Shown: positions 1 to 57,869 of the stretch, in pieces
Layout: each line of letters starts with the position of its first letter
How positions within the stretch are numbered: position 1 is the stretch's first letter
Assembly (NCBI GenBank): GCA_015069095.1
Contig: SVJH01000014.1
Location: forward strand, 1 to 57,869
From: Oscillospiraceae bacterium
GTDB lineage: Bacteria; Bacillota; Clostridia; UMGS1810
Reading direction: 5' to 3'
Length of the DNA: 57,869 nucleotides
Translations under genes and position numbers: made by a program
Notes under the pieces: model-generated
The model's database searches: none
Told to the model about the DNA's origin: nothing
The model's input: only the letters and a program-made list of their open reading frames with translations

Positions 1-37
1 TAAAATTTACAAAAGGGTACCTATTTTGTAAATTTTA
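1..37 (-). terminator. Terminator of the polysaccharide operon
   Basis: A perfect 14-bp inverted repeat (1-14 pairs with 24-37) with a 9-nt loop lies 2 bp after the rfbB stop codon. It is AT-rich and ends in U on the minus transcript, so it is a plausible intrinsic terminator for the 18-gene operon. Confidence 0.7.
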
Positions 38-39
38 TT

Positions 40-1059
40 TTATCTATTTGAATACATTTTTTCATAATAATCCTGATACTCGCCAGAGATTATTTCTTCC
101 CACCATGATTTATTTTCAAGATACCAGTTAACTGTCTTTACAATTCCGTCATCAAACATTGTATCCGGCTCCCAACCTAAGTCATTTTTGATCTTTGTAG
201 GATCAATAGCATAACGAAGGTCGTGGCCTTTTCGGTCTGTAACATATGTAATTAAATCTTCACTTTTTCCTAAAAGTTCAAGAATTTTTCTTACAATGTA
301 TATATTTGTTTTTTCGTTATGACCGCCGATATTGTACACTTCGCCAACTTTTCCATCGTGAATAATCATATCAATTGCTTTGCAGTGGTCTTCAACATAA
401 AGCCAGTCGCGAACATTTAGTCCTTCGCCATAGACAGGAAGTTTTTTGTTATTTAGTGCATTTGCAATCATAAGCGGAATAAGTTTTTCCGGAAAATGAT
501 AAGGTCCGTAATTATTTGAACATCTTGAAATAGTAATTGGAAGTCCAAAAGTTCTGTGGTACGCCTGAACTAAAAGGTCGGCACTCGCCTTACTTGCACT
601 GTACGGACTTGAAGTGTGTATCGGTGTTTCTTCTGTAAAGAATAAATCAGGTCTGTCAAGCGGTAAATCGCCATAAACTTCATCTGTTGATACCTGATGG
701 TATCTTTTAACGTTGTATTTTCTTGATGCATCCATAAGTGTTTGTGTACCAAGAATATTTGTTTTAAGGAATATTCCAGGATCTTCTATTGAACGGTCAA
801 CATGGCTTTCTGCAGCAAAGTTAACAACAATGTCAAATTCTTCCTTTTCAAATAAGTCAAACACTAATTCTCTGTCGGCAATATCGCCTTTTACAAACTT
901 GAATTTAGGATTTTTAAGTGCGCCATCGAGTGTTTTTAAATTTCCGGCATAAGTTAAAGCATCAAGACAAACAATATCGTAATTTGGGTGTTTGTCAAGC
1001 ATATAATAAACAAAATTTGAGCCTATAAATCCCGCACCGCCTGTTACAAGTATCTTCAT
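40..1059 (-). CDS. rfbB: dTDP-glucose 4,6-dehydratase RfbB
   Basis: This extended SDR enzyme converts dTDP-glucose to dTDP-4-keto-6-deoxyglucose in the cytoplasm. The 339 residues match the family length. The N-terminal Rossmann motif TGGAGFIGSN, the STDEVYGD catalytic block and the YSASK (YxxxK) motif near residue 157 are all present. It is the last gene of the polysaccharide operon, 2 bp after rfbA. No rfbC or rfbD is present in the window, so the product may feed the neighbouring sugar aminotransferase (1938-3035) rather than, or in addition to, rhamnose synthesis. Confidence 0.95.
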   Translation of the reverse strand: MKILVTGGAGFIGSNFVYYMLDKHPNYDIVCLDALTYAGNLKTLDGALKNPKFKFVKGDIADRELVFDLFEKEEFDIVVNFAAESHVDRSIEDPGIFLKTNILGTQTLMDASRKYNVKRYHQVSTDEVYGDLPLDRPDLFFTEETPIHTSSPYSASKASADLLVQAYHRTFGLPITISRCSNNYGPYHFPEKLIPLMIANALNNKKLPVYGEGLNVRDWLYVEDHCKAIDMIIHDGKVGEVYNIGGHNEKTNIYIVRKILELLGKSEDLITYVTDRKGHDLRYAIDPTKIKNDLGWEPDTMFDDGIVKTVNWYLENKSWWEEIISGEYQDYYEKMYSNR

Positions 1060-1061
1060 TT

Positions 1062-1928
1062 TTATTCCTCCAAAAGTGATAATAAATACTTACCGTAATC
1101 TGTCATTTTAAGTTCATTGCCAATTGATTTAAGTTTTGCATCGTCAATAAATCCGCGACGCCATGCAATTTCTTCAATACATGATATGTACATTCCCTGA
1201 ACAGTCTGAACTGTCTGAACAAACTGACTTGCCTGAAGCATGCCTTGAGGAGAGCCCGTGTCAAGCCATGCCATACCACGATTGAAAAGTTGAACTTTAA
1301 GTTTGCCGCGTTTTAAATATTCATTATTTACAGCAGTAATTTCTATTTCGCCGCGTGCTGACGGTTTAATATTTTTGGCAATTTCAACAACATTATTATC
1401 GTAAAAATAAAGTCCCGGTACTGCATATTTTGATTTTGGATTTTCCGGTTTTTCTTCAATAGAAACTACGTTGTGGTTTTCGTCAAATTCAACAACACCA
1501 AATGCTCTTGGGTCGCTTACAGGATATCCAAAAATTGTAGCACCTTTGTTATTTTCAATTGCGTTTCTTAGTGTTCTTGTAAAGTTTTGTCCGTAAAATA
1601 CATTATCACCAAGTACTAAACAAACACTGTCGTCGCCAATAAATTCTTCGCCAAGAATAAAAGCGTCTGCAAGACCTCTTGGGCTTTCTTGCACTTTATA
1701 TGAAATATTAAGTCCCAGTCTTTCACCATTTCCGAGAAGTTTTTCATACATTGGTGTATCTTCAGGTGTTGAAATTATTAAAATATCACGGATAGATGCT
1801 AAAAGAAGTGTTGAAAGCGGATAGTATATAAGCGGTTTATCATAAATCGGCAAAAGCTGTTTTGATACCGTTTTCGTCATTGGATAAAGTCTCGTTCCTT
1901 TTCCACCTGCTAAAATTATACCTTTCAT
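1062..1928 (-). CDS. rfbA: Glucose-1-phosphate thymidylyltransferase RfbA
   Basis: This enzyme makes dTDP-glucose from glucose-1-phosphate and dTTP, the first step of dTDP-sugar synthesis. The 288-residue length is typical. The nucleotidyltransferase signature [20 protein letters not shown] lies at the N-terminus, and VLGDNVFYG and EEKPENPKS are the expected metal- and sugar-binding blocks. It lies 2 bp upstream of rfbB and 9 bp downstream of a DegT/DnrJ aminotransferase, which supports a dTDP-amino-deoxysugar branch. Confidence 0.95.
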
Positions 1929-1937
1929 TTTTCCACC

Positions 1938-3035
1938 TCACACATTTAATATTATATCACAAATTAAATCTACATCTTCACTTGTTAAGTCGGCATACAA
2001 TGGAAGTGTTAAAACCTCACTTGCCGCCTTTTTAGCAATCGGTGTACTTTGCAATGTAAATTTTCCTTTATAACATTCAAATTCATTTGTTAACGGATAA
2101 AAATATTTTCTTGCAAATATTCCGTTTTCTGAAAGTTTTTGTGCTATTTCATCTCTTGAAGCACCAAAAACATCTTTATCGAACATTACAGGAAAATATG
2201 CATAATTATGTGTAACACCTTTCTGCTCTTTCCATGCTGTAATGCCTTTTATGCCATTTAGTCTTTCCATATATCTTTGAACAGCTTTTTTACGTTTTTC
2301 AATTTCTTTATCTACGTGTCTTAAATTACAAAGTCCCATTGCTGCCTGAAACTCATTCATTTTTGAATTACCAGCAATTTCAGTGTAATTTTCACTGTCT
2401 TTCATACCAAAATTCTTTTGTATCTGAAGTTTTTGTGTAAGAGTATCATCACTATATGTTACACATCCGCCTTCTATTGTATTAAATACTTTCGTCGCAT
2501 GGAAACTGAACATCGATGCATCACCAAAAGAGCCAATGCCTTTATTACCCACTTTAACACCAAAAGTATGGGCAGCATCATAAATGACTTTTAAATTATG
2601 CTTTTTTGCAATTTTCTCTATTTTTTCAACATCACATACGTTTCCGTATACATGAACAGGAATTATAGCCGACGTTTTTTCTGTAATAAGGCTCTCGATT
2701 TTGGATGCATCCATCGTGTAATCTTCAGGATTTATATCACAAAATACAGGTGTTAAACCATTTCTTACAATTGCCTGTGTTGTAGATGCAAAAGTAAACG
2801 GAGTTGTAATAACTTCACCTGTTAAATTAAGCGATGCAATTACAGCTTCAAGTGCAAGATGTCCGTTTGTAAAAAGCGAAACATTTTTGCACAAAAGATA
2901 ATTGCAAAGGCTTTCTTCAAGTTCGTTGTGCTTTGCTCCCATATTTGTAAGCCATCTCGAATCCCAAAGTGGCTTTATTTCTTCTATGTATTCTTCAAAT
3001 GAAGGCATTGAAGAACGTGTTACATTTATTTTCAT
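1938..3035 (-). CDS. DegT/DnrJ/EryC1/StrS sugar aminotransferase (VioA/WecE-like)
   Basis: This PLP-dependent sugar nucleotide aminotransferase has 365 residues. The SFHATKVFN block carries the internal aldimine lysine, and the DAAHTFG block carries the PLP-ring aspartate. The N-terminus (WLTNMGAKHNELE, LFTNGHLALE) resembles enzymes that aminate dTDP-4-keto-6-deoxyhexoses. Its position next to rfbA and rfbB makes dTDP-4-keto-6-deoxyglucose the likely substrate, giving a 4-amino-4,6-dideoxy sugar. The choice between gluco and galacto product, and between C4 and C3 amination, cannot be made from sequence alone. Confidence 0.85.
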   Translation of the reverse strand: MKINVTRSSMPSFEEYIEEIKPLWDSRWLTNMGAKHNELEESLCNYLLCKNVSLFTNGHLALEAVIASLNLTGEVITTPFTFASTTQAIVRNGLTPVFCDINPEDYTMDASKIESLITEKTSAIIPVHVYGNVCDVEKIEKIAKKHNLKVIYDAAHTFGVKVGNKGIGSFGDASMFSFHATKVFNTIEGGCVTYSDDTLTQKLQIQKNFGMKDSENYTEIAGNSKMNEFQAAMGLCNLRHVDKEIEKRKKAVQRYMERLNGIKGITAWKEQKGVTHNYAYFPVMFDKDVFGASRDEIAQKLSENGIFARKYFYPLTNEFECYKGKFTLQSTPIAKKAASEVLTLPLYADLTSEDVDLICDIILNV

Positions 3036-3065
3036 ATTTTTACCTTCGTTCTTTTTTGTTTTATA

Positions 3066-4076
3066 TTATGCTTGTACAATAAATAACTCTTTATAAGCCA
3101 TAATATCTTTTTTTGTTTCAAGAATCTCTTTTTCAACAGGCATATTTTCAGCCCAGTTAACTATTGCCAAGGGCAAATTACATCCTGCAAGATGACTAAA
3201 CGGATAACCTCCGCCAAAACGTGCATTCATTTCCAATATGTAAGGCTTGCCATCCACTAAAAACACATCACAATCCATATTAGCAATATGTTTCATTTTT
3301 TGTGCAAGTTTCTTTGTTTCATCAAATATAATATCATTTTTAGCAATATGTGCTATGTCTGTTTCTCCCGCACGCATCGCTATTTTTTTCTTGATAATTG
3401 AATTTTGAAAATTACCATTTAAATCGTTTATAATATCTACACCGTACTCCTGACCGTCCAGACATTCCTGATACAAAATCTGTTCATCTAAATCAACAGA
3501 CGATGATTCATATTTCAAATAAGAACGGCTAATTACTCTGCTATTGCGTCTGTAATAATAAAGAAGCGCCATTTCATCTTCGGCTATTGACATACCTATT
3601 GAACCGCATCCAAAACGTGGTTTTATTATGATAGGATACTTAAGTTGTCCGCTATCAAGTGCCAAGATTGCATTTTGTAACGATTTGTAAGTTTTAGGTA
3701 CGTTGAATCCGTGTTCTTTTAAGAATAAATAAGTTTTCCACTTATCATTACATATTTCTATAACTTTTTCATCTGATACAATAACCTTTGTACCAATTTT
3801 TTCAAATTCCTGCTTATTTTTTGAAAGAACAAGAAGGTCAATATCAAAAAGCGATATTAAAACATCTATTTTATTATTTTTACAATAATCAAGTAAAAAG
3901 TCTATGTAGCCATCGTCATATATAAGAGGAGATAACACAGCATTATCTGCATATTTAAATGCAACTGTTTTATCATCGGAATTACAAACATGAACTTGTC
4001 CGTTATCTCCAAGTACTTCTTTAAAATACTTTACCATATAAGCACGTCTGCCCACAGACGTTAAAAGCACATTCAT
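3066..4076 (-). CDS. ATP-grasp ligase, CarB-like
   Basis: This 336-residue protein has the N-terminal pre-ATP-grasp fold (LLTSVGRRAYMVKYF) seen in CarB-like ATP-grasp proteins. It is followed by an ATP-binding block (YPIIIKPRFGCGSIGM) and the C-terminal metal-binding EMNARFGGGYPFSH motif. Such enzymes join a carboxylate to an amine or thiol using ATP. Its neighbours are an amino-sugar aminotransferase and a GNAT gene, so it may attach an amino acid to an amino sugar, but the substrate is inference. The start has an upstream GGGAGA at good spacing. Confidence 0.8.
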   Translation of the reverse strand: MNVLLTSVGRRAYMVKYFKEVLGDNGQVHVCNSDDKTVAFKYADNAVLSPLIYDDGYIDFLLDYCKNNKIDVLISLFDIDLLVLSKNKQEFEKIGTKVIVSDEKVIEICNDKWKTYLFLKEHGFNVPKTYKSLQNAILALDSGQLKYPIIIKPRFGCGSIGMSIAEDEMALLYYYRRNSRVISRSYLKYESSSVDLDEQILYQECLDGQEYGVDIINDLNGNFQNSIIKKKIAMRAGETDIAHIAKNDIIFDETKKLAQKMKHIANMDCDVFLVDGKPYILEMNARFGGGYPFSHLAGCNLPLAIVNWAENMPVEKEILETKKDIMAYKELFIVQA

Positions 4077-4090
4077 TTTTAAATTCTCCC

Positions 4091-4531
4091 TTATATTTTA
4101 AGTTTAAGTAACCAATCATCAGGCCTTTTTAAATCTGTTTCTTTTTTAAATCCATTTTTCTCATAAAGTGCAATTGCACTAAAATTTGTTTTATGCGTAT
4201 AAAGACTTACCGTTTTAAAATCCATTTCCTTTAAAGTTTTAATACATTCACTTAATAGTCTTTTAGCAATTCCTTTTTTTCTGTGTGATTTTAAAACACC
4301 TAAAACTGACACATACGATGTTTTTGTTTCTTTATCATTTGCATAAAATAATATTGCACCGCAGATTGTATCACCATCAAATTCCGCTAAAACTATTCCA
4401 AGGCTTAGTACCTTTTTTGAGAACTCAAAAAGATTAACTTTTTCACTTAACGGAATTGGAAAATCATTATCTATTTCATTTAAAAAATTGTTTAGTTTTT
4501 CTAAATATTTTTCATCAAGTTTTTTAATCAT
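4091..4531 (-). CDS. GNAT family N-acetyltransferase
   Basis: This 146-residue protein has the GNAT acetyl-CoA signature (VLGVLKSHRKKGIAKRLL) around residues 76-93 and the typical C-terminal ALYEKNGFKKE motif. Its start overlaps the flippase stop by 4 bp (ATGA), implying translational coupling. In this context it probably acylates the amino group made by the 1938-3035 aminotransferase, comparable in role to WecD, but substrate and acyl donor are inferred from position only. Confidence 0.8.
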   Translation of the reverse strand: MIKKLDEKYLEKLNNFLNEIDNDFPIPLSEKVNLFEFSKKVLSLGIVLAEFDGDTICGAILFYANDKETKTSYVSVLGVLKSHRKKGIAKRLLSECIKTLKEMDFKTVSLYTHKTNFSAIALYEKNGFKKETDLKRPDDWLLKLKI

Positions 4532-5964
4532 TTTTTCTTCACTAACTTTTTCACAAAATCTAACAAATACTCAAAACTTTCAAGATGAAATACCTTTGAA
4601 AGTCCGATGTATATAACTCCTCCTAATGTAACCTGGATTACCAGTATAAAAATTACATTTATATTAAGAAACTGTACTAAAATTACAATTATCCCCATTA
4701 CTGCCGAAATTAGCATTGCAGGAAGCATATCCTTAATCTGGTCAATATATGAATAGTTTAAAAGTTTTTTATTTGGCCATGCATTAATAATCTGACTTGT
4801 AAAAGTAGTTACAATCAAACTGTATGCCATTGCCATTACACTGTGGCGCATTGTTACTAAAACAAAAAGAATTCCAATTGTTTTTTTAATAATTTCAAGT
4901 TTTAAAAACATATCGCTTCTTCCCATTGCTTTTATCGCATTTAAGTTTGCAGTATGAATAGGATAAAAAGCATATGTAATACAGTACACAATCATAAACG
5001 GCACACAAGGGAGCCATTTTTCAGTTAATAGAATAGTAACAATAGACTTAGAACACACTGCCAGACCAATCATAAGCGGAAACATAATATATGTACTTGT
5101 TTTTATTGCGCGTCTCGTCATTGCCCTTACTTTGTCTTTGTCATCCTGACTTGATGACATAACAGGAAAAAGGACACTGTCAATAGATGAATTTACATTT
5201 GTAACAATTAGCGAAGGAAAATGTTTTCCTTTATCAAAAAATGCCAAATCACTTCTTGAATAAAACTTTCCAATAATAAGCTGTCTTAAATCGTTGTATC
5301 CAGTTTCTAAAAGAGCAGACACCAAAAGTTTCCATCCATAAGAAAACAGACCTTTTAGTCTTTTAAACGAAAACACAAATTTTGGTCGCCATTTTATAGT
5401 TATCCACAAAATTACAGTTCCTGTTGCAAGATTAACAAGCATCTGTGCAACTAATGCCCACACTCCAAATCCTAAGTACGCCATCGCTATACCAACAATT
5501 GCTGCAAATATTGTTCCGCCTATTGTTGAGTAAAAAAACTTTTTAAACATCATATGTTTTGAAACATACGCCTGCTGAACATTTTTAACACCTGAAATAA
5601 CAAGCATCAAACTTACAACTCTTACTATAGGCACAAGTTCAGGCATATTGTAAAATGATGCAATAAGCGGAGCAGCAAAATACATACAAATGTACAAAAC
5701 TGTACACATAAAAATATTAAAGAAGAATACTGTTGAAAAATCAACATCATCAGCATCTTTTTTTTGTATCAATGCATTCCCAAGACCGCTGTCAACAAAT
5801 ACTTGCAAAAATGTTGTAAAAACAGTAACAAGCGCTACTGTTCCGTAAACTGACGGATCTAAAAGTCTGGCAAGAATTACAGATACTACAAGTGTTACAC
5901 CCTGAGCTCCACAACGTTCAAAAAAACGCCATAGCATATTCGAAAATACGTTTTTATTGTCCAC
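4528..5964 (-). CDS. Wzx-type polysaccharide flippase (MOP superfamily)
   Basis: This 478-residue membrane protein has about 12-14 hydrophobic segments. The N-terminus (SNMLWRFFERCGAQGVTLVVSVILARLLDP) is characteristic of the MATE-like polysaccharide transport family. It should translocate undecaprenyl-linked repeat units across the membrane. The start is GTG at 5964, preceded by GGAGGA about 10 nt upstream. The pairing with a Wzy-like polymerase (8776-10035) and an initiating phosphoglycosyl transferase (14975-15655) supports a Wzx/Wzy pathway. Confidence 0.88.
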   Translation of the reverse strand: MDNKNVFSNMLWRFFERCGAQGVTLVVSVILARLLDPSVYGTVALVTVFTTFLQVFVDSGLGNALIQKKDADDVDFSTVFFFNIFMCTVLYICMYFAAPLIASFYNMPELVPIVRVVSLMLVISGVKNVQQAYVSKHMMFKKFFYSTIGGTIFAAIVGIAMAYLGFGVWALVAQMLVNLATGTVILWITIKWRPKFVFSFKRLKGLFSYGWKLLVSALLETGYNDLRQLIIGKFYSRSDLAFFDKGKHFPSLIVTNVNSSIDSVLFPVMSSSQDDKDKVRAMTRRAIKTSTYIMFPLMIGLAVCSKSIVTILLTEKWLPCVPFMIVYCITYAFYPIHTANLNAIKAMGRSDMFLKLEIIKKTIGILFVLVTMRHSVMAMAYSLIVTTFTSQIINAWPNKKLLNYSYIDQIKDMLPAMLISAVMGIIVILVQFLNINVIFILVIQVTLGGVIYIGLSKVFHLESFEYLLDFVKKLVKKK

Positions 5965-5980
5965 GATTATTATTCCTCCA

Positions 5981-6922
5981 TCAGTAATGTTTTAACTTAT
6001 CACGAATTTTTATAATAAAAGGAAACCAAATACATACATTTATATAAGTTCTTTCTTTAAATGACAATAAATGCCTGTATTTCTTTTGTTTCATTTGTTT
6101 ATATTCTTTTAACCTTCTGAGTTTTCTTAACTCATGTTTTATTATAAGATCACTTATTATTTTGTCATATTTATAATCTGTTTCCTTATTTAACATTTCA
6201 AGTGACTTTATAAGCAAGTCTATATACTTAACAAATTTTTCATTATTCTCTGAAACGGATACTGTCCACGAATTTTTTGCCATAACTCGATACACAGACA
6301 TACACTCATTTAAATACAACATACCCCCGCGTAAACTTCCGTGTATCTGTAAAGAATAATCATACTTTCTGATTTTTCTGAATTCCGGCATATTTAAATT
6401 TATATCACTGCGATACATTATTGAATTTGTGGCAACATAACCACCACCACCTTTTATAACTTGTCCTACAGGTATAACTGTATCTTTATCAGCAGGTTCA
6501 AGGTATTCTATGTGTTCTTTTGTATCGGCCTTTACAGTTTCCGCTTTATGTGTACATATATCGACTTCCGGATGTGCTTCAAGCGCATCATACTGTTTTT
6601 GAAGTTTCATAGGATCTGTCCAATAATCATCGCCTTCGCAAATAGCAATGTACTTTCCTTTTGCCCTTTCATACTGAAGTTTTGATACTTCCCCTGTACC
6701 TTTTGAATATTGATTTTCTGTCTGATATATAGGTTTTATTAAATCTGGATACTTTGCTTCATATTCACGTATGATGTCAGCTGTTTTATCAGTAGATGCA
6801 TCATCATGAACCAAAACCTCAAATTTGAAATTTGTTTTTTGCATAACAAATCCTTCCAAAGCATCTCTGATATAGGTTTCCTGATTGTAAGCATTACATA
6901 CAACGCTAACAGCAATATCCAT
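5981..6922 (-). CDS. Glycosyltransferase family 2
   Basis: This 313-residue GT-A enzyme has the family 2 N-terminus (VSVVCNAYNQETYIRDALEG), the VHDDASTD block and an ICEGDDYW acidic motif for nucleotide-sugar and metal binding. It is cytoplasmic, and the basic, hydrophobic C-terminus may contact the membrane. The start overlaps the preceding gene's stop by one base (TAATG), and an SD-like GGAGGAGAAAC lies inside that gene's end. Sugar specificity cannot be read from sequence. Confidence 0.87.
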   Translation of the reverse strand: MDIAVSVVCNAYNQETYIRDALEGFVMQKTNFKFEVLVHDDASTDKTADIIREYEAKYPDLIKPIYQTENQYSKGTGEVSKLQYERAKGKYIAICEGDDYWTDPMKLQKQYDALEAHPEVDICTHKAETVKADTKEHIEYLEPADKDTVIPVGQVIKGGGGYVATNSIMYRSDINLNMPEFRKIRKYDYSLQIHGSLRGGMLYLNECMSVYRVMAKNSWTVSVSENNEKFVKYIDLLIKSLEMLNKETDYKYDKIISDLIIKHELRKLRRLKEYKQMKQKKYRHLLSFKERTYINVCIWFPFIIKIRDKLKHY

Positions 6923-7848
6923 TATTGTTTCTCCTCCATTTTACTTTTTTTCATATTCTTCAACTCAACAAGCAGTGTTTTAACCATAATCCACATATAA
7001 TACAAACTGGTTTTAAGTTTTAGCGGAGATTTTATTGTTGCCTTAAACCACAAACCAAATGATTTTTTGTACTGCTTTGCTTTTATACTGTACGGTAATA
7101 ATCCGAATAGTCTTACACTATACACACTTGAATGGTTCGACAAATAAGCCATATTCTTTTCTATTATTCTTTCCAATCCATTAACTTTTTTCAACGGATT
7201 TTTAGTTATTTGTTCTCCTTCATGAAAGTAGTACGTACACAAAGGTTCATCAACATATCCAACATCATACTTTTCAGCTAATCTCAGCCACACATCGTAG
7301 TCCTGACCAGATTGCATAAGCGGGTCAAACCCGCCTATTTCTTTTAAATACGATGTTCTTAAAACAGGAAACGATGTAGAACCAATATAGTTTTCAAATA
7401 TAAGAGTATCAAACACTTTTCCTGTAAAAACTTTAGGATTATGAAGAGTTTTTTTACCTGTAATTTCATCAATGACTTCGCTGTTACAATACACTAAAGC
7501 TATATCATCATTTGTAAAAGCTTTGATCATTTTCTCAATTTTTGTAGGTTTCCACTCATCATCGTCATCTAAAAATCCTATATATTTACCATTGGATTTT
7601 TCCAATGCTGTATTTCTGGCAACGCACGCACCCATGCATTTTTCGTGCGGTATATATGTTACGTTTTGTAAAGCGTAACTTTCTACCATAAGTTGCACAT
7701 CTTTTCTGTGTTCCCAGTCAGAAGGACTATCGTCTACTACAAACACCTCTATATTTTTGTATGTCTGATTTAATATACTTTTTAAAGCACGTTCCACTAT
7801 TTCCGGAATTCTTTTATGCGTTGTAATCGCACAAGTTACCAAATCCAT
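6922..7848 (-). CDS. Glycosyltransferase family 2
   Basis: This 308-residue protein has the GT2 signature (VTCAITTHKRIPEIVERALKS), EVFVVDDSPSDW and the FLDDDDEW DxD motif near residue 95, plus the C-terminal QSGQDYDVWLRLAEK acceptor-side block. AAGGAGTAATTATA precedes the ATG. It probably adds one sugar of the repeat unit; donor and linkage are unknown. Confidence 0.88.
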   Translation of the reverse strand: MDLVTCAITTHKRIPEIVERALKSILNQTYKNIEVFVVDDSPSDWEHRKDVQLMVESYALQNVTYIPHEKCMGACVARNTALEKSNGKYIGFLDDDDEWKPTKIEKMIKAFTNDDIALVYCNSEVIDEITGKKTLHNPKVFTGKVFDTLIFENYIGSTSFPVLRTSYLKEIGGFDPLMQSGQDYDVWLRLAEKYDVGYVDEPLCTYYFHEGEQITKNPLKKVNGLERIIEKNMAYLSNHSSVYSVRLFGLLPYSIKAKQYKKSFGLWFKATIKSPLKLKTSLYYMWIMVKTLLVELKNMKKSKMEEKQ

Positions 7849-7853
7849 TATAA

Positions 7854-8801
7854 TTACTCCTTAACAATACTTTCACCTGATAAATTTATTAGTTTACCCA
7901 ATTTATAATCCCATTCTTCTGGTTCAAATGGTACTAAACCATTCCAGTGGGAAAAGGTAATTTCTCCAAAATAAACTTCCCCATTTATATCATAAAAATC
8001 TACCCTTGCATGAGGCATATTTTCAGACAGAATTTCTGCTAATTCCACCATTTTATCAAACCCTTTAGGTTTTTCTATTTTTCTGTTTGCATTAGGATGC
8101 CCGTTTGTAAATGGCAAATGATTAAACTCTAAATCAAAAAAATCAAATTTTGTTTCTTCATCAGGATTGTATCTGTCAGTTGCAACAAAAAGATATTTTG
8201 CTTTTCCGCCAAAGCAGAAAAACTTATAGTCTTTAAGTTCCGTGCCTGATTCATCAACCATATATTTTTCTGCAATAATACGTGGTTTTACGTTTTTATA
8301 AGGCCATTCTCTGCCCCACCAGTACATATTATATTTTAGTTTTTTTCTTAATCCTTCTTTTACCGCTTTCAAATCAAACTTTGTTTTGTCTGTACAAATG
8401 TATATACTTCCCGAATCATGAGTACATTTTAACACAAACTGCTCCGGCAAAGAATCAATATTTATATCGTCAACGCTATCCCACACAGCCAAAGTAGGAA
8501 TAACGTATTTTTCGCCTATCTTATCTGCAATATGTTTTTTTACTTCCTGCTTGTCTACAAGTTTTGTATACTCAGGATTTCTGTTATAAATTTTAAGCCA
8601 TTGCAGTTTTTCATTGTATGTCTTAGGATTTTTTAAATCTATTTTTCTTCCGAATACCGCCTTATACCACATACCAATATACTTTTTATCAGGCACAAGA
8701 CGCGATATCTTTGATCTTGAAAAATTATGCATAAATGCAATTTTAAGTTTTTGGTTGTCCTTTTTTTTCATTAAATTAAACATTGTTTTCAATTTGCTCA
8801 T
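7854..8801 (-). CDS. TupA-like ATP-grasp protein
   Basis: This 315-residue protein resembles the TupA-like ATP-grasp family, named for a teichuronopeptide biosynthesis protein of alkaliphilic Bacillus. Recognisable features are the N-terminal NPKTYNEKLQWLKIYNR segment, KLVDKQEVKKHI, the EQFVLKCTHDSGS lysine block and the C-terminal GEVYFGEITFSHWNG metal-binding motif. The family is thought to join amino acids or peptides to cell-surface polymers. It is the second ATP-grasp gene in the operon. It overlaps the polymerase gene upstream by 26 bp; an in-frame ATG at 8783 is an alternative start. Confidence 0.82.
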   Translation of the reverse strand: MSKLKTMFNLMKKKDNQKLKIAFMHNFSRSKISRLVPDKKYIGMWYKAVFGRKIDLKNPKTYNEKLQWLKIYNRNPEYTKLVDKQEVKKHIADKIGEKYVIPTLAVWDSVDDINIDSLPEQFVLKCTHDSGSIYICTDKTKFDLKAVKEGLRKKLKYNMYWWGREWPYKNVKPRIIAEKYMVDESGTELKDYKFFCFGGKAKYLFVATDRYNPDEETKFDFFDLEFNHLPFTNGHPNANRKIEKPKGFDKMVELAEILSENMPHARVDFYDINGEVYFGEITFSHWNGLVPFEPEEWDYKLGKLINLSGESIVKE

Positions 8802-10035
8802 TATTTAATTCTTCCTCCTGTATATCATCGTTAGTTTCAAATGACATTGTCTTTAATGCAAGACAAAGTACAATCTGAAGTTGTGCAATACTGTACGATA
8901 CAGCACCATAGTCAAAAATGAAAAACGATATTGCACTTGCAAGCGCAAATGCACAAAACTTACCGCTTTTACTTTTCCGTTTCTTATATTCTTTTAAAAC
9001 TATTGCATAAATCCAATAGTATGCTATAAACATTACTATTCCGCCGTTATAGAGCATTTCTGTATAATTACAATGTGAATAAAACGTCTCGCCGACAACA
9101 TTTTTAGCACGGAATTTATAACTGTCGAATCCATAACCCAAAAACGGTCTTTCCCACCACTGCTCAATGGCGTCACTTCTCATAACATCACGGATTTTTG
9201 ACGAATTATCAAGTTTACTTTCATCTTGCTGGCCTTCAATAAAACTTTCCATTCTGACACCAACAGCTTCGTATAGCACTTCGTTTGTCATCATAATATT
9301 ATAAGCACCAACAACAATCAAAACGAAAACGAGTGTATATATAATTATATTTTGTTTTCCTTTTTTATTTGTTTTACACAATAACAATACATATAAAAAT
9401 ACAAATGGCATAAGTATAAATTTACGTCCGGCAGAAAGACCCAATGCGTACATATTATACACAATCATAGTAACTAAAATAATTTTTGCATATAATGTTT
9501 TTGTTCCATGCACAAATAACCATAATTCATAAAAAACAGCAATCATTATTAACATAGCAAAATTATTTGCATTTCCCATTAAGTCTTGCCCAAGACGATT
9601 ACTTGCATCTCCGACTAAGTTTCCTGTAAACTGCAACATAAGTACAAGTGAAAGCGATGACACTGCATAAAACCAACATAACCTCTTAAAATCTTTTTCA
9701 TCTCTTATAAAAATCTGAAACAAAAAAGTTAATAAAAATGATATTATCATAAGGTAAAATTCACCAGATAATATGTTGAATTCTTTTGAATATCCCATTG
9801 TCAAAAATGAAATTGTCATAAAGGTAGCATACCATAACGTGTACGTCGGCAAAGGCTCATTCATACATTTCATTAAAACTACAAGCACTCCCCATGCTAA
9901 AAAAGCATATAAAAACACAGAAGTAACTTTTGTAGGAATAAGTATATCTACCGCAACATAAGATACAAATATATATAGGAAAATTAAAAATAATCCTATT
10001 TTATATTCAATTTTTTTAGAAGAACTGTTTTCCAT
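8776..10035 (-). CDS. O-antigen polymerase/ligase-like membrane protein (Wzy-like)
   Basis: This 419-residue polytopic membrane protein has about 10-12 hydrophobic segments. The large extracellular loop contains the GYGFDSYKF motif typical of the O-antigen ligase/polymerase (Wzy_C-like) family, followed by a conserved HCNYTEMLYNGG block. It likely polymerises repeat units on the outer face. The ATG at 10035 is preferred over an in-frame TTG 3 nt upstream because GGGGTG is spaced 5 nt from it. Confidence 0.82.
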   Translation of the reverse strand: MENSSSKKIEYKIGLFLIFLYIFVSYVAVDILIPTKVTSVFLYAFLAWGVLVVLMKCMNEPLPTYTLWYATFMTISFLTMGYSKEFNILSGEFYLMIISFLLTFLFQIFIRDEKDFKRLCWFYAVSSLSLVLMLQFTGNLVGDASNRLGQDLMGNANNFAMLIMIAVFYELWLFVHGTKTLYAKIILVTMIVYNMYALGLSAGRKFILMPFVFLYVLLLCKTNKKGKQNIIIYTLVFVLIVVGAYNIMMTNEVLYEAVGVRMESFIEGQQDESKLDNSSKIRDVMRSDAIEQWWERPFLGYGFDSYKFRAKNVVGETFYSHCNYTEMLYNGGIVMFIAYYWIYAIVLKEYKKRKSKSGKFCAFALASAISFFIFDYGAVSYSIAQLQIVLCLALKTMSFETNDDIQEEELNNEQIENNV

Positions 10036-10064
10036 CAAAACACCCCTTACATTTAAGCATTAAA

Positions 10065-11156
10065 TCAATTCTTTTTGAATTTAAGCACATATTCTTCCCA
10101 TTTTTTCATTATAACGTCATAACAGTATTTATCTTTTAGACTTATTGCTTTTTTTCCGTGCTCTGCTGCTATATCTTTATTTTCAATATAGTAAATTATC
10201 GCTTTCGCAATAGCATCTACATCGCCGCAAGGAACAAGTGTACCGTTTACCCCTGAATCAATAAGCATTCTTGCACCGCCAGGAGAACAGTCAGTAGATA
10301 CACATGGCATGCCAATAGTCATCGCCTCTATCAATGTATTTGGAATACCTTCATAATCTGATGTAAGAACATATATTTCAGATTTTGATATATCACGAGT
10401 AAGATTATCAGACACACCTGCAAATACAACGTTTTTATCAATACCCGTTTCTTTTGCAAGATTTTTTATATCTTCTTCATTTTGTCCGTCTCCATAAAAA
10501 ATCAGTTTATAATCAGGATATTTGTCCAAAACTTTTTTCATAGATTTAATCATTATGTCCTGCCTTTTTTGAGCAGTTTCAAATCTGCCTGCAAAAGCTA
10601 TTGTTTTATCTGCATTTTTTGCATCATACATATAGTCAGTATTCACATTCAAAACAGGATTAGGTATAACCTTACTTTTTTTCTGTAATTTTTCAGAATA
10701 AAACTCTTGTGCACCATATGATTGAAAAACCGCTCCATCTGCCTTGTTGAACATAAAATGCATTATCTTATCAAGTTTAGAAGTAGAGCGATAAGGATCT
10801 GCACGTTCTGATATTATAACTGGCGTTTTAAGCGATTTGCCACATATTACTGACAAAAAATTCGGTATGCCAAGAAAAGAAATTATAACATCAGGCTTAA
10901 AATCTTTGCAAGTAGATTTCAAAAAATCATATTGCATTTTTCTAAGTCCGACCCATGCAAATTTGCCTTTTTTTTCGTAAACCTCTGTATTTTCATAGTA
11001 TTTTATATTTTCATTTACTTGTTGCATAGTTTCGCGTTCATTAAAATTGCATATGGCAACTGAATGTCCAATCTCATTAAAATGATTTGCAACAAGCATT
11101 AAGTTTTTTTCAGCTCCGCCATAACTTAAACACGAAATAACAAATAAAATCTTCAT
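10065..11156 (-). CDS. Glycosyltransferase family 4
   Basis: This GT-B enzyme of 363 residues has the N-terminal LFVISCLSYGGAEKNL block of GT4 enzymes and the C-terminal SDYEGIPNTLIEAM motif containing the EX7E nucleotide-sugar site. An in-frame ATG 12 nt further upstream lacks a ribosome-binding site; GGGTGA precedes the ATG at 11156, so that start is preferred. It is one of two GT4 enzymes in the operon. A 68-bp gap separates it from the preceding GT2 gene, the largest gap within the operon. Confidence 0.88.
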   Translation of the reverse strand: MKILFVISCLSYGGAEKNLMLVANHFNEIGHSVAICNFNERETMQQVNENIKYYENTEVYEKKGKFAWVGLRKMQYDFLKSTCKDFKPDVIISFLGIPNFLSVICGKSLKTPVIISERADPYRSTSKLDKIMHFMFNKADGAVFQSYGAQEFYSEKLQKKSKVIPNPVLNVNTDYMYDAKNADKTIAFAGRFETAQKRQDIMIKSMKKVLDKYPDYKLIFYGDGQNEEDIKNLAKETGIDKNVVFAGVSDNLTRDISKSEIYVLTSDYEGIPNTLIEAMTIGMPCVSTDCSPGGARMLIDSGVNGTLVPCGDVDAIAKAIIYYIENKDIAAEHGKKAISLKDKYCYDVIMKKWEEYVLKFKKN

Positions 11157-11236
11157 ACTTTCACCCATTTATTCTAAAAAATTAAAAATTCCAAAATACT
11201 CAAATAATTTAATCGCAATTTTTATTCCTCTTAGTT

Positions 11237-12145
11237 TTATAATACTGTTATTCCGAATTCTTTCAGTAATTTTATAACAGTTTTAAATGATATCCTTTTA
11301 GCATTATTATTCTTTATTACATCTTTTGCCATTTTTAAAGTCCGTTTTTTTGCACCTGGATACTGTTTTAAATTTTTCAGACATCTTCTATAAAAACCCA
11401 TATATAGAACCAGTGCAAATATTTTTGGATACAACACTCTTTTTGTAGCATATATATTAGCAGTTGAACAGCAAAGTATATTTTCTTTTTCTTGTGTGCC
11501 GTCAACCCACTTGTTTACTTTTGGTTTATGTATAATAACAACGTGATTATCATAAACATGAAAATATCCATTATCCTGAACTCTAATTGAAGGTGCGTAT
11601 TCTTCACTTCCATATTTTATATCAAAATACAATGGCGTTTCAAAACAAGAACGCCTTAAAAAATGCGACCCACCTAAGTATTTAAAAACAATTGGCAATC
11701 CGTCAATTTTAGTTTTCTCAGAAACATCAACTTCTCTGTTATAAATCAACATTTCATCGTATATTCTTGTAGTTAGCGATGCGACATTTTTGTTTTTGTC
11801 CAAATAGTTTAACGTATCTGTAAAAAATGTATCTTTACTTTCATCTGAAATAACAGCGTCATCATCTAAAAAGTATACATATTCTCCCTGAGCCATTTCA
11901 AATGCGTACGAACGTCCTCCGCCGACTCCAAGATTTTCATGTAAATATTCATATCTGACATTACTGATTTTTGATGAAAACTGCTCTGCAACCTTTTTTG
12001 TATCATCAGTTGACGCATTATCAACAATAACAAACTCTGTATCTTCAGGAAGTTTACTCAATACACAACTTTCTAAAGCTTCCAATAATTGCTTTGCTCT
12101 GTTCATTGTTATGACTGCAATTGTTAATTTAAATTTTGAGTTCAT
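11237..12145 (-). CDS. Glycosyltransferase family 2
   Basis: This 302-residue GT2 enzyme has LTIAVITMNRAKQLLEALES, FVIVDNASTDD and the FLDDDAVI DxD motif. The start at 12145 is set by AAGGAG ending 6 nt upstream; the open frame runs 27 nt further, but that would overlap the preceding acyltransferase gene and has no SD. The region NLGVGGGRSYAFE matches rhamnosyl/galactosyl-type GT2 proteins only loosely, so donor sugar is not assigned. Confidence 0.87.
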   Translation of the reverse strand: MNSKFKLTIAVITMNRAKQLLEALESCVLSKLPEDTEFVIVDNASTDDTKKVAEQFSSKISNVRYEYLHENLGVGGGRSYAFEMAQGEYVYFLDDDAVISDESKDTFFTDTLNYLDKNKNVASLTTRIYDEMLIYNREVDVSEKTKIDGLPIVFKYLGGSHFLRRSCFETPLYFDIKYGSEEYAPSIRVQDNGYFHVYDNHVVIIHKPKVNKWVDGTQEKENILCCSTANIYATKRVLYPKIFALVLYMGFYRRCLKNLKQYPGAKKRTLKMAKDVIKNNNAKRISFKTVIKLLKEFGITVL

Positions 12146-12149
12146 AAAA

Positions 12150-12683
12150 TCACTCCTTATTATCAGTTGCATTTCTCATTTTAATTACTTTTGCAGGTAT
12201 ACCGCCTACAATAGCATATGGAGGTACATCTTTTGTTACAACGGCATTTGTCCCTATTATTGCACCGTCCCCAATTTCAACACCGGGCATTATTATTGCT
12301 CTTTGTCCAATCCACACATCATTACCTATTTTCACAGGCAATTTTTTTGTATATCCTTGAAACATCATAGGCGTATTTATATCGTCAGATTTATGCATAC
12401 TGGTATAAATAACAACTTCAGGACCAACCATAACATATTTTCCTATAATTATTTCATTTCCAGATGTATAAAACTCGCAGTTAACTCCAATTCCTGAATA
12501 ATCATCAATAGATATATCCGGACCAAAATGTGCACCTTTTTCGATATTTACGTCCTTTCCAACATATTTACAAATTCTTCTTGCAAAAAAACAACGAAAT
12601 TTTTTTGCTAATTTCATGCGGCGTGATACAGGTAAGTGTTTCGCAAAAATTATATATAAAACCTGCCATATTTTTTTACTCAT
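12150..12683 (-). CDS. Left-handed beta-helix (hexapeptide) acyltransferase
   Basis: This 177-residue protein carries hexapeptide repeats (VNIEKGAHFGPDISIDDYSG onward) and the IGNDVWIGQRAIIMPGVEIG to AIVGGIPAKVIKMR C-terminal block of the LbetaH/maltose O-acetyltransferase superfamily. The histidine in TSMHKSDD may be catalytic. It probably O-acetylates a sugar in the repeat unit. AAGGGGATAAG precedes the ATG. Confidence 0.88.
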   Translation of the reverse strand: MSKKIWQVLYIIFAKHLPVSRRMKLAKKFRCFFARRICKYVGKDVNIEKGAHFGPDISIDDYSGIGVNCEFYTSGNEIIIGKYVMVGPEVVIYTSMHKSDDINTPMMFQGYTKKLPVKIGNDVWIGQRAIIMPGVEIGDGAIIGTNAVVTKDVPPYAIVGGIPAKVIKMRNATDNKE

Positions 12684-12704
12684 TATCGCTTATCCCCTTC
12701 GTAA

Positions 12705-13742
12705 TCAAAGATACTTTTCTAAAATTTTAAGTGCTGTCTGTTTTGTATATTTTTCTGCTTCCATAATGCAATTAAATTTCATAAGATTAAACTTGTCTAC
12801 ATTTAAATATGCATCATATAGCGCCTTATTTAAAAGTTTTTTATCTTCATAATTGTACACAATTCCGGTAAACCCGTCTTTTACAATTTCGCTGTTATAA
12901 CGCCAATTAGTCGCAATTACAGGAACTCCTGATGCAAAAGCATCTATCAGTGTTCCGGCAAGTCCTTCCCCATTGTAATATGTTGGAAAAAGAAGTGCAA
13001 AATAATCTTTTAAAACACAAGTTGCATTTTCCGGTTTTACACAACCTTTATACTCTATGTATGATGGCGAGTTTTTTAAAATATTTTCAAATTCTTCTTT
13101 GTAATCGTCGTCAACAACACCATAAATATCAAGGTTAAATGCATCTTTTCCTATTTTTTCATTAGTTTCTGTTACAGATTTTATAGCATCTTCTATGCCT
13201 TTTTCTTTTATTATTCTTGAAAATGTGCAAAGTTTAAAAGGCTCACTATTTGAATATACAAGTTCATCTTCTTTTAGAATTTCCATCTGTCTGAAGTTAG
13301 GAAAATAAAAAACATTTTCAAATCCCTGATTTTCAAGTTTTTCTTTCATTATGTTTGTTTCAACAAAAATTGCATCAAACTTTTTAAGCGGTTTTTTTAA
13401 GAATTTGTTTTCTTCTATATATTCAGGGAGCCAACCGCCTACAACAAAATAATAAAGTTTTCTCTTAAAAATTTTGTTTAAAAAAGCATAAAGCGGAGCA
13501 AAAATTTTTACACCGTTATGTGCAGGGAGCATAGCAACTCTTTCACAGTTTTTAATCATTAAAAAACTTTTAAAAAGAAGTTTTATGTAATTTTTATCGT
13601 GATATGTTTCAAGTATTTCAACATTTTCTTTTTCGTATTTATCACAAAAAGCGCTATAAACTTCTCTTGCCTTTACGCATTGACCTCCGTGATACATTCC
13701 TTTAAAATCAAACGGAGCACTTATACCAATTTTTTTCATCAT
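12705..13742 (-). CDS. Glycosyltransferase family 4
   Basis: This 345-residue GT-B protein has a C-terminal nucleotide-binding domain: LCTFSRIIKEKGIEDAI, EYKGCVKPENAT and FPTYYNGEGLAGTLIDAFASG, with ASGVPVIATNW closing the motif. The N-terminal domain is divergent. Two adjacent ATG codons (13742 and 13739) follow a GGTGA, and either could be used. It follows the 13751-14512 GT2 gene by 8 bp. Confidence 0.85.
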   Translation of the reverse strand: MMKKIGISAPFDFKGMYHGGQCVKAREVYSAFCDKYEKENVEILETYHDKNYIKLLFKSFLMIKNCERVAMLPAHNGVKIFAPLYAFLNKIFKRKLYYFVVGGWLPEYIEENKFLKKPLKKFDAIFVETNIMKEKLENQGFENVFYFPNFRQMEILKEDELVYSNSEPFKLCTFSRIIKEKGIEDAIKSVTETNEKIGKDAFNLDIYGVVDDDYKEEFENILKNSPSYIEYKGCVKPENATCVLKDYFALLFPTYYNGEGLAGTLIDAFASGVPVIATNWRYNSEIVKDGFTGIVYNYEDKKLLNKALYDAYLNVDKFNLMKFNCIMEAEKYTKQTALKILEKYL

Positions 13743-13750
13743 TTCACCAA

Positions 13751-14512
13751 CTATTTCTTTACGTATCTTAATTTTTTATAAACACCAAAAAATAAATTTC
13801 TAACTGTAAGAACGCTGCTAACAAAAGCATTCTTTTCTTCGCCAATTTTATAAAGTAAATAATGATGTTTTATAAGTTTTCCTTTGCTATGACGCGAAAT
13901 TGAACCTGAACGGATGCGGTATTTTGCAAGGTTTTCGTCCAAAAGATAACAATTTGCTTTTTTTATAACTTTAAGCCACATAGCATAATCGTTATTCTTT
14001 TTAAGATCTGCAATCTGTATTAGTCCAACGTGCTTAGCATCATACATAATTGTAAGACATCCCGGCCAGCAATAGTTAAACATCCCAGCCTTTGTAATTT
14101 TTTTAGGGCCTGTTACTTTTATATTTAACGGAGTTGAGTCCTCTTTTATTTCTTCATAATTCGTATATGAAAAATGATAATTATTATCTTCCATAAACTT
14201 AATTTGTTTTTCAAGTTTATCTTCAGTCCACAAATCATCACTGTCTAAAAATGCAATCCATCTGCCTTTGGCTTCTTTTATTGCACGATTTCTTGAAACG
14301 GCAGCGCCTGAATTTTTTTCATTTTTTATGTATTTTATTCTTTCATCGTTTAAGAATTCTTTTACAACTTCATCTGTATTGTCTTTTGAGCAGTCATCCA
14401 CAACTATAAGTTCCCAGTTTGTATATGTCTGTTTTAAAACACTGTTTATAGTTTCGCTTATAAATTTACCTGTATTATACGAAGGCATTACTATCGATAC
14501 TAATTCGTTCAT
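13751..14512 (-). CDS. Glycosyltransferase family 2
   Basis: This compact GT2 enzyme of 253 residues has VSIVMPSYNTGKFISETINS, ELIVVDDCSKDNT and the FLDSDDLW motif. SAAVSRNRAI and DYAMWLKVIKKA match the EpsE/WcaA-like subgroup in which a single sugar is added to the lipid-linked intermediate. GAGGATTAAGTTT precedes the ATG. The donor is unknown. Confidence 0.88.
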   Translation of the reverse strand: MNELVSIVMPSYNTGKFISETINSVLKQTYTNWELIVVDDCSKDNTDEVVKEFLNDERIKYIKNEKNSGAAVSRNRAIKEAKGRWIAFLDSDDLWTEDKLEKQIKFMEDNNYHFSYTNYEEIKEDSTPLNIKVTGPKKITKAGMFNYCWPGCLTIMYDAKHVGLIQIADLKKNNDYAMWLKVIKKANCYLLDENLAKYRIRSGSISRHSKGKLIKHHYLLYKIGEEKNAFVSSVLTVRNLFFGVYKKLRYVKK

Positions 14513-14516
14513 AAAC

Positions 14517-14909
14517 TTAATCCTCTTTTGTTTTTATTATTCTACACGGAATTCCAACTGCAGTTGCGCCGTCAGGAATATCTTTATTAACAAGTGTACA
14601 AGCGCCAACAACAGCATTTTCGCCAATTGTTACACCATTTTTTACTGAAATTACATTTGCTCTCATTCCTATATATGCACCTTTTTTTATTGTAATCGGT
14701 GTATGCTTCTGATTTCTTCCGTGACAGGCAAAAAATACGCCATATGAAATAATGCAATCATCTTCAACTGTAAACATATGAGGCTCTAAATCATCAAGAT
14801 AGCATCTCATTCCGATAAATACATTTTTGCCGATATTATATCCGCACAAACGATAAAAGAATATCCTCCAACCGTTTAAAACCATATGCGGAATAATTTT
14901 TGCACTCAT
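14517..14909 (-). CDS. Left-handed beta-helix acyltransferase, N-terminus possibly frameshifted
   Basis: This 130-residue protein has hexapeptide turns (KKGAYIGMRANVIS, VTIGENAVVGACTLV) and the TAVGIPCRIIKTK tail of LbetaH acetyltransferases; HGRNQKHTPI may include the catalytic histidine. The ATG at 14909 has no ribosome-binding site. A better start exists at 14956 with TAAGTGAGGA just upstream, but it is one base out of frame. A one-base insertion in the A/T homopolymers between 14909 and 14956 would give an N-terminal helix continuous with WMSAKIIP, as in related enzymes. It is either a frameshift, a sequence error, or a shortened protein. Confidence 0.78.
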   Translation of the reverse strand: MSAKIIPHMVLNGWRIFFYRLCGYNIGKNVFIGMRCYLDDLEPHMFTVEDDCIISYGVFFACHGRNQKHTPITIKKGAYIGMRANVISVKNGVTIGENAVVGACTLVNKDIPDGATAVGIPCRIIKTKED

Positions 14910-14974
14910 CCATTTGCGAAAAAAAGATTTGATTTTTTGAAAAATATTTTTTTCATATTATCCTCACTTATAAT

Positions 14975-15655
14975 TTACACATTAAGTAATTTTTTTGCTT
15001 CTTCCTGTTTTTTGTCGTAAGTTTCCTTATCAACTTTTCCAATTCTTAATAGATAATCTCCTAAATCTTCAGCAGTATCCATACCTTCCTGACTTACGCC
15101 GTCTTGCTTTACAAATGCTGACCACACAGTCTGGAAAATAATTTTCACATCGCCAAAGAATGTAATTTTTTTTATGTACTCAAGGTCATAATCTATTTTT
15201 TCTTCCCAGGTAATTCCGTTTCTTCCTTTAACCTGAGCAAGACCTGAAAGCCCCGGACGAACAGATTGCCTTTTCATCTGCTCATCTGTAAAAAATGTCA
15301 TATCTCTGACAAGTTGAGGTCTTGGCCCTATAACGCTCATATCGCCTTTTAAAATATTAAACGCTTCAGGAAGTTCGTCTAAACTTGTAGCTCTTAAAAG
15401 TTTTCCGAATTTCGTAAGCCTTATTTCATCAGGTAACAAATTGCCGTCTTCGTCTTTTTCATCAGTCATAGTCCTGAATTTATAAAGAGTAAATATCTTC
15501 CCGTTAAGCCCCGGACGAGGTTGTTTGAAAATAACAGGACTTCCAAGTTTTACTCTTACCAAAATTGCAACTATAATGTACAGCCAACTAAAAACAACTA
15601 TTGCCAGTAATGCACATAAAATATCAACTAAACGTTTAAAAAATTTTGCGTACAT
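14975..15655 (-). CDS. Monotopic phosphoglycosyl transferase (PglC/EpsL-like sugar transferase)
   Basis: This 226-residue small PGT probably starts lipid-linked repeat-unit synthesis by transferring a sugar-1-phosphate from UDP-sugar to undecaprenyl phosphate. The N-terminal reentrant helix (RLVDILCALLAIVVFSWLYI), the PVIFKQPRPG block, LYKFRTM, the catalytic-type SLDELPEAFNILKGDMSVIG segment and RPGLSGLAQVKGRNG are all present. It lies 3 bp after a PglE/EpsN-like aminotransferase gene, so a 4-amino-sugar (bacillosamine-type) first sugar is likely, by analogy with PglC-PglE pairs. Confidence 0.92.
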   Translation of the reverse strand: MYAKFFKRLVDILCALLAIVVFSWLYIIVAILVRVKLGSPVIFKQPRPGLNGKIFTLYKFRTMTDEKDEDGNLLPDEIRLTKFGKLLRATSLDELPEAFNILKGDMSVIGPRPQLVRDMTFFTDEQMKRQSVRPGLSGLAQVKGRNGITWEEKIDYDLEYIKKITFFGDVKIIFQTVWSAFVKQDGVSQEGMDTAEDLGDYLLRIGKVDKETYDKKQEEAKKLLNV

Positions 15656-15658
15656 TCT

Positions 15659-16894
15659 TTACCCCCGAAAACAATTTTTTATAATTTCGATTATTATATC
15701 CTGTTCTTCTTTGGTCATTTTGTTATCACTTGGAAGACAAAGTCCTCTTTCAAATATATCAACGCCAACATCGAGCACATTTTCATTTGATATGTATGCG
15801 TTTGTCTGGCATCTTCCATCGCCGTTTACCGTAACAAACGGATTCATTCTGAATATTGGTTGCATATGCATCGGTTTCCACACAGGTCTTCCTTCTGCAT
15901 TGTGTTTTGTAAGTTCTTCAAGTATCTGGGTAGGACAACTTTTTCCTTCTTCTTTTATGTATAAAGCCTTATTTTCTCCTCTTACCTGTTTGCACATTGC
16001 ATCTTTATCAATTATCATACATGAAAGCCAGTAGTTTGGATTCATTGTATCTTCAATAAACGGATTCATCGATACAGGAAGGTCTTTAAATCCTTCTTTG
16101 TATCTTTCGTAAATTGCTTTTTTCTGTGCAATATGCTCATCAAGATATTTAAATTGACCTCTTACAACACCGGCAATAACATTACTCATACGGTAGTTGT
16201 ATCCAACTTCTTCATGCTGATACCAAGGAGCATCTTCTCTTGACTGTGTTGACCATTTTCTTACTCTGTTTGCTTTTTCTACATCATCTGTCATAAGCAT
16301 TCCGCCTGATGAACCTGTTATAATTTTATTACCGTTGAATGATATAATATTGTAATCGCCAAATGTACCTGTTTGTTTTCCCTTGTACATTGCGCCAAGT
16401 GATTCGGCAGCATCTTCAATCATAATAGCGTTATGCTCATCGCATATCTTTCTTATTTCATCAAGTTTTGCAGGAACACCGTAAAGATTTGCCACAACAA
16501 CAACTTTTACATCGGGATATATTTCAAATGCTTTTTCAAGCGCTTTTGGATCCATATTCCATGTATCTTTCTCGCTATCTATAAAAACTGGAATTCCGCC
16601 TTCATACACAACAGGATTTACAGTAGCCGCAAAAGTTATATCCGAGCAAAAAACCTTGTCGCCTCTTTTTACACCGGCAAGTTTGACAGCCATATGAAGT
16701 GCGGCTGTTCCTGCCGATAGTCCGACAGCGCATTTGCATCCTACATATTCACAAGTTATTCTTTCAACTTCGTTAATGTTCTCACCAACTGTGCTCATCC
16801 AGTTTGTTTCATATGCACTTTTTATGTATTCAAGTTCTTCGCCATGCATTGTAGGTGTAGATAACCAAACTTTTTTTTCAAATGGTTTTATCAT
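15659..16894 (-). CDS. PglE/EpsN-like UDP-sugar aminotransferase
   Basis: This DegT/DnrJ-family PLP enzyme of 411 residues has VGLSAGTAALHMAVKL, the IEDAAESLGA aspartate block and SFNGNKIITGSSGG with the PLP lysine. It most resembles enzymes aminating UDP-4-keto-6-deoxy-HexNAc. The start at 16894 is chosen because GAGGG is 9 nt upstream; the in-frame ATG at 16903 directly abuts that SD. It is the first gene of the operon, about 55 nt downstream of the predicted transcription start. A matching 4,6-dehydratase (PglF type) is not in the window. Confidence 0.88.
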   Translation of the reverse strand: MIKPFEKKVWLSTPTMHGEELEYIKSAYETNWMSTVGENINEVERITCEYVGCKCAVGLSAGTAALHMAVKLAGVKRGDKVFCSDITFAATVNPVVYEGGIPVFIDSEKDTWNMDPKALEKAFEIYPDVKVVVVANLYGVPAKLDEIRKICDEHNAIMIEDAAESLGAMYKGKQTGTFGDYNIISFNGNKIITGSSGGMLMTDDVEKANRVRKWSTQSREDAPWYQHEEVGYNYRMSNVIAGVVRGQFKYLDEHIAQKKAIYERYKEGFKDLPVSMNPFIEDTMNPNYWLSCMIIDKDAMCKQVRGENKALYIKEEGKSCPTQILEELTKHNAEGRPVWKPMHMQPIFRMNPFVTVNGDGRCQTNAYISNENVLDVGVDIFERGLCLPSDNKMTKEEQDIIIEIIKNCFRG

Positions 16895-16955
16895 TTTTAT
16901 CATCCCTCAATCGTAAAATTTACAAAGTCATCCCATAATAATCATAGTTATATTT

Positions 16956-16984
16956 ATTATATAATAAATATAAAGATTTGTCAA
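16956..16984 (-). promoter_or_regulatory. Sigma-A promoter of the polysaccharide operon
   Basis: On the minus strand a perfect -35 TTGACA (16979-16984) is separated by 17 bp from a perfect -10 TATAAT (16956-16961). Transcription should start near 16949. No other consensus promoter was noticed within the following 18 genes. Confidence 0.85.
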
Positions 16985-17066
16985 TTAAAGTATGTGGATT
17001 AACAATTTTTCATTAAGCATTTATCAAACTGCGAAAGTTAAATAAAATCGAAAGATTTTTTCCATC

Positions 17067-17096
17067 AAAAAAGCACTCCTTTCGAAGTGCTTTTTC
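17067..17096 (-). terminator. Terminator downstream of the SDR gene
   Basis: An inverted repeat with AAAAGCACT and AGTGCTTTT arms around an 8-nt loop is followed by a U-rich stretch on the minus transcript. It lies just after the stop of the 17105-18106 gene and separates it from the polysaccharide promoter. Confidence 0.8.
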
Positions 17097-17104
17097 GTCT
17101 ATAA

Positions 17105-18106
17105 TTATTTTTTCAAATGGTTTTCAAGATATTTATCCATACGTTCGTTAATCGGCTTATTATAGTACGTATTTTCAAGTGTAGCATTTTTAAGTTCAAG
17201 TTTTAATCCTTCTTCAAGAGGCATCAAATCTTCTTTTTTCATATTGCAAAGTGAAAGAATTTTGCTGTTGTCAACTATTCTGTCAAAGCATCTGTCATAA
17301 AAAAGTTGTTGCCTTGCACTTTCTGATGAAACAATTTCAAGAAACGCCTCATCGTCAATAGTTATGTACTTAAGATTTCCGATTTTTTGATAAATTTTTG
17401 CTACTTCTTCCCACGTCATATGTTCCGAGGTAGATACATTGTATGTTTGCCCAAACGCCTTTGGGTTAAACAAAATACCCGAAAGCATTTTTGCCACATC
17501 GCCTGCCCATGTCATTGTTGCTTGCTTTTTCATTGCACTTTTTGGAAGAACAACTGTTTTTCCGCTAAGCATGCGATGAACCACAACGCCTGCTTCCAAA
17601 ATTGTAAGTTGAAATCTTTTTTTTGAGTAAGTTATAGCAGGACGGACAATAGTGTAATTTTTGTACGGAGAATTATTTAGCAAATCTTCTTGCTCCGCTT
17701 TGTATATGGAATATTCAAATTCAGTTACAAAATCATCAGGTTTTTCAACATCTAAAAGCCTTTTTGATGTTTCACTAAGTGGAGAATCATCTGCATAAAT
17801 TCTGTAAGATGAAAAGAATAAATAATGCTTTGTATTTTCTAAAAACAGTTTATAGTATTTTTCAAACAGTTCTACAGAATTATATATCATAAAGTCTACT
17901 ACAGCATCATAAGAGAGTGAAAGTTGCTCTGTTAAAAATGTTAAATCTTTTGCATCGGCTTTTATGTATGTAAGGTTTTCATTGTCAGATTTTACATCGT
18001 CTAAACTTACTCCGACAACTTTGTATCCTTTTTCTAATAATTGCGGTATTAAGTACACCGCCATCGCGCCCGTTGCGCCAAGAATCAATATTTTTTTACT
18101 TTCCAT
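17105..18106 (-). CDS. NAD-dependent epimerase/dehydratase family protein (SDR)
   Basis: This 333-residue extended or atypical SDR has an N-terminal Rossmann motif ILGATGAMAVYLIPQL and a YSIYK segment matching YxxxK near residue 134; the last glycine of the usual GxxGxxG is alanine. NVSTSEHMTWEEVAKIYQ resembles the nucleotide-sugar epimerase substrate domain. It has its own promoter and terminator, so it is not strictly part of the polysaccharide operon, though nucleotide-sugar metabolism is plausible. Substrate unknown. Confidence 0.75.
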   Translation of the reverse strand: MESKKILILGATGAMAVYLIPQLLEKGYKVVGVSLDDVKSDNENLTYIKADAKDLTFLTEQLSLSYDAVVDFMIYNSVELFEKYYKLFLENTKHYLFFSSYRIYADDSPLSETSKRLLDVEKPDDFVTEFEYSIYKAEQEDLLNNSPYKNYTIVRPAITYSKKRFQLTILEAGVVVHRMLSGKTVVLPKSAMKKQATMTWAGDVAKMLSGILFNPKAFGQTYNVSTSEHMTWEEVAKIYQKIGNLKYITIDDEAFLEIVSSESARQQLFYDRCFDRIVDNSKILSLCNMKKEDLMPLEEGLKLELKNATLENTYYNKPINERMDKYLENHLKK

Positions 18107-18150
18107 AAACTGCCTCCAAAAATTTTTCGATAGTTTAAAATTGTACGTTG

Positions 18151-18179
18151 ATTATATCAAAATTGAAAAAACAAGTCAA
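18151..18179 (-). promoter_or_regulatory. Sigma-A promoter of the SDR gene
   Basis: Minus-strand TTGACT (18174-18179), a 17-bp spacer and TATAAT (18151-18156) lie about 45 bp upstream of the start codon at 18106. Confidence 0.8.
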
Positions 18180-18194
18180 TGTCTTAAGTAAATA

Positions 18195-18224
18195 AAAAAC
18201 GACTCGTTAAAACAAGTCGTTTTT
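18195..18224 (-). terminator. Hairpin terminator in the accessory island
   Basis: AAAAACGACT pairs perfectly with AGTCGTTTTT around a 10-nt loop, with U-rich flanks on both transcripts. It lies directly upstream of the SDR promoter and would insulate it from island transcripts. Confidence 0.6.
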
Positions 18225-18312
18225 GCAATAATTCGAATGGGTTAAATGGTATATAAAAATAAACTTTGCATAAGCAAAACACCTTTTCTATTTTCTTTTA
18301 TCTCATATATGG

Positions 18313-18404
18313 AAACGACAATTTTTAGAGAATAGTGAATAGAGAAAAGATAAAAGATAAAAGTACAAAAAAACGACAACTTTCGGATATGAAAATTGTC
18401 GTTT
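18313..18404. repeat. ACGACAA inverted-repeat element, possibly MITE-like
   Basis: AAACGACAATTTT (18313-18325) is the exact reverse complement of 18392-18404, and a third partial copy (AAAACGACAA, 18370-18379) gives an alternative shorter hairpin ending in nine T residues. The A/G-rich spacer between the arms contains short direct repeats (AAAAGATA twice). It could be a terminator with alternative folds or a short non-autonomous repeat. Confidence 0.5.
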
Positions 18405-18513
18405 TTTTTTGGGTAAAAATGCATATTTTGATACAATAACTAAATTTGTCTTTTCGCCACTATATCGTGGGGTCATTTGAAAATCGTGGGGGTCACTTTG
18501 TATTTCTTATGTA

Positions 18514-19512
18514 TTATTGCTTTTTTCGACCCGAGCAGTACGGACAGCTACGCCCACCATTTCTACTTGCTATTATTGCTTGCCATTCGTGTCCTTTATC
18601 ACACTTCCACCATACTTTTTTATTACTGTTAGGCATTACGTCCATAGGAGTTAGTCCTTTATTTTTTTCATAATTCCATTCTCTCGATAAAGTTGGATTA
18701 ACTGTTTGTAAGTCGTTAAAGCCTTTTAAGACTCTCCGACTTGCACAATATGGACATCCGCTTCCATTATTTCTATGATTTATCGTTGCCTGCCACTCGT
18801 GTCCTTTGTCGCATTTCCACCATACTTTCTGAGAACTATTAGGCGTCACATCGATTGGTTCTAATTTGTTGTTTTTTTCATAGTTCCATTCTATTGCCAA
18901 AGTTGGATTTACCGTTTGTAAATCATTTTCGCCTTTAACCGCATATCGACCTGAGCAATAAGGACATCCATTTCCGTTATTTCTATTGTCTATTGTTGCC
19001 TGCCACTCGTGACCTTTGCTACACTTCCACCATACTTTTTTATTACTATTAGAGGTAACGTGCTCCGGTTTCAAATTTCCATTTTTTTCATAATTCCATT
19101 CAGCAGCCACCTTTGGATTAGAAATCAAAATAGATTTTTCTTTTTCTGTGTATTTTCTCAAATTCTCTATAGGAATGGTATCTCTTTCTAAATCAACATC
19201 AACATCAGTTCCGATTATCTTGCTTAAAACTTCTTTAAGTATTTGGGGTAAATCTTTCTGTTTTTCTTGAACAATATAGTCTATAGAACTCCCGTGCAAC
19301 GATTGTAAACCTTCTCTTATTCTATATAGTTCTATCCCATCTTTTACACACTTTTGATTTTTTTCTAAATCTTTTTTTGCTTTATTTCCATGCCAAAAAC
19401 CACCATCATATTCAATAGCAATCTTTTTAGACGGAATATAAATATCTAATTCATAGCCTTTATCTCTATACAAATGCACTACATCTAAACCATACTTTTC
19501 AAGATAGTACAT
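18514..19512 (-). pseudogene. 5'-truncated zinc-ribbon protein with Vsr/DUF559-like nuclease fold
   Basis: The 332-residue open frame has an N-terminal PD-(D/E)XK-like segment (GYELDIYIPSKKIAIEYDG), then three tandem copies of a roughly 70-residue zinc-ribbon repeat (KVWWKCxKGHEWQA ... CPYC) resembling DUF4379. The frame stays open upstream to 19,609 and encodes a further CPIC...ERTTSFPEYAI segment that flows directly into the ATG-encoded MYYLEKYGL, with no ATG, GTG or TTG there. The ATG at 19512 is therefore probably internal, and the gene seems to have lost its true 5' end. Zinc-ribbon/Vsr-like proteins of this type are common in clostridial accessory DNA; function is not established. Confidence 0.7.
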
Positions 19513-20026
19513 AATCGCATATTCAGGAAAAGACGTGGTTCGTTCAGAATTACAAATAGGGCATAAGAATATGTAAGTATTTAATGAATAATAGTTAATT
19601 ATACCATAATTTGGTTATTACCGCAAATTATATATAATCATAAAGATAAAATTATTGAAGAAGAACTCATAAAAATAAGGTTGTTTTAAATTAACTAAAA
19701 AATTTTAAAAACAAACAAATTGCTTGATTTTTTGTATAACAAAAGGCACTCGTATGAGTGCCTTTACTCTATAATGTTTCGCAATTAGAAAAAGCCTGAT
19801 TAAAAAATATTTACTAACTTTGTCTTTACAAGAAACATAAGCATCAAAATTTGTAAAGCTTGTTTTTGTAAGTGCTGTAAGAGGATTACTTGTTATGCCT
19901 GATGCTGTAATATCATCTTCTTTACTAATCTCTTAAACATGCACCTTGCCATTGATTTGGTTGAAACAAACATACATATCGTAAGAATAAAAAATAATAT
20001 TTTTTCATTTCTTTTTCACTTTTATT
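19513..20026. other. Gene-poor island region with remnant coding stretch and terminator
   Basis: These 514 bp contain the upstream remnant of the zinc-ribbon gene (to about 19,609), a hairpin at 19742-19765, and a minus-strand start-less open stretch at about 19,780-19,940 encoding EDDITASGITSNPLTAL-like sequence. No intact gene is visible. Confidence 0.5.
19742..19765 (-). terminator. Hairpin terminator downstream of the integrase chimera
   Basis: A perfect 10-bp stem (AAAGGCACTC with GAGTGCCTTT) with a GTAT loop is followed on the minus strand by TTTTGTT. It is the first good terminator downstream of the 20027-21058 gene. Confidence 0.75.
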
Positions 20027-21058
20027 TTACTTTACAATTACATATCTGTTTTCACCATCCCACTCTACTGTTTTGCCAAGAGCTTCTGAAATAAATCTTA
20101 CAGGAACCATTGTTCTTGAATTTTCAATAGTAGCAGGAGTATCAAGTTTTGTTTCTAATCCATTTATCATTGCAGTATCTTTATCTATTGTTAATTTAAT
20201 TTCCACACCATCTTTTGTTGCTATTACCGTTTTTGTTTTATCATCCCAATCTACAGTTGCGCCAAGCTTTTCAAATATTGCGCGCATAGGAACAAGTGTT
20301 CTGTCGTTTTTAATTATTGGGTAAACATCCAAAAACAACTTTTCTTTATCTACAATAACTTTAATTGAATTTGCATAAAGCAAAGACAATGCTTCTCCCA
20401 TTCTCAAACCTGTATTAAGAATTAGCAAAAATGCATAACCAAAAGTATAATACATATCGCCATTAGCTTTAGTACGAACAAGTTCTAACTTTATTTGTTC
20501 AACTTCATTATCAGTAAAAGCTGTAATTTGCTTTGTTGTTTCTGTTTGTGATGGAAGCACTATACCAAGGCAAGGATTTTTTAATACAACATCATCAATC
20601 ATGGCATGTTTATAACACGAATTTAAAGCTACATAGACTTTTTTAATACTAGAGTATGATAACCCTTTATGATGTAATTCGTTTATTAAAACTTGAATTT
20701 GCTCGCGTGTAACCTTATCAATCTTTATATTACCCAAATTAGGAATTATATGATTATTTACAGTACTTTCAAGTCTATCATAGCTTAAAGGTTTCAACTT
20801 ATTATATTGAAATTCTTTAAGCCACATAGTAAAATAACTTTTCACAGTATCGTTACTAGGCATATGCTTTAACTTATAATCGCTACTCTTTTTAAATTCC
20901 TTCAACTTGTTTTTTACAACTGCTTCTGTTTTTCCTGAAAATTGTTTAATATTTGGTTTTCCATCTTTTCGAGTTCCAAGACTTATTTTAGCTATCCACT
21001 TGTTATCAGATACCTGAAATATTGAACCTTCACCATTATTTTTTCGCTTGTTTTCCAT
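20027..21058 (-). pseudogene. Tyrosine integrase fused in frame to a copper amine oxidase-like stalk domain
   Basis: Residues 1 to about 226 are a tyrosine recombinase: an AP2-like arm-binding domain (NGEGSIFQVSDNKWIAKISLG), a SAM-like core-binding domain (SYFTMWLKEFQYNKLKPLSY to NPCLGIVLP), and the start of the catalytic domain ending at ILNTGLRMGEALSLL, which has the first catalytic arginine. From about residue 229 (YANSIKVIVD) the protein becomes two copper amine oxidase-like stalk repeats (RTLVPMRAIFEKLGATVDWD; RTMVPVRFISEALGKTVEWD). The HxxR, H/W and tyrosine motifs are missing, so recombinase activity is not expected. AAAGGA precedes the ATG. The gene lies 143 bp from tRNA-Cys and points away from it, as in tRNA-integrated elements. 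Confidence 0.85.
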
Positions 21059-21075
21059 ATAAATTTCCTTTCATT

Positions 21076-21098
21076 TTTGGAAACCAATTTGGAAACCA
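21076..21098. repeat. Direct repeat TTTGGAAACCA x2, possible integrase arm sites
   Basis: Two identical 11-bp copies (21076-21086 and 21088-21098) sit at a 12-bp period between the integrase start and tRNA-Cys. Their position suits arm-type integrase binding sites or an int operator; the role is inferred. Confidence 0.5.
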
Positions 21099-21163
21099 TT
21101 TTTATATAAAAAACATAGAAAAATAATACAAATTGAAAATTATACTAAAAAACAAAAAAAGCG

Positions 21164-21198
21164 ATATAAGCCTTTAAATTAGGCAAATATCGCTATTT
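21164..21198 (-). terminator. Terminator of the tRNA operon
   Basis: AGCGATAT pairs with ATATCGCT and an inner GCCT with AGGC, giving a long hairpin followed on the minus strand by a run of seven T residues. It lies immediately after tRNA-Cys. Confidence 0.8.
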
Positions 21199-21201
21199 TT
21201 C

Positions 21202-21275
21202 TGGAGGCGCCAACCAGATTTGAACTGGTGATAAAGGTGTTGCAGACCTCTGCCTTACCACTTGGCTATGGCGCC
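21202..21275 (-). tRNA. tRNA-Cys(GCA)
   Basis: 74 nt including encoded CCA. The acceptor stem begins GGCGCC, the anticodon loop reads CTGCAAC with anticodon GCA, and the T-arm is GGTTCAAATCTGG-like. It is the last tRNA of the array and the likely target of the neighbouring integrase element. Confidence 0.95.
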
Positions 21276-21317
21276 TTATATATCAAAAGACGCATTTTAA
21301 AATACGTCTTTTGTAAA

Positions 21318-21392
21318 TGGAGCGGAAGACGAGATTCGAACTCGCGACGTTCACCTTGGCAAGGTGACGCTCTACCACTGAGCCACTCCCGC
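21318..21392 (-). tRNA. tRNA-Gly(GCC)
   Basis: 75 nt including encoded CCA. The acceptor stem begins GCGGGAG, the D-arm is GCTCAGTGGTAGAGC, and the anticodon is GCC within CTTGCCAAG. Confidence 0.96.
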
Positions 21393-21414
21393 ATAAAATA
21401 TTTTGTATTGCAAA

Positions 21415-21490
21415 TGGTGCCTCCGGGCGGAATCGAACCACCGACACGGGGATTTTCAGTCCCCTGCTCTACCTACTGAGCTACAGAGGC
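21415..21490 (-). tRNA. tRNA-Phe(GAA)
   Basis: 76 nt including encoded CCA. The gene begins GCCTCTGTAGCTCAG, has anticodon GAA in ACTGAAAATCC, and a T-arm GGTTCGATTCC. Confidence 0.96.
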
Positions 21491-21527
21491 AAACTAAATA
21501 TTTACAATACCCTTTATAAAAATAAAG

Positions 21528-21604
21528 TGGCGACCCGGAAGGGGCTCGAACCCTCGACCTCCAGCGTGACAGGCTGGCATTCTAACCAACTGAACTACCG
21601 GGCC
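21528..21604 (-). tRNA. tRNA-Asp(GTC)
   Basis: 77 nt including encoded CCA. The gene begins GGCCCGGTAGTTCAG, has anticodon GTC in CCTGTCACG, and a T-arm GGGTTCGAGCCC. Confidence 0.96.
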
Positions 21605-21618
21605 GTATATAAAAGTTA

Positions 21619-21694
21619 TGGTGGGCGGTACAGGGCTCGAACCTGTGACCCTCTGCTTGTAAGGCAGATGCTCTCCCAGCTGAGCTAACCGCCC
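21619..21694 (-). tRNA. tRNA-Val(TAC)
   Basis: 76 nt including encoded CCA. The gene begins GGGCGGTTAGCTCAG, has anticodon TAC in CCTTACAAG, and a T-arm AGGTTCGAGCCCT. It is the first tRNA of the minus-strand array. Confidence 0.96.
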
Positions 21695-21769
21695 ATACAC
21701 TTTTATATTAAACTCGAAGTGCTTTTTAAATGCTTTGCATTTAGTCCGCAACATCGAGCAACGTAAATC

Positions 21770-21798
21770 ATTATACTTGATTAAAAGTGATTTGTCAA
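21770..21798 (-). promoter_or_regulatory. Promoter of the tRNA operon
   Basis: A perfect minus-strand TTGACA (21793-21798), 17-bp spacer and TATAAT (21770-21775) sit 76 bp upstream of tRNA-Val. The perfect consensus suits a strong stable-RNA promoter. Confidence 0.88.
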
Positions 21799-21826
21799 TA
21801 CTTTTTTTGAAAAAAATTTAATTTTT

Positions 21827-22714
21827 TTAATCTTTTTTTATTTTTGCAAGTAAATCTTTTAAATCTTCCTCTGTAAAATCATAAATTTTATCGCAAAAAT
21901 GACATGTTAACTGTGCTTTTTTATCTTTTTCAATTATATCTTCAAGTTCGGTTTCTCCGACTGAAATAAGCACTTTTTCTACTTTTTCTCTTGTACAATT
22001 ACAATAATATGATGTATCTTTTGTTTCTGTAATTTCAAATTCAAATCCACGAAGTAAAACTTCTAAAATATGTTCAGGCATAAGACCGTCTAAGAACATA
22101 TCTGTAACTGAATTTACATATTTTATGTTTTCTTCAAGTTTTGTTATATCGTCATCTGTCGCCTCCGGCATAACCTGAAGTATAAATCCGCCGGCTTCTT
22201 TAACAGAATAATCAACATCTACAAGTACACCAAGACCTACAACCGAAGGAACCTGCTCTGAAACTGCAAAATATGATGTTAAATCATCGCCTATTTCGCC
22301 TGATACAAGCGGAGTTTTTCCGATATATGGTTCTTTAAGTCCAAGATCACGTATTACAACAAGATGCCCGTCTTTTCCTATTGCGCCTCCGACATCAAGT
22401 TTACCTTTTTCATTTTTTGGAATATCAAGTGCGGGATTATCAACATAACCTTTTACACGCGATGTATAATCAGAAACTGCAAGAACTTTCCCAAGCGGTC
22501 CGTTTCCTACCATCTGAAGTGTAATAAGTTCATCTTCACTTTTAAGCATAGAGCCCATCATTGATGCTGCTGTTAAAAGACGTCCAAGTGCCGCTGTTGC
22601 AACAGGCGATGTTTTATGCATTTTCTGTGCAGTATTACACAAATCTTTTGTTATTGCACAAAAAGCTCTTACAGAGCCGTCTTTTGTAACGGCTCTTACT
22701 ATATAATCACTCAT
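21827..22714 (-). CDS. hslO: Redox-regulated chaperone Hsp33
   Basis: Hsp33 is a cytosolic holdase activated by oxidative unfolding. The 295 residues include the N-terminal SDYIVRAVTKDGSVRAF, the GNGPLGKVLAVSDY and GYVDNP blocks, and the C-terminal zinc/redox switch CNC...CHFC. The ATG at 22714 is preferred because GGAGG lies 6 nt upstream; the open frame extends 30 nt further. The start overlaps the stop of the DRTGG-like gene by 8 bp, and the two are probably translationally coupled in a tyrS-led operon. Confidence 0.95.
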   Translation of the reverse strand: MSDYIVRAVTKDGSVRAFCAITKDLCNTAQKMHKTSPVATAALGRLLTAASMMGSMLKSEDELITLQMVGNGPLGKVLAVSDYTSRVKGYVDNPALDIPKNEKGKLDVGGAIGKDGHLVVIRDLGLKEPYIGKTPLVSGEIGDDLTSYFAVSEQVPSVVGLGVLVDVDYSVKEAGGFILQVMPEATDDDITKLEENIKYVNSVTDMFLDGLMPEHILEVLLRGFEFEITETKDTSYYCNCTREKVEKVLISVGETELEDIIEKDKKAQLTCHFCDKIYDFTEEDLKDLLAKIKKD

Positions 22715-23036
22715 TTTTTCCTCCGAAAGTTTTGTACAGGTCAACTATTGTGTCATACATACTTTTATCCGACGAAAACACATTTATGTCATGCTCTTTT
22801 GCAAGAGATATCGCCTCATCATTTAAACATAATCCATCTGTTAAAATTACACACGAAGCCTCTTTTTTATATGCAATAGCAACTACATTTTCGTTAATTT
22901 GGCTCGTTACCCATACATTACTTTTTTTAAGTTTAACAAGTGCATAACTTAAAATATCGCCAACATATATGCCGTCTGCCTTTTTATTATATGCACCGTT
23001 TATGATTTTTAATTCAAGTTTTTGTAATTTTTCCAT
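22707..23036 (-). CDS. Small DRTGG-like domain protein
   Basis: This 109-residue protein resembles the stand-alone DRTGG domain proteins of Clostridia (YVGDILSYALVKLKKSNVWVT, then AIAYKKEASCVILTDGL and INVFSSDKSMYDTIVDLY). The domain is associated with HPr kinase and phosphotransacetylase N-termini, but its role alone is unknown. The start overlaps the tyrS stop by one base (TAATG) and its end overlaps hslO by 8 bp. No catalytic motif is visible. Confidence 0.7.
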   Translation of the reverse strand: MEKLQKLELKIINGAYNKKADGIYVGDILSYALVKLKKSNVWVTSQINENVVAIAYKKEASCVILTDGLCLNDEAISLAKEHDINVFSSDKSMYDTIVDLYKTFGGKNE

Positions 23037-24262
23037 TATTTAAGTATTACTCTGTGATATACTTTTTTACCTTTTTTGATAATTACTTCGCCTTTTTCAA
23101 ACATATCTTTTGTAATCATAAAGTTAATATCACTTATTTTTGCGTCGTCCACACTTACGCCGCCCTGCTGAACAAGACGTCTGCCTTCGCCTTTTGATGG
23201 GATAAGTTTTGCAGCCATCATAACATCTAAAATAGCCATACCATCGCCAAACTCTGCTGCACCAATTTCAGTTGTAGGCATATTTTCGCTTACTGCGCCT
23301 TTACCAAATACTGCTTCTGCAGTTTCTCTTGCTTTGTCGGCTTCTTCTTTGCCGTGAACAAGTTTTGTTACTTCATACGCCAAAACTTTTTTTGCTTCGT
23401 TAATTTCTTTGCCTTCAAGTTTTGCTAATTCATTTATTTCTTCCATTGGAACAAATGTTATAAGTTTTAAGCATTTAATAACGTCAGCATCGTCAACATT
23501 TCTCCAGTACTGATAAAATTCGTGTGGAGTTGTTTTGTTAGGGTCAAGCCACAATGCGCCTTTTTGAGTTTTGCCCATTTTTTTACCTTCACTTGTTGTA
23601 AGAAGAGTAAATGTCATACCATAAACTTGTTTCTGGTCTTTTCTTCTGCAAAGTTCAATACCGCCAAGGATATTTGACCACTGGTCGTCTCCGCCAAGTT
23701 CAATTTTACAGTCGTATTCCCTGTTTAGCATCAAAAAGTCATAACTCTGCATAAGCATATAGTTAAATTCCAAGAATGAAAGACCTTTTTCAAGTCTTTG
23801 TTTAAAACATTCTGCTGTAAGCATTTTGTTAACAGAAAAACAAGCACCTATATCACGCAAAAAATCGACATAATTAAGATTTAAAAGCCAGTCGCCGTTA
23901 TTTACCATAATTGCTTTGCCGTCGTTAAAATCAACAAGTGTTGAAAGTTGTTTTTTAAAGCATTCGCAGTTATGATTTATTGTGTCTGTTGTCATCATCT
24001 GACGCATATCTGTTCTTCCTGAAGGGTCGCCAACCATAGCAGTACCGCCACCAACAAGAGCTATCGGTCTGTGTCCGTGATCCTGCATATGTTTCATAAC
24101 AACCATCTGCAAAAAGTGCCCAACATGCAAACTGTCTGCTGTAGGGTCAAATCCTATATAAAAAGTAACTTTTTCCTTCCCTAAAAGTTCTCTTATTTCC
24201 TCTTCGTGAGTAGTCTGAGCAATAAGCCCTCTTTCTTTTAGCACATCAAAAACATTGCGCAT
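23036..24262 (-). CDS. tyrS: Tyrosyl-tRNA synthetase
   Basis: This class I aminoacyl-tRNA synthetase has 408 residues. [16 protein letters not shown] contains the HIGH-type motif (HVGH), [14 protein letters not shown] contains a KMSKS-type motif (KMGKT), and the C-terminus carries an S4-like domain ([21 protein letters not shown]). The ATG at 24262 is chosen because AAAGGA ends 9 nt upstream; upstream in-frame starts abut or precede that SD. The leader is short and no T-box was seen. It heads the tyrS-DRTGG-hslO operon. Confidence 0.96.
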
Positions 24263-24310
24263 ATATTTCATTCCTTTCTTTTTGTGGAAATCTAAACTAT
24301 ATAATACCAA

Positions 24311-24339
24311 ATGATAACATATTTTTATTATAATTTCAA
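24311..24339 (-). promoter_or_regulatory. Candidate tyrS promoter
   Basis: Minus-strand TTGAAA (24334-24339), a 17-bp spacer and TATCAT (24311-24316) lie about 50 bp upstream of tyrS. The match is moderate. Confidence 0.5.
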
Positions 24340-24409
24340 GTGTTTTAGGCTTTTAATTATTAACATTTTTACTTTACAAGCATATTATAATGTATAGGAG
24401 GTTTTTAAA

Positions 24410-24670
24410 ATGGATAAAAATGAAGAAATAAAACTTAAAAACGCACTAAACGATATACTAAAAAACAACTCACTTAAAAAAAGTACAACCGAGGATGAAC
24501 TTGTAAATCTTATAAACAACACCGACAAAACTGAAATAACAAAAAAACTTGATTCTATGGGGCTTTCGTTCGTTTCAAATAAACTTAAAAGTATGTCTGA
24601 TGCCGAACTTTTAAGTATGATAAAAAACAATCCTAATATTTTAAACAAATTAAACAGTTTTTTGAAATAG
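24410..24670 (+). CDS. Small hypothetical protein, first of three
   Basis: I do not recognise a family. The 86-residue protein is Lys/Asn/Leu-rich and predicted helical, with a repeated NKLKSM / NKLNSFLK-like C-terminus and no signal peptide or membrane segment. A strong TAGGAGG lies 8 nt before the ATG. It is 10 bp from the next plus-strand gene, so all three small genes (24410-25282) likely form one operon, divergent from tyrS. Confidence 0.7.
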   Translation: MDKNEEIKLKNALNDILKNNSLKKSTTEDELVNLINNTDKTEITKKLDSMGLSFVSNKLKSMSDAELLSMIKNNPNILNKLNSFLK

Positions 24671-24680
24671 GGGTGAAAAT

Positions 24681-24962
24681 ATGGGAGAAAACATAATGGA
24701 TAAAGTAAGCCAACTATTAGAAAACAAAGATGCCATGAGCGAAATTTCAAAAATGTTTTCAAATAACACGCCACAAGGAAACGAAATTGAAATGGCAGAA
24801 AAAATATCTCAGATGACAAGAAAGTTAAATGAACCCGACCCTAAAATAAACCTACTTTATGCACTTAAGCCTTATATGAATCCTTCAAGGACGAACCAAA
24901 TAGACAAAGCAATAAAAATGATACAGATGACAAAAATTTCGGGATTTTTTAAAGATATCTAA
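24681..24962 (+). CDS. Small conserved clostridial protein
   Basis: This 93-residue hydrophilic protein ends in LLYALKPYMNPSRTNQIDKAIKMIQMTKISGF. This ALKPY...R..(Q)IDKAIK pattern recalls small proteins found in clustered small-ORF operons of spore-forming Clostridia, but I cannot name a family with confidence. GGGGTG precedes the ATG. The following gene begins about 14 bp downstream. Confidence 0.7.
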   Translation: MGENIMDKVSQLLENKDAMSEISKMFSNNTPQGNEIEMAEKISQMTRKLNEPDPKINLLYALKPYMNPSRTNQIDKAIKMIQMTKISGFFKDI

Positions 24963-24976
24963 ATGGGGTGTTGCGT

Positions 24977-25282
24977 TTGACAAAAACATTTTACGATGAT
25001 TACTCAAACGGATGTATGCTTGTTCCAAAACCGCATAGAAAAAACGAAGAAAAAAATGAGTGTTGTGATAAAGAAAACTGCCACGAAATTGACAAATGTT
25101 GCGAAGAAAAATGCCTAAATGAAACAAAAGGGTTTTCGCTTTTTGGCGATAATTTTTTAAAAAACTTTAAACTTGATGACATTATTTTAATCGCAATAAT
25201 TTTTATGTTTTTAAATGACGGTTGCGAAGATAAATCACTTCTTTTAATTATCGGTGCAATTTTTCTTTTAGGATTTAACTAA
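24977..25282 (+). CDS. Small Cys-rich protein with hydrophobic C-terminus
   Basis: This 101-residue protein has a Cys/Glu/Lys-rich middle (ECCDKENCHEIDKCCEEKC) and a C-terminus of two hydrophobic segments, IILIAIIFMFL and LLLIIGAIFLLGF, separated by NDGCEDKS. That tail is typical of small clostridial proteins of unknown function. The TTG at 24977 is preferred because GGGGTG is 5 nt upstream; GTG at 24968 and TTG at 24971 are alternatives. The cysteine clusters suggest metal or thiol chemistry, which is inference. Confidence 0.68.
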   Translation: MTKTFYDDYSNGCMLVPKPHRKNEEKNECCDKENCHEIDKCCEEKCLNETKGFSLFGDNFLKNFKLDDIILIAIIFMFLNDGCEDKSLLLIIGAIFLLGFN

Positions 25283-25314
25283 AAAGGACTGAACAAATTT
25301 GTTCAGTCCTTTTT
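25281..25314. terminator. Bidirectional terminator between convergent genes
   Basis: A perfect 14-bp stem (AAAAAGGACTGAAC with GTTCAGTCCTTTTT) and AAATTT loop has U-tracts on both transcripts. It serves the small-gene operon (+) and the stalk-domain/DtxR transcript (-). Confidence 0.88.
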
Positions 25315-25319
25315 TTGTA

Positions 25320-25760
25320 TTATTTTGTAATTGTAACTGTTCTTGTATCGCCATTCCAGTCCACTTTAAACCCAAAACTTTCTGCAACTGCTCTTACAGG
25401 AATAAGTGTTCTTCCGTCTACAATAGTTGCTTTTACATCAAGGTTATAAAATTCAGATTTGCCTTCAAGCACATCTGTAACTTTAAAACTGTCTTTTCCA
25501 ATTTCCATAGCAAGTATTTTTGAACTGTATGTTGCAAGCACAAGGTTCATATCGCCTATCCATTCAACATCTGCACCAAGCGCTTCAAATGTTTTTCTCA
25601 TAGGAATCATTGTTCTGCCTTCGATAATCTGAGGCGGAACGTCAAATTCAACTTTTTTATCGTTTACAACGACACTTATTTCATCTTGTGCAAATGCGTA
25701 TGTTGAAAATACGCACATAAATACAAGACAAAAAACTAACACATTTTTAAACAATTTCAT
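25320..25760 (-). CDS. Secreted copper amine oxidase-like stalk-domain protein
   Basis: This 146-residue protein has an N-terminal signal peptide (about residues 1-24, cleavage near YAFA/Q) and two stalk repeats: VPPQIIEGRTMIPMRKTFEALGADVEW and VDGRTLIPVRAVAESFGFKVDW. These domains are common cell-surface modules in Clostridia and have no oxidase activity on their own. Its ATG overlaps the stop of the DtxR-family gene by 4 bp, implying coupled expression with a metal-responsive regulator. Confidence 0.85.
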   Translation of the reverse strand: MKLFKNVLVFCLVFMCVFSTYAFAQDEISVVVNDKKVEFDVPPQIIEGRTMIPMRKTFEALGADVEWIGDMNLVLATYSSKILAMEIGKDSFKVTDVLEGKSEFYNLDVKATIVDGRTLIPVRAVAESFGFKVDWNGDTRTVTITK

Positions 25761-26134
25761 TTTTCATTCTCCTTTTTTAGTAAAAATTCTTTTATTCTGT
25801 CAAAACTTTCATCACTTATATGATGTTCAATTTTGCAACTATCTTCATAAGCAATACTTTCGCTCACACCAAGAGCCATAAGAGTTTTTGCTATAATAAG
25901 ATGCCTTTCGTACATTCTGTTTGCAATTTCATAACCTTTATCAGTAAGCAGGATATACCCTTCTTTATCAACTGTAATATATCCATCCTCGCGAAACTTT
26001 TTCATCGCTACACTTACGCTCGGTTTTGTAACAGAAAGTTCATTTGCAACATCAATACTTCTTACAAGACCTTTTTTATTTTTAATTATAAGTATCGTTT
26101 CAAGATAATTTTCTGCAGATTCTTTTATTTTCAT
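25757..26134 (-). CDS. DtxR/MntR-family metal-dependent repressor
   Basis: This 125-residue protein has an N-terminal winged helix (VRSIDVANELSVTKPSVSVAMKKFREDGYI) and a dimerisation/metal-binding helix with EDSCKIEHHIS. The C-x-x-E-H spacing matches the iron-type DtxR/IdeR site rather than the MntR site, where a Glu replaces Cys. No SH3-like third domain is present. It lies next to the feo operon, which carries palindromic operator-like sites, so it is a good candidate for the local ferrous-iron regulator. Confidence 0.88.
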   Translation of the reverse strand: MKIKESAENYLETILIIKNKKGLVRSIDVANELSVTKPSVSVAMKKFREDGYITVDKEGYILLTDKGYEIANRMYERHLIIAKTLMALGVSESIAYEDSCKIEHHISDESFDRIKEFLLKKENEK

Positions 26135-26163
26135 AAACTTTCTCCATTTTGTATTATAAAATC

Positions 26164-26192
26164 ATTTTATCATATAAACAAAATAAAGTCAA
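26164..26192 (-). promoter_or_regulatory. Promoter of the DtxR-family regulator
   Basis: Minus-strand TTGACT (26187-26192), a 17-bp spacer and TAAAAT (26164-26169) place the start near 26157, giving a very short leader before the ATG at 26134. Confidence 0.75.
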
Positions 26193-26201
26193 ATGTAAAA
26201 A

Positions 26202-26235
26202 AATGAGCGGTATTTTTTGTAAAATACCACTCATT
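26202..26235 (-). terminator. Terminator of the feo operon
   Basis: AATGAG-C-GGTATTTT pairs with AAAATACC-A-CTCATT (one mismatch), followed on the minus strand by seven T residues, just after the FeoB-associated gene. Confidence 0.8.
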
Positions 26236-26239
26236 ATAC

Positions 26240-26392
26240 TTATTTTTTTGAATTACAACAATTTGAAGAGCACGTTTTTGAATAAGGACATCCCACGCAT
26301 TTTTGTCCTCTTTTTTTTGCCTTATACAAATATATTATCGAAGATATTATTATAACTGATATAATTAAAATTATTATTGCATTTTCGATCAT
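26240..26392 (-). CDS. FeoB-associated Cys-rich membrane protein
   Basis: A 50-residue gene lies between feoB and its terminator. It has one hydrophobic segment (AIIILIISVIIISSIIYLY), then a basic linker and the Cys-rich tail KCVGCPYSKTCSSNCCNSKK. This is the typical architecture of FeoB-associated Cys-rich membrane proteins, thought to work with FeoB in ferrous iron uptake (FeoC-like role). GGAGGC lies 6 nt upstream of the ATG, and the gene follows feoB by 28 bp. Confidence 0.9.
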   Translation of the reverse strand: MIENAIIILIISVIIISSIIYLYKAKKRGQKCVGCPYSKTCSSNCCNSKK

Positions 26393-26420
26393 AAAAACGC
26401 CTCCTTTTTTATGACGTTAT

Positions 26421-28448
26421 TTACGCTTTTAAAGTTTTTTCTTTTTTTATATTTGCTTTAGGTTTAACACACAAATAAGTTATAATAGATGCAATTACAA
26501 GTGTTACAATAAGCCCTGGTACAAATCCTTTGCCAACTGTTCCTGTAGTAATAACTGTACCAATCTGGAATACAAGAAAACTTACAACATAACCTACTGC
26601 AAACTGAAGTCCAATTCCGCCCCAAAGCCACTTTGCACTTTTCATTTCAGCACGCATCGCACCGATTGCAGCAAAACAAGGTGGTGTAAATAGGTTAAAC
26701 ATAAGGTATGCAAGTGCTGCAACTTTAGTAATTGCAAATACAGCTCCTACCTCTGCTCCTGCGCCTTCCATAAGTGCAAATTCTTCAACGTCGATAAGAT
26801 TTTCAAGTCCTACAAAACAAACTGCAAGTGTTCCTACTACGTTTTCTTTTGCTATAAAACCAGTAACTGCCGCTGCCGCAAGTTGCCATGATAAAACTCC
26901 GACAATAGGAATAAGCACATATGCAAAAGGATGTGCAATAGATGCAAGTATTGATGCATCAGCAGCCTCTGCTACTGTAAAGTTCCAGGTAAATGTCTGC
27001 ATAATTTGCACTGCCGTGTTACAAAGAAGAATAATTGTTGCAGCTTTTACTACATATGACCATCCACGAGCACACATTGAGCCGAAAGCTCTTTTTAAAC
27101 TTGGCATTTTGTACTCCGGAAGTTCTATAATAAAGTAAGATTTTTTCTTGCTGTTTCCTGTTATTCTGTTAATAAGAAGAGCTCCAAAGAAAATGATAAT
27201 TATTCCTGCAAAATACATAAGTGTTCCAACCCATGACGCATCTTCGAAAAATGCTCCTGCAAAAAGCGCAATTACAGGAAGTTTAGCACCACATGGCATA
27301 AACGGCGCAAGCATTGCAGTTGCTCTTCGTTCTCTTTCATCTCTTATTGTACGGCATGCCATAACACCAGGAATTGCACAACCAGTTCCGATTACAAAAG
27401 GAATTACAGATTTACCACTAAGACCAACTTTTTTAAATATTGGGTCAAGAACTACTGATACACGAGACATATATCCGCAATCTTCAAGTAGTGCGATTAA
27501 AAAGTACATTACCATAACAAGTGGTAAAAATCCAACAACGGCGCCAACACCGCCGATGATACCATCAACAAGTAGTGCTGTTAAAAGAGGATTTGCGCCT
27601 TCTAACATCACACCTACCCACTCACCAAACATTTCGATAAGTGTAACAAGTCCTGGTATTACTGTTCCGTTTTCAAATTCATATCCATCTGCAATCCAAG
27701 GACCAAGCCAAGCCTGAGAAATCTGAAAAACTAAAAACATTATAACTGCAAAAATAGGAATACCAAGCCATTTATTTGTAAGAATAGCGTCAATTTTATC
27801 CTGTTTGTTTTTATCTTTTGTAAATACTTTACGATTTTCAACTTTTGAAACAATCGAGTTGACAAAATCAAAACGTTTCCTGTCTGCATCTTCAACAGCC
27901 TGTTTGCTTGTAAGGTCGATATCCCCCTCTGTATAAGGAGCTTTTTGTCCTTTACCTTTTAAACTAACTGCTGCTTTTACAACTTCTTTAAGTCCCTTTT
28001 TTGATGTAGAAACAGTTTCAATTACAGGACATCCTAATTCTTTTTCAAGAGATTTTATATCGATTTTTGTTTCTTTTTTTACATTTATATCGGTTTTGTT
28101 AAGTGCAACAACAACGGGAACACCAAGTTCCATAAGTTGAGTTGTAAAAAACAAACTTCTGCTAAGATTTGTTGCATCAACTATGTTGATAATAGCATCA
28201 AGATTTTCATTTTTAACATATGTACTTGTAATACTTTCTTCTGATGTAAATGGCGACATTGAATAAGCACCCGGAAGGTCAACAGCCAAAAGATTTGTTT
28301 CTCCGTTTGCAAAACCTTTCTTTATTGGATGTTGTTTTGTATCTACAGTAACACCTGCCCAGTTTCCGACTTTTTCATTTCTGCCGGTAAGTGCATTATA
28401 CATAGTTGTTTTTCCGCTATTGGGATTACCCGCCAACGCAATACGCAT
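26421..28448 (-). CDS. feoB: Ferrous iron transport protein B
   Basis: FeoB is the membrane GTPase/permease for Fe2+ uptake. The 675-residue protein starts with the G domain: GNPNSGKTTMYN (G1), DLPGAYSMSP (G3) and NKTDI (G4). The permease part follows with Gate motifs (GYMSRVSVVLDPIFKKVGLSGKSVIPFVIGTGCAIPGVM) and several transmembrane helices. GAGGAGGAGTAAAA precedes the ATG. It is co-transcribed with feoA upstream and a Cys-rich accessory gene downstream. Confidence 0.97.
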   Translation of the reverse strand: MRIALAGNPNSGKTTMYNALTGRNEKVGNWAGVTVDTKQHPIKKGFANGETNLLAVDLPGAYSMSPFTSEESITSTYVKNENLDAIINIVDATNLSRSLFFTTQLMELGVPVVVALNKTDINVKKETKIDIKSLEKELGCPVIETVSTSKKGLKEVVKAAVSLKGKGQKAPYTEGDIDLTSKQAVEDADRKRFDFVNSIVSKVENRKVFTKDKNKQDKIDAILTNKWLGIPIFAVIMFLVFQISQAWLGPWIADGYEFENGTVIPGLVTLIEMFGEWVGVMLEGANPLLTALLVDGIIGGVGAVVGFLPLVMVMYFLIALLEDCGYMSRVSVVLDPIFKKVGLSGKSVIPFVIGTGCAIPGVMACRTIRDERERRATAMLAPFMPCGAKLPVIALFAGAFFEDASWVGTLMYFAGIIIIFFGALLINRITGNSKKKSYFIIELPEYKMPSLKRAFGSMCARGWSYVVKAATIILLCNTAVQIMQTFTWNFTVAEAADASILASIAHPFAYVLIPIVGVLSWQLAAAAVTGFIAKENVVGTLAVCFVGLENLIDVEEFALMEGAGAEVGAVFAITKVAALAYLMFNLFTPPCFAAIGAMRAEMKSAKWLWGGIGLQFAVGYVVSFLVFQIGTVITTGTVGKGFVPGLIVTLVIASIITYLCVKPKANIKKEKTLKA

Positions 28449-28476
28449 TTTTACTCCTCCTCATAATCTGCAATAT

Positions 28477-28494
28477 AGTTAGTCGTGTTTAACT
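28477..28494. promoter_or_regulatory. Operator-like palindrome between feoA and feoB
   Basis: AGTTAGTCGTGTTTAACT is an imperfect palindrome with AGTTA and TAACT ends, similar to the perfect copy at 28800-28817. It lies in the feoA-feoB intergenic space. Confidence 0.4.
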
Positions 28495-28522
28495 CATTAG
28501 TAAAAATCAAAGCAATCCTGTT

Positions 28523-28738
28523 TTAAACAACAATAATTGCTTTAGCAAGTTCATTATCGATATTATATCTTCCGTCTTTTATAGAAACCACGCAGCCACC
28601 TTTTAAATGCGAAATTACAGTAATAGGCTCTCCGCTGTAGCATCCTAAAGAAAATAAAAATGAATTTAACTCTTCGTCGTCTGTTTCAATTTTTTTAATG
28701 ATATATTCTTTGCCTTCTTCAGCCAAGTTTAAATTCAT
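28523..28738 (-). CDS. feoA: Ferrous iron transport protein A
   Basis: This 71-residue SH3-like FeoA protein has IKKIETDDEELNSFLFSLGCYSGEPITVIS and the C-terminal ISIKDGRYNIDNELAKAIIV-like core. It is a cytoplasmic accessory to FeoB. AAGGTGATTATTT precedes the ATG, and the promoter and operator sites lie upstream. Confidence 0.92.
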   Translation of the reverse strand: MNLNLAEEGKEYIIKKIETDDEELNSFLFSLGCYSGEPITVISHLKGGCVVSIKDGRYNIDNELAKAIIVV

Positions 28739-28768
28739 AAATAATCACCTTACTTTTACATATGGCAA

Positions 28769-28782
28769 TTAGTTTAAACTAA
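28769..28782. promoter_or_regulatory. Palindrome TTAGTTTAAACTAA in the feo leader
   Basis: A perfect 14-bp palindrome with TTAG/CTAA ends lies about 30 bp upstream of feoA, downstream of the predicted start site. It resembles DtxR-family boxes. Confidence 0.5.
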
Positions 28783-28799
28783 CCCATATGCTAAAATAT

Positions 28800-28817
28800 A
28801 GTTAGCCTTCGCTAACT
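28800..28817. promoter_or_regulatory. Palindromic operator over the feo transcription start
   Basis: AGTTAGC-CTTC-GCTAACT is a perfect inverted repeat starting about 7 bp downstream of the -10 element, so a bound repressor would block initiation. GTTAG/CTAAC half-sites match the DtxR/IdeR type; binding by the 25757-26134 protein is inferred. Confidence 0.6.
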
Positions 28818-28823
28818 GTAAAC

Positions 28824-28852
28824 ATTTTAACATATGTTTTTTTATTTGTCAA
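28824..28852 (-). promoter_or_regulatory. Promoter of the feo operon
   Basis: Minus-strand TTGACA (28847-28852), a 17-bp spacer and TAAAAT (28824-28829) direct transcription into feoA, with the start near 28817 inside the operator palindrome. Confidence 0.8.
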
Positions 28853-28908
28853 GAGTTTTTTAGTAAAATTTGTAATTTTTGTAAACATGGATTATTTTAA
28901 TTTTAAAG

Positions 28909-28937
28909 TTGACAAAATTGCTCATAAAATGTAGAAT
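28909..28937 (+). promoter_or_regulatory. Promoter of the AraC-family gene
   Basis: TTGACA (28909-28914), a 17-bp spacer and TAGAAT (28932-28937) lie just upstream of an AGGAGG and the ATG at 28959. It is divergent from the feo promoter. Confidence 0.78.
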
Positions 28938-28958
28938 AATTTATAGGAGGTGTTTTTT

Positions 28959-29774
28959 ATGTATATAAGTTACGGACGTGGGGAAAGCCATACAGACAAG
29001 CCTACTCAAGAGTTTTTTTATGTTAACAATTGCGGTATTTATAAAAATATTACACATAAAATTAACGTCAACAGACCAAATGGACGAAATGATTATCAAA
29101 TTATATATGTAACAGAAGGAAATTTATTTGTAGAAACAAATTCGGGACTTAAAAAAGCCGAAAAAGGCTCTTTAATTATATTTGAACCCAAAGTAAAACA
29201 ATGTTATTACAGCGATATTTCGCATAGCACATCTTATTGCTGGATACATTTTACCGGCACAAAATCTAAAGATATTATGACATCGCTAAACTTAAAGTCC
29301 GGTATTTATAAAATAGATGATTTTGACGAATTCTCAATAAGATGTCGTGAAATAATTGACGTAATGCAAAAAAATGATAATTTATATAACATAAAAATCA
29401 CGGGACTTACTCTTTCACTTATTGGTGATATACCCAAAAAATTAACACCTGATTTATCAAATAAGTTTTCAAATGTAATTTCAAAAATGGAAAACGACAA
29501 GCCTAACGGTACAAAGATAACTGAATATGCATCTCTTTGCAATTTAAGTCATGGTCATTTTATTAAACTATTTAAAAACGAATATGGTCTTTCGCCTTCA
29601 AATTACAGACTTAAATTGCTCATTGATAAAAGCCGTGCTCTTCTTATTGATTCTGATTTAAAAATAAATGAAGTATCGCAAAAATGCGGATTTGACGACC
29701 CTCTTTATTTTAGCAGAATTTTTAAAAAGTTTGTTGGTTTATCGCCTGAAAATTACAGGAAAAAGCATAGATAA
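28959..29774 (+). CDS. AraC-family transcriptional regulator
   Basis: This 271-residue protein has an N-terminal cupin-like sensing domain (YQIIYVTEGNLFVETNSGLKKAEKGSLIIFEP, then YCWIHFTG) and a C-terminal double helix-turn-helix (YASLCNLSHGHFIKLFKNEYGLSPSNYR; INEVSQKCGFDDPLYFSRIFKKFVGLSPENYRKKH). The ATG at 28959 has AGGAGG 8 nt upstream; the frame runs 9 nt further to a GTG inside that SD. Sugar-sensing regulation is typical of the family, but no adjacent target gene is evident. Confidence 0.9.
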   Translation: MYISYGRGESHTDKPTQEFFYVNNCGIYKNITHKINVNRPNGRNDYQIIYVTEGNLFVETNSGLKKAEKGSLIIFEPKVKQCYYSDISHSTSYCWIHFTGTKSKDIMTSLNLKSGIYKIDDFDEFSIRCREIIDVMQKNDNLYNIKITGLTLSLIGDIPKKLTPDLSNKFSNVISKMENDKPNGTKITEYASLCNLSHGHFIKLFKNEYGLSPSNYRLKLLIDKSRALLIDSDLKINEVSQKCGFDDPLYFSRIFKKFVGLSPENYRKKHR

Positions 29775-29782
29775 ATACAAAC

Positions 29783-29814
29783 AAAAAACCCATTGCTTAT
29801 GCAATGGGTTTTTT
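29783..29814. terminator. Bidirectional terminator between araC-family gene and tuf
   Basis: A perfect 14-bp stem (AAAAAACCCATTGC with GCAATGGGTTTTTT) with TTAT loop serves the convergent AraC gene (+) and the str operon (-). Confidence 0.9.
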
Positions 29815-29834
29815 AAATCCTAAAAGGACTTTAA

Positions 29835-31037
29835 TTATTTGTTGATTGAAGAAACAACGCCTGAACCAACTGTTCTTCCGCCTTCACGGATAGCGAATCT
29901 TAGACCTTCTTCAATAGCGATAGGTGTGATAAGTTCAACTTCGATTGAAACGTTATCACCAGGCATACACATTTCGATACCTTCTGGAAGTTTAACAACA
30001 CCAGTAACGTCAGTTGTTCTGAAATAGAACTGAGGTCTGTAGTTGTTGAAGAATGGAGTATGTCTTCCACCTTCTTCTTTTGTTAGAACGTAAACTTCGC
30101 CTTTGAAAGATGTGTGAGGTGTGATTGTACCTGGTTTTGCAAGTACCTGACCTCTTTCGATTTCGTTTCTCTGAACACCTCTAAGAAGTGCACCGATGTT
30201 GTCACCAGCTTCAGCCTGATCAAGAAGTTTTCTGAACATTTCGATACCTGTTACAACAACTTTTCTTGATTCGTCAGCAAGACCAACGATTTCAACTTCT
30301 TCAGAAACTTTAAGTGTACCTCTTTCAACTCTACCAGTAGCAACTGTACCACGACCTGTGATAGAGAATACGTCTTCGACTGGCATTAAGAAAGGAAGGT
30401 CTTTACCTCTTTCTGGAGATGGAATGTAAGCATCAACTTCATCCATAAGAGCAAGGATTGGAGCATATTCAGGAGCGTTAATGTCATTTGAATCACATTC
30501 AAGAGCCTGAAGAGCAGAACCTGTAACGATAGGTGTATCGTCGCCAGGGAATTCATATTCTGATAGAAGATCTCTAACTTCCATTTCTACTAATTCAAGT
30601 AGTTCTGGGTCGTCAACCTGGTCAGCTTTGTTTAAGAATACTACGATGTAAGGAACACCAACCTGTCTTGAAAGAAGGATGTGTTCTTTTGTCTGAGGCA
30701 TTGGGCCGTCAGCAGCAGATACAACAAGGATAGCACCGTCCATCTGAGCAGCACCTGTGATCATGTTTTTAACATAGTCAGCATGTCCTGGGCAGTCAAC
30801 GTGAGCGTAGTGTCTTGCGTCTGTTTCATATTCAACGTGAGCTGTAGAGATTGTGATACCTCTTTCTCTTTCTTCTGGAGCTTTATCGATCATATCGTAA
30901 GCTTCGTACTGAGCCTGGCCTTTAAGTGCCAATACTTTTGTAATAGCCGCTGTTAAAGAAGTTTTACCATGGTCAACGTGACCGATTGTTCCTATATTAA
31001 CGTGCGGTTTGGTTCTTTCAAATTTTTCTTTTGCCAT
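29835..31037 (-). CDS. tuf: Elongation factor Tu
   Basis: This translational GTPase delivers aminoacyl-tRNA to the ribosome. It is 400 residues with [10 protein letters not shown] (G1), RGITIST (G2), DCPGHADY (G3) and NKADQVDD (G4), followed by domains 2 and 3. Codon use is visibly more biased than in neighbouring genes, as expected for high expression. It is the last gene of the str operon here and has a candidate internal promoter upstream. Confidence 0.98.
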
Positions 31038-31081
31038 TTTTAATTTCCTCCTTTATGAATCAAATAAACGTTCATAATTAT

Positions 31082-31110
31082 ATTTTACAATTTTTTATAA
31101 GAAAAATCAA
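31082..31110 (-). promoter_or_regulatory. Candidate internal promoter of tuf
   Basis: Minus-strand TTGATT (31105-31110), a 17-bp spacer and TAAAAT (31082-31087) lie in the fusA-tuf gap. Confidence 0.42.
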
Positions 31111-31122
31111 CTATAAATTTAA

Positions 31123-33237
31123 TTAATTTTCTTTTGTTCTTGCATTTACGATACCTTCCTGAATATTCTTAGGAACTTCTGAGTAGTGAGAAGGTTCCAT
31201 AGAATACTGTCCACGACCCTGTGTACCAGATCTAAGATCTGTTGCATAACCAAACATTTCAGATAGTGGAACGTCTGCTGTTACCTGAGTAACACCGCCA
31301 CTTCTTACTTCCTGGCTTTTTACAAGACCACGACGTGAACTTAAGTCACCGATAACGAAACCTAAGTATTCGTCAGGAACGATAACGTTTACAAGCATGA
31401 TAGGTTCTTTGATAACAGGATCTGATTTTTTCATTGCTTCTTTAAATGCAATAGAACCTGCAATCTTAAATGCCATTTCAGATGAGTCAACTTCATGGTA
31501 AGAACCGTCGTAAAGTGTAACTCTTACGTCAACAACGTTGTAACCTGCAAGTACACCGTTAAGCATAGCGCCCTGAATACCTGCATCTACCGCTGGAATG
31601 TATTCTTTAGGAATAGCACCACCAACGATGTTGTTAACAAATTCGTAACCTTTACCTTCTTCGATAGGTTCAACTTTAATTTTAACATGTCCGTACTGAC
31701 CTTTACCACCAGACTGACGTGCATATTTGTATTCCTGATCTACTTCTCTTCTGAATGCTTCTCTGTAAGAAACCTGTGGTTTACCAACGTTAGCTTCTAC
31801 TTTGAATTCTCTAAGAAGTCTGTCAACGATAATTTCAAGGTGAAGTTCACCCATACCTGCGATGATTGTCTGTCCTGTTTCTTCATCTGTGTATGTTTTA
31901 AATGTTGGGTCTTCTTCTGCAAGTTTAGAAAGTGCAATACCCATTTTTTCCTGACCTGCTTTTGTTTTAGGTTCAATAGCAACCCTGATAACAGGTTCTG
32001 GGAATTCCATAGATTCAAGAATAATAGGATGTTTTTCATCACAAAGTGTATCACCTGTTGTTGTATTCTTAAGACCAACAGTTGCAGCGATATCACCTGA
32101 ATAAACAGTATCGATATCTTCTCTGTGGTTAGAGTGCATCTGTAGGATTCTACCCAATCTTTCTTTATTACCTTTGCAAGCATTTAATACATAAGAACCT
32201 GCATCTACTGTACCTGAGTAAACTCTAAAGAAGCAAAGTTTACCAACAAATGGGTCAGTTGCAATTTTAAATGCTAAAGCAGCAAAAGGTTCATCATCAG
32301 AAGATGGTCTTTCCTGTTCTTCTTCTGTTCCAGGTACAACACCTTTAATGTTTGGAACGTCAGTTGGAGCAGGCATATATTCGATGATAGCGTCAAGTAA
32401 AAGCTGTACACCTTTGTTTCTGTAAGATGTACCACAAAGCATTGGAACGATATCGTTATTGATTGTAGCTTTTCTTAGAGCTTTTTTAAGTTCTTCAACT
32501 GTAATAGAATCTGGATCTTCGAAATATTTTTCCATAAGTTCTTCATCTGTTTCAGCGATAGCTTCAACCATTTTTGCTCTGTATTCTTCTGCTTTTTCAA
32601 CCATATCGGCAGGAATTTCTTCTTCGCCGTATTGTGTTCCCATTTCATCGTAATATACTTCAGCTTTCATTGTCATAAGGTCAACGATTCCTTTGAAAGA
32701 ATCTTCGGCACCTATAGGAAGCTGAATTGGAACGCCGTTTGCATGAAGTCTTTCATGTACCATGCTTTCTACATTGTAGAAGTCAGCGCCCATGATATCC
32801 ATTTTATTAACATAAATCATTCTTGGTACATTGTAATCGTCAGCCTGTCTCCAAACTGTTTCAGACTGAGGTTCAACACCGCCTTTTGCACACATAACAG
32901 TAACAGAACCGTCAAGTACACGAAGTGAACGCTGAACTTCAACTGTAAAGTCAACGTGCCCTGGTGTGTCGATTATGTTAATTCTGTGAGCAATATCTTT
33001 GTATGGACCAACTTTTGGTTTCCAAAAACATGTAGTAGCAGCAGATGTAATTGTGATACCACGTTCTTGTTCCTGAGCCATCCAGTCCATTGTACCAGCA
33101 CCGTCATGAGTTTCACCCATTTTGTGAATACGGCCTGTGTAGTAAAGTATTCTTTCGGTTGTTGTTGTTTTACCGGCATCAATATGAGCCATAATACCAA
33201 TGTTTCTTGTATTTTCCAAAGAATATTGTCTAGGCAT
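31123..33237 (-). CDS. fusA: Elongation factor G
   Basis: This ribosomal translocase of 704 residues has [20 protein letters not shown] (G1), [11 protein letters not shown] (G2), DTPGHVDF (G3) and VNKMD (G4), with domain IV/V blocks such as [28 protein letters not shown]. Length and domain order match canonical EF-G. It lies between rpsG and tuf in the conserved str order. Confidence 0.98.
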
Positions 33238-33316
33238 GGTTTTTCTCCTTCCAGTAAAATTTTAGTATTCCGTTGCAGTATATACTGCCCTTTTATTCAA
33301 AATTTATGCGCATTTA

Positions 33317-33811
<495 letters not shown>

Positions 33812-33935
33812 TCATAAATTCATAGGTACTCGAACAAACTGTTCGTTAAGCGCTTTTCACAGAAAATCTATATCATAAAAATAATATATATAAAAATTCC
33901 GCTTCAAGCGTCCACTATTTTAGCGCGGAAATAAC

Positions 33936-34355
33936 TTATTTAGCTTGTTTTTGTTTTTTTGCACCGTATTTAGATCTAGACTGGTTTCTGTTAGCAACAC
34001 CTGAAGCGTCAAGTGCACCACGGATTACGTGATATCTAACACCAGGAAGGTCTTTTACCCTACCACCTCTGATAAGAACAACGCTATGTTCCTGAAGGTT
34101 GTGGCCGATGCCAGGGATGTAAGCTGATACTTCAATACCGTTTGTAAGCTTAATTCTGGCCATTTTTCTAAGAGCAGAGTTAGGCTTTTTAGGTGTCATG
34201 GTTTTAACTGTTGTGCAAACGCCTCTTTTCTGAGGAGCACTCTGATCTGTAGGACGTTTTTTAAGTGAGTTAAATCCAAACTGAAGAGCAGGAGCAGTAG
34301 ATTTCTTTACAGAAGTTTCTCTGCCTTTTCTTACTAACTGGTTAAATGTTGGCAA
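33936..34355 (-). CDS. rpsL: 30S ribosomal protein S12
   Basis: This 139-residue protein has [12 protein letters not shown] at the N-terminus, [20 protein letters not shown] and [29 protein letters not shown], typical of decoding-centre protein S12. The longer N-terminal half ([14 protein letters not shown]) is the Firmicute form. A 150-bp gap with a weak hairpin (TTCCGC/GCGGAA followed by T's, about 33897-33925) separates it from rpsG. Confidence 0.97.
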
Positions 34356-34419
34356 TTCATTTCACCTCCTATATATAATGTAGAAAATATATTAACCGCA
34401 TAAGCGTTTAATAACAAAT

Positions 34420-34662
34420 TTAGTTTTTCTTGTAAACCGCAATAGCAGCATCAACATCTAATTTACACATTTTACCGAGTTCTTTTTTAGTTTCAACATA
34501 AGTGATTTCAATGTTTTTATCTTCACAAAGAAGTTTAAACGGTTCAAGAATGTAACTGTCTGTATCTTTTGCAACGATTGCTTTTGATACGTTATTTTTT
34601 TCGATTTGTTTTACCGATTGTCTAAGTCCGACTACCAGATTATCATCGACTAATTTATCCAC
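34420..34662 (-). CDS. L7Ae-family ribosomal/K-turn-binding protein
   Basis: This 80-residue protein matches the bacterial L7Ae/L30e-like family (YbxF/RplGB type) normally found just upstream of rpsL in Firmicutes: DNLVVGLRQSVKQIEKNNVSKAIVAKD and ITYVETKKELGKMCKLDVDAAIAV. The start is GTG at 34662, preceded by GGGGGGATAT. It is the first gene of the str operon here. Confidence 0.88.
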   Translation of the reverse strand: MDKLVDDNLVVGLRQSVKQIEKNNVSKAIVAKDTDSYILEPFKLLCEDKNIEITYVETKKELGKMCKLDVDAAIAVYKKN

Positions 34663-34693
34663 GACATATCCCCCCGTGTATACATACGGTAGT

Positions 34694-34722
34694 ATTTTAC
34701 TATATTTTTATTTAAAAGTCAA
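34694..34722 (-). promoter_or_regulatory. Promoter of the str operon
   Basis: Minus-strand TTGACT (34717-34722), a 17-bp spacer and TAAAAT (34694-34699) lie just upstream of the L7Ae-like gene, so this str operon has its own start rather than reading through from rpoBC. Confidence 0.78.
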
Positions 34723-34749
34723 GAATTTTTTTAATAACTTTCAAAGAAA

Positions 34750-34782
34750 AAATCGGGCACCTCAATATGTTGTGCCCGATTT
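34750..34782 (-). terminator. Terminator of the SulP gene
   Basis: AAATCGGGCAC pairs with GTGCCCGATTT around an 11-nt loop; the minus transcript continues into TTTTTCTTTG. It isolates the str operon from the upstream transporter. Confidence 0.85.
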
Positions 34783-34810
34783 AAAAAATTGCGCTATTTT
34801 ATGTTTAATT

Positions 34811-36436
34811 TTATGATATTTTTTCTATATGTTTCATTGCACCAACAGCATCCCAAAAAACATTTTTTTCACTTACTTTTTCAAAGAAACCTGATTTTTC
34901 AAGAGTGTTTTTTACATTGTCGTTAAGACCTGTAAAGAATACGTTTATCTGCTTATTATTTAAACTTTCAAATACTTCAACAAGTTCGCCAACTGCACTG
35001 TCATCAACAGAAGGCACACCCCTCATTGAAAGTATAAGATATTTGTATCCTTCAAGTTCATTTACTGCATTTTTAAGTTTATCCTGAGTAGCAAAAAACA
35101 TAGGTCCTGCAAGATACATAACTTTTGTTTTTGACTGATTTGATATTCCGTCAAGTCTTGATTCATCAACATCGCTTGATGTAATTGCAAGATTACTGCT
35201 TTTTAAGATGAAAATTACCATTGCTACAACAATTCCGACTAAAATTGCTATTGTTAAATCAAAAATTACTGTTGCAATCATTGTTGCTAAAAACTGAAGT
35301 ATGCTTGGAGTAAGTTTTCTTCCGAAAATATCTTTAATATCTTCCCATTCGTTCATTCTCCATGCAGTAACCATAAGTACACCTGCAAGTGCTGAAAGCG
35401 GAATTCTTGACATCACGCCTGATAAAACAAACATTGCGGCAATAAGAACGACTGAGTGGATTACACTTACCATTCTTGTGTGTCCGCCGGCTTTAATTGC
35501 AACGCTTGTTCTTGCAATAGCAGCAGTAGCAGGAACACCGCCAAAAAGCGGAATTACCATATTACCAACGCCTTGTGCTACAAGTTCTCTTGTTGCATCA
35601 ATTTTTTCGCCTTTCATTTTTCCTGCACTTGCACCGCAAAGAAGACTTTCTATCATACCAAGTGCCGCAATAGAAAATGCAGGAACAACAAGTTCTTTAA
35701 TATTTGAAAAATCTATTCCCATTACTAATAAGTTTTTTGGAGCAATAAGACTTCTTGGAATAGAGCCTACTTCTGCCACAACAGGAGTTTTGAACATACA
35801 CATATTTATAATAAGAACAACTATGATTGACGCAAGCGATGACGGTACATAATTAGACCATTTTTTTGGATAGAAAATCATTATTGCAACAACTAAAAGT
35901 CCAAAAAGTACGGCTGTCATATTAGGATTAAATCCAAGTGTGCCATAAGAAATAAGTTTTGCTATTGCGCCTTCGCCTTCAGATACAGTACCGAAGAAGT
36001 TATCAATCTGACCAAGTGCAATAATTACGGCAATACCTGATGTGAATCCTGTTATTACAGGCGAAGGTATGTAAGAAACAAGTTTACCTGTTCTTAAAAC
36101 CGCCAAAACAAGAAGCATCGCGCCTGATATAAATCCTGCAGTAAGAACGCCGCCTATTCCGTATTTTGCACTTACTGAAATAAGTATTGCACTCATAGCA
36201 CCAGTAGGGCCTGAAATCTGGTATGATGCACCTGATAGAATACCAATTATAATACCTGCAAAAATCGCAGTAATAAGCCCTGCTGTTGCATCTGCACCTG
36301 AACTTACACCGAATGCCAATGCAAGTGGAAGTGCAACTGCTGCAACAGTTATACCTGCCATGAGGTCTTTTGAAAATTTCTGACCATTGTAGCCTTTAAA
36401 TTCGCTTCTTAAATCGCTTGCAAATTTCTTAATCAT
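34811..36436 (-). CDS. SulP-family anion transporter with STAS domain
   Basis: This 541-residue inner-membrane protein has about 10-12 transmembrane helices, including the SulP motif AGITVAAVALPLALAFGV near residue 27 and GPTGAMSAIL. A C-terminal STAS domain begins near residue 435 (MYLAGPMFFATQDKL; MRGVPSVDDSAVGELVEVF). SulP proteins carry sulfate, bicarbonate or related anions; the substrate here is not assigned. The ATG at 36436 has GGAGG 5 nt upstream. Confidence 0.9.
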   Translation of the reverse strand: MIKKFASDLRSEFKGYNGQKFSKDLMAGITVAAVALPLALAFGVSSGADATAGLITAIFAGIIIGILSGASYQISGPTGAMSAILISVSAKYGIGGVLTAGFISGAMLLVLAVLRTGKLVSYIPSPVITGFTSGIAVIIALGQIDNFFGTVSEGEGAIAKLISYGTLGFNPNMTAVLFGLLVVAIMIFYPKKWSNYVPSSLASIIVVLIINMCMFKTPVVAEVGSIPRSLIAPKNLLVMGIDFSNIKELVVPAFSIAALGMIESLLCGASAGKMKGEKIDATRELVAQGVGNMVIPLFGGVPATAAIARTSVAIKAGGHTRMVSVIHSVVLIAAMFVLSGVMSRIPLSALAGVLMVTAWRMNEWEDIKDIFGRKLTPSILQFLATMIATVIFDLTIAILVGIVVAMVIFILKSSNLAITSSDVDESRLDGISNQSKTKVMYLAGPMFFATQDKLKNAVNELEGYKYLILSMRGVPSVDDSAVGELVEVFESLNNKQINVFFTGLNDNVKNTLEKSGFFEKVSEKNVFWDAVGAMKHIEKIS

Positions 36437-36540
36437 ATTTGCCTCCATATATTTTTCTTAAAATAAACTACATCATAATAACATATGTTTTTGAATTTGT
36501 AAACTCAAATGAAAAAATTTGTTTTATTTGAATAAAAATC

Positions 36541-36564
36541 ATACTTTTTCTGAAGAAAAAGTAT
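36541..36564. repeat. Perfect hairpin in the SulP leader
   Basis: ATACTTTTTC and GAAAAAGTAT form a 10-bp stem with a TGAA loop. On the minus strand it is followed by GATTTTTATT, so it could be a second terminator for the lipoprotein gene. Confidence 0.5.
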
Positions 36565-36590
36565 ACAAAAAGACTTACAATAGCAAAAAA

Positions 36591-36609
36591 GAGTACCGAT
36601 CTGGTACTC
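36591..36609 (-). terminator. Terminator of the lipoprotein gene
   Basis: GAGTACC pairs with GGTACTC; on the minus strand the stem is followed by six T residues. Confidence 0.75.
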
Positions 36610-36627
36610 TCTCTTTTTCTAAAAAAA

Positions 36628-37398
36628 TTATTTTATTTCAGCAATTTTCCACTCATCATCAGCAAGTTCTAATTCCATAGTTTTTGTTTCTACTTTATTT
36701 TTGCATTTTCCGATTGCTGCTTTCATTTCACTTGTCAAATCATCAAACATTTCAGGAATGACTTCTGACATATAGTCTTCAAACCAACCGTTAAAATCGT
36801 CTAATGCATCTTGATTTGTTTTTGAAAGTTCATTAAATTCTTCAACTGTCATATCAACATTTCTTTCATTTAAGAACTCTTTAATTACGTAATCAGTATC
36901 AAGCTCGTCAGCATAATTGCCCTTTACTTCTTCAACAATTTCATCCATATCAATAGATTCCATATCAAATGCTTCAACTTCATATGTTATTGTTGCAGTA
37001 TCTTCGTCTACTTCTACTTCTTTAATGTCAAATTCAGCATTTTTAGTTTTATCTTCTATCGCTTCTATAATTCTTCCAAGCATTTTTTCTGCTTCATCGT
37101 CATCTATATATTTTGCTGCATTGCCTATTACAGATTTAAATTCACTTACTTTAAACATATCTCTTATGTCGCCCTGAGGTTTTTCTTTAGCAAATTCTTC
37201 TGTACAAAGTTCTGCTGCAGCGTCGAAATCCATTTCTTTTATACAGTCAAAATATTCTTCCGCTACTTTCTGTACTGCTTTTTCTGCATCAGAGTCATCT
37301 TTGCCTTTTTTATCTTCTTTTTTGCCACATGCAACAAATGCTGTAAGCACAAGTGCTAATGCTAAAACAAGTGATAATACTTTTTTAAAATTTTTCAT
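36628..37398 (-). CDS. Putative lipoprotein of unknown function
   Basis: This 256-residue protein has a lipoprotein signal (KKVLSLVLALALVLTAFVAC, lipid-accepting Cys at residue 24), a charged KKEDKKGKDD linker, and an acidic, helical domain. The stretch VQKVAEEYFDCIKEMDFDAAAEL suggests an NTF2-like or DUF5105-like fold, but I do not assign a family. It has its own SD (AAAGGAG) and terminator, so it is probably monocistronic. Confidence 0.8.
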   Translation of the reverse strand: MKNFKKVLSLVLALALVLTAFVACGKKEDKKGKDDSDAEKAVQKVAEEYFDCIKEMDFDAAAELCTEEFAKEKPQGDIRDMFKVSEFKSVIGNAAKYIDDDEAEKMLGRIIEAIEDKTKNAEFDIKEVEVDEDTATITYEVEAFDMESIDMDEIVEEVKGNYADELDTDYVIKEFLNERNVDMTVEEFNELSKTNQDALDDFNGWFEDYMSEVIPEMFDDLTSEMKAAIGKCKNKVETKTMELELADDEWKIAEIK

Positions 37399-37487
37399 TG
37401 GTTAAATCTCCTTTTATTGTGTTATTGTTTTACAACAAAAAAATTCTAACACTAAATGAAAAAAATGTCAAGTTTTGAAAAAAACTC

Positions 37488-37516
37488 TTGACAAAAAAAT
37501 AAAGACGTATTATAAT
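37488..37516 (+). promoter_or_regulatory. Sigma-A promoter of the ctsR operon
   Basis: A perfect TTGACA (37488-37493), 17-bp spacer and perfect TATAAT (37511-37516) drive ctsR-mcsA-mcsB-clpC. Confidence 0.9.
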
Positions 37517-37527
37517 GTGCTTGTAAA

Positions 37528-37550
37528 GGTCAAAGAAAGTCAAAGTCAAA
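37528..37550 (+). promoter_or_regulatory. CtsR operator
   Basis: GGTCAAA-GAA-AGTCAAA (37528-37544) matches the CtsR heptad tandem repeat, and a third GTCAAA follows directly (37545-37550). It overlaps the predicted start of transcription, consistent with autorepression. Confidence 0.9.
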
Positions 37551-37579
37551 TTTGATTTTAGAAAGAAGATGATTAAAAA

Positions 37580-38029
37580 ATGAACATTAGCGATTTAATA
37601 GAAAACTTTATATGCGAAAAACTTGATGAGGAAAAAATTGTCGAACTTAAAAGAAATGAACTTGCATCCTTTCTCGGATGCGTACCTTCTCAAATCAACT
37701 ACGTTATTTCTACAAGATTCACAACCGAAAGAGGTTATATTGTAGAGAGCAGACGTGGTGGCGGAGGGTACATTAAAATTTCAAGAGTTGAAGTTCCAAA
37801 AAGCAATTTTCATATGCACATTATAAATTCAATTGGTCCTTCAATCGACTACCCTTCTGTTGTTGCTATACTTTCAAATATGGCAAACGATAACGTCATA
37901 AGTCTTGAGGCTGCAAACATTATTGCAAGTGCACTAAGCGACAAAGCACTTTCAATCGTTTCAGGCGTAACTTCAAAAAATGCCTTAAGGGCAAATATCT
38001 TTAAAAATATTCTTATAAATCTTATGTAG
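37580..38029 (+). CDS. ctsR: Transcriptional repressor CtsR
   Basis: CtsR represses class III heat-shock genes until phosphorylated/inactivated through McsB. The 149-residue protein has a winged-helix N-terminus with RNELASFLGCVPSQINYVISTRFTTERGYIVESRRGGGGYIKI, including the conserved glycine-rich wing. It is the first gene of the operon and is preceded by its own operator. Confidence 0.96.
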   Translation: MNISDLIENFICEKLDEEKIVELKRNELASFLGCVPSQINYVISTRFTTERGYIVESRRGGGGYIKISRVEVPKSNFHMHIINSIGPSIDYPSVVAILSNMANDNVISLEAANIIASALSDKALSIVSGVTSKNALRANIFKNILINLM

Positions 38030-38042
38030 GAGGATGATAATT

Positions 38043-38525
38043 ATGCTATGTAATAACTGTAACAAAAACATTGCAACATTTCACTATAAAAAAATAATAA
38101 ACGGTCAGAAAACCGAACTTAATCTTTGCGCAGAATGTGCATCTGAAATGGGATATATGACATCATTTCACGAAACTTTTGACTTTGGCAGCGCACTTAA
38201 CGACTTTTTAGGAATTACAAGTTCTCACGCAAAAATTATATGCCCTTCTTGTGGCACCGACCATGCTACATTTAAAAAGACAGGAAGACTTGGATGCGAA
38301 GACTGCTACAAACATTTCAAATCAACTATTGATGAAATTCTTCCGTCAATCCAGCCGGGACGTGAGCATAAAGGTAAAATAGCAGGCGAAAACAGCGCAG
38401 AATTTCTTAAAAAGAAAAAAATTAACGACCTTAAAGAAAATCTTAAAAAGGCTATTCTTGACGAAAGATACGAAGACGCCGCAAAGTTTAGAGATGAAAT
38501 TAAAAAAGAAGAAGAAAATCTATAG
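38043..38525 (+). CDS. mcsA: McsA, zinc-finger activator of McsB
   Basis: This 160-residue protein has two CxxC zinc-finger pairs (CNNCNKN ... CAEC; CPSCG ... CEDC) and a C-terminal UVR-like helix (LKKAILDERYEDAAKFRDEIKKEEEN). McsA binds and activates the arginine kinase McsB. The ATG at 38043 is chosen because AGGAGG ends 9 nt upstream; the ATG at 38034 abuts the SD. Confidence 0.94.
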   Translation: MLCNNCNKNIATFHYKKIINGQKTELNLCAECASEMGYMTSFHETFDFGSALNDFLGITSSHAKIICPSCGTDHATFKKTGRLGCEDCYKHFKSTIDEILPSIQPGREHKGKIAGENSAEFLKKKKINDLKENLKKAILDERYEDAAKFRDEIKKEEENL

Positions 38526-38540
38526 AAAGGAAGATGCAAA

Positions 38541-39566
38541 ATGAACAAATGGTATAAAGAATCAGGGTATCTTGACGATATAGTTTTAAGCACAAGAATC
38601 AGACTTGCCCGCAACATAAAAAATATTCCCTTCCCGTCTAAATTAAAAAGTGAAGATGCAAAAAAAGTTATCGAAAAAACACAAAATGCAGTAGAAAATT
38701 TCAACTACAAATTAAATAAAATAGACCTTGCATCACTTTCGGGAATTGAAAGACAATCTCTGCTTGAAGAACATCAAATAAGCAGTGCAATGCTTTCGGG
38801 AAGCGAAAATCAGGCATTTTTCCTTAGCGAAGATAACAAAGTCGGAATTATGGTAAATGAAGAAGACCATCTTAGAATTCAGTGTATTTACGCAGGATAC
38901 GAAACAGATAAAGCATTTGATTTAATAAATAAAGTTGATGATTATTTAAGCGAGAATTTAGAATATGCTTTCGATGAAAACTATGGATATTTAACAAGTT
39001 GCTTAACTAATCTTGGCACAGGAATAAGAGTTTCTTATATGGTACACATTCCTGCACTTTGCATGAGCGGTCTTTCAGATAAAATATTTTCTGTAATAGG
39101 AAAACTTGGCATTGCAGTGCGAGGCATCTACGGAGAAGGCTCAAAATCGCAAGGACACGTTTTCCAAATTTCAAATCAGATAACTTTAGGTGTTGACGAG
39201 AGCGAAATCATAAAAAAATTGAAAGATGCTATCGACAATATCATCTTACAGGAAAGAGAACTTCGAAACAAACTGTTTAAAGAAAACAGAATTGTTATTG
39301 AAGATAAAATTATGCGTTCATACGCCGTTATGAAATATGCAAAGATTATAAGTTCTAAAGAACTTTTAGATGCACTTTCTTTTGTAAGACTCGGAATATC
39401 TGAAAATATAATTGAAGGCATTGATTCAAAACTTATAAATACTCTTTTAATCGAAACGCGTCCTGCTCACATTATGTGTATAGAAAAAGAAGAACTTGAC
39501 GCACATATGCGTGATATTAAAAGAGCACAGATTGTAAACAGTATCTTAGAAGGTAAGGAGGAATAA
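38541..39566 (+). CDS. mcsB: Protein arginine kinase McsB
   Basis: McsB phosphorylates arginines on CtsR and misfolded proteins, marking them for ClpC-ClpP. The 341-residue protein has VLSTRIRLARNIKNIPFP at the N-terminus and the guanidinium-kinase block NEEDHLRIQCI near residue 112, with NLGTGIRVS and GEGSKSQGHVFQISNQ. AAAGGAAG precedes the ATG. It sits 15 bp after mcsA. Confidence 0.96.
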   Translation: MNKWYKESGYLDDIVLSTRIRLARNIKNIPFPSKLKSEDAKKVIEKTQNAVENFNYKLNKIDLASLSGIERQSLLEEHQISSAMLSGSENQAFFLSEDNKVGIMVNEEDHLRIQCIYAGYETDKAFDLINKVDDYLSENLEYAFDENYGYLTSCLTNLGTGIRVSYMVHIPALCMSGLSDKIFSVIGKLGIAVRGIYGEGSKSQGHVFQISNQITLGVDESEIIKKLKDAIDNIILQERELRNKLFKENRIVIEDKIMRSYAVMKYAKIISSKELLDALSFVRLGISENIIEGIDSKLINTLLIETRPAHIMCIEKEELDAHMRDIKRAQIVNSILEGKEE

Positions 39567-39569
39567 ATT

Positions 39570-41993
39570 ATGGAATCAAGATTTAACGAAAAGGCAAGAT
39601 GCGCCTTATCTTTTGCACATGAAACAGCCATAAAACTTTCTCACACATATGTTGGTACAGAAGATATACTCCTTGGAATTTTAAAAGAAGGCTCATCAAA
39701 AGCATACGAAGCACTTGCCGAGCAGGGTATTACATTTGAAAAAATTGTTGATATAATTGCACCGCAAGGCATTAGTGATGAAACATCAAATCAAAATATA
39801 CCGATGACGCCAAGAAGTAAAACTATTTTAGAACTTAGTTTTGCTGAATCAAGAAGAACCGGCTCTCCGCTTATCGGATGCGAACACATTTTACTTGCAA
39901 TCATTAAAGAAGGCGACGGAATTGCAGCAAAAATCTTATTTGAACTTGGATTTGACGTGCAAAAAGCAATAGCATTTATGTTTTCATCATCTTCGCCAAA
40001 AGAAAAAAATGCAAAAAAAGATTCTGCAATAGTAAAAAGCCTTGAGGGATTTGGCTCTGACCTTACACTCCTTGCAAAAGAAGGAAAGATTGACCCTATA
40101 ATCGGAAGGGATAAAGAAATTGAAAGAGTTATCCAGATACTTTCAAGAAGAACAAAAAACAATCCTTGTTTAATAGGCGAACCAGGAGTTGGTAAAACTG
40201 CAGTTGCAGAAGGCCTTGCATATCTTATTACAAACGGAAATGTTCCTGAAACTTTAAAAGACAAAACAATTTTCTCGCTTGATTTATCATCTATGATTGC
40301 AGGTACAAAGTACCGTGGCGAATTTGAAGAAAGAATTAAAAAAGCACTTGATGATGTTAAAAAGAACAAAAATATCATTCTGTTTATTGACGAAGTTCAT
40401 ACTATTGTCGGCGCAGGGGCAGCAGAAGGCGCAATGGATGCAGCAAACATTTTAAAACCGCTTCTTGCACGTGGCGAACTTCAGATAATCGGTGCTACAA
40501 CGCTGAATGAATACAGAAAGAACATCGAAAAAGACAGCGCACTTGAAAGACGTTTTCAGCCAATTATTGTAGGAGAACCTACTGTTGAGGAAACTATCGA
40601 AATTTTAAAGGGTATACGTGATAAATACGAAGCACATCACAAGGTTAAAATTTCAGACGAAGCACTAACAAGTGCGGCAAAACTTTCTGCAAGATATATA
40701 ACTGACAGATTTTTACCGGACAAAGCCATTGACTTAATTGACGAGGCAGCATCTAAAATAAGGATGAAAACTTTTACAATGCCACCTCAGGTTAAGGAGC
40801 TTGAAGATGAACTTAAAACGATAAAATCTGAAAAAGAAGAAGCAATAAAACTCGAAAACTTTGAAGAAGCGGCACGTATTCGCGACGAAGAAGAGAAAAA
40901 GAAAAAAGAACTTGAAAAAATAACAAATAACTGGAAAGAAAAAGCAAATGGCGAATACAAAACCGTTGGAGAAGACGAAATTTGTGATGTTATCACTCAG
41001 TGGACAAATATTCCTGTAAAAAAACTTGCACATGAGGATCAGGAAAAACTTAAAAATATGGAAGAAATACTGCACAAACGTGTTATTGGTCAAAACGAAG
41101 CAGTTTCATGCGTATCTAAAGCAATAAGACGTGGAAGAACAGGACTTAAAGACCCAAAACGTCCTACAGGTTCATTTATATTCTTAGGACCTACCGGCGT
41201 TGGTAAAACCGAACTTTCAAAGGCACTTGCCGAGGCAGTATTTGGCGATGAAAATTCTATTATAAGAATTGATATGAGTGAATATATGGATAAACACAAT
41301 GTATCAAAACTTATAGGCTCGCCTCCTGGATTTGTAGGATACGACGAAGGCGGACAACTTACTGAAAAAGTACGCAGAAAACCTTATTCTGTTATCCTTT
41401 TTGATGAAATTGAAAAGGCGCATCCTGATGTATTTAACATTCTTTTGCAAATTCTCGATGACGGAATTTTAACAGATTCGCAAGGCAGAAAAGTCGATTT
41501 TAAAAACACAATTATTATTATGACATCAAATATCGGCGCACGTCTTATCACAAACGAAGATAAAACAAACACATTGGGATTTAGCGCCATCGAAACACAT
41601 GACGAAGGAAAATCTTATGAAAAAATTAAAGAAGATGTAATGGGCGAAGTTAAAAAACTTTTCCGTCCTGAATTTATCAACAGAGTTGATGAAATAATTG
41701 TCTTCCATCAACTTTCAGAGGATAACATCAAAGATATAACACTTCTTATGCTTGATTCACTTAAACAAAGAATGAAAAATCTTGGAATTAACATAAGTTT
41801 TTCTGATGAAGTTGTATCTTACATTTCAAAAGAAGGTTTTGATATTTTATACGGTGCAAGACCGCTTCGCAGAGCAATACAATCAAAGGTTGAAGATATG
41901 CTCTCTGACGAAATGTTATCTAACACTATTGCAAACGGCGACAGTGCACAAGTAGTTTTAAAAGATGACAAAATTTGTCTTGAAAAACTTTAA
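39570..41993 (+). CDS. clpC: ATP-dependent Clp protease ATP-binding subunit ClpC
   Basis: This AAA+ unfoldase of 807 residues has two N-terminal Clp repeats, Walker A motifs GEPGVGKT near residue 203 and GPTGVGKT near residue 540, Walker B LFIDEVHTI and LFDEIEKAHPDV, and a middle UVR/M domain (EEAIKLENFEEAARIRDEEEKKKKELEK). The C-terminus carries the D2 small domain. It works with McsB and ClpP in protein quality control. GGAGG is 8 nt before the ATG. Confidence 0.97.
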   Translation: MESRFNEKARCALSFAHETAIKLSHTYVGTEDILLGILKEGSSKAYEALAEQGITFEKIVDIIAPQGISDETSNQNIPMTPRSKTILELSFAESRRTGSPLIGCEHILLAIIKEGDGIAAKILFELGFDVQKAIAFMFSSSSPKEKNAKKDSAIVKSLEGFGSDLTLLAKEGKIDPIIGRDKEIERVIQILSRRTKNNPCLIGEPGVGKTAVAEGLAYLITNGNVPETLKDKTIFSLDLSSMIAGTKYRGEFEERIKKALDDVKKNKNIILFIDEVHTIVGAGAAEGAMDAANILKPLLARGELQIIGATTLNEYRKNIEKDSALERRFQPIIVGEPTVEETIEILKGIRDKYEAHHKVKISDEALTSAAKLSARYITDRFLPDKAIDLIDEAASKIRMKTFTMPPQVKELEDELKTIKSEKEEAIKLENFEEAARIRDEEEKKKKELEKITNNWKEKANGEYKTVGEDEICDVITQWTNIPVKKLAHEDQEKLKNMEEILHKRVIGQNEAVSCVSKAIRRGRTGLKDPKRPTGSFIFLGPTGVGKTELSKALAEAVFGDENSIIRIDMSEYMDKHNVSKLIGSPPGFVGYDEGGQLTEKVRRKPYSVILFDEIEKAHPDVFNILLQILDDGILTDSQGRKVDFKNTIIIMTSNIGARLITNEDKTNTLGFSAIETHDEGKSYEKIKEDVMGEVKKLFRPEFINRVDEIIVFHQLSEDNIKDITLLMLDSLKQRMKNLGINISFSDEVVSYISKEGFDILYGARPLRRAIQSKVEDMLSDEMLSNTIANGDSAQVVLKDDKICLEKL

Positions 41994-42003
41994 AAATAAA
42001 ATA

Positions 42004-42039
42004 AAAAAAGGTCAAGTTCAATTGAACTTGACCTTTTTT
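42004..42039. terminator. Bidirectional terminator between clpC and secF
   Basis: A nearly loopless 36-nt palindrome, AAAAAAGGTCAAGTTCAA followed by its exact complement, has U-tracts on both transcripts and sits between convergent genes. Its arms also contain a GGTCAA sequence, a partial CtsR-like heptad that is probably coincidental. Confidence 0.88.
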
Positions 42040-42050
42040 ATTGTTTGTAA

Positions 42051-43178
42051 TTATCTTCTTTCTTTTTTGTTTTTCATACCTTTAAACATAGCCCAAACAG
42101 GACCTGCAATAAAGATTGAAGAATAAGTACCGCAAACGATACCGATTATAATTGGAAGAGCAAACTCTTTAACAGATTTAACACCAAGAATATAAACCAT
42201 TACTATTGTAATAAGTGTCGTTATACTTGTGTTGATTGCTCTTGTTAATGTTTGAGAAATACTTTTGTTTGTAACATCATCAAAACTTGCACTTTTTTCA
42301 AGTTTAGCATTTTCTCTGATTCTGTCGAAAATAACGATTGTTGCGTTGATAGAATAACCTAAAATTGTAAGCATCGCAGCAACAAAAGATGTATTTATCG
42401 GAAGACGGAAAATTAGGTATACACTCATCATAACAAGAAGGTCATGGATAAGTGCAACTACTGCTGATACACCTGATAAAAATTCAAATCTTATTGTGAT
42501 GTATAAAAGCATAAGCACTGCAGCAATAATAAGTGCTTTTGAAGCGTTGCCCCAAAGTTCAGAACCTACTGTTGCACTAACTTTATCTTCTGATATGATT
42601 TTAATCTGACCGTATTCATTCGCTAATACTTTTTTAACTTCTGCTATAGAAGCATCATCTGTCTGTCTGAATTTAACAATAAATCCTGTGTCTGTTTTAA
42701 CAACATTTGCTTTATCTATTGTTTTTACATTTTTAGCAACAAGTGCTGCAACTGCATCTTCGTTACATACGAATGAATCTTTTACTTTTGTTATATCTTC
42801 GCCTGTAATAATTTCAGATTTATTAAATCCAACTGTTGCAGTCTGTTCTTCATTAGGTGCTGCTTCCTGTGTTTGAGCCTGTGCATTTTCAGCACTTTCT
42901 GTTGTTTGAGCGTTTTCTGTATTTTCTGCATTTTCAACAGGTGCTTCTGCTTCAGCGTTTTGGGAAGGTGCTTCAGGTGTTACCTCTTGTTGAGGTTCTA
43001 CAGCATCTACTTTTTGCATTGTTTTAGTTGTTGCAACTTCTACTGTCATTGTGTAACCGCCAGTAAAGTCAATATCTGCATTAAATCCACCAAAAATAGC
43101 ATATGCGATAATTCCGGCAAGAATAATGGCAATTGATATTATAAAAGATATATTTCTTTTTTGTACATAATTAAACAT
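42051..43178 (-). CDS. secF: Protein translocase subunit SecF with low-complexity insertion
   Basis: SecF is the partner of SecD in proton-driven late protein export. The 375-residue protein has an N-terminal helix, the FNADIDFTGGYTMTVEV motif and the C-terminal RND-type helices (TTLITIVMVYILGVKSVKEFALPIIIGIVCGTYSSIF). Between the first helix and the P4-like domain, about residues 52-120 form a Gln/Glu/Ala-rich, Pro-containing disordered stretch (EPQQEVTPEAP ... AENAQAQTQEAA) absent from ordinary SecF. TAAGGAGG precedes the ATG. Confidence 0.95.
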   Translation of the reverse strand: MFNYVQKRNISFIISIAIILAGIIAYAIFGGFNADIDFTGGYTMTVEVATTKTMQKVDAVEPQQEVTPEAPSQNAEAEAPVENAENTENAQTTESAENAQAQTQEAAPNEEQTATVGFNKSEIITGEDITKVKDSFVCNEDAVAALVAKNVKTIDKANVVKTDTGFIVKFRQTDDASIAEVKKVLANEYGQIKIISEDKVSATVGSELWGNASKALIIAAVLMLLYITIRFEFLSGVSAVVALIHDLLVMMSVYLIFRLPINTSFVAAMLTILGYSINATIVIFDRIRENAKLEKSASFDDVTNKSISQTLTRAINTSITTLITIVMVYILGVKSVKEFALPIIIGIVCGTYSSIFIAGPVWAMFKGMKNKKERR

Positions 43179-43192
43179 TTCTTTGCCCCTCC

Positions 43193-44488
43193 TTACGCAC
43201 TGTATAATTTTGGATTTTTGCTTGCAAATCCAATTACTTGTTTTAATAAGAATTTAGTGATAACAATTGCAGTAAACATACTTACTACTGTACCGATAAA
43301 TAATGTAACTGCAAAACCTTTAATGCTACCTGTTCCAAAGAAATAAAGAACTACTGCAGCAATAAGTGTTGTTATGTTAGCATCAATGATAGATGTAAAT
43401 GCTCTTTTAAAGCCTGAGTCAACCGATGCGCGAAGTGTTTTACCAAGTCTTAATTCATCTTTGATTCTTTCAAAGATAATAACGTTGGCGTCAACTGCTG
43501 TACCGATTGTAAGTATAATACCTGCGATACCAGGAAGTGTAAGTGTTATTGAGAAAATTCCAAGAATACTTGCAACGATTGTAACATAAGCAACAAGTGC
43601 AACAGATGCTACAACACCGCATAGTCTGTATAGTGCAATCATAAAGATTATAACTAAAATCAAACCGATAAGACCTGCAAGTAAGCTTTTAGAAAGTGCT
43701 TCTTCACCAAGCTGAGCACCGATTGTTCTGCTTTCTACAACTTTTAAAGCAAATGGAAGGTTACCCGATTTAATCTGGCTTGCAAGATTGTTTGCATCTT
43801 CCGCTTCAAAGTTACCTGTAATCTGACAGTCTGTGCTGTCGATTTTTTCTGTTACAGACGGTCTTGAAATTTCTTCTCCGTCAAGATAAATCGCGATGTA
43901 GTTATCGCCGTTTGTATATGTTCTTATTCTGTCTGTTGCTTCTGCGAATTTAGTTTTGCCTTCGCCTGTAAGTTTTAAAGCAACATAGTAGCCCTGCGCA
44001 CCTGCATCGTTCATCTGTCCGTATACTGACTGTGCATCTGCTACATCTTTACCTTCAATAACAATATTACCGTCTTTGTCTTTGAACTCAAGTTTTGCTG
44101 TTGAGCCTAAAAGATCAACTGCAGACTGAGTATCCATAACAGCAGGGATTTCTACTCTAACTCGTCTGTCGCCCTGAGTTGTTGCAACTGCATCATAGTA
44201 CCCTTGTGAATCAAGACGTGTTCTTATAACAGCCTGAGCACTTTTAAGTTCTGCTTCTGAAACATTTTTCTGTGTATCTGCTTCAAACAGAATCATAGCA
44301 CCGCCGGCTAAATCCATACCTTTTTTAATACCTGTTTCTTCGTCCATTACATTTGTAATTTCATATCTGCCGATTGTCAAACCGCAAGTAGCAATATATG
44401 CACAAATGCAAATAATCAAAAATGCAATACTAAATCTTATAATGCTTTTTGATTTTGAATTCTTTGATTTAAAATTACTTGAACTCAT
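43193..44488 (-). CDS. secD: Protein translocase subunit SecD
   Basis: SecD is the membrane subunit assisting SecYEG. The 431-residue protein has an N-terminal helix, GLDLAGG-like GMDLAGGAMILFEAD, an extracellular P1 domain (TRLDSQGYYDA ... QIKSGNLPFALKVVESRTIGAQLG) and six RND helices with VDANVIIFERIKDE. The ATG at 44488 has AAAGGAGG 7 nt upstream; the open frame runs 24 nt further. It lies 14 bp upstream of secF. A separate lipoprotein copy of its P1 region lies at 44608-45375. Confidence 0.96.
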   Translation of the reverse strand: MSSSNFKSKNSKSKSIIRFSIAFLIICICAYIATCGLTIGRYEITNVMDEETGIKKGMDLAGGAMILFEADTQKNVSEAELKSAQAVIRTRLDSQGYYDAVATTQGDRRVRVEIPAVMDTQSAVDLLGSTAKLEFKDKDGNIVIEGKDVADAQSVYGQMNDAGAQGYYVALKLTGEGKTKFAEATDRIRTYTNGDNYIAIYLDGEEISRPSVTEKIDSTDCQITGNFEAEDANNLASQIKSGNLPFALKVVESRTIGAQLGEEALSKSLLAGLIGLILVIIFMIALYRLCGVVASVALVAYVTIVASILGIFSITLTLPGIAGIILTIGTAVDANVIIFERIKDELRLGKTLRASVDSGFKRAFTSIIDANITTLIAAVVLYFFGTGSIKGFAVTLFIGTVVSMFTAIVITKFLLKQVIGFASKNPKLYSA

Positions 44489-44521
44489 TTTTTTGCCTCC
44501 TTTTATAACCATACATTGTCT

Positions 44522-44550
44522 ATTATACCTTGAAAACTCATTTTAGTCAA
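44522..44550 (-). promoter_or_regulatory. Promoter of secDF
   Basis: Minus-strand TTGACT (44545-44550), a 17-bp spacer and TATAAT (44522-44527) lie about 34 bp upstream of the secD start. Confidence 0.82.
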
Positions 44551-44607
44551 TATATTTTTGTGTTTTTAATAAATATAATTCAAGTGTTTACAGCAATTAA
44601 AACTCAT

Positions 44608-45375
44608 TTACTTAACTTCAATTACTTTCAAATCAAAAGGAAGTGCACCCGATTTAATCTGTGCTGAAAGATTTCTTGCACTGATATAATCAAAACCACC
44701 TGTTATATGGCACTGTGAACTATCAATTCTCTCTAAAACACTCGGTACAGAAACCACCTGTCCGTCAATACAAATAGAAATGTAGTTTTCGCCATTTTCA
44801 TACTGACTGATTTTTTCAGTTGCATCTGCAAATTTCTTTCTACCTTCATCGGTTAATGTTAAAGAAATATAATAACTTGCATCGTTATACTCTGACAAGT
44901 GATCAAGTTGCGGCAGAGCATCACATACATCATTTGAATCGATAATAACATTGTCGTCTTTATCTTTAAATTCAACATTTGCCTTTGTAATTAAAATATC
45001 TATTATCGATTGTGTAACAATATCTTTTGGTACAGTTACTTCTATCTGTTTATTATTAAGCGTAACTTTAGCATCGTAATATCCCATAAAATCAAGGCGT
45101 GTTCTCATAAGCGACTGCACACTTTCAAGTTCCTTGTCTGTAACACTTTCTTGTGTGTCCGCTTCAAATACAACAATGTTTACATCTTCATCTTTTTCCG
45201 CTTGTTTTTCAGCATTTTTTTCTTTCTTTTCGGACGATTTTTCAACTTGTTTTTCTTCTTTTTCATAAGTTTCATAGTCGTCATCATTATTACATGCAGA
45301 AAAGCAAAAACAAATACAAATGCTTAAAATAAGTGTAAAAATTTTAACAAGATAATTAGTTTTTTTAATATTCAT
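44608..45375 (-). CDS. Lipoprotein homologous to the SecD periplasmic (P1) domain
   Basis: This 255-residue protein has a lipoprotein signal peptide (lipobox FSAC, Cys at residue 28), an acidic/basic linker (EKKEKNAEKQAEKDEDV), and a domain plainly homologous to SecD's extracellular P1 domain: FEADTQESV, TRLDFMGYYDA, NVEFKDKDDNVI, TDEGRKKFADATEKI, ENYISICIDGQ and LSAQIKSGALPFDLKVIEV. It stops just where SecD would enter its second transmembrane helix. The ATG at 45375 has AAGGAG 6 nt upstream. It lies 17 bp after an AEC transporter gene. The function is unknown; a role at the Sec exit site is an inference. Confidence 0.85.
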   Translation of the reverse strand: MNIKKTNYLVKIFTLILSICICFCFSACNNDDDYETYEKEEKQVEKSSEKKEKNAEKQAEKDEDVNIVVFEADTQESVTDKELESVQSLMRTRLDFMGYYDAKVTLNNKQIEVTVPKDIVTQSIIDILITKANVEFKDKDDNVIIDSNDVCDALPQLDHLSEYNDASYYISLTLTDEGRKKFADATEKISQYENGENYISICIDGQVVSVPSVLERIDSSQCHITGGFDYISARNLSAQIKSGALPFDLKVIEVK

Positions 45376-45392
45376 TTTCTTCTCCTTATACA

Positions 45393-46331
45393 TCATATAA
45401 ATGCAAATTGCTTAAGTACAAATACAAATAAAAATACAGTTACGATAGAACATATTGAGCCAAAAACTATGTAGTGTGATGCAAGTGTTTCATCGCCTCC
45501 CATTTGTTGCGACATAACATAGGAAGATACTGCAACAGGCGATGCATAAAGTGCAACAAGCGATGCAAGTTCAACGTTCCTAAAACCTAATAAAATCGCG
45601 CATGTAAGAAATATCAAAGGACTTATTATAAGTTTGCCGGATACACCTATTATAATTTGTTTTATGTACCCTTTTATTGATGAAAAAGTAAATGTTCCGC
45701 CAAGAAGTGTTAAAGAAAGCGGTGTTGCTACTTTTGAAATATCTGTCATTGTTTTTTCAATTAAAGATGGCAGACGCCACCCAAACGCAAGAAAAACAAG
45801 TGCAATTGCCGATGATATAATAAGCGGATTTTTTATAATCCCTTTAAGTATCTTTTTAAAACTTACCTGATTACCTGAATAAATTTCAAGTATTACAACT
45901 GCAAGCGCATTAAATACAGGTGTAACAAAAGCAATTAAAACTGCCGTAACTCCAACATTTTCTGCTCCGTAAAGCGATATAACAACAGGAAGTCCGAATA
46001 TAACAAAGTTACTTCTGAAAATCCCCTGAATCATAACGCTTATTTTTTTGTGGTCTTTTTCGATTTTCGGAATAACAATCATCAAAACTGCAAACATAAT
46101 AACAATACTTGATATTGCAAAAACTATAAGTTTTGTATTTACCGCAGTTGATACATCTGCATTGTAAACATTTAAGAAAAGCAGTATCGGCAAAAACATT
46201 TTAAAAATTGCGCCGTTCATTTTTCTTATAGAGGGTGCATCTATTACTTTTGCACATTTAAGTATATATCCAAGTGCCAAATAAACCATTATAGGGAAAA
46301 TAACACTGAAGGACAAATAAAGATTTATCAT
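45393..46331 (-). CDS. AEC (auxin efflux carrier)-family transporter
   Basis: This 312-residue membrane protein has the expected two sets of about five helices (LSFSVIFPIMVYLALGYIL ... VYNADVS; NFVIFGLPVVISLYGAENVG). Members move organic acids, malonate or amino acids; substrate here is unknown. The ATG at 46331 is chosen as the start of the conserved transmembrane region with GAGAGG about 10 nt upstream; the frame extends 69 nt further. It is followed closely by the SecD-P1 lipoprotein. Confidence 0.87.
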   Translation of the reverse strand: MINLYLSFSVIFPIMVYLALGYILKCAKVIDAPSIRKMNGAIFKMFLPILLFLNVYNADVSTAVNTKLIVFAISSIVIMFAVLMIVIPKIEKDHKKISVMIQGIFRSNFVIFGLPVVISLYGAENVGVTAVLIAFVTPVFNALAVVILEIYSGNQVSFKKILKGIIKNPLIISSAIALVFLAFGWRLPSLIEKTMTDISKVATPLSLTLLGGTFTFSSIKGYIKQIIIGVSGKLIISPLIFLTCAILLGFRNVELASLVALYASPVAVSSYVMSQQMGGDETLASHYIVFGSICSIVTVFLFVFVLKQFAFI

Positions 46332-46388
46332 AAATTCATATCCTCTCAAAAAATATAAGGATATAATACCACATTTTTCAAAAAAAGT

Positions 46389-46413
46389 AAAGCGATGCAT
46401 AATGCATCGCTTT
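46389..46413 (-). terminator. Terminator of sigE
   Basis: AAAGCGATGCAT pairs with ATGCATCGCTTT around one or two bases. On the minus strand it is followed by ACTTTTTTTG. The stem begins at the sigE stop codon. Confidence 0.8.
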
Positions 46414-47104
46414 AAATCATTTTTGATATTTCTTTTTTCAGCCTCCCTATTATTCGTTTTTCAAGTCTTGAAATGTAAGATTGCGATATTCCAAGCATAG
46501 ATGCAACCTCTTTTTGCGTTTTGGCACTTTTTCCACTTACACCAAATCTTAACTCCATTATTGTTTTTTCTCTTCCTGAAAGTTTATTTAGTGCAAGTTT
46601 CAAAAGTTCTTTATCCACCTCACTTTCTATGCTTTGATATATAAGATCGCCCTCTGTGCCGAGTATATCGCCAAGAAGGAGTTCGTTGCCGTCCCAGTCA
46701 ACATTAAGCGGTTCGTCTATTGAAACTTCTATTCTGTGATTACTGTTTTTTCTAAGATACATAAGTATTTCATTTTCAATGCATCTTGAAGCATAAGTTG
46801 CAAGTTTTATATTTTTTTCAGGATTAAATGTATTTATCGCTTTTATAAGACCTATTGTGCCAATTGATATTAAATCTTCCACTCCTACGGGAGTATTTTC
46901 AAATTTTTTTGCTATGTAAACTACAAGTCTGAGATTTCTTTCTATTAAAATAGGTTTTACATTTTTATCGTCCGTTTTAAGTTTTGAAATAAGTTCCTCT
47001 TCCTCTTTTTTTGAAAGAGGTGGCGGAAGTGATATACTTCCGCCGATATAGTGAACTTCATCATTTAACAATTTTTCAAGTATAAGTTTTATGTACGATA
47101 ACAT
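46412..47104 (-). CDS. sigE: RNA polymerase sigma factor SigE (mother-cell sporulation sigma)
   Basis: SigE directs early mother-cell gene expression in sporulation after its pro-sequence is removed. The 230-residue protein has the pro-sequence cleavage region [15 protein letters not shown], the core-binding [17 protein letters not shown], region 2.4 [15 protein letters not shown] and region 4 [22 protein letters not shown]. It follows spoIIGA by 12 bp, as in other spore-formers. No sigG follows. Confidence 0.95.
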
Positions 47105-47116
47105 TTTTGCCTCCTA

Positions 47117-47935
47117 TTATTCTCCAACAAGTCCCGTGTAGTTATGTTTTATTGAAAGTTTTTTATTATACACGCCAATTATCACATCAGTTTTTTCTGC
47201 ATTCTCAACAATTACTTTATCAGGTTTAAATCCTATTATTACTCCGCTTTCGCATCCAAGCGACGAAAATGGAATATAGCGCAAATTAAGGTTTGGAACG
47301 CCTTTTTTGTCTTTCATAAAATCGTATGTTTCTTTATCCAAAATTGTTTTTATTGCATCAAGTTCGCAAATTATCACGCTTTGATTTGTGCATGGGTCTT
47401 TTAAAAGATTTCCCGTATCTTTTAGCGATATTATATTTACGCTTTTTCCGTTTAATTCTATTTTTACATTTACATACTTCATCTTTTTATTGGCATCACT
47501 TACCTTTAAAAAAAGATTTACAAAAAAGTAAGAAACTAATGTTGAACCTAAAATAAGATAAATAGGTACATCAAAATAAAAAACGCCGTTTAAAAAGAAC
47601 ATACCTACATTTTTTAAAGAAAAAACAAACGCAATTGTAATTCCGCCTACTAAAAAAGTAACAAATGTAAATGTAAGTGTCCGTTTTATGCAAACGATAA
47701 AATTTTTATTTTTAAAAGCAATACCGACAATGATAATCGAAAAAACCGCCTTTAGCAAAAAAGAAAACAAAAAGCTTTCAAAAAGTGAAATTACCGAGTA
47801 AATACCTGCAACAAGCGACGATAAAATACAACGCGAAGTTTTTAGTTTTTCTTTTGATAAAACTGAAGTTATGTAAAGTAAGAATATGTTTATAACAAAA
47901 TTCACAAAAAATAAAACGTCTATGTATATGACTAT
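47117..47935 (-). CDS. spoIIGA: Sigma-E processing peptidase SpoIIGA, non-canonical start
   Basis: SpoIIGA is a membrane aspartic protease that activates pro-SigE. It has about five N-terminal helices and a C-terminal pepsin-like domain with ISLKDTGNLLKDP (catalytic D-T-G). The first canonical start, GTG at 47905, would delete the conserved N-terminus. Upstream codons encode V-I-Y-I-D-V-L-F-F-V-N-F, matching the family pattern (M)-K-I-Y-L-D-V-x-x-x-x-N-F, and the codon aligned with the initiating Met is ATA at 47935. AAAGGA lies 10 nt before it. No ATG/GTG/TTG is in frame there, so an AUA start, a point mutation or a sequence error is implied. Confidence 0.88.
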   Translation of the reverse strand: MVIYIDVLFFVNFVINIFLLYITSVLSKEKLKTSRCILSSLVAGIYSVISLFESFLFSFLLKAVFSIIIVGIAFKNKNFIVCIKRTLTFTFVTFLVGGITIAFVFSLKNVGMFFLNGVFYFDVPIYLILGSTLVSYFFVNLFLKVSDANKKMKYVNVKIELNGKSVNIISLKDTGNLLKDPCTNQSVIICELDAIKTILDKETYDFMKDKKGVPNLNLRYIPFSSLGCESGVIIGFKPDKVIVENAEKTDVIIGVYNKKLSIKHNYTGLVGE

Positions 47936-48013
47936 GTCTTTCGCATCCTTTTTGTTATATTATACATTCTGTTACTTGAAAAATTTGCAGAAAAAAGAAT
48001 GAGAAAAACAAAA

Positions 48014-48047
48014 AAATAACCCGAGCATTAAATGCCCAGGTTATTTT
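48014..48047 (-). terminator. Terminator of the ABC/DUF4340 operon
   Basis: AAATAACC pairs with GGTTATTT with a partly paired inner GCAT/ATGC, followed on the minus strand by T residues. It lies just after the DUF4340 gene stop. Confidence 0.72.
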
Positions 48048-49345
48048 TATTTTAGTGAATTTATTATTGTATCAATTGTTTGTTTTGAAACGTACCCTAT
48101 GCTTTTTTGATTTTCATACACTGCAAGTTGTCTGTCTGAAACAAGTGCATATTCGTATGTTTTTTTGCTTGAATCGTTAAATTCAAAACTTATTTTACAA
48201 TAAGGTTTATTTTCGTATGCTATATTTTTAAATTCTGTTACTGATGAAGAAATTACGCTTGTGTATAACTCTTTATATTTATCTTCGCTAATTGAATTAC
48301 CATTTAGTGAAAATGAAACTTTACCGCCGCTTTCTGTCCTTGAAATGCTAAGGTTTTTATCTGATGTTACAAGCGTTATCTTTTTAACATTTTTAATGTT
48401 TGGAAGCGGATCTATTACAAACGTATCGACAAAATCAGTCGGAACTACATTAAATAATTCAAGTACAACACTGTCTGCTTTGAAAATTTCTTTTGAATCA
48501 GAAAGTTTTACATAAACGTATCCTTCTTCTTCGTTACCGAAATAAAACGTCTGGTCTATTCCTTTTCCGTCTTTTAAACGGATGCTTTTTTGAGGAGTTT
48601 TCAGACCATATTTTTCTAAATCTTCATCTGTTATAAACTCATCCGCTTTAATGTAACCGATGTATGAAAACACTTTTTCGCCAAGTACAGTTTCATTTAC
48701 CTGTCTGTTTGGAGGTGTTACATACCATCTGTTATCTCTTTTATCAAAAGAAACTTGCTTTTCGCCATCTTTTATTTCCGCTTTCAGAAGTGATGTATCT
48801 GAAACTGTTAAAACGTTAAAATCTTTAAGCTCATCAAATGTTTTAACAAACATATCGCCTTTTGTAGAGTATATTGCATATACTGTATTTTGACCTTCAA
48901 TATGCATAAAATATGCATTTCCGCTTGTTTGTTCGCCTATTTTTATAACTTTTGTTTCATCTTCAAAAACCGCGGTTACAACAGATTTCGGATTAGAAAA
49001 ACTGTACTTATCAAGATCGGTTGCATTTTCTTCAATTACTTCTCTTGCAGTCATAACCGAAATATCAGATGCCATTTGCGAAATAAGAAGCGTATCAAGT
49101 TTTGTGTCAGACTTATTTACAAATACACCATTTTCAAACGAAAGTGTATATTCTTCATTTGGAAGTTTAATATTTATCTCTTTAAGAGTATTTACATCTT
49201 TTTCATATACTTCTACAGTTGGCATTTTAGGAATTTCGTTCTTTTTTTCTACTTTATCAGGATTATACATAATAACGAAATATCCACCAATTGCAATTAC
49301 AAGTATAACCGAGATTAAAATAATTAACCCTTTTTTTGAAATCAT
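48047..49345 (-). CDS. DUF4340-like membrane-anchored protein
   Basis: This 432-residue protein has one N-terminal transmembrane helix (LIILISVILVIAIGGYFVI) and a repeated extracellular domain typical of DUF4340 proteins (LPNEEYTLSFENGVFVNKSD; KYGLKTPQKSIRLKDGKGIDQTFYFG). The ATG at 49345 overlaps the upstream gene stop by 4 bp and has AGGAGG 8 nt upstream. These proteins regularly accompany GldA/F/G-like ABC modules; their role is unknown. Confidence 0.82.
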   Translation of the reverse strand: MISKKGLIILISVILVIAIGGYFVIMYNPDKVEKKNEIPKMPTVEVYEKDVNTLKEINIKLPNEEYTLSFENGVFVNKSDTKLDTLLISQMASDISVMTAREVIEENATDLDKYSFSNPKSVVTAVFEDETKVIKIGEQTSGNAYFMHIEGQNTVYAIYSTKGDMFVKTFDELKDFNVLTVSDTSLLKAEIKDGEKQVSFDKRDNRWYVTPPNRQVNETVLGEKVFSYIGYIKADEFITDEDLEKYGLKTPQKSIRLKDGKGIDQTFYFGNEEEGYVYVKLSDSKEIFKADSVVLELFNVVPTDFVDTFVIDPLPNIKNVKKITLVTSDKNLSISRTESGGKVSFSLNGNSISEDKYKELYTSVISSSVTEFKNIAYENKPYCKISFEFNDSSKKTYEYALVSDRQLAVYENQKSIGYVSKQTIDTIINSLK

Positions 49346-50799
49346 TTGTTTTTCCTCCTGATAAATACAAACAATCCAATTAAAAGTATTATCGCAGGAA
49401 TTACAATAACTACTATCCAAGTATAAGTTTTTGCTTCTGCAACATCTATTGACATAATAGAAGGTGTTACATCTTTTGGTACAATTGCAAGTTCAGATGA
49501 TGAAGGTGTAAGGTATTTAGCCGCATTAACCATAAAATCATAGTTTGAATATGTTGTCTGTCCAAGAATAAGTGGATTTAAAAATTCCGAACCGCTTAAA
49601 AACAAAATGTTTGTTTGAGTTGCATCCGCATTTGTTTTTGTAACAAGTGATGCAAGCGGTGTTTTGCCGATATCAACAAATGAATTTACGTCTTCTATAC
49701 TTCCGCCGCTGTAAATTGCTGTATTAGATGAAGTTAAAAGAAGCGGTTTTGATGTAACATTCTTTTTAGATTCAATATCAATACCTCTTGCAGTTTGTAC
49801 AATTATTTTTCCTTCTTTTTTAACTATTGAATATGTTATATCTGTTTCTTCAATATCAGGCATCATATAATATGAACCTTCAAACAAGTGCTGATTATTT
49901 TCATCACTGTCTATAATAATACCGTCATAAAAACTTACACCATATTCTTTGTAGTAATTTTCAAGGTTTTCATTTTTTCCGTACATATCAAAATCTGATG
50001 CCACTACAATGGCTTTTCCGCCTTTTGACAAATATGCATCAAGACGAGAAATTTCACTGCTGCTATAGTCTGTCTGAGGCGATAAAATCATTACTACACT
50101 TGCATCTTTTGGAACATCATCTTTACTTAAATCTAATGATTTTACTTCAAACGGTTGTCCTTCTAAAATGTAATCAATAAATCCCGCACTTCCCACTTTA
50201 TCTTCAACATTAAATTGCATAGCATATTCGCCATGGCCTTCTACTACATAAATCACAGGTTTTACACCGCCTGATGCTATTTCGAGTGCAGTAGTAAACA
50301 TCTGTTCGCCGCCAAACAAAGCAATTTGCGACGTTGGGTCTTCAAAATCAGGAAGTTCTTCAAAAATATTTGTTGTATCTACAATTTCATATCCCTTATC
50401 CGATTCAAAAATAACTGAATACTCAGGTGCATTGTTGCCGTTTTTATCTTTATATTTCTGAAATACAGTAGGGTCTTTCTGGATATCTACAACTTCGTAA
50501 GAAATTTTGTCCGATGCTGTATCGTATCTTTTTAAAAGAAGATCGATGGAATCAAAAATACCGTAATCATCGTAACTTCCCTTTGGAATAAGCGATTTTA
50601 TACGAATTTCGGTATCAAGATTTTTAATTGTTTGTTTTGTAAGATCTGAAAATTCAAGTATTTTTTCTTTTGTAAGGTCAATGTTTAAATTAACTTTTGA
50701 GTCTAAAACTCCAAAAATGAAGTTCACACCAATAGTAGCCACTATTATAAGAAGGACCATTACTATTGATAATATTTGTTTGTTTAATCTGAAATTCAT
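49342..50799 (-). CDS. GldG-like ABC transporter auxiliary protein
   Basis: This 485-residue protein has an N-terminal transmembrane helix, then a large extracellular domain of the ABC_transp_aux/GldG type (IDLTKEKILEFSDLTKQTIKNL; KGKAIVVASDFDMYGKN) and a C-terminal helix (IVVIVIPAIILLIGLFVFI). In Bacteroidetes the homologue is needed for gliding; in Clostridia the module's cargo is unknown. AAGGAGG precedes the ATG. Confidence 0.85.
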   Translation of the reverse strand: MNFRLNKQILSIVMVLLIIVATIGVNFIFGVLDSKVNLNIDLTKEKILEFSDLTKQTIKNLDTEIRIKSLIPKGSYDDYGIFDSIDLLLKRYDTASDKISYEVVDIQKDPTVFQKYKDKNGNNAPEYSVIFESDKGYEIVDTTNIFEELPDFEDPTSQIALFGGEQMFTTALEIASGGVKPVIYVVEGHGEYAMQFNVEDKVGSAGFIDYILEGQPFEVKSLDLSKDDVPKDASVVMILSPQTDYSSSEISRLDAYLSKGGKAIVVASDFDMYGKNENLENYYKEYGVSFYDGIIIDSDENNQHLFEGSYYMMPDIEETDITYSIVKKEGKIIVQTARGIDIESKKNVTSKPLLLTSSNTAIYSGGSIEDVNSFVDIGKTPLASLVTKTNADATQTNILFLSGSEFLNPLILGQTTYSNYDFMVNAAKYLTPSSSELAIVPKDVTPSIMSIDVAEAKTYTWIVVIVIPAIILLIGLFVFIRRKNK

Positions 50800-50817
50800 A
50801 ATGTTTTCCTCCTTATA

Positions 50818-51525
50818 CTATTTTGTCCAGCGTCTTTTTTCAATCTGGTTTACTGTTAAAAATCCAAACAGTACAACTATTGAAAGGTAATATACAACAG
50901 ATTCAATGTTAATAATTCCTTTTGAAAAATCGTTGAATCTTGTAGCAATTGAAATATATTTAAGTACTACTTCAAAAGCAGGGTCCTTAATGTATGCCGA
51001 TACAGAATAAACAATGTAAAGTGCAAAAAGTATAACAAATGTTATTGTTGCAGAAATTACTTGATTTTCTGTAAGCGACGAAATAAATACACCGATTGAT
51101 ATAAACGAAATTCCCATTAGGAAAAATCCTATATACATACCAAATATTTCACCCCATGCAGGTTCGGTATATTTTGAAATTATAAAAGGGAATATAAGTG
51201 ATACTACAAGTGTAATAAAAAGCACTGTAAAAGCCGAAAGTATTTTTCCAACTACTATTGAAACAACGCTTATGGGCGATGTTAAAAGAAGCTGATCGGT
51301 TTTTGTATTTTTTTCTTCAGCCATAAGTCGCATTGTAAGTATTGGAATTAAAACTACCATTATAAGTATTAAATTCACAAAAAGACGTCTTAGTTCGCCG
51401 TCAGCACGCATTAAATTTTCCTGAGAAAATATCCAACCGGCAACAAGCATAAAAAACGCAACAAATACATAGCCTAAAGGAGTGTAAAAATATGATTTTA
51501 ATTCTCTTTTGTAAATTGCAAGCAT
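50818..51525 (-). CDS. ABC-2 permease (GldF-like)
   Basis: This 235-residue membrane protein has six hydrophobic segments and the ABC-2 pattern AIYKRELKSYFYTPLGYVFVA at the N-terminus, with LRLMAEEKNTKTDQLLLTSPIS. Its ATG overlaps the ATPase stop by one base (TAATG). It forms the membrane channel with the 51525-52493 ATPase. Confidence 0.88.
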   Translation of the reverse strand: MLAIYKRELKSYFYTPLGYVFVAFFMLVAGWIFSQENLMRADGELRRLFVNLILIMVVLIPILTMRLMAEEKNTKTDQLLLTSPISVVSIVVGKILSAFTVLFITLVVSLIFPFIISKYTEPAWGEIFGMYIGFFLMGISFISIGVFISSLTENQVISATITFVILFALYIVYSVSAYIKDPAFEVVLKYISIATRFNDFSKGIINIESVVYYLSIVVLFGFLTVNQIEKRRWTK

Positions 51526-52493
51526 TATTTATTTCCTCCTTTTTGATTGATTACAGGTTTTGCGCCTTCTTTTGTAAGTTCTATGAACACTTCTTCAAGT
51601 GTAAGAAGTGAAGATTTTTCCATGATGATTGGCATATTGTTTTTTGAAAGTGCATAAAACACTTCTTTTCTTATGTCAACATCCGTTTCAGGTATAACAG
51701 AAAAATCAAAAGAATCTTTTTCTCTTTGAGATATAAGTTCAACTTCTTTAACGCCTTCTACACCTTTTAAAACAAATTCAATTTCTTTTTTGTCGCCAAC
51801 AACTCTTATATCAAGTTTATTTTGTTTTGAAAGCGTACTTGAAAGTTCATCTTTTGTACCAACCGCCATAAGTTTACCTTCATTTATGATGATAATCTTT
51901 TCGCAGATTGTGCTGATTTCCGCAAGAATATGTGAACTTAAAATAACAGTTCTGTCTTTCCCAAGTTCTCTTATAACATTTCTTATTTCAATAATCTGGT
52001 TAGGGTCAAGACCAACTGTCGGTTCATCTAAAATAAGAATTGGAGGATTGCCTATAAGTGCCTGTGCAATACCTACCCTTTGTTTGTACCCTTTTGAAAG
52101 ATTTTTTATAACTCTATTCTTTACATTTTCAATTTTTACAAGATTTAAAACAGAATCAATGTGTTTTCTTTTGTTTTCTTTAACACCTTTAAGTTCATAA
52201 ACAAATTCAAGATACTCTAAAACCGTCATATCCATATAAAGCGGTGGATGTTCAGGAAGATACCCTATTTGTTTTTTACATTCCTTTGGATTCTTTTCAA
52301 TATCAAATCCGTTAACACTTACGCTTCCGCCATTTAGCGAAATATATCCTGTAATAACGTTCATTGTTGTAGATTTTCCGGCACCGTTAGGTCCTAAAAA
52401 TCCAACAATTTCGCCCTTTTCTACAGTAAAGGATATGTTATCTACGGCTTTTTTAGGTCCGTAACATTTTGTAAGATTTTTTATTTCAATCAT
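51525..52493 (-). CDS. ABC transporter ATP-binding protein
   Basis: This 322-residue ATPase has Walker A GPNGAGKST, the signature NLSKGYKQRVGIAQAL, Walker B LILDEPTVGLDP and the H-loop SSHILAE. The C-terminal extension suits the DrrA/GldA-type ABC-2 exporters. It is the first gene of the four-gene module; an extended -10 (TGTTATAAT, 52562-52570) lies upstream. Confidence 0.92.
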   Translation of the reverse strand: MIEIKNLTKCYGPKKAVDNISFTVEKGEIVGFLGPNGAGKSTTMNVITGYISLNGGSVSVNGFDIEKNPKECKKQIGYLPEHPPLYMDMTVLEYLEFVYELKGVKENKRKHIDSVLNLVKIENVKNRVIKNLSKGYKQRVGIAQALIGNPPILILDEPTVGLDPNQIIEIRNVIRELGKDRTVILSSHILAEISTICEKIIIINEGKLMAVGTKDELSSTLSKQNKLDIRVVGDKKEIEFVLKGVEGVKEVELISQREKDSFDFSVIPETDVDIRKEVFYALSKNNMPIIMEKSSLLTLEEVFIELTKEGAKPVINQKGGNK

Positions 52494-52561
52494 AATTACT
52501 TTTACCCTTTCATTATTTTATACAAGGCGCAAACATACACCATTATATTACAATTATATAT

Positions 52562-52570
52562 ATTATAACA
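52562..52570 (-). promoter_or_regulatory. Extended -10 of the ABC module
   Basis: Minus-strand TGTTATAAT is an extended -10 element; the -35 (TTAACA) is at a non-ideal 19-bp spacing. Confidence 0.45.
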
Positions 52571-52633
52571 TACTTTTATATAAAAGTGTTAACAAATTTT
52601 TAATTTTTTTAAAAAGGTAACGAAAATAACAAT

Positions 52634-52655
52634 ACCCGAGCGAAATTGCTCGGGT
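52634..52655 (-). terminator. Terminator of the Cys-rich gene
   Basis: ACCCGAGC pairs with GCTCGGGT around GAAATT, and a T-rich tract follows on the minus strand. Confidence 0.8.
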
Positions 52656-52665
52656 TTTGTTTTGT

Positions 52666-53055
52666 TTAACGGCAACAACCGTTATTATAATTTATCTCGT
52701 CAAAATTACATTTTTCAGGTGGGAAAAATTCTTCTACAGGGAATTTTATTTTCTCAAACAAATCGCAAGGATTGTTATCTGTTGTTGTAGCACATTCACA
52801 TTCAGGAACGCAGAAATCAATTACAGGAATTAGAAGTTTTACATCACGTTCTAAGCGTGTAATTGTGAAAATTCCAAGTGAAACAAATACTTTTCTGTCG
52901 TCATCTGAATCTACAAACTGTTCGTCAAATATTGAACAGATTGGCGCAGGAACAGAGTTTATATCGCAATCACAGCAGCAACATGAGCAGTTTTCTCTTG
53001 GCTCAATTACTTTTACACCAAGAGCAATTGGGTCAACAACTTCTGTTTGTGTCAT
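52666..53055 (-). CDS. Cys-rich conserved protein, possibly spore-associated
   Basis: I do not recognise a named family. This 129-residue protein has an N-terminal Cys cluster (NCSCCCCDCDINSVPAPICS), a core VFVSLGIFTITRLERDVKLLIPVIDFCVPECEC, and DLFEKIKFPVEEFFPP. The pattern recalls Cys-rich proteins of spore-forming Clostridia, and a spore-coat role is a low-confidence guess. It has no signal peptide. No clear SD precedes the ATG. It is divergent from a serine recombinase whose start is only 45 bp away. Confidence 0.7.
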   Translation of the reverse strand: MTQTEVVDPIALGVKVIEPRENCSCCCCDCDINSVPAPICSIFDEQFVDSDDDRKVFVSLGIFTITRLERDVKLLIPVIDFCVPECECATTTDNNPCDLFEKIKFPVEEFFPPEKCNFDEINYNNGCCR

Positions 53056-53100
53056 AAAAATCTTTAAATTAAATATATTTTTAAAAAAGGATGTGATTAT

Positions 53101-53946
53101 ATTAAAAGGATTGCCGCATACTGCAGAGTGTCTACAAAAGGAGAATCACAAATTTCTTCACTTAAAAATCAACGTGATTTTTTTGAGGATTTTGCAAAAT
53201 CAAACAACTTTAATCTTGTAAAAATCTATGCAGATGAAGGAATAAGCGGAACACATATGAAAAAAAGAGAAGAATTTATACGCCTTTTGGAAGACTCAAA
53301 AAAGAATATGTTTGATATTGTTGTTACTAAAGATGTTTCACGTTTTGCAAGAAACACTCTTGACTTTTTAAAAGGAATAAGAACATTAAAAGAAAACAGC
53401 GTTGATGTTCTTTTTTTATCAAACAACAAAACTGTTCTTGGTGAATCTGAATTTATACTCACAATTTACGCTGCTCTTGCCCAGCAGGAATCTGAAAACT
53501 TATCAAAAAGAGTGATTTTCGGAAAAAAACAAAGTGCTAAAGAAGGAAGAACACCAAATGTCATATTTGGTTATGACAAAGAAGGTACTTTCAACCTTAA
53601 AATAAATGAGAGCGAAGCAAAAACTGTTAAACTTATATTTAATCTTTACACAAAAAACAAATTTGGAATGCAAAAAATTGCAACTTTCTTAAACGATAAA
53701 AAAATCCCGACCAAAAAGAGAAAAAAGTGGAACGGAAAAAGCATTGAGCGAATACTTAAAAACCCCATTTATACGGGAATTTTAATTAACAATAAAACTA
53801 CTGTTAGCAACTTTTTATCTTCCAAAAGAACAAATACAGATGATTTTTTTGTACATAAAAAAGACAATTTCAAAATCATTTCAAAATCGCAGTTTGAATG
53901 TGCTCAAAAGATTATTAAATCAAAAAGAAAACAAGGTACCGTTTGA
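53101..53946 (+). CDS. Compact serine recombinase (resolvase/invertase family), non-canonical start
   Basis: The protein reads K-R-I-A-A-Y-C-R-V-S-T-K-G from just after ATT 53101, giving the serine nucleophile motif, then IYADEGISGTHMKKREEF, TKDVSRFARNTLD, and a recombinase domain ending NPIYTGILINNKTT. At about 281 residues it lacks the zinc-ribbon and coiled-coil of large serine recombinases. The first canonical in-frame start (GTG 53128) lies inside the catalytic motif; upstream in frame there is no ATG/GTG/TTG back to a TAA at 53065. AAGGA lies 9 nt before ATT 53101, so initiation at AUU is likely unless the sequence is wrong. Confidence 0.82.
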   Translation: MKRIAAYCRVSTKGESQISSLKNQRDFFEDFAKSNNFNLVKIYADEGISGTHMKKREEFIRLLEDSKKNMFDIVVTKDVSRFARNTLDFLKGIRTLKENSVDVLFLSNNKTVLGESEFILTIYAALAQQESENLSKRVIFGKKQSAKEGRTPNVIFGYDKEGTFNLKINESEAKTVKLIFNLYTKNKFGMQKIATFLNDKKIPTKKRKKWNGKSIERILKNPIYTGILINNKTTVSNFLSSKRTNTDDFFVHKKDNFKIISKSQFECAQKIIKSKRKQGTV

Positions 53947-53956
53947 TACCTTGTTT
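53929..53956. terminator. Bidirectional terminator overlapping the recombinase stop
   Basis: AAACAAGGTA pairs with TACCTTGTTT around a short loop, with T-tracts on both strands. The recombinase stop codon lies inside the hairpin, and the SLH gene ends 8 bp further on. Confidence 0.78.
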
Positions 53957-53963
53957 TTTTATT

Positions 53964-55325
53964 TTACACAAAATCTTCAAGTCGTTTGTCAAAGAATATA
54001 TACAAAAGTTCATCTACAGTTTCAAGTGGGAAGTTTGACAAAAGTCTTGATTCAAAATCACTTTTTCTTGTAGGATCAAGTGCATCGTAAAGTGCTTTTG
54101 CTTTTGCAATATCTGTTGCATACGTTGTTTTTACATAATCGTCTGCATAAATTATAACATTTCTGTCTGCATCTGCTTTAACACTGTTAAGTGTTGATCT
54201 TATAATGTTTATGATTGGCACTTCATACTCTGATTCAAATCTTGTACGTCTGATATACAAAAGCATATCATCTATTTTTCCAAGTACAGCCGCTTGTTTT
54301 TTAATATCTAATACAGGTTCCTCATCTTCTTCGTTACCAGTGTTTTCGTTGCCAGTATTTTCGTTACCGGTGTTTTCATTGCCAGTGTTTTCGTTACCAG
54401 TATTTTCATTGCCTGTATTTTCGTTACCGGTGTTTTCATTACCGGTGTTTTCGTTGCCAGTGTTTTCATTGCCGGTGTTTTCATTGCCAGTGTTTTCATT
54501 GCCAGTGTTTTCATTACCGGTGTTTTCATTACCGGTGTTTTCATTGCCGGTATTTTCGTTGCCGGTATTTTCGTTGCCGGTGTTTTCGTTGCCGGTGTTT
54601 TCGTTGCCGGTGTTATTATCATTAGCGTTATCGCCAGGTGTTACTTTATCGTCGTCTTTATCATTAGATGAATTATTTCCATTACCACTTGGACCAGAAG
54701 GACTTGTTGGTGTTGATGGTGTTGGTGTAATTACAGGAGTATCAATTACAAAACTTGCAAGTACCTGAGCAAGTTCGCCTCTTGTAATATTTTCTGTTGC
54801 TCTGAAAGTATTTCCTTCTTCAAGCGACATAAATCTGTTTGCAAGAACTTTTCTTACATATGGAAGTGCCCATTCTGCCACTTCATCGTTAATGTTCTGC
54901 ATAAACGGAAGTTCATAAAGTCCGCCGACTCTTGTAATAATAACACAAGTTTCCTGTCTTGTAAGATTATTGTTTCCTCTAAAACTTCCATCTTCATAAC
55001 CTGCGATATATCCTGCTTTTTTAGCAATTAAAGTATACGGATAAAACCAGTCTGTATCTTTAACGTCATTAAAGTTTGTTGCATCGCTCTCGGTATAGTT
55101 AAAAACCAAATTAACCATTTTTACAAGTTCTGCTCTTGTAACATATCCGTCAGGTCTGAAGGTGTTGTCGCCATAGCCAATTACTATCCCTTTATCGGCA
55201 AGTTTGTATATTGCACTTCCCATAGGCGTTGCTCTGTCTACATCGGTAAACGTAACGCCCGCAGCACTTACAGTAGCAAATGAAAGCATAATGATTATAC
55301 AAATTGCTGTAATTATTTTTTTCAT
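53964..55325 (-). CDS. SLH-domain surface protein with 19 NTGNE repeats
   Basis: This 453-residue secreted protein has a signal peptide (MKKIITAICIIIMLSFATVSAAG), three S-layer homology motifs (FTDVDRATPMGSAIYKL to FRPDGYVTRAELVKMV; FNDVKDTDWFYPY to LTRQETCVIITRV; INDEVAEWALPYVRKVL to ITRGELAQVL), a Pro/Ser/Thr/Asn/Asp linker, 19 tandem NTGNE repeats, and an about 115-residue C-terminal domain of unknown type. SLH domains anchor proteins to secondary cell-wall polymers. AGGAGG is 9 nt before the ATG at 55325; the longer frame starts at a TTG overlapping that SD. Confidence 0.92.
   Translation of the reverse strand: MKKIITAICIIIMLSFATVSAAGVTFTDVDRATPMGSAIYKLADKGIVIGYGDNTFRPDGYVTRAELVKMVNLVFNYTESDATNFNDVKDTDWFYPYTLIAKKAGYIAGYEDGSFRGNNNLTRQETCVIITRVGGLYELPFMQNINDEVAEWALPYVRKVLANRFMSLEEGNTFRATENITRGELAQVLASFVIDTPVITPTPSTPTSPSGPSGNGNNSSNDKDDDKVTPGDNANDNNTGNENTGNENTGNENTGNENTGNENTGNENTGNENTGNENTGNENTGNENTGNENTGNENTGNENTGNENTGNENTGNENTGNENTGNENTGNEEDEEPVLDIKKQAAVLGKIDDMLLYIRRTRFESEYEVPIINIIRSTLNSVKADADRNVIIYADDYVKTTYATDIAKAKALYDALDPTRKSDFESRLLSNFPLETVDELLYIFFDKRLEDFV
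54330..54614 (-). repeat. 15-bp tandem repeat, 19 units
   Basis: Nineteen consecutive 15-bp units encode N-T-G-N-E. Units differ mainly at third positions (GTTACC/GTTGCC; GGT/AGT; TTTTCG/TTTTCA on the plus strand), so the array is near-perfect in protein but degenerate in DNA. Copy-number change would stay in frame. Confidence 0.97.
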
Positions 55326-55361
55326 TTCATTTTTCCTCCTCAAGTTGTTTTTTTGTTTAGA

Positions 55362-55387
55362 ATAGGCAGAATTTTCATTCTGCCTAT
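55362..55387. repeat. Perfect inverted repeat between surface-protein genes
   Basis: ATAGGCAGAAT pairs with ATTCTGCCTAT around a TTTC loop. There is no clear T-tract on the minus transcript, so its role as terminator is uncertain. Confidence 0.5.
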
Positions 55388-55422
55388 CCTTAAAAGTTAT
55401 TGTGGAAACAACAAGGTTCTCT

Positions 55423-55454
55423 AAAAATCTTAAGCCTTTGGCTTTTAGATTTTC
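55423..55454 (-). terminator. Terminator of the InlB-repeat surface protein gene
   Basis: AAAATCT and AAGCC pair with GGCTT and AGATTTT across a short loop; the minus transcript ends in TTTTTAGAG. It follows the 55467 stop codon by 13 bp. Confidence 0.62.
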
Positions 55455-55466
55455 GTGAGGTTCTTA

Positions 55467-57869
55467 TTATTTAAATAATGTACGTTCAACCTGAATCCAG
55501 TTATTTCTAAATTCTTGTCTGTATTTATCTGTTGCAATTTCCTTGTCTTCAAATTTTTCGGCTAAAATATCGTCAAACACTTCGTTTGTTGTAATATTTG
55601 CATTATTGATTATATAATTAACTGCTTTTTTAACTTTATCATAATCTTCGCCGGTATAGTCTTTGTTAAATTGACTTCCTTTATACCAGTTAATAGCCTT
55701 GTCTAAAAGACCAGGGAATTTTGAGTCAAGAAGTTCTAATACTTTTGCTTCAAGTTTTCTTACAACGTCTTTGTCAACCTTATCAGGTAATTCTCCATCT
55801 TCAATATATGCTTCAACCATATCAACTGCAATGTTTACATATTTTAGAACAAGTTCCTGATAGTTGTCTGCAAGTTTGTTTACTTTATCCATATCAAGAT
55901 TGTCATGGTACCAAACAAATGCATCATCACCAAGAATTGATGCTTTTACTATATTCTGATAGTAATCATCTGTTGTTCGTAGTTTATATCCTGTTTCTGA
56001 AGTTGAACTTTGGTCGAACCAGTTTGAAACTTCAAATAGTTTGATAAGTTCTTTTAGATATACATTTTCGTTATAATAATATTTTGAACCTGCTTTATCT
56101 TCCAATAGGTCTGTCAAATTATCATAAAGCGGAATGTATACATCAACAACCGGATTTGCTATAAATTCAACGCCTGTTGCACAATCAATTTCTGTAGCAA
56201 TACCATTTTCAAGATCATAAAGTGCATCTTCTGCTTCCTGTTTTACTCTGTCAAATGCGCCACCGTAAATTTCGATAACTTTTTCTTCAGGATAAATTAA
56301 GAATATTTTTTCAAATTTTTCAGGAAGTTTTGCTTTCATTGTATCATAATCAAATGATTTTAGTTTGTTCAAAAGACCGTCTATGATAAATGATGTATCA
56401 GCTGTTACATCAAATCTTTCATCGTTTTCAAGCTGATGAACAAGTGTTTTGAATGTTTCGCCGTACTGTTTATCAATAATCTGGTCAACTACATACTTAC
56501 GGTAATCGTTATGAGTTGAAAGATAATCTGTAAAGTGAACTGAAATTGCTTCAAGCATTGTCTGGTTAGATGAGTTTGCGTATACTACTGCTAACAACTC
56601 TTCTTCTGTAATTGTAGCATTTACAGTAATACCACTGTTTTCAAGTTCTTGTTTTACTGTATCAATGCCTACATAATGTATAAGTCCAATAAGCATTTCA
56701 TCAAGTTTTGCTTTTTCAAGATGTGTACCGTTAAGTTCTAATGCAATAAATTCTGGAAGTGATGAATTTAGTTTTGAAGATGTTTTGAACATATCTTCTG
56801 CTGCATCTCTTACGAATTTTGCCATATCATCAATTACCATTGAATATCTAAGTAAGAAACTCTGCATTAAAACGTTGTTGTCATCATCAATTACTTTGAA
56901 TTTTCTAAGTTTTTCAAGACCTTCATCATCAAGACCTACAGTTTTTACTGCGTTTAGCGGTCCGCCTTTATAGATTATATCTTTTAGTGTGTCTAAAAAT
57001 CTTGTGTCATTTTCGTAGTATGTTGCAAATGGGAACTGTCTGTCGTATTTATTTAAGTAACCTCTTAAAGCAAATTCCTGTGATGCAAGATAAACATCAG
57101 TATCTTTTGTTACTTTTGTTCCTACTTGAATTACATTTCCTTCGCCATCTTTGATTTCAGGAATAAACAACTGCCAGTCAGGGTTTGAATCTGTACCTTT
57201 GTTATACCACCATTTAAAGTTAATAACATGTTCGTATGGAACCTGGTAAAGACTTGAAATTGCTGTATCTTTGACAAATCCTACTGTTGAGTATGATGCT
57301 TCTGCATCTGTTGGCATTTTTCCTTCAATAAGAGCGTAGCCTTTTGCAACTTCTTCGGTTTTTACTTCCCAACCGTTATCGATAAATGTTACATTTACTG
57401 TTTCGATATCGTAGTACATTTCAAGTACTAATGAATTATCGCTTAAAACATTACCGGACTGTGTACTTAAAGTAGCATTAAATATAAATCCTTCGTATGT
57501 TTTTTCAACTGCTGTAACAAGTTTTCCAATTTCATCTGTTCCGGTAAATCTGTCTGCTACAACTTCTTCATAACCTGTTAAATCTGTTTTCTGTTTATAG
57601 TATTTAACTGTATACTGTGCATTATTTGCAGGAATATTATTCCATACTGCAACAAGTGTAATGTCGCCTTCAACCGGTGCATTAAAGTCATATGCGATTC
57701 CGTTTAATGTCCATCCGCCAAATGTAAAGCCAGATTTTGTTGGAGGATTTGGGCACTCTGCTTTTTCGCCATATGTAACTGTCTGTGGAGCAGGTACTGG
57801 TGTACCGCCGTTTGCATCAAATGTTACTGTATATGAATTTGCAACCCATTTTGCTTTTAATTCTACACC
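55467..57869 (-). CDS. Large surface protein with InlB B-repeat and MucBP-like modules, partial at 5' end
   Basis: The frame is open from the stop at 55467 to the window edge (800 residues), so the gene continues beyond 57869. Its visible N-terminal part has an InlB/Listeria-Bacteroides B-repeat (YTVTFDANGGTPVPAPQTV ... GFTFGGWTLNGIAYDF ... ITLVAVW), then a MucBP-like module (YTVKYYKQKTDLTGYEE ... GKLVTAVEKTYEGF). About 650 residues of mostly helical, acidic sequence follow to QVERTLFK. No LPxTG or SLH is seen at the C-terminus. The ATG at 57419 is internal. It is upstream of the SLH protein gene. Confidence 0.85.
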   Translation of the reverse strand, partial: GVELKAKWVANSYTVTFDANGGTPVPAPQTVTYGEKAECPNPPTKSGFTFGGWTLNGIAYDFNAPVEGDITLVAVWNNIPANNAQYTVKYYKQKTDLTGYEEVVADRFTGTDEIGKLVTAVEKTYEGFIFNATLSTQSGNVLSDNSLVLEMYYDIETVNVTFIDNGWEVKTEEVAKGYALIEGKMPTDAEASYSTVGFVKDTAISSLYQVPYEHVINFKWWYNKGTDSNPDWQLFIPEIKDGEGNVIQVGTKVTKDTDVYLASQEFALRGYLNKYDRQFPFATYYENDTRFLDTLKDIIYKGGPLNAVKTVGLDDEGLEKLRKFKVIDDDNNVLMQSFLLRYSMVIDDMAKFVRDAAEDMFKTSSKLNSSLPEFIALELNGTHLEKAKLDEMLIGLIHYVGIDTVKQELENSGITVNATITEEELLAVVYANSSNQTMLEAISVHFTDYLSTHNDYRKYVVDQIIDKQYGETFKTLVHQLENDERFDVTADTSFIIDGLLNKLKSFDYDTMKAKLPEKFEKIFLIYPEEKVIEIYGGAFDRVKQEAEDALYDLENGIATEIDCATGVEFIANPVVDVYIPLYDNLTDLLEDKAGSKYYYNENVYLKELIKLFEVSNWFDQSSTSETGYKLRTTDDYYQNIVKASILGDDAFVWYHDNLDMDKVNKLADNYQELVLKYVNIAVDMVEAYIEDGELPDKVDKDVVRKLEAKVLELLDSKFPGLLDKAINWYKGSQFNKDYTGEDYDKVKKAVNYIINNANITTNEVFDDILAEKFEDKEIATDKYRQEFRNNWIQVERTLFK

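Follow-up and report, generated by a model that had tools for sequence, protein, structure and literature searches.

What does the P1 domain of SecD do when it is encoded apart from the membrane motor? This question is raised by a gene on contig SVJH01000014.1 of an Oscillospiraceae bacterium (assembly GCA_015069095.1; the whole stretch of 57,869 nucleotides that was analysed is referred to as the window), whose product the initial annotation had taken for a lipoprotein consisting of a SecD P1 domain devoid of RND helices. On the reverse strand, a permease gene, the P1 gene, secD and secF follow each other in this order (Table 1). The stop codon of the permease-type gene is located 17 bp ahead of the ATG of the P1 gene, a distance so short that the two genes are probably co-transcribed, and the P1 reading frame has a ribosome-binding site (AAGGAGAAGAAA-ATG). 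The P1 gene indeed adjoins secD, as had been reported: 119 bp separate its stop codon from the secD start codon (position 44488). A genome-wide search found no second copy of the P1 protein elsewhere in the source genome. The SecF protein of the window carries a low-complexity acidic insertion of ~60 residues in its extracytoplasmic domain (about residues 55-115), and an insertion of this type, ~50 residues long, is present within P1 of the SecD protein of genome G007.

Table 1. Location of the features in the window and of loci in other genomes mentioned in the text.
Feature	Location	Strand	Remarks
Free-standing SecD-P1 gene (predicted lipoprotein)	44608..45375	-	255 aa, ATG ORF; based on ORF with translation and SecD P1 homology
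Predicted signal peptide and lipobox	45292..45375	-	residues 1-28, MNIKKTNYLVK-IFTLILSICICFC-FSA-C28; hydrophobic peak 2.37
Charged E/K-rich linker	45184..45291	-	about residues 29-64; in place of the SecD stretch bearing GMDLAGG
P1 base, N-terminal part, relaxed	44977..45183	-	about residues 65-133, from SecD alignment; 5/11 base invariants kept
P1 head, conserved	44632..44976	-	about residues 134-248; PF22599 match at 142-246; 22/26 head invariants kept
secD	43193..44488	-	431 aa, complete; GMDLAGG motif and RND helices; origin of the duplicated P1
secF	42051..43178	-	375 aa
Promoter-like site TTGACT-17-TATAAT	44522..44550	-	between P1 gene and secD; 11/12, consensus match only
Upstream membrane-protein gene	45393..46400	-	auxin-efflux-carrier type permease, judged by eye
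P1-head proteins joined to other modules (G089, G041, G135, G498)	L111:6902-7924, L112:6163-7209, L110:5707-6597, L124:4967-5950	+, +, +, +	
secD of G007	L120:6247-7680	-	
Small ORFs upstream of secD, relatives from the window's family	L116:6748-7188, L134:2122-2484, L120:7735-8100, L136:5160-5519, L137:6745-7110	+, -, -, +, -	47-70 bp from secD
Small ORF upstream of secD, G337	L130:4399-4752	+	117 aa, 53 bp from secD

The product starts with a positively charged N-terminus and a hydrophobic stretch leading to FSA-C28; an E/K-rich linker follows, and from about residue 65 onward the protein corresponds to a full SecD P1. All blocks that it had been said to share with SecD P1 (FEADTQ, RTRLDFMGYYDA, ENYISICIDGQ and LSAQIKSGALPF) were found. 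A 240-aa alignment of the protein with the SecD encoded next to it shows 43% identity (BLASTP, E 7e-65), and its identity to the P1 domain of this SecD is 49% over query residues 42-229. It matches the Pfam family SecDF_P1_head (PF22599) with an E-value of 8.7e-17 and 61.5 bits, above the gathering cut-off of 27, while its score against the NCBIfam SecD equivalog TIGR01129 (80.2 bits) stays below the curated cut-off of 244.4. The lack of RND helices was borne out, as the protein has neither a SecD_SecF_C Pfam match nor a hydrophobic segment beyond the signal peptide; it is also devoid of the GG motif (GxDLxGG) that lies ahead of P1 in SecD. Its C-terminus coincides with the end of P1: residues 169-255 align (phmmer) to residues 145-226 of the 229-residue chain 3AQO, an isolated P1 construct, the last residue of our protein pairing with residue 226. 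The AlphaFold model, derived from a thin alignment of two sequences (mean pLDDT 71, pTM 0.55), agrees with the predicted kinship to SecD P1; in Foldseek searches it matched nine SecDF chains, 3AQO among them, at E<=0.001 (E 1e-12 to 4e-8), and no structure other than SecDF at this threshold. It is thus confirmed that the gene encodes a real exported protein that represents a complete SecD P1, base and head, without the RND motor. With SecD P1 (Pfam SecD_1st and SecDF_P1_head; 3AQO, 3AQP, 5XAP, 5YHF), it shares the domain, the base-plus-head organization and the end point; in contrast to SecD, it lacks not only the RND helices and the GG motif but also the SecF partner domain, and it possesses its own export signal, a near-canonical lipobox and a relaxed base.

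The assignment as a lipoprotein needs to be qualified. The signal peptide is of the right kind, with an n-region, an h-region and a Cys residue, but the lipobox (F-S-A-C, with F at -3 and C at -4) is near-canonical rather than textbook. Phe at -3 falls outside of the Gram-positive lipobox consensus. However, an obvious lipoprotein of genome G480 carries F-A-G-C, and F at -3 is therefore no disqualifier. We consider it probable that the window protein is lipidated at Cys28.

The combination of a lipoprotein signal with SecD P1 recurs in other genomes of the Clostridia. A PF22599 profile search of 392 genomes of this class, whose figures are lower bounds, yielded matches in at least 303 of them, and at least 13 genomes beyond that of the window had two or more; in G010, one match is a free-standing protein. 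The second match in G019, a 250-aa frame ending at the contig end, was classed as SecD. A full P1 gene stands immediately ahead of secD in G182 (55 bp apart; lipobox AAAC), G190 (160 bp; lipobox MCGC), G273 (89 bp; hydrophobic N-terminus carrying a VLAC site) and G369 (96 bp; signal peptide that has no Cys), and a decayed P1 remnant occupies the corresponding position upstream of secD in G208. Free-standing copies that do not adjoin secD are present in G010, a member of the window's family, and in G152, G259 and G135, so that an association with the translocon does not apply to all copies. A survey of one family, again a lower bound, added a P1 lipoprotein in G450 and head-only P1 lipoproteins away from secD in G478, G480 and G483. 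The free-standing copies have in common that they possess a signal peptide or membrane anchor and that they lack the GG motif (0/17, versus 31/36 SecDs). The notion of a uniform, secD-adjacent P1 lipoprotein had to be given up, since some copies have no lipobox, some are located away from secD and one is decayed. Judged by eye, P1 heads are also joined to SLH-like repeats (G089, G041), to a copper-amine-oxidase-N-like module (G135), and to a zinc-ribbon and a transmembrane helix (G498).

IMG/VR scans gave no match to the window P1 protein, and a single-protein search of named genomes returned just a spurious 35-residue match. Matches from a phage collection (H7-H14) and from plasmids were set aside: the three phage matches inspected (H7, H8, H11) were ordinary secD-secF, probably bacterial contamination, and the three plasmid matches inspected (H1-H3) were SecD or SecDF. 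The unannotated faecal "Bacteriophage sp." records MT837209.1, MT835593.1 and MT835472.1 are probably bacterial contigs because they carry ordinary secD and secF. In open-licence papers, our literature searches turned up no account of a P1 protein that stands alone; lone P1-head proteins are probably annotated in databases under the domain name.

A tree of 45 P1 domains, from SecD and from free-standing proteins, provides leads for the origin of these copies. The free-standing copies form no single group in it, and the topology requires a minimum of eight label changes. The window copy pairs with the SecD of its own genome (support 98/94), those of G190, G273 and G369 are each placed beside their own genome's SecD, the G182 copy falls inside the SecDs of its family, and the G010 copy is next to a SecD of its genus. 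Since copies adjoining secD cluster with the SecD encoded in the same genome, we conclude that the P1 portion of secD was duplicated locally more than once, with the caveat that gene conversion between tandem copies would give an identical picture. As judged from these sequence relationships, the origin of the window gene is clear: it is a shortened copy of the adjacent secD that retained P1 but not the RND channel. A free-standing, probably lipid-anchored P1 protein as initially proposed thus exists, and its architecture recurs, but it does not constitute one conserved type and reflects independent local duplications of secD instead. The G152 copy and the G208 remnant have the common ending LPFGFKIV, and G190, G369 and G208 have an identical upstream gene and slot; these four may therefore represent one origin in one genus. 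We consequently used a conservative count, according to which detached P1 domains arose in no fewer than five lineages (window, G010, the G190/G369/G208/G152 genus, G273 and G182). In G190, the P1 protein shares 92% identity with the corresponding domain of its own SecD over the compared region, and its N-terminus is a new lipoprotein signal with a charged linker.

Such copies might be by-products: the 5'-part of secD would duplicate often, and the copies would drift to loss with little or no function. This would suit their scattered distribution, the G208 remnant upstream of secD and the rapid evolution of the window copy, which changed about four times faster than its own SecD (49 versus 12 assigned changes), a rate that fits loose constraint as well. 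Nevertheless, we regard decay as an unlikely explanation. The reading frame of the window copy is open, is preceded by a good ribosome-binding site and encodes an export signal, and in a neutral-drift simulation (P1 only, simple model), 0.2% of the P1 reading frames were stop-free at 20% nucleotide divergence. Of the 46 positions at which nine further SecDs of the family do not vary, the window copy keeps 34, and identity to its own SecD is found at 34/46 of these positions versus 27/86 (31%) of the variable columns (p 4e-6). Because conserved sites are preferentially kept and the frame is open, the window copy is unlikely to be debris, and the suspicion that it is one of many random degraded secD copies was not substantiated. 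Pairwise dN and dS values relative to its own SecD are 0.45 and 1.38, where dS is saturating and limits the weight of dN/dS; these values and the drift simulation argue against free drift. The acquisition of a new lipoprotein signal by P1 of G190 also speaks against decay.

So does a contrast between the two parts of P1 that is repeated in independent copies. Ten of the 12 invariant positions lost from the window copy are situated in the N-terminal base. In eight out of nine free-standing copies, identity is higher in the head than in the base, by 0.08 to 0.48 (the remaining one: -0.01), the window copy showing a mild contrast (+0.08); 484 SecD-SecD pairs diverged to a similar degree tend the other way, with a mean head-minus-base difference of -0.05 (sd 0.09). 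For all six copies compared with the SecDs of their own families, the difference tops every such comparison. When lineage changes were assigned by outgroup and counted apart for base and head, the window copy had 25/70 changes in the base and 24/109 in the head; the corresponding values are 52/72 and 17/112 for G369, 36/78 and 12/102 for G182, 26/74 and 21/111 for G273, and 4/72 and 0/125 for G190. Most probably, then, the window gene has a function, and the several independent origins in which the head is kept best suggest that the P1 arm can be of benefit in the absence of the motor.

The P1 head is critical in translocation (PMC9508474), its amphiphilic cavity has been proposed to bind precursors, and the role of SecDF is perhaps shared by other tethered proteins such as YfgM-PpiD (PMC8082313). 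With the P1 part of secD duplicated locally and the membrane-embedded RND channel lost, we envisage that the lipidated product would sit at the external side of the membrane, close to the exit of SecYEG-SecDF. There, its head may catch emerging or unfolded exported chains in the absence of proton-driven pulling, so that the protein would serve as a passive holdase or anti-backsliding arm adding capacity to SecDF; the loss of docking on SecF P4 and of coupling to the channel would be consistent with the relaxed base and the missing GG motif. We favour this picture of a motor-less, membrane-tethered P1 head from a truncated secD duplicate that passively holds exported chains, with a confidence just short of even. 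More tentatively still, P1 of Clostridia SecD may repeatedly have been detached to yield tethered P1-head holdases at the export site that function independently of proton-driven pulling; the rarity and scatter of free-standing P1 genes across the Clostridia genomes sampled, the fast change and mild head/base contrast of the window copy, and the G208 remnant count against a holdase.

The initial annotation had left the choice between a holdase and a modulator of SecDF. Of the individual hypotheses, the former, placed close to the translocon exit, still ranks first, whereas modulation by replacement of SecD's own P1 is less likely than independent binding because the base is usually the most diverged part. 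The P1 base ties P1 to the rest of SecDF. A decoy or regulator that rivals SecD P1 for a partner (YajC, YidC, SecYEG or SecF P4) and thereby tunes the motor would make sense of the adjacency to secDF in the window, G182, G190, G273 and G369; yet the relaxed part is precisely the base, where docking to the rest of SecDF is expected, and the GG motif is lost, leaving this a very unlikely reading. Alternatively, the P1 head might have been reused as a general cell-surface binding module whose ligand is not a translocating chain, SecDF being merely its source. The head-only lipoproteins of G478, G480 and G483 and the SLH-like and copper-amine-oxidase-N-like proteins are in line with this idea, but the window gene adjoins secDF, its product is closest to its own SecD P1, and the genomic context hints at no alternative ligand; we therefore deem it rather unlikely.

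Additional copies of SecDF parts within one genome are known from the duplicated whole secDF of Streptomyces coelicolor and Vibrio (SecDF1/2); these retain the membrane motor, whereas the window copy retains only P1. PrsA-type proteins are foldase lipoproteins. These and the translocon-associated YfgM-PpiD pair resemble the favoured holdase by analogy, as chaperone-like domains that are tethered to the external side of the membrane; their folds are unrelated, and the window protein has no isomerase domain.

The position of the P1 gene also recalls the arrest peptides located upstream of secDF in many bacteria, as described in PMC10987492. An export-monitoring substrate of the VemP/ApdA kind, stalling its own translation and thus controlling that of secDF, would likewise be an exported product encoded directly upstream of secD, as are VemP, ApdA/ApdP, uDF_RQH and uDF_DGMK-stop, and sister genera carry small exported ORFs with a common C-terminal motif in this slot. 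Unlike these systems, however, the window protein is a long, folded, SecD-derived domain; it ends in IEVK-stop rather than a RAPP-like, NAP-stop or DGMK-stop sequence, and no known arrest motif was recognised at its C-terminus. Furthermore, secD has a separate promoter-like site (11/12), the intergenic RNA fold is unremarkable (z +0.8), and a complete folded domain is unnecessary for arrest. We give this explanation hardly any credence.

The small ORFs found in relatives from the window's family encode 119-146 aa with a hydrophobic N-terminus and mostly dissimilar sequences. Their C-termini (KVFYLLI, NCFYLII, TTYFLRI, RRYNLLI and KRFRLLI) and the DNA round the stop codon (e.g., CTGATTTGAT) are similar, and they look like candidate arrest peptides controlling secDF; the LLI-type motif is not among the arrest motifs named in the passages of PMC10987492 consulted. 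The ORF of G337 ends in NSRAP-stop, recalling RAPP or NAP-stop arrest peptides.

Whether SecDF actively pulls on the emerging chain or captures it passively is not settled. The free-standing P1 proteins are small soluble proteins that would be suited to chain-binding assays, and natural motor-less P1 domains of several independent origins, in which the head is kept, allow evolution itself to be consulted on what portion of P1 is of use by itself.
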